Source: a bacterium | GTDB lineage: Bacteria; UBP18; UBA7526 | NCBI GenBank assembly: GCA_030619985.1 | Contig: JAUXAI010000070.1 | Coordinates: forward strand, 1 to 5,347 | Direction of reading: 5' to 3' | Length of the DNA stretch: 5,347 nt | In this document: positions 1 to 5,347 of the stretch, piece after piece | How positions within the stretch are numbered: the stretch's first letter is position 1 | Layout of the letters: every line of letters starts with the position of its first letter | Program-made: the position numbers and the translations under genes | The notes under the pieces: generated by a model | What the model was told of the DNA's origin: nothing | The model's input: only the letters and a program-made list of their open reading frames with translations | The model's database searches: none

Positions 1-1
1 A

Positions 2-463
2 TTTGTTCAATCTTTGGATAAGGCCAGGACTATTCTCTATCTGGGTGACAATGCGGGAGAGATTGTCTTTGATAAAATTTTGATTGAAGAGATTGATAAA
101 AGAGATCAAGGGCAAGAAGTTTACTATGCAGTGCGTGGAGCACCGATCATTAATGATGTTACCTTGAATGACGCCCAAGAAGTCTCTATGAGTGAAGTGG
201 CCCGAGTCATCTCCAACGGCTCTGATGTTCCGGGTACTATCCTGGATCTATGTTCCAAGGACTTCTTGAAAATCTATGGTAAAGCAGATATAATTATTGC
301 CAAGGGGCAGGGGAATTACGAATCATTGAGTGACGAAGAAGACGATAGAATCTATTTTCTCTTACAGGTGAAGTGTCCGGTCATCGCCCGCCATATCGGA
401 GTAAGGGTAGGGGGTGCGGTTCTTAAAGCATCAGGTAGAGCAGGTGAGAAAGTGAGAAAGTGA
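2..463 (+). CDS. DUF89/ARMT1-like metal-dependent phosphatase, C-terminal part (5' end outside window)
   Basis: The frame is open from the window edge, so the gene starts upstream; the TTG at 14 is only an internal Leu codon. About 153 residues are present, roughly the C-terminal half of a family member (usually near 280-300 residues). Hallmarks of the DUF89 (damage-control phosphatase, ARMT1-like) fold are clear: GDNAGEIVFDK at nt 44-76, whose Asp-Asn pair belongs to the metal/phosphate site, then VRGAPIINDVT, a NGSDVPGT loop, AKGQGNYESL near nt 299-328 and KCPVIA near nt 371-388. Family members are cytosolic metal-dependent phosphatases thought to remove phosphate from damaged or unwanted phosphometabolites; the substrate of the prokaryotic single-domain branch is not known. 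The last codons (GEKVRK) are encoded by an 8-bp tandem repeat, which also supplies the stop codon. The MBL gene follows after 12 nt in the same frame. Family assignment is strong, substrate unknown. Confidence 0.9.
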   Translation, partial: FVQSLDKARTILYLGDNAGEIVFDKILIEEIDKRDQGQEVYYAVRGAPIINDVTLNDAQEVSMSEVARVISNGSDVPGTILDLCSKDFLKIYGKADIIIAKGQGNYESLSDEEDDRIYFLLQVKCPVIARHIGVRVGGAVLKASGRAGEKVRK

Positions 464-480
464 GAAAGTGAGAAAGTGAG
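444..480. repeat. 8-bp tandem repeat GTGAGAAA, 4.6 perfect copies, across a gene junction
   Basis: Units lie at 444-451, 452-459, 460-467 and 468-475, plus GTGAG at 476-480, all identical. Because 8 is not a multiple of 3, successive copies are read in different frames. The DUF89 frame hits TGA at 461-463 in the third copy, and the GTG at 476-478 in the fifth partial copy is the start of the next gene. A diverged array of the same unit occurs at 2854-2901. Confidence 0.95.
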
Positions 481-1186
481 CACATTACTAAGAATAGTTT
501 ATGATAATCAATTACATCGAGAAGGATTGAAGACTGGTTGGGGCTTTTCCTGCCTCATTGACCATCAAGGGAAGAGGATACTCTTTGACACTGGTGGCGA
601 TGGCCAAGGACTTCTCTTTAACCTGAAGGCTTTAGAAGTAGAGCCGGAAAGTATTAATACCGTTGTTCTCTCCCACAATCACTGGGACCATACGGGAGGA
701 TTGGAGGCGATTATTGACAAGAACAAAGAAGTAACAGTCTATTTTGGAGAAGTTTTTCCGGAAAGCTTTAGAGAGAGTTTGAGGGAAAAAGGAATAAAGT
801 TTTCTCCAGTAGTTGGGATGGCTAATATCTCGGAGGGAATCCTGGTTGGTCCCCAGATGGGAGGATTGGGACCCAAAGAGATCCTCCTAACTATAGAAAC
901 GGATAAAGGTCTTGCCATCATTACTGGCTGTGCCCATCCTGGTATTGCAAGAATGGTAAAAGAAATTAAGGAAAGCTTGAAGAAGAGGGTCTATTTAGTC
1001 CTGGGCGGTTTCCATCTGGAATTTTCTCTGAGGGCGAATAGAGTAATTTCAGAGCTTAAGAGATTAGGGGTGGGAAAGGCTGGTCCCTGTCACTGTACCG
1101 GGAATAGAGCAATTGCTCTATTTGAGAAAGAGTTCAAGGAGAATTTTATCAGGGTAGGTGTCGGATTAGAGATGAGGATAGATTGA
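476..1186 (+). CDS. MBL-fold metallohydrolase, DHPS-like (MJ0301-type) group
   Basis: This 236-residue cytosolic protein has the metallo-beta-lactamase fold. The metal-binding HxHxDH motif is H67-N-H69-W-D71-H72 within LSHNHWDHTGGL. Further candidate ligands are H154 in TGCAHPGI, H180 in GGFHLEF and H206 in CHCTG. The N-terminus (IVYDNQ, then GLKTGWGFSCLI, then RILFDTGGDG at residues 34-43), the TGCAHPG block and the terminal HCTG are typical of the subgroup named after dihydropterin-ribofuranosyl-aminobenzene-phosphate synthase of methanogens. In bacteria its substrate is unknown, so a pterin role should not be assumed. The start is GTG 476, the first possible start after the upstream stop in this frame, and it places the family N-terminus correctly. 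It lies inside the 8-bp repeat, and no good Shine-Dalgarno sequence is visible, so reinitiation after the DUF89 stop is plausible. The 3' end overlaps the next gene by TTGA. Confidence 0.9.
   Translation: MSTLLRIVYDNQLHREGLKTGWGFSCLIDHQGKRILFDTGGDGQGLLFNLKALEVEPESINTVVLSHNHWDHTGGLEAIIDKNKEVTVYFGEVFPESFRESLREKGIKFSPVVGMANISEGILVGPQMGGLGPKEILLTIETDKGLAIITGCAHPGIARMVKEIKESLKKRVYLVLGGFHLEFSLRANRVISELKRLGVGKAGPCHCTGNRAIALFEKEFKENFIRVGVGLEMRID
1103..1122. repeat. Perfect 20-bp palindrome inside the MBL gene
   Basis: The sequence AATAGAGCAA followed by TTGCTCTATT is its own reverse complement over all 20 bases, with no spacer. It lies in the 3' part of the MBL gene, where it encodes NRAIALF, about 60 bp before the start of the NapH-like gene. 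Function is unknown; it could be a protein-binding site, an RNA hairpin or chance. Confidence 0.85.
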
Positions 1187-1665
1187 CAAAGTTGAGAAAG
1201 ATCAGTCAGGTTCTGGGAATTCTGGTCTTCATTCTTCTATTTGCTAAATTAAACATCCCCCATATATTCATTTTCTTTTTTGTTTTAACTCTATTATTCG
1301 GCCGGGTTTTCTGCGGTTGGTTATGCCCCATAGGCGCTCTTGAGGAGATTATTGGTAAGAAGACCTATGCTCGCAGGGGTTTACCTTTAAGAGCCGGCTG
1401 TAACATTGGCTGTCCCTTTATCTGGGTGTCGGCATGGTTAAACAGAGTAAGCCTGTTCAAGATAGAGATAAACAAAGAGAAGTGTACTAAATGCGGGATA
1501 TGTGATAAAATTTGTCCGACGAGTTTACCTTGGCAAAAGGCAAGCTGGAAAGAGGGAGACAATCCTTCTAACCGCTATGGTTGTATACGTTGTGGTACAT
1601 GCATTGCTAACTGTCCAGAGCAAGCCCTTTCCTATACTTTAAGGTGGAAGAAAGGTAAGCGATAG
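1183..1665 (+). CDS. Short NapH-like membrane protein with two 4Fe-4S ferredoxin clusters
   Basis: The protein has 160 residues. Residues 7-39 are very hydrophobic and can form a membrane hairpin (about 7-23 and 25-39). It is followed by GRVFCGWLCPIGALEE (40-55), the signature of the NapH/NosR/MauN-type family, with C44 and C48. A second CxxxC pair is C73/C77 in GCNIGCP. The C-terminal half carries two classical 4Fe-4S motifs, C101/C104/C107/C111 followed by Pro and C134/C137/C140/C144 followed by Pro. Family members pass electrons between membrane quinol or other donors and redox enzymes; the partner here is unknown. NapH proteins are usually well over 200 residues with four membrane segments, so this is a reduced form. 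The TTG start at 1183 is supported by GAGG at 1174-1177, the 4-nt overlap with the MBL stop, and the absence of any other Met in the protein. def follows after 11 nt. Confidence 0.85.
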   Translation: MTKLRKISQVLGILVFILLFAKLNIPHIFIFFFVLTLLFGRVFCGWLCPIGALEEIIGKKTYARRGLPLRAGCNIGCPFIWVSAWLNRVSLFKIEINKEKCTKCGICDKICPTSLPWQKASWKEGDNPSNRYGCIRCGTCIANCPEQALSYTLRWKKGKR

Positions 1666-1676
1666 GGGGTTTAAGA

Positions 1677-2168
1677 ATGGGAGTTTTGAAGGTTAGACTA
1701 TATGGCGATCCGGCCTTAAGAAAGAAATGCCAGGAGATAGAAGAAGTCGATGGAAAAATCAAAAAACTCTTGAATAATATGGCAGAGACTATGCATCATA
1801 ATGAGGGAGTGGGATTGGCTGCTCCTCAAGTTGGGATTCTGAAAAGAGCCATTGTGGTTGATGTGGGAGAGGGACTGACCGCTTTAGCAAATCCCAAGAT
1901 TCTCTGGCGTCAGGGGAAAGAAATTGCTCCTGAGGGATGTCTCAGTCTACCAGGGATCTTCTTGGATATTAAACGTTCTCAAGAGGTAGTTGTAGAGGGA
2001 ATAGATAAGAATGGAGAGACACAACAGATTGGGGCCGCAGACCTTTTTGCTCGTGCCCTACAACACGAGATCGACCATCTAAACGGGGTATTAATTATCG
2101 ACCATATCTCACGTAAGAAATTAAAGTCTATTAGGAAAGAATTGAGAAAGATAGAGGAAAGGAGATGA
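1677..2168 (+). CDS. def: Peptide deformylase
   Basis: This 163-residue protein is of normal length for a bacterial deformylase, which removes the N-formyl group from nascent polypeptides in the cytosol. All three family motifs are intact: GVGLAAPQVG (44-53, with Q51), EGCLSLP (86-92, with metal ligand C88) and QHEIDHLNG (129-137, with metal ligands H130 and H134 and catalytic E131). The N-terminal VRLYGDPALRKKC is also characteristic. A G-rich run at 1665-1670 lies 6 nt before ATG 1677 and can serve as ribosome binding site. The end overlaps the NUDIX gene through ATGA, indicating translational coupling. def is more often beside fmt or priA; here it sits between an Fe-S membrane protein and a NUDIX hydrolase. 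The acidic and basic residues of the last 20 positions form the usual helical tail. Confidence 0.97.
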   Translation: MGVLKVRLYGDPALRKKCQEIEEVDGKIKKLLNNMAETMHHNEGVGLAAPQVGILKRAIVVDVGEGLTALANPKILWRQGKEIAPEGCLSLPGIFLDIKRSQEVVVEGIDKNGETQQIGAADLFARALQHEIDHLNGVLIIDHISRKKLKSIRKELRKIEERR

Positions 2169-2647
2169 TTAAGTACTGCCCCCAGTGCAGATATCCTCTA
2201 AGAAAGATTAATATTAATAAACGGAAACGATTGGTTTGCGTAAGATGTGGTTGGACAAATTATGAAAATCCTTTTCCGGCAGTGGTAGCAGTTGTCAAAA
2301 ATGATAAAAAAATTCTTCTGATTAAGAGAAGCATTGAGCCCCATGAGGGGAGATGGACCCTTCCTTCTGGTTTCATCGAGATTGAGGAAACGTCTCAGGA
2401 AGCCTGTTTAAGAGAGTTGAAAGAGGAGACAAATTTAGAGGGAAGAATCTCAGGATTAATTGGGGTTTATAGACAAAGAAGTAAAATGTATAAGAATATA
2501 CTGGTTGTAGCCTATGAAGTAGAGGTTAAGAGGAAGGAACTTGCAGCCGGGGATGATGCCCAAGAAGTAAAATTTTTTCCCATAAAGAAACTGCCCAGTA
2601 TCCCATTTTCCAGCCACAGGCAGATCATAAAAGATTTTAAGCCATAA
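2165..2647 (+). CDS. NUDIX hydrolase with N-terminal zinc ribbon
   Basis: The protein has 160 residues. Residues 5-28 form a CxxC...CxxC zinc ribbon (C5, C8, C25, C28), followed by the NUDIX fold beginning at AVVAVVKNDKKILLIKRS. The NUDIX box spans residues 69-91: G69, E75, R83-E84, E87-E88. The usual late Gly of the box is Asn (N90), a tolerated variant. The REL-KEE core that binds the divalent metals is intact, so an active pyrophosphohydrolase is expected. Such enzymes cleave nucleoside diphosphates linked to another moiety, such as ADP-ribose, NADH or oxidised nucleotides. The ribbon resembles that of NudC, but the SQPWPFP signature of NAD(H)/cap hydrolases after the box is absent, so the substrate is open. 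Its ATG overlaps the def stop codon by 4 nt, and the ferredoxin gene follows after 10 nt. Confidence 0.93.
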   Translation: MIKYCPQCRYPLRKININKRKRLVCVRCGWTNYENPFPAVVAVVKNDKKILLIKRSIEPHEGRWTLPSGFIEIEETSQEACLRELKEETNLEGRISGLIGVYRQRSKMYKNILVVAYEVEVKRKELAAGDDAQEVKFFPIKKLPSIPFSSHRQIIKDFKP

Positions 2648-2652
2648 GGAGG
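2646..2652 (+). promoter_or_regulatory. Shine-Dalgarno AAGGAGG deciding the ferredoxin start
   Basis: A near-ideal AAGGAGG overlaps the NUDIX stop codon. It lies 5 nt before ATG 2658 but only 2 nt before the in-frame GTG 2655, so ATG 2658 is the better start. Confidence 0.85.
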
Positions 2653-2657
2653 ATGTG

Positions 2658-2840
2658 ATGGCTTATAAAATTACTGATGAATGTACCAAGTGTGGCGAAT
2701 GTGTTAAGAACTGCCCGGTAGAAGCAATCAAAGAAGGCGAAACTAAATTTTACATCACAGAGGAATGTGTGGAATGCGGACTCTGTGCTGATGTCTGTCC
2801 AGTAGGAGCGGTAGTGGAAGTGGGGGAAGGGGAGAAATAG
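2658..2840 (+). CDS. Small dicluster 2[4Fe-4S] ferredoxin
   Basis: This 60-residue soluble ferredoxin of clostridial type carries two 4Fe-4S motifs: C9/C12/C15/C19-Pro and C37/C40/C43/C47-Pro. In this fold the fourth cysteine of each motif serves the opposite cluster. The pseudo-twofold symmetry of the fold is visible: ITDECTKCGECVKNCPVEAI against ITEECVECGLCADVCPVGAV. The length is normal for the family, and the rest is acidic, as expected for a low-potential electron carrier. Its partner is not shown by the sequence; the NapH-like protein upstream and the MinD-ferredoxin ATPase downstream are candidates only. It is the last gene of the left block; downstream lies a 229-bp region of short tandem repeats. 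Confidence 0.95.
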   Translation: MAYKITDECTKCGECVKNCPVEAIKEGETKFYITEECVECGLCADVCPVGAVVEVGEGEK

Positions 2841-2853
2841 CGACACAGGGAAA

Positions 2854-2901
2854 CGGAGAAAGTGGGAAAGTGAGAAAGCGAGAAAGTGGGCAGGTGAGCA
2901 G
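2854..2901. repeat. Degenerate 8-bp tandem repeat, six units, same family as 444-480
   Basis: In phase, the units read CGGAGAAA, GTGGGAAA, GTGAGAAA, GCGAGAAA, GTGGGCAG and GTGAGCAG. The third is identical to the unit at 444-480, and the others differ at one to three positions. A further weak unit (CAGGGAAA) precedes them at 2846-2853. Confidence 0.85.
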
Positions 2902-2905
2902 TGAA

Positions 2906-2933
2906 GGACGAGGGATGGCGGACGAGGAACGAT
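2906..2933. repeat. Short 14-bp (2 x 7) direct repeat
   Basis: Two 14-bp units, GGACGAGGGATGGC and GGACGAGGAACGAT, match at 10 of 14 positions. Each can be split into 7-bp halves of the type GGANGNN or GAACGAT. With two copies only, this is the weakest of the four arrays. Confidence 0.6.
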
Positions 2934-2940
2934 TTAAGAG

Positions 2941-2990
2941 TAACCGATATTAACTGGTATTAACCGTTATTAACTGATATTAACTGGTAG
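2941..2990. repeat. 10-bp tandem repeat, five units
   Basis: Five consecutive decamers read TAACCGATAT, TAACTGGTAT, TAACCGTTAT, TAACTGATAT and TAACTGGTAG. The consensus is TAAC(C/T)G(A/G/T)TAT. Units two and five differ only in the last base. The 10-bp period is close to one helical turn, so every unit would face the same side of the DNA. Confidence 0.93.
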
Positions 2991-2998
2991 CAGGGATA

Positions 2999-3047
2999 GT
3001 TCATTGTCTATCGTTCAATGTTCATTGTTCAATGTTCATTGTTAAAT
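2999..3047. repeat. 7-bp tandem repeat GTTCA(A/T)T alternating as a 14-bp unit
   Basis: Seven consecutive heptamers read GTTCATT, GTCTATC, GTTCAAT, GTTCATT, GTTCAAT, GTTCATT and GTTAAAT. The alternation of AAT and ATT endings makes two perfect 14-bp units at 3013-3026 and 3027-3040. CAATG and CATTG halves inside the array are complementary and could form weak small hairpins. The array ends about 8 nt before the ribosome binding site of the DUF5320-like gene. Confidence 0.93.
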
Positions 3048-3054
3048 TTAAAGA

Positions 3055-3065
3055 GGGGAGGTGAT
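3055..3065 (+). promoter_or_regulatory. Strong Shine-Dalgarno for the DUF5320-like gene
   Basis: GGGGAGGTGAT is nearly the full complement of the 16S rRNA 3' end. Its GGAGG core ends 8 nt before ATG 3070. This favours ATG 3070 over the in-frame GTG 3061 (inside the site) and over the other-frame TTG 3065. Confidence 0.85.
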
Positions 3066-3069
3066 TGAA

Positions 3070-3243
3070 ATGCCATTGGGAGATGGAACGGGACCGGAAG
3101 GTCAAGGCCCAGGAACAGGAAGAGGACTGGGAAGAAGAGCCGGTAGACCCATGGGCGCTGGTGTTGGAACGCCACGCGGTGGTGCTGGTAGAGGTCGTCG
3201 TGGTGGTAGAGGAAAAGGAAGAATGCGAGGCGGCCGTCCTTGA
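3070..3243 (+). CDS. Small Gly/Arg-rich DUF5320-like protein
   Basis: This 57-residue protein begins MPLGDGTGPEGQGPGTGRGL, which closely follows the N-terminal signature of DUF5320 (typically MP-GDGTGP-G-GP-TGRG). From residue 21 on it is low complexity. In total 23 residues are Gly and 12 are Arg, with a single acidic residue after position 5 (E10). It has no Cys, no membrane segment and no signal peptide. DUF5320 proteins are often nearer 100 residues with a Cys after the signature and a C-terminal helical part; here the Cys position reads LGRR and the helical part is missing. DUF5320 genes are commonly found beside ferredoxin-containing MinD ATPases and NifX/NifB-like proteins in anaerobes, and such an ATPase lies 1 kb downstream. 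Molecular role is unknown; the strongly basic tail might bind nucleic acid, which is inference only. The strong Shine-Dalgarno argues for real and high expression. Confidence 0.75.
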   Translation: MPLGDGTGPEGQGPGTGRGLGRRAGRPMGAGVGTPRGGAGRGRRGGRGKGRMRGGRP

Positions 3244-3297
3244 TATAGAGAAAATGTGGGACAAAGATGATGAGAACCTAAAGGGCTAAAGGATGAA

Positions 3298-4290
3298 ATG
3301 ACGAAACATTGTAGAATTTTCCTTTTAGTTACTCTTCTTTTGTTCTCTGGTTTGGCTGAAGTATCATCCAAAACCATTCCAGTTGTTGATAGGGAATATC
3401 TTCCCTATGCAAAGAGAATAATAAGAGAATCTAAAGAGTCTCTCTCTATTGCTATGTTCGTGGCAAAAAGGGGAAAAAAGGTAGATAGTTTGATAGGGGA
3501 ATTAAAAAAAGCGGCAGGAAGAGGAGTAAAGATAAAGATACTGCTCGATGACCGCTTAGTAGCTAATCAGCTGACTATAAAATCTTTAAGAAAGAAGAAT
3601 ATTGAGGCCAAGTTCGATTCCCTAAAAAAGACAACCCACAACAAAATAATTATCTCTGATGAAAAAATTGTTTTAATTGGTTCGACAAACTGGACAGAAA
3701 TGTCGTTAGGTTATGCCAATGAGGCAAATGTAATGATAGAAGATAATAAAATAGCCAAATATTTCCAAGAATACTTCGATTATCTATGGAAAGATTCTTC
3801 AAAAGATATTTCCCCTTTTAAAAGATTTAGAGGGGAGATAATCCCCATTATTGACAGAGAGTACTTCGATGTTGTCCAGGCAACGATGAAAAAAGCAAAG
3901 AAAAGAATATGGGTCATGGTCTACGGCTTTAAATTAAGTAGTTCAAAAGATACCAGAGCCGATATCTTAGCCGATGAGATGATAAAAGCAAAAAAGAGAG
4001 GTGTGAAAGTAAAAGTAATCCTGGAAAAAAGTGACTTCAATGAATGGTTGAATAAGATGAATGGTAAAACAATAGAATATTTTAAAGAAAATGGTATTGA
4101 AGCAAGGCTTGATAATGAAAATGTTATCACTCATGCCAAGGTAGTTATTATTGACGATAGCGTATTTTTAGGTTCCACGAACTGGTCTTACGGGGGTCTG
4201 GAACTCTGGCACAATAATGACATTCTAATAAAGAATAAAAAGATCGTGGATTTCTTCAGAAATTATTTTGAAGAGAAGTTCAATGAATAA
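3298..4290 (+). CDS. Exported phospholipase D-like protein with two HKD domains
   Basis: The protein has 330 residues. It starts with a Sec-type signal peptide: basic MTKHCR, hydrophobic core about residues 7-20, probable cleavage near 20-24. There is no lipobox. Two PLD domains follow, with catalytic HxKx4D motifs H114/K116/D121 and H279/K281/D286, each followed by GSTNW (128-132 and 292-296). The halves look like an internal duplication: IPVVDREY at 27-34 and IPIIDREY in the second half, then RGVKIKILLDD and RGVKVKVILEK, IEAKFD and IEARLD. Two HKD motifs are expected to form one active site. The superfamily includes nucleases (Nuc), phospholipases and transferases; GSTNW and small size favour the Nuc-like nuclease group, but the substrate is uncertain. 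AAAGG at 3288-3292 precedes ATG 3298 by 5 nt. The gene is visibly poorer in G+C than the MinD gene it overlaps by 8 nt, a possible sign of separate origin. Confidence 0.9.
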   Translation: MTKHCRIFLLVTLLLFSGLAEVSSKTIPVVDREYLPYAKRIIRESKESLSIAMFVAKRGKKVDSLIGELKKAAGRGVKIKILLDDRLVANQLTIKSLRKKNIEAKFDSLKKTTHNKIIISDEKIVLIGSTNWTEMSLGYANEANVMIEDNKIAKYFQEYFDYLWKDSSKDISPFKRFRGEIIPIIDREYFDVVQATMKKAKKRIWVMVYGFKLSSSKDTRADILADEMIKAKKRGVKVKVILEKSDFNEWLNKMNGKTIEYFKENGIEARLDNENVITHAKVVIIDDSVFLGSTNWSYGGLELWHNNDILIKNKKIVDFFRNYFEEKFNE

Positions 4291-5131
4291 CTCCCAGGTA
4301 ATTATTTCTGTGGCTAGTGGCAAGGGAGGAACGGGAAAGACCTTTGTGGCTACCAATCTGGCTTTAAGCATTAAAAATGGGGTACAATTCTTAGACTGCG
4401 ATGTGGAAGAGCCGGATGCTCATATCTTCTTAAAACCTACCTTAACAGAAAGCCAGTCAGTTAATATTCCTGTTCCTCAGGTCGATCAAGAGAAGTGTAA
4501 CGCCTGTGGAATTTGTGTTAAGGTCTGCCAGTTCAATGCCTTAGCTTTGGTTAAAGAAAAGGTTCTTATTTTTCCTGAATTATGCAAGGGTTGTGGGGGG
4601 TGCAGTCTTTTATGTCCCCAGAAGGCAATCAGAGAAATAGAAAGACCTATTGGTGTAGTGGAGCAAGGTAAGGCGGGGGAGATAGATTTTATTCAGGGAA
4701 GGCTCAATGTAGGAGAGGCCCAGGCAGTACCCATCATCCGCAGATTGAAGGCAGAAACAAAGAAGGACAAAGTAGTTATTATCGATGTTTCTCCAGGAAC
4801 TTCCTGCCCTATGGTGGAGTCCATCCGGGGAAGCAACTTCTGTCTTTTGGTAACCGAACCTACCCCCTTTGGATTGCACGATCTGAAGATGGCAGTAGAA
4901 GTAGTTAAGAAACTAAAAATTCCCTTTGGAGTGATTATCAACCGGGATGGTATTGGAGATGAAAGAGTAGAAGAATTCTGTCGGGAGAACAAGATCCTCG
5001 TCCTCCTTAAGATTCCTTATAGTAAAGAGATTGCTTTTGCTTATTCAAAAGGTACTCCAATTATTGAAGAAAGACCAGAATACAAAGCAAAATTCAAAGA
5101 ACTATTTAAGAGGGTTTTTCATGACAATTAA
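4283..5131 (+). CDS. MinD/Mrp-family P-loop ATPase with inserted 2[4Fe-4S] ferredoxin (COG1149 type)
   Basis: The protein has 282 residues from ATG 4283. The deviant Walker A motif is GKGGTGKT (13-20, with signature Lys K14 and P-loop K19). It is followed by LDCDVEEPDAH (37-47) and the Walker B-like IIDVSPGT (166-173). GVIINRDG near the end matches the nucleotide base-binding region. A ferredoxin domain is inserted at about residues 66-118, with C72/C75/C78/C82 and C101/C104/C107/C111-Pro. This is the MinD superfamily ATPase with inserted ferredoxin, widespread in anaerobes, often as adjacent paralogue pairs. Its function is unproven; Fe-S assembly or ATP-driven electron transfer are the usual proposals. 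Only one copy is present here. An in-frame TTG at 4268 would add five residues, but ATG 4283 gives the usual family N-terminus. It overlaps the PLD gene by 8 nt and yggS by 11 nt. Confidence 0.93.
   Translation: MNNSQVIISVASGKGGTGKTFVATNLALSIKNGVQFLDCDVEEPDAHIFLKPTLTESQSVNIPVPQVDQEKCNACGICVKVCQFNALALVKEKVLIFPELCKGCGGCSLLCPQKAIREIERPIGVVEQGKAGEIDFIQGRLNVGEAQAVPIIRRLKAETKKDKVVIIDVSPGTSCPMVESIRGSNFCLLVTEPTPFGLHDLKMAVEVVKKLKIPFGVIINRDGIGDERVEEFCRENKILVLLKIPYSKEIAFAYSKGTPIIEERPEYKAKFKELFKRVFHDN
5108..5114 (+). promoter_or_regulatory. Shine-Dalgarno for yggS within the MinD gene
   Basis: AAGAGGG lies inside the end of the MinD-ferredoxin gene, 6 nt before ATG 5121, and fixes the yggS start inside the upstream gene. 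Confidence 0.7.
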
Positions 5132-5347
5132 AGAGAATGTAGAGAAGATATTGAGTGAATTGCCAGAAGGTGTGACATTGGTAGGAGCCGCAAAGACCAG
5201 GACAGCAGAAGAGATTCAAGAGGCCGTAGATGCCGGGGTGAAGATTATTGGAGAGAACTATGTCCAGGAGGCAGAGAGGGCATTCAGGGTAATTGGAAGA
5301 AGGGCAAAGTGGCATCTCATCGGACCACTACAGAGGAATAAGGCCAA
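5121..5347 (+). CDS. yggS: YggS-family pyridoxal phosphate homeostasis protein (3' end outside window)
   Basis: Seventy-five codons are present and the frame is open to the window end; full-length family members have about 220-235 residues. VGAAKTRTAEEIQEAVDAG (21-39) corresponds to the AVSKTKP region of E. coli YggS, and K25 is the expected PLP-binding lysine. GENYVQEAE and WHLIGPLQRNK are near-invariant family motifs. The protein binds PLP in a TIM-barrel domain and buffers vitamin B6 levels and amino acid metabolism in the cytosol; no catalytic activity is established. The N-terminus is about 11 residues shorter than that of E. coli, beginning with a short helix MTIKENVEKILSELPEG. The gene starts 11 nt before the end of the MinD-ferredoxin gene, so it is probably translated from the same message. 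yggS often precedes proC, sepF or yggT, which would lie beyond the window. Confidence 0.93.
   Translation, partial: MTIKENVEKILSELPEGVTLVGAAKTRTAEEIQEAVDAGVKIIGENYVQEAERAFRVIGRRAKWHLIGPLQRNKA

Follow-up and report, generated by a model that had tools for sequence, protein, structure and literature searches.

Between a ferredoxin gene and a DUF5320-like gene, the bacterial contig studied here carries a chain of short tandem arrays with different unit lengths, which raises the question of whether the chain is a chance patchwork or a single unit. The initial annotation described it as four adjacent arrays of unrelated sequence that occupy nearly every base of the gap. The analyzed stretch (the window, 5,347 nucleotides) is the complete contig C52 of the MAG G000 (1.25 Mb in 91 contigs, about 84% complete). 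Our comparison of this gap with other loci indicates that it is probably a single copy of a modular, non-coding element which is dispersed through intergenic DNA and built mostly of short tandem arrays in a fixed grammar.

The gap and its arrays

Direct reading and TRF agreed on the presence of the 8-, 10- and 7/14-bp arrays (Table 1). The four blocks account for about 177 of the 229 bp of the gap (77%), which is most of the gap, although somewhat less than first claimed. The second block (approximately 2906-2933) has only two copies, GGACGAGGGATGGC and GGACGAGGAACGAT, with 10 of 14 positions identical by eye, and TRF at a score of 30 did not call it in the window. Although this module (D7) is weak on its own, its position and sequence are conserved in six other composite copies, including the orthologous kdsA-kdsD copy of G002, and we regard it as a real module because the ACGAGGGACGATT block keeps its position in other copies of the element.

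Table 1. Features in and around the array-bearing gap (positions in the window)
Feature	Position	Strand	Description	Basis
2[4Fe-4S] ferredoxin gene	2655..2840	+	Upstream of the gap; stop codon at 2838-2840	Pfam
Module E8	2848..2898	+	8-bp array, unit GAGAAAGT (16- and 24-bp multiples also called); sense consensus AGAAAGTG/GGAAAGTG; upstream end of the element	Direct reading, TRF
Module D7	2906..2936	+	ACGAGGG/ACGAGGA heptamers, two imperfect 14-bp copies, leading into the joint ACGATTTAAGAGTAACC	
Module T10	2937..2995	+	10-bp array TATTAACTGR with conserved joints AAGAGTAACCGATATTAAC ... AACTGGTAGCAGG; array proper at 2941-2989, unit TATTAACTGG (20-bp multiple also called)	Direct reading, TRF
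Module C7	2999..3047	+	7/14-bp array, GTTCATT/GTTCAATGTTCATT; sense units GTTCAAT/GTTCATT; downstream end of the element	Direct reading, TRF
Shine-Dalgarno GGGGAGGTGAT and ATG of the DUF5320-like gene	3052..3072	+	Start best read as ATG 3070	Direct reading, G002 alignment
DUF5320-like gene	3070..3243	+	Downstream of the gap; small Gly/Arg-rich protein	Pfam (E 6.5e-5, under the curated cut-off)
Second E8 array	444..480	+	4.6 copies; contains the stop of the ARMT1-like gene (461-463) and the called GTG start (476) of a metallo-beta-lactamase-fold gene	TRF

Rfam gave no match in the window above the gathering score, that is, no known RNA family, and no sigma-70 promoter or intrinsic terminator in the gap exceeded those in shuffled sequences. 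Inverted repeats were not found between positions 2820 and 3080, and the folding of the gap was weak (z of about -2). The closest named matches of the MinD-like protein encoded in the window came from Aerophobetes (about 62% identity).

Modules in fixed order at other loci

As the initial annotation had envisaged, the same units co-occur in other gaps in the same order. The order and strand of the modules were fixed at six non-orthologous gene pairs in four MAGs from two genera: ferredoxin/DUF5320 and kdsA/kdsD in G000, phosphatase-like/rpiB in G001 (copy G001:C30), minD-like/mrp in G002, and two copies in G004, which belongs to the other genus (G004:C72, and nadD-like/pilB-like in G004:C160). 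In each, the sequence runs from (AGAAAGTG)n through an optional (TTAGTTGGA)n, the ACGAGGGACGATT block, (TATTAACTGR)n and (GTTCAAT)n to the Shine-Dalgarno sequence and the start, and all six copies are oriented toward the downstream start. Not every copy has all modules: G001:C30 and G002:C1 have no C7, and the optional module (B9) is missing in the window copy and some others. The length of the element is roughly 120-230 bp.

The conservation is not confined to the repeats. The non-repetitive joints (for example, ACGATTTRARAGYAACCGATATTAAC) are 86-92% identical across 50-73 bp, and E8 is followed by C7 on one strand in all 7 sampled cases (two of the 7 are orthologous). The interior modules can differ between matching ends, as in kdsA-kdsD of G004, where the E8 and C7 ends enclose another interior, and the number of T10 units varies (about 2.5 in kdsA-kdsD of G002 versus about 4 in that of G000). 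The reading as a chance patchwork thus fails, since the modules recur in a fixed order, and what had been taken for a chain of unrelated arrays is one copy of an ordered composite.

With a 111-bp query from the gap, each of the six family genomes gave matches at other loci, strong ones in G000, G001, G002, G004 and G005 and weak ones in G003; at E <= 1, there were 12 hits in G000, 21 in G002 and 26 in G004. At E <= 1e-5, the core of the element was found neither in 187 genomes outside the family nor in G003.

T10 was found outside the composite too, in another type of element made of an inverted pair, whose order is always T10- then T10+ (24/24, some of them orthologous). Inverted pairs of GTTTACG (V7) run + then - in 29 cases and in the reverse order in one. 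The genome clearly also contains palindromic relatives, namely T10-/T10+, V7+/V7- and ACAAGGGTG/CACCCTTGT.

Occupied and empty sites

Occupied and empty versions of one site were found between kdsA and kdsD. In G001 and G003, which do not have the element, the two genes overlap, and KdsA ends in RIVRRRE or RIVRRVE across the KdsD start. In the occupied copies of G000 and G002, KdsA ends in RIVRK with its TGA inside E8; AAGGAGAGTAGGATG is intact after the element, as are the Shine-Dalgarno sequence AAGGAG and the ATG of KdsD. The minD-like/mrp junction is empty in G000 and occupied in G002, where AAGTAAGG flanks the insert on both sides. These empty sites point to insertion. A constant target-site duplication was sought among the occupied and empty pairs and none was found (the direct repeats were 8, 8, 6, 7 and 3 bp, or there were none), so that insertion, as against copy-in recombination, is only the tentative reading.

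The window site is not a clean pair of this type, because the ferredoxin gene was gained or lost together with the arrays. In G002, the ferredoxin gene and the four arrays are replaced by about 80 bp that include a 10-bp AATCTGTGAT array, and homology to the window starts again at 3057 in the alignment; in G001, the NUDIX and ferredoxin genes are both missing. The coincidence of the arrays with a boundary of two gene blocks, pointed out in the initial annotation, is supported to the extent that the flanking genes vary in G001 and G002, but other composites lie inside conserved operon junctions (kdsA-kdsD, minD-mrp). Elsewhere in the window (1184-1663), a Fer4_5-type ferredoxin gene is missing in G002, which has 10 bp in its place, so that the gene content of the cluster varies, like its gaps. 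The start region of the DUF5320-like gene (3057-3095) has a second match in G002 (G002:C33 L201:7634-7672, 90%), and this Gly/Arg-rich gene may therefore be multicopy.

Abundance and turnover of the arrays

The E8, T10 and C7 units were found 23, 14 and 13 times, respectively, in G000 within the allowed mismatches, versus 1, 0 and 4 times for reversed-pattern controls. Arrays with a period of 7-10 bp dominate and are mostly intergenic; arbitrary stretches of G000 (171 kb) contained 88 of them versus 2-5 in Markov shuffles, an excess of approximately 20-fold. The unit families are recurrent and common to two congeneric MAGs, and clustering of the units was far above that of random units for lengths of 8, 9 and 10 bp and moderately above it for 7 bp. 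Around 80 homologue loci, mostly from other lineages, 666 kb contained only 14 such arrays (two from a sister genome of the window), versus 167 in 385 kb here, that is, they are about twentyfold rarer there. These statistics come from sampled stretches totalling 385 kb in G000 and 582 kb in G002; half of the former were selected for holding hits, and the arbitrary half agrees.

We compared G000 with G002 over 160 kb of aligned DNA (90% identity). Among the G000 array gaps that did not align, the corresponding gap of G002 had an array of a different family in 18 cases, no TRF array in 11, nothing in 5 and the same family in 1. A further 20 non-coding arrays fall inside aligned DNA, and these are mostly identical or different by a whole number of units (such as 7, 8, 10 or 16 bp), as at 444-480 of the window, where the G002 version is two units shorter (2 x 8 bp), L055:8499 (7 bp), L054:16321 (16 bp) and L054:9467 (10 bp). 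Two processes are therefore discernible: entire elements are replaced, and units are gained or lost by slippage. The proposal that repeats are inserted or generated at this place was accordingly borne out, in that the unit set recurs in other gaps and the copies change by whole units at conserved loci.

Several other repeats were observed. An insert of about 100 bp with inverted 9-bp arrays (ACAAGGGTG ... CACCCCTGT) lies in a stop-ATG gap at L059:7953-8058, where G002 has 5 bp, and other copies of it are present in L054, L055, L073, L080, L086 and L088. Hairpin-like, MITE-like inserts at L072:3371-3496 and L087:3389-3531 are absent in G002 and are flanked by direct repeats of 8 bp (CAAATCTT) and 6 bp (TTGTAG), respectively; the latter insert directly follows the apparent 3' end of a tRNA gene. 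A GC-rich palindrome, CCGCCCCAGAGGGGCGAGACCTCGCCTTCGGCGGG, recurs in many gaps of G000 and G002 (for example, L076:1705-1859, L061:3303-3479 and L062/L237), and a tail, (T)CCGAGCGAAGCGAGG, recurs immediately ahead of starts in gaps of both genomes; the two look like further dispersed elements. A 10-bp array in a contig from the distant phylum Poribacteria (L189, DTYX01000784.1), CACGGATACA, resembles a unit family of G000; common repeat words may be shared more widely.

Orientation and stop codons

In codirectional gaps, the ratio of sense to antisense arrays was 34:3 for E8, 37:10 for U10 and 16:2 for C7, and the K7 and L8 arrays were biased to antisense (all counts use crude longest-ORF gene calls). 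Since nearly all gaps in G000 are codirectional (378/418), the context alone tells little. The sense strand of E8 has TGA in all three frames, whereas its antisense strand has zero stops. The stop of the upstream gene lies within the array in 15 of the 34 sense copies, and 21 of 845 sampled gene ends fall in a sense E8 array, versus none in an antisense one. From these stop-rich sense copies we infer that selection for closure of the upstream frame accounts for part of the sense bias. C7 carries ATG in all three frames, and its sense copies have a median distance of 26.5 nt to the downstream start. An RNA hairpin as a common function was also considered and is not supported (median z of -1.93 in array gaps versus -1.66 in gaps without the probed arrays).

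Possible mechanism and alternative explanations

New copies of the element would be placed at operon junctions beside a Shine-Dalgarno sequence, either inserted or copied in by recombination. Those that last would mostly have the orientation that leaves the downstream start unharmed and lets E8 supply a stop to the upstream gene, whatever its frame. The unit numbers would subsequently drift through replication slippage, and the end arrays may act as homology for the exchange of the interiors. The element is most likely selfish or nearly neutral, like BOX or MITE-like repeats, and whatever it may do to mRNA processing or translation would be secondary. The full scenario, a mobile element of tandem arrays which inserts at a Shine-Dalgarno or operon junction, closes the upstream frame with E8, swaps its interior through the end arrays and spreads by a mechanism other than the transposase families searched for, is possible, though not probable. 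Neither Y1_Tnp (positive in the control genomes) nor DDE_Tnp_1 was found in the five genomes searched, which are MAGs of 75-93% completeness, and RVT_1 was not found in G000. On these grounds, mobilization of the REPIN/RAYT and IS200/605 types, a DDE_Tnp_1-driven MITE and a reverse-transcriptase origin are not supported.

If each array had instead grown in place from a chance seed, the four would stand side by side by accident. Slippage is plainly at work in these genomes, as the whole-unit indels between the sister genomes show, and the excess of 7-10-bp periods over shuffles agrees with such a hotspot; however, independent slippage does not explain why unrelated loci agree in units, joints, order and strand, nor does it account for unit clustering far above random for 8-10 bp, the fixed polarity of the inverted pairs of T10 and V7, or the empty sites, and we consider it very unlikely. 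As a full account it is refuted by the ordered copies, and it holds for the change of copy number only. The idea of a hotspot stands insofar as slippage or insertion acts here, but the gap is not special in this respect, as many gaps of G000 carry such elements. An artefact of assembly or binning might be suspected from a small contig of a short-read MAG with this many contigs; yet independent MAGs carry the composite, with G000 and G002 sharing it at an orthologous locus, and many arrays match base for base across MAGs, which makes an artefact hardly conceivable. The element might also have recombined into this place with the ferredoxin gene, as a passenger that marks the junction of a gene gain. 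The absence of both the ferredoxin gene and the arrays from G002 is consistent with this, but kdsA-kdsD and minD-mrp gained or lost the element without any gene and most gap differences between the compared genomes involve no gene, so that we find this explanation unlikely.

A cis-regulatory role, in which the arrays would be repeated mRNA binding sites that set downstream translation or decay, as proposed for the TAACTGA repeats of Beggiatoaceae, appears rather doubtful to us. The common direction of all six full-order copies toward the downstream start and the sense excess of E8, U10 and C7 are in its favor, as is the inclusion of TAACTGA in T10, since this motif lies mostly forward just upstream of Maribeggiatoa start codons (PMC4679880). 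However, the orthologous gaps of the sister species often carry other families or nothing, kdsA-kdsD of G001 and G003 lacks the element, and the flanking genes have no apparent common function. The weak fold of the window gap, with array gaps hardly more structured than others, also argues against regulation, and the stop codons of E8 offer a simpler reason for the sense bias. The reading as a dispersed modular element turns an oddity into a testable system, namely a lineage with array-built elements throughout its intergenic DNA, where sister species about 90% identical in aligned DNA have replaced them at shared gaps. With ordered arrays, empty sites and whole-unit changes all present in one set of genomes, insertion can be told apart from slippage and from module exchange, which addresses a long-standing uncertainty about STRR and heptamer repeats. 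If the targeting of operon junctions is true, the element would be a natural means of uncoupling overlapping genes, with neither one broken.

Comparison with known repeats

STRR are heptanucleotide repeats of heterocystous cyanobacteria, which are intergenic and dispersed through the genome. The arrays described here resemble STRR and long SSR as dispersed intergenic arrays of 7-bp units; 8-, 9- and 10-bp units are also abundant here, and the arrays are ordered, whereas to our knowledge fixed chains of different unit lengths are not known for STRR. The host lineage is also different, and the link to cyanobacterial STRR drawn in the initial annotation is a likeness of form, an analogy only.

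TAACTGA direct repeats have been described from marine Beggiatoaceae, Cyanobacteria and Bacteroidetes (MacGregor 2015, PMC4679880). Like T10, which contains TAACTGA, they form short tandem arrays between genes, usually forward and ahead of a start; in the window, the motif sits within the 10-bp period, 80-130 nt upstream of the DUF5320-like start. Unlike those repeats, T10 has a period of 10 (TATTAACTGA) and is one ordered module or half of an inverted pair, and many further unit families are present in the same genome. MITEs, REPINs, ERIC and Correia elements are small, non-coding, dispersed intergenic repeats that can alter the 3' ends of genes and mRNA (PMC3049150; PMC10969869). The present elements are likewise small, non-coding, dispersed and intergenic, and G000 also has hairpin members. 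However, the window copy differs from a MITE in having neither terminal inverted repeats nor a constant target duplication, and the Y1 (RAYT) transposase of the REPIN/RAYT system was found in none of the five genomes.

The BOX element of Streptococcus pneumoniae has the structure boxA-boxBn-boxC, with modules of tens of bases, a predicted stem-loop and a proposed link to the insertion sequence ISSpn2 (PMC3049150). Like BOX, the present element is a short modular intergenic repeat with a fixed order and variable tandem inner modules, is dispersed among unrelated genes, varies in copy number between strains or genomes and lacks a transposase of its own; unlike in BOX, the modules are arrays of 7-10-bp units, and no matching insertion sequence was found. 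It may thus be called BOX-like in form, a resemblance of form only, with no relationship of sequence to be expected. In the literature searched, which mostly excluded subscription journals, no account of several unlike short arrays chained in a set order was found. Dispersed modular intergenic repeats are a known kind of element, and the ordered form built from arrays is a variant of it.
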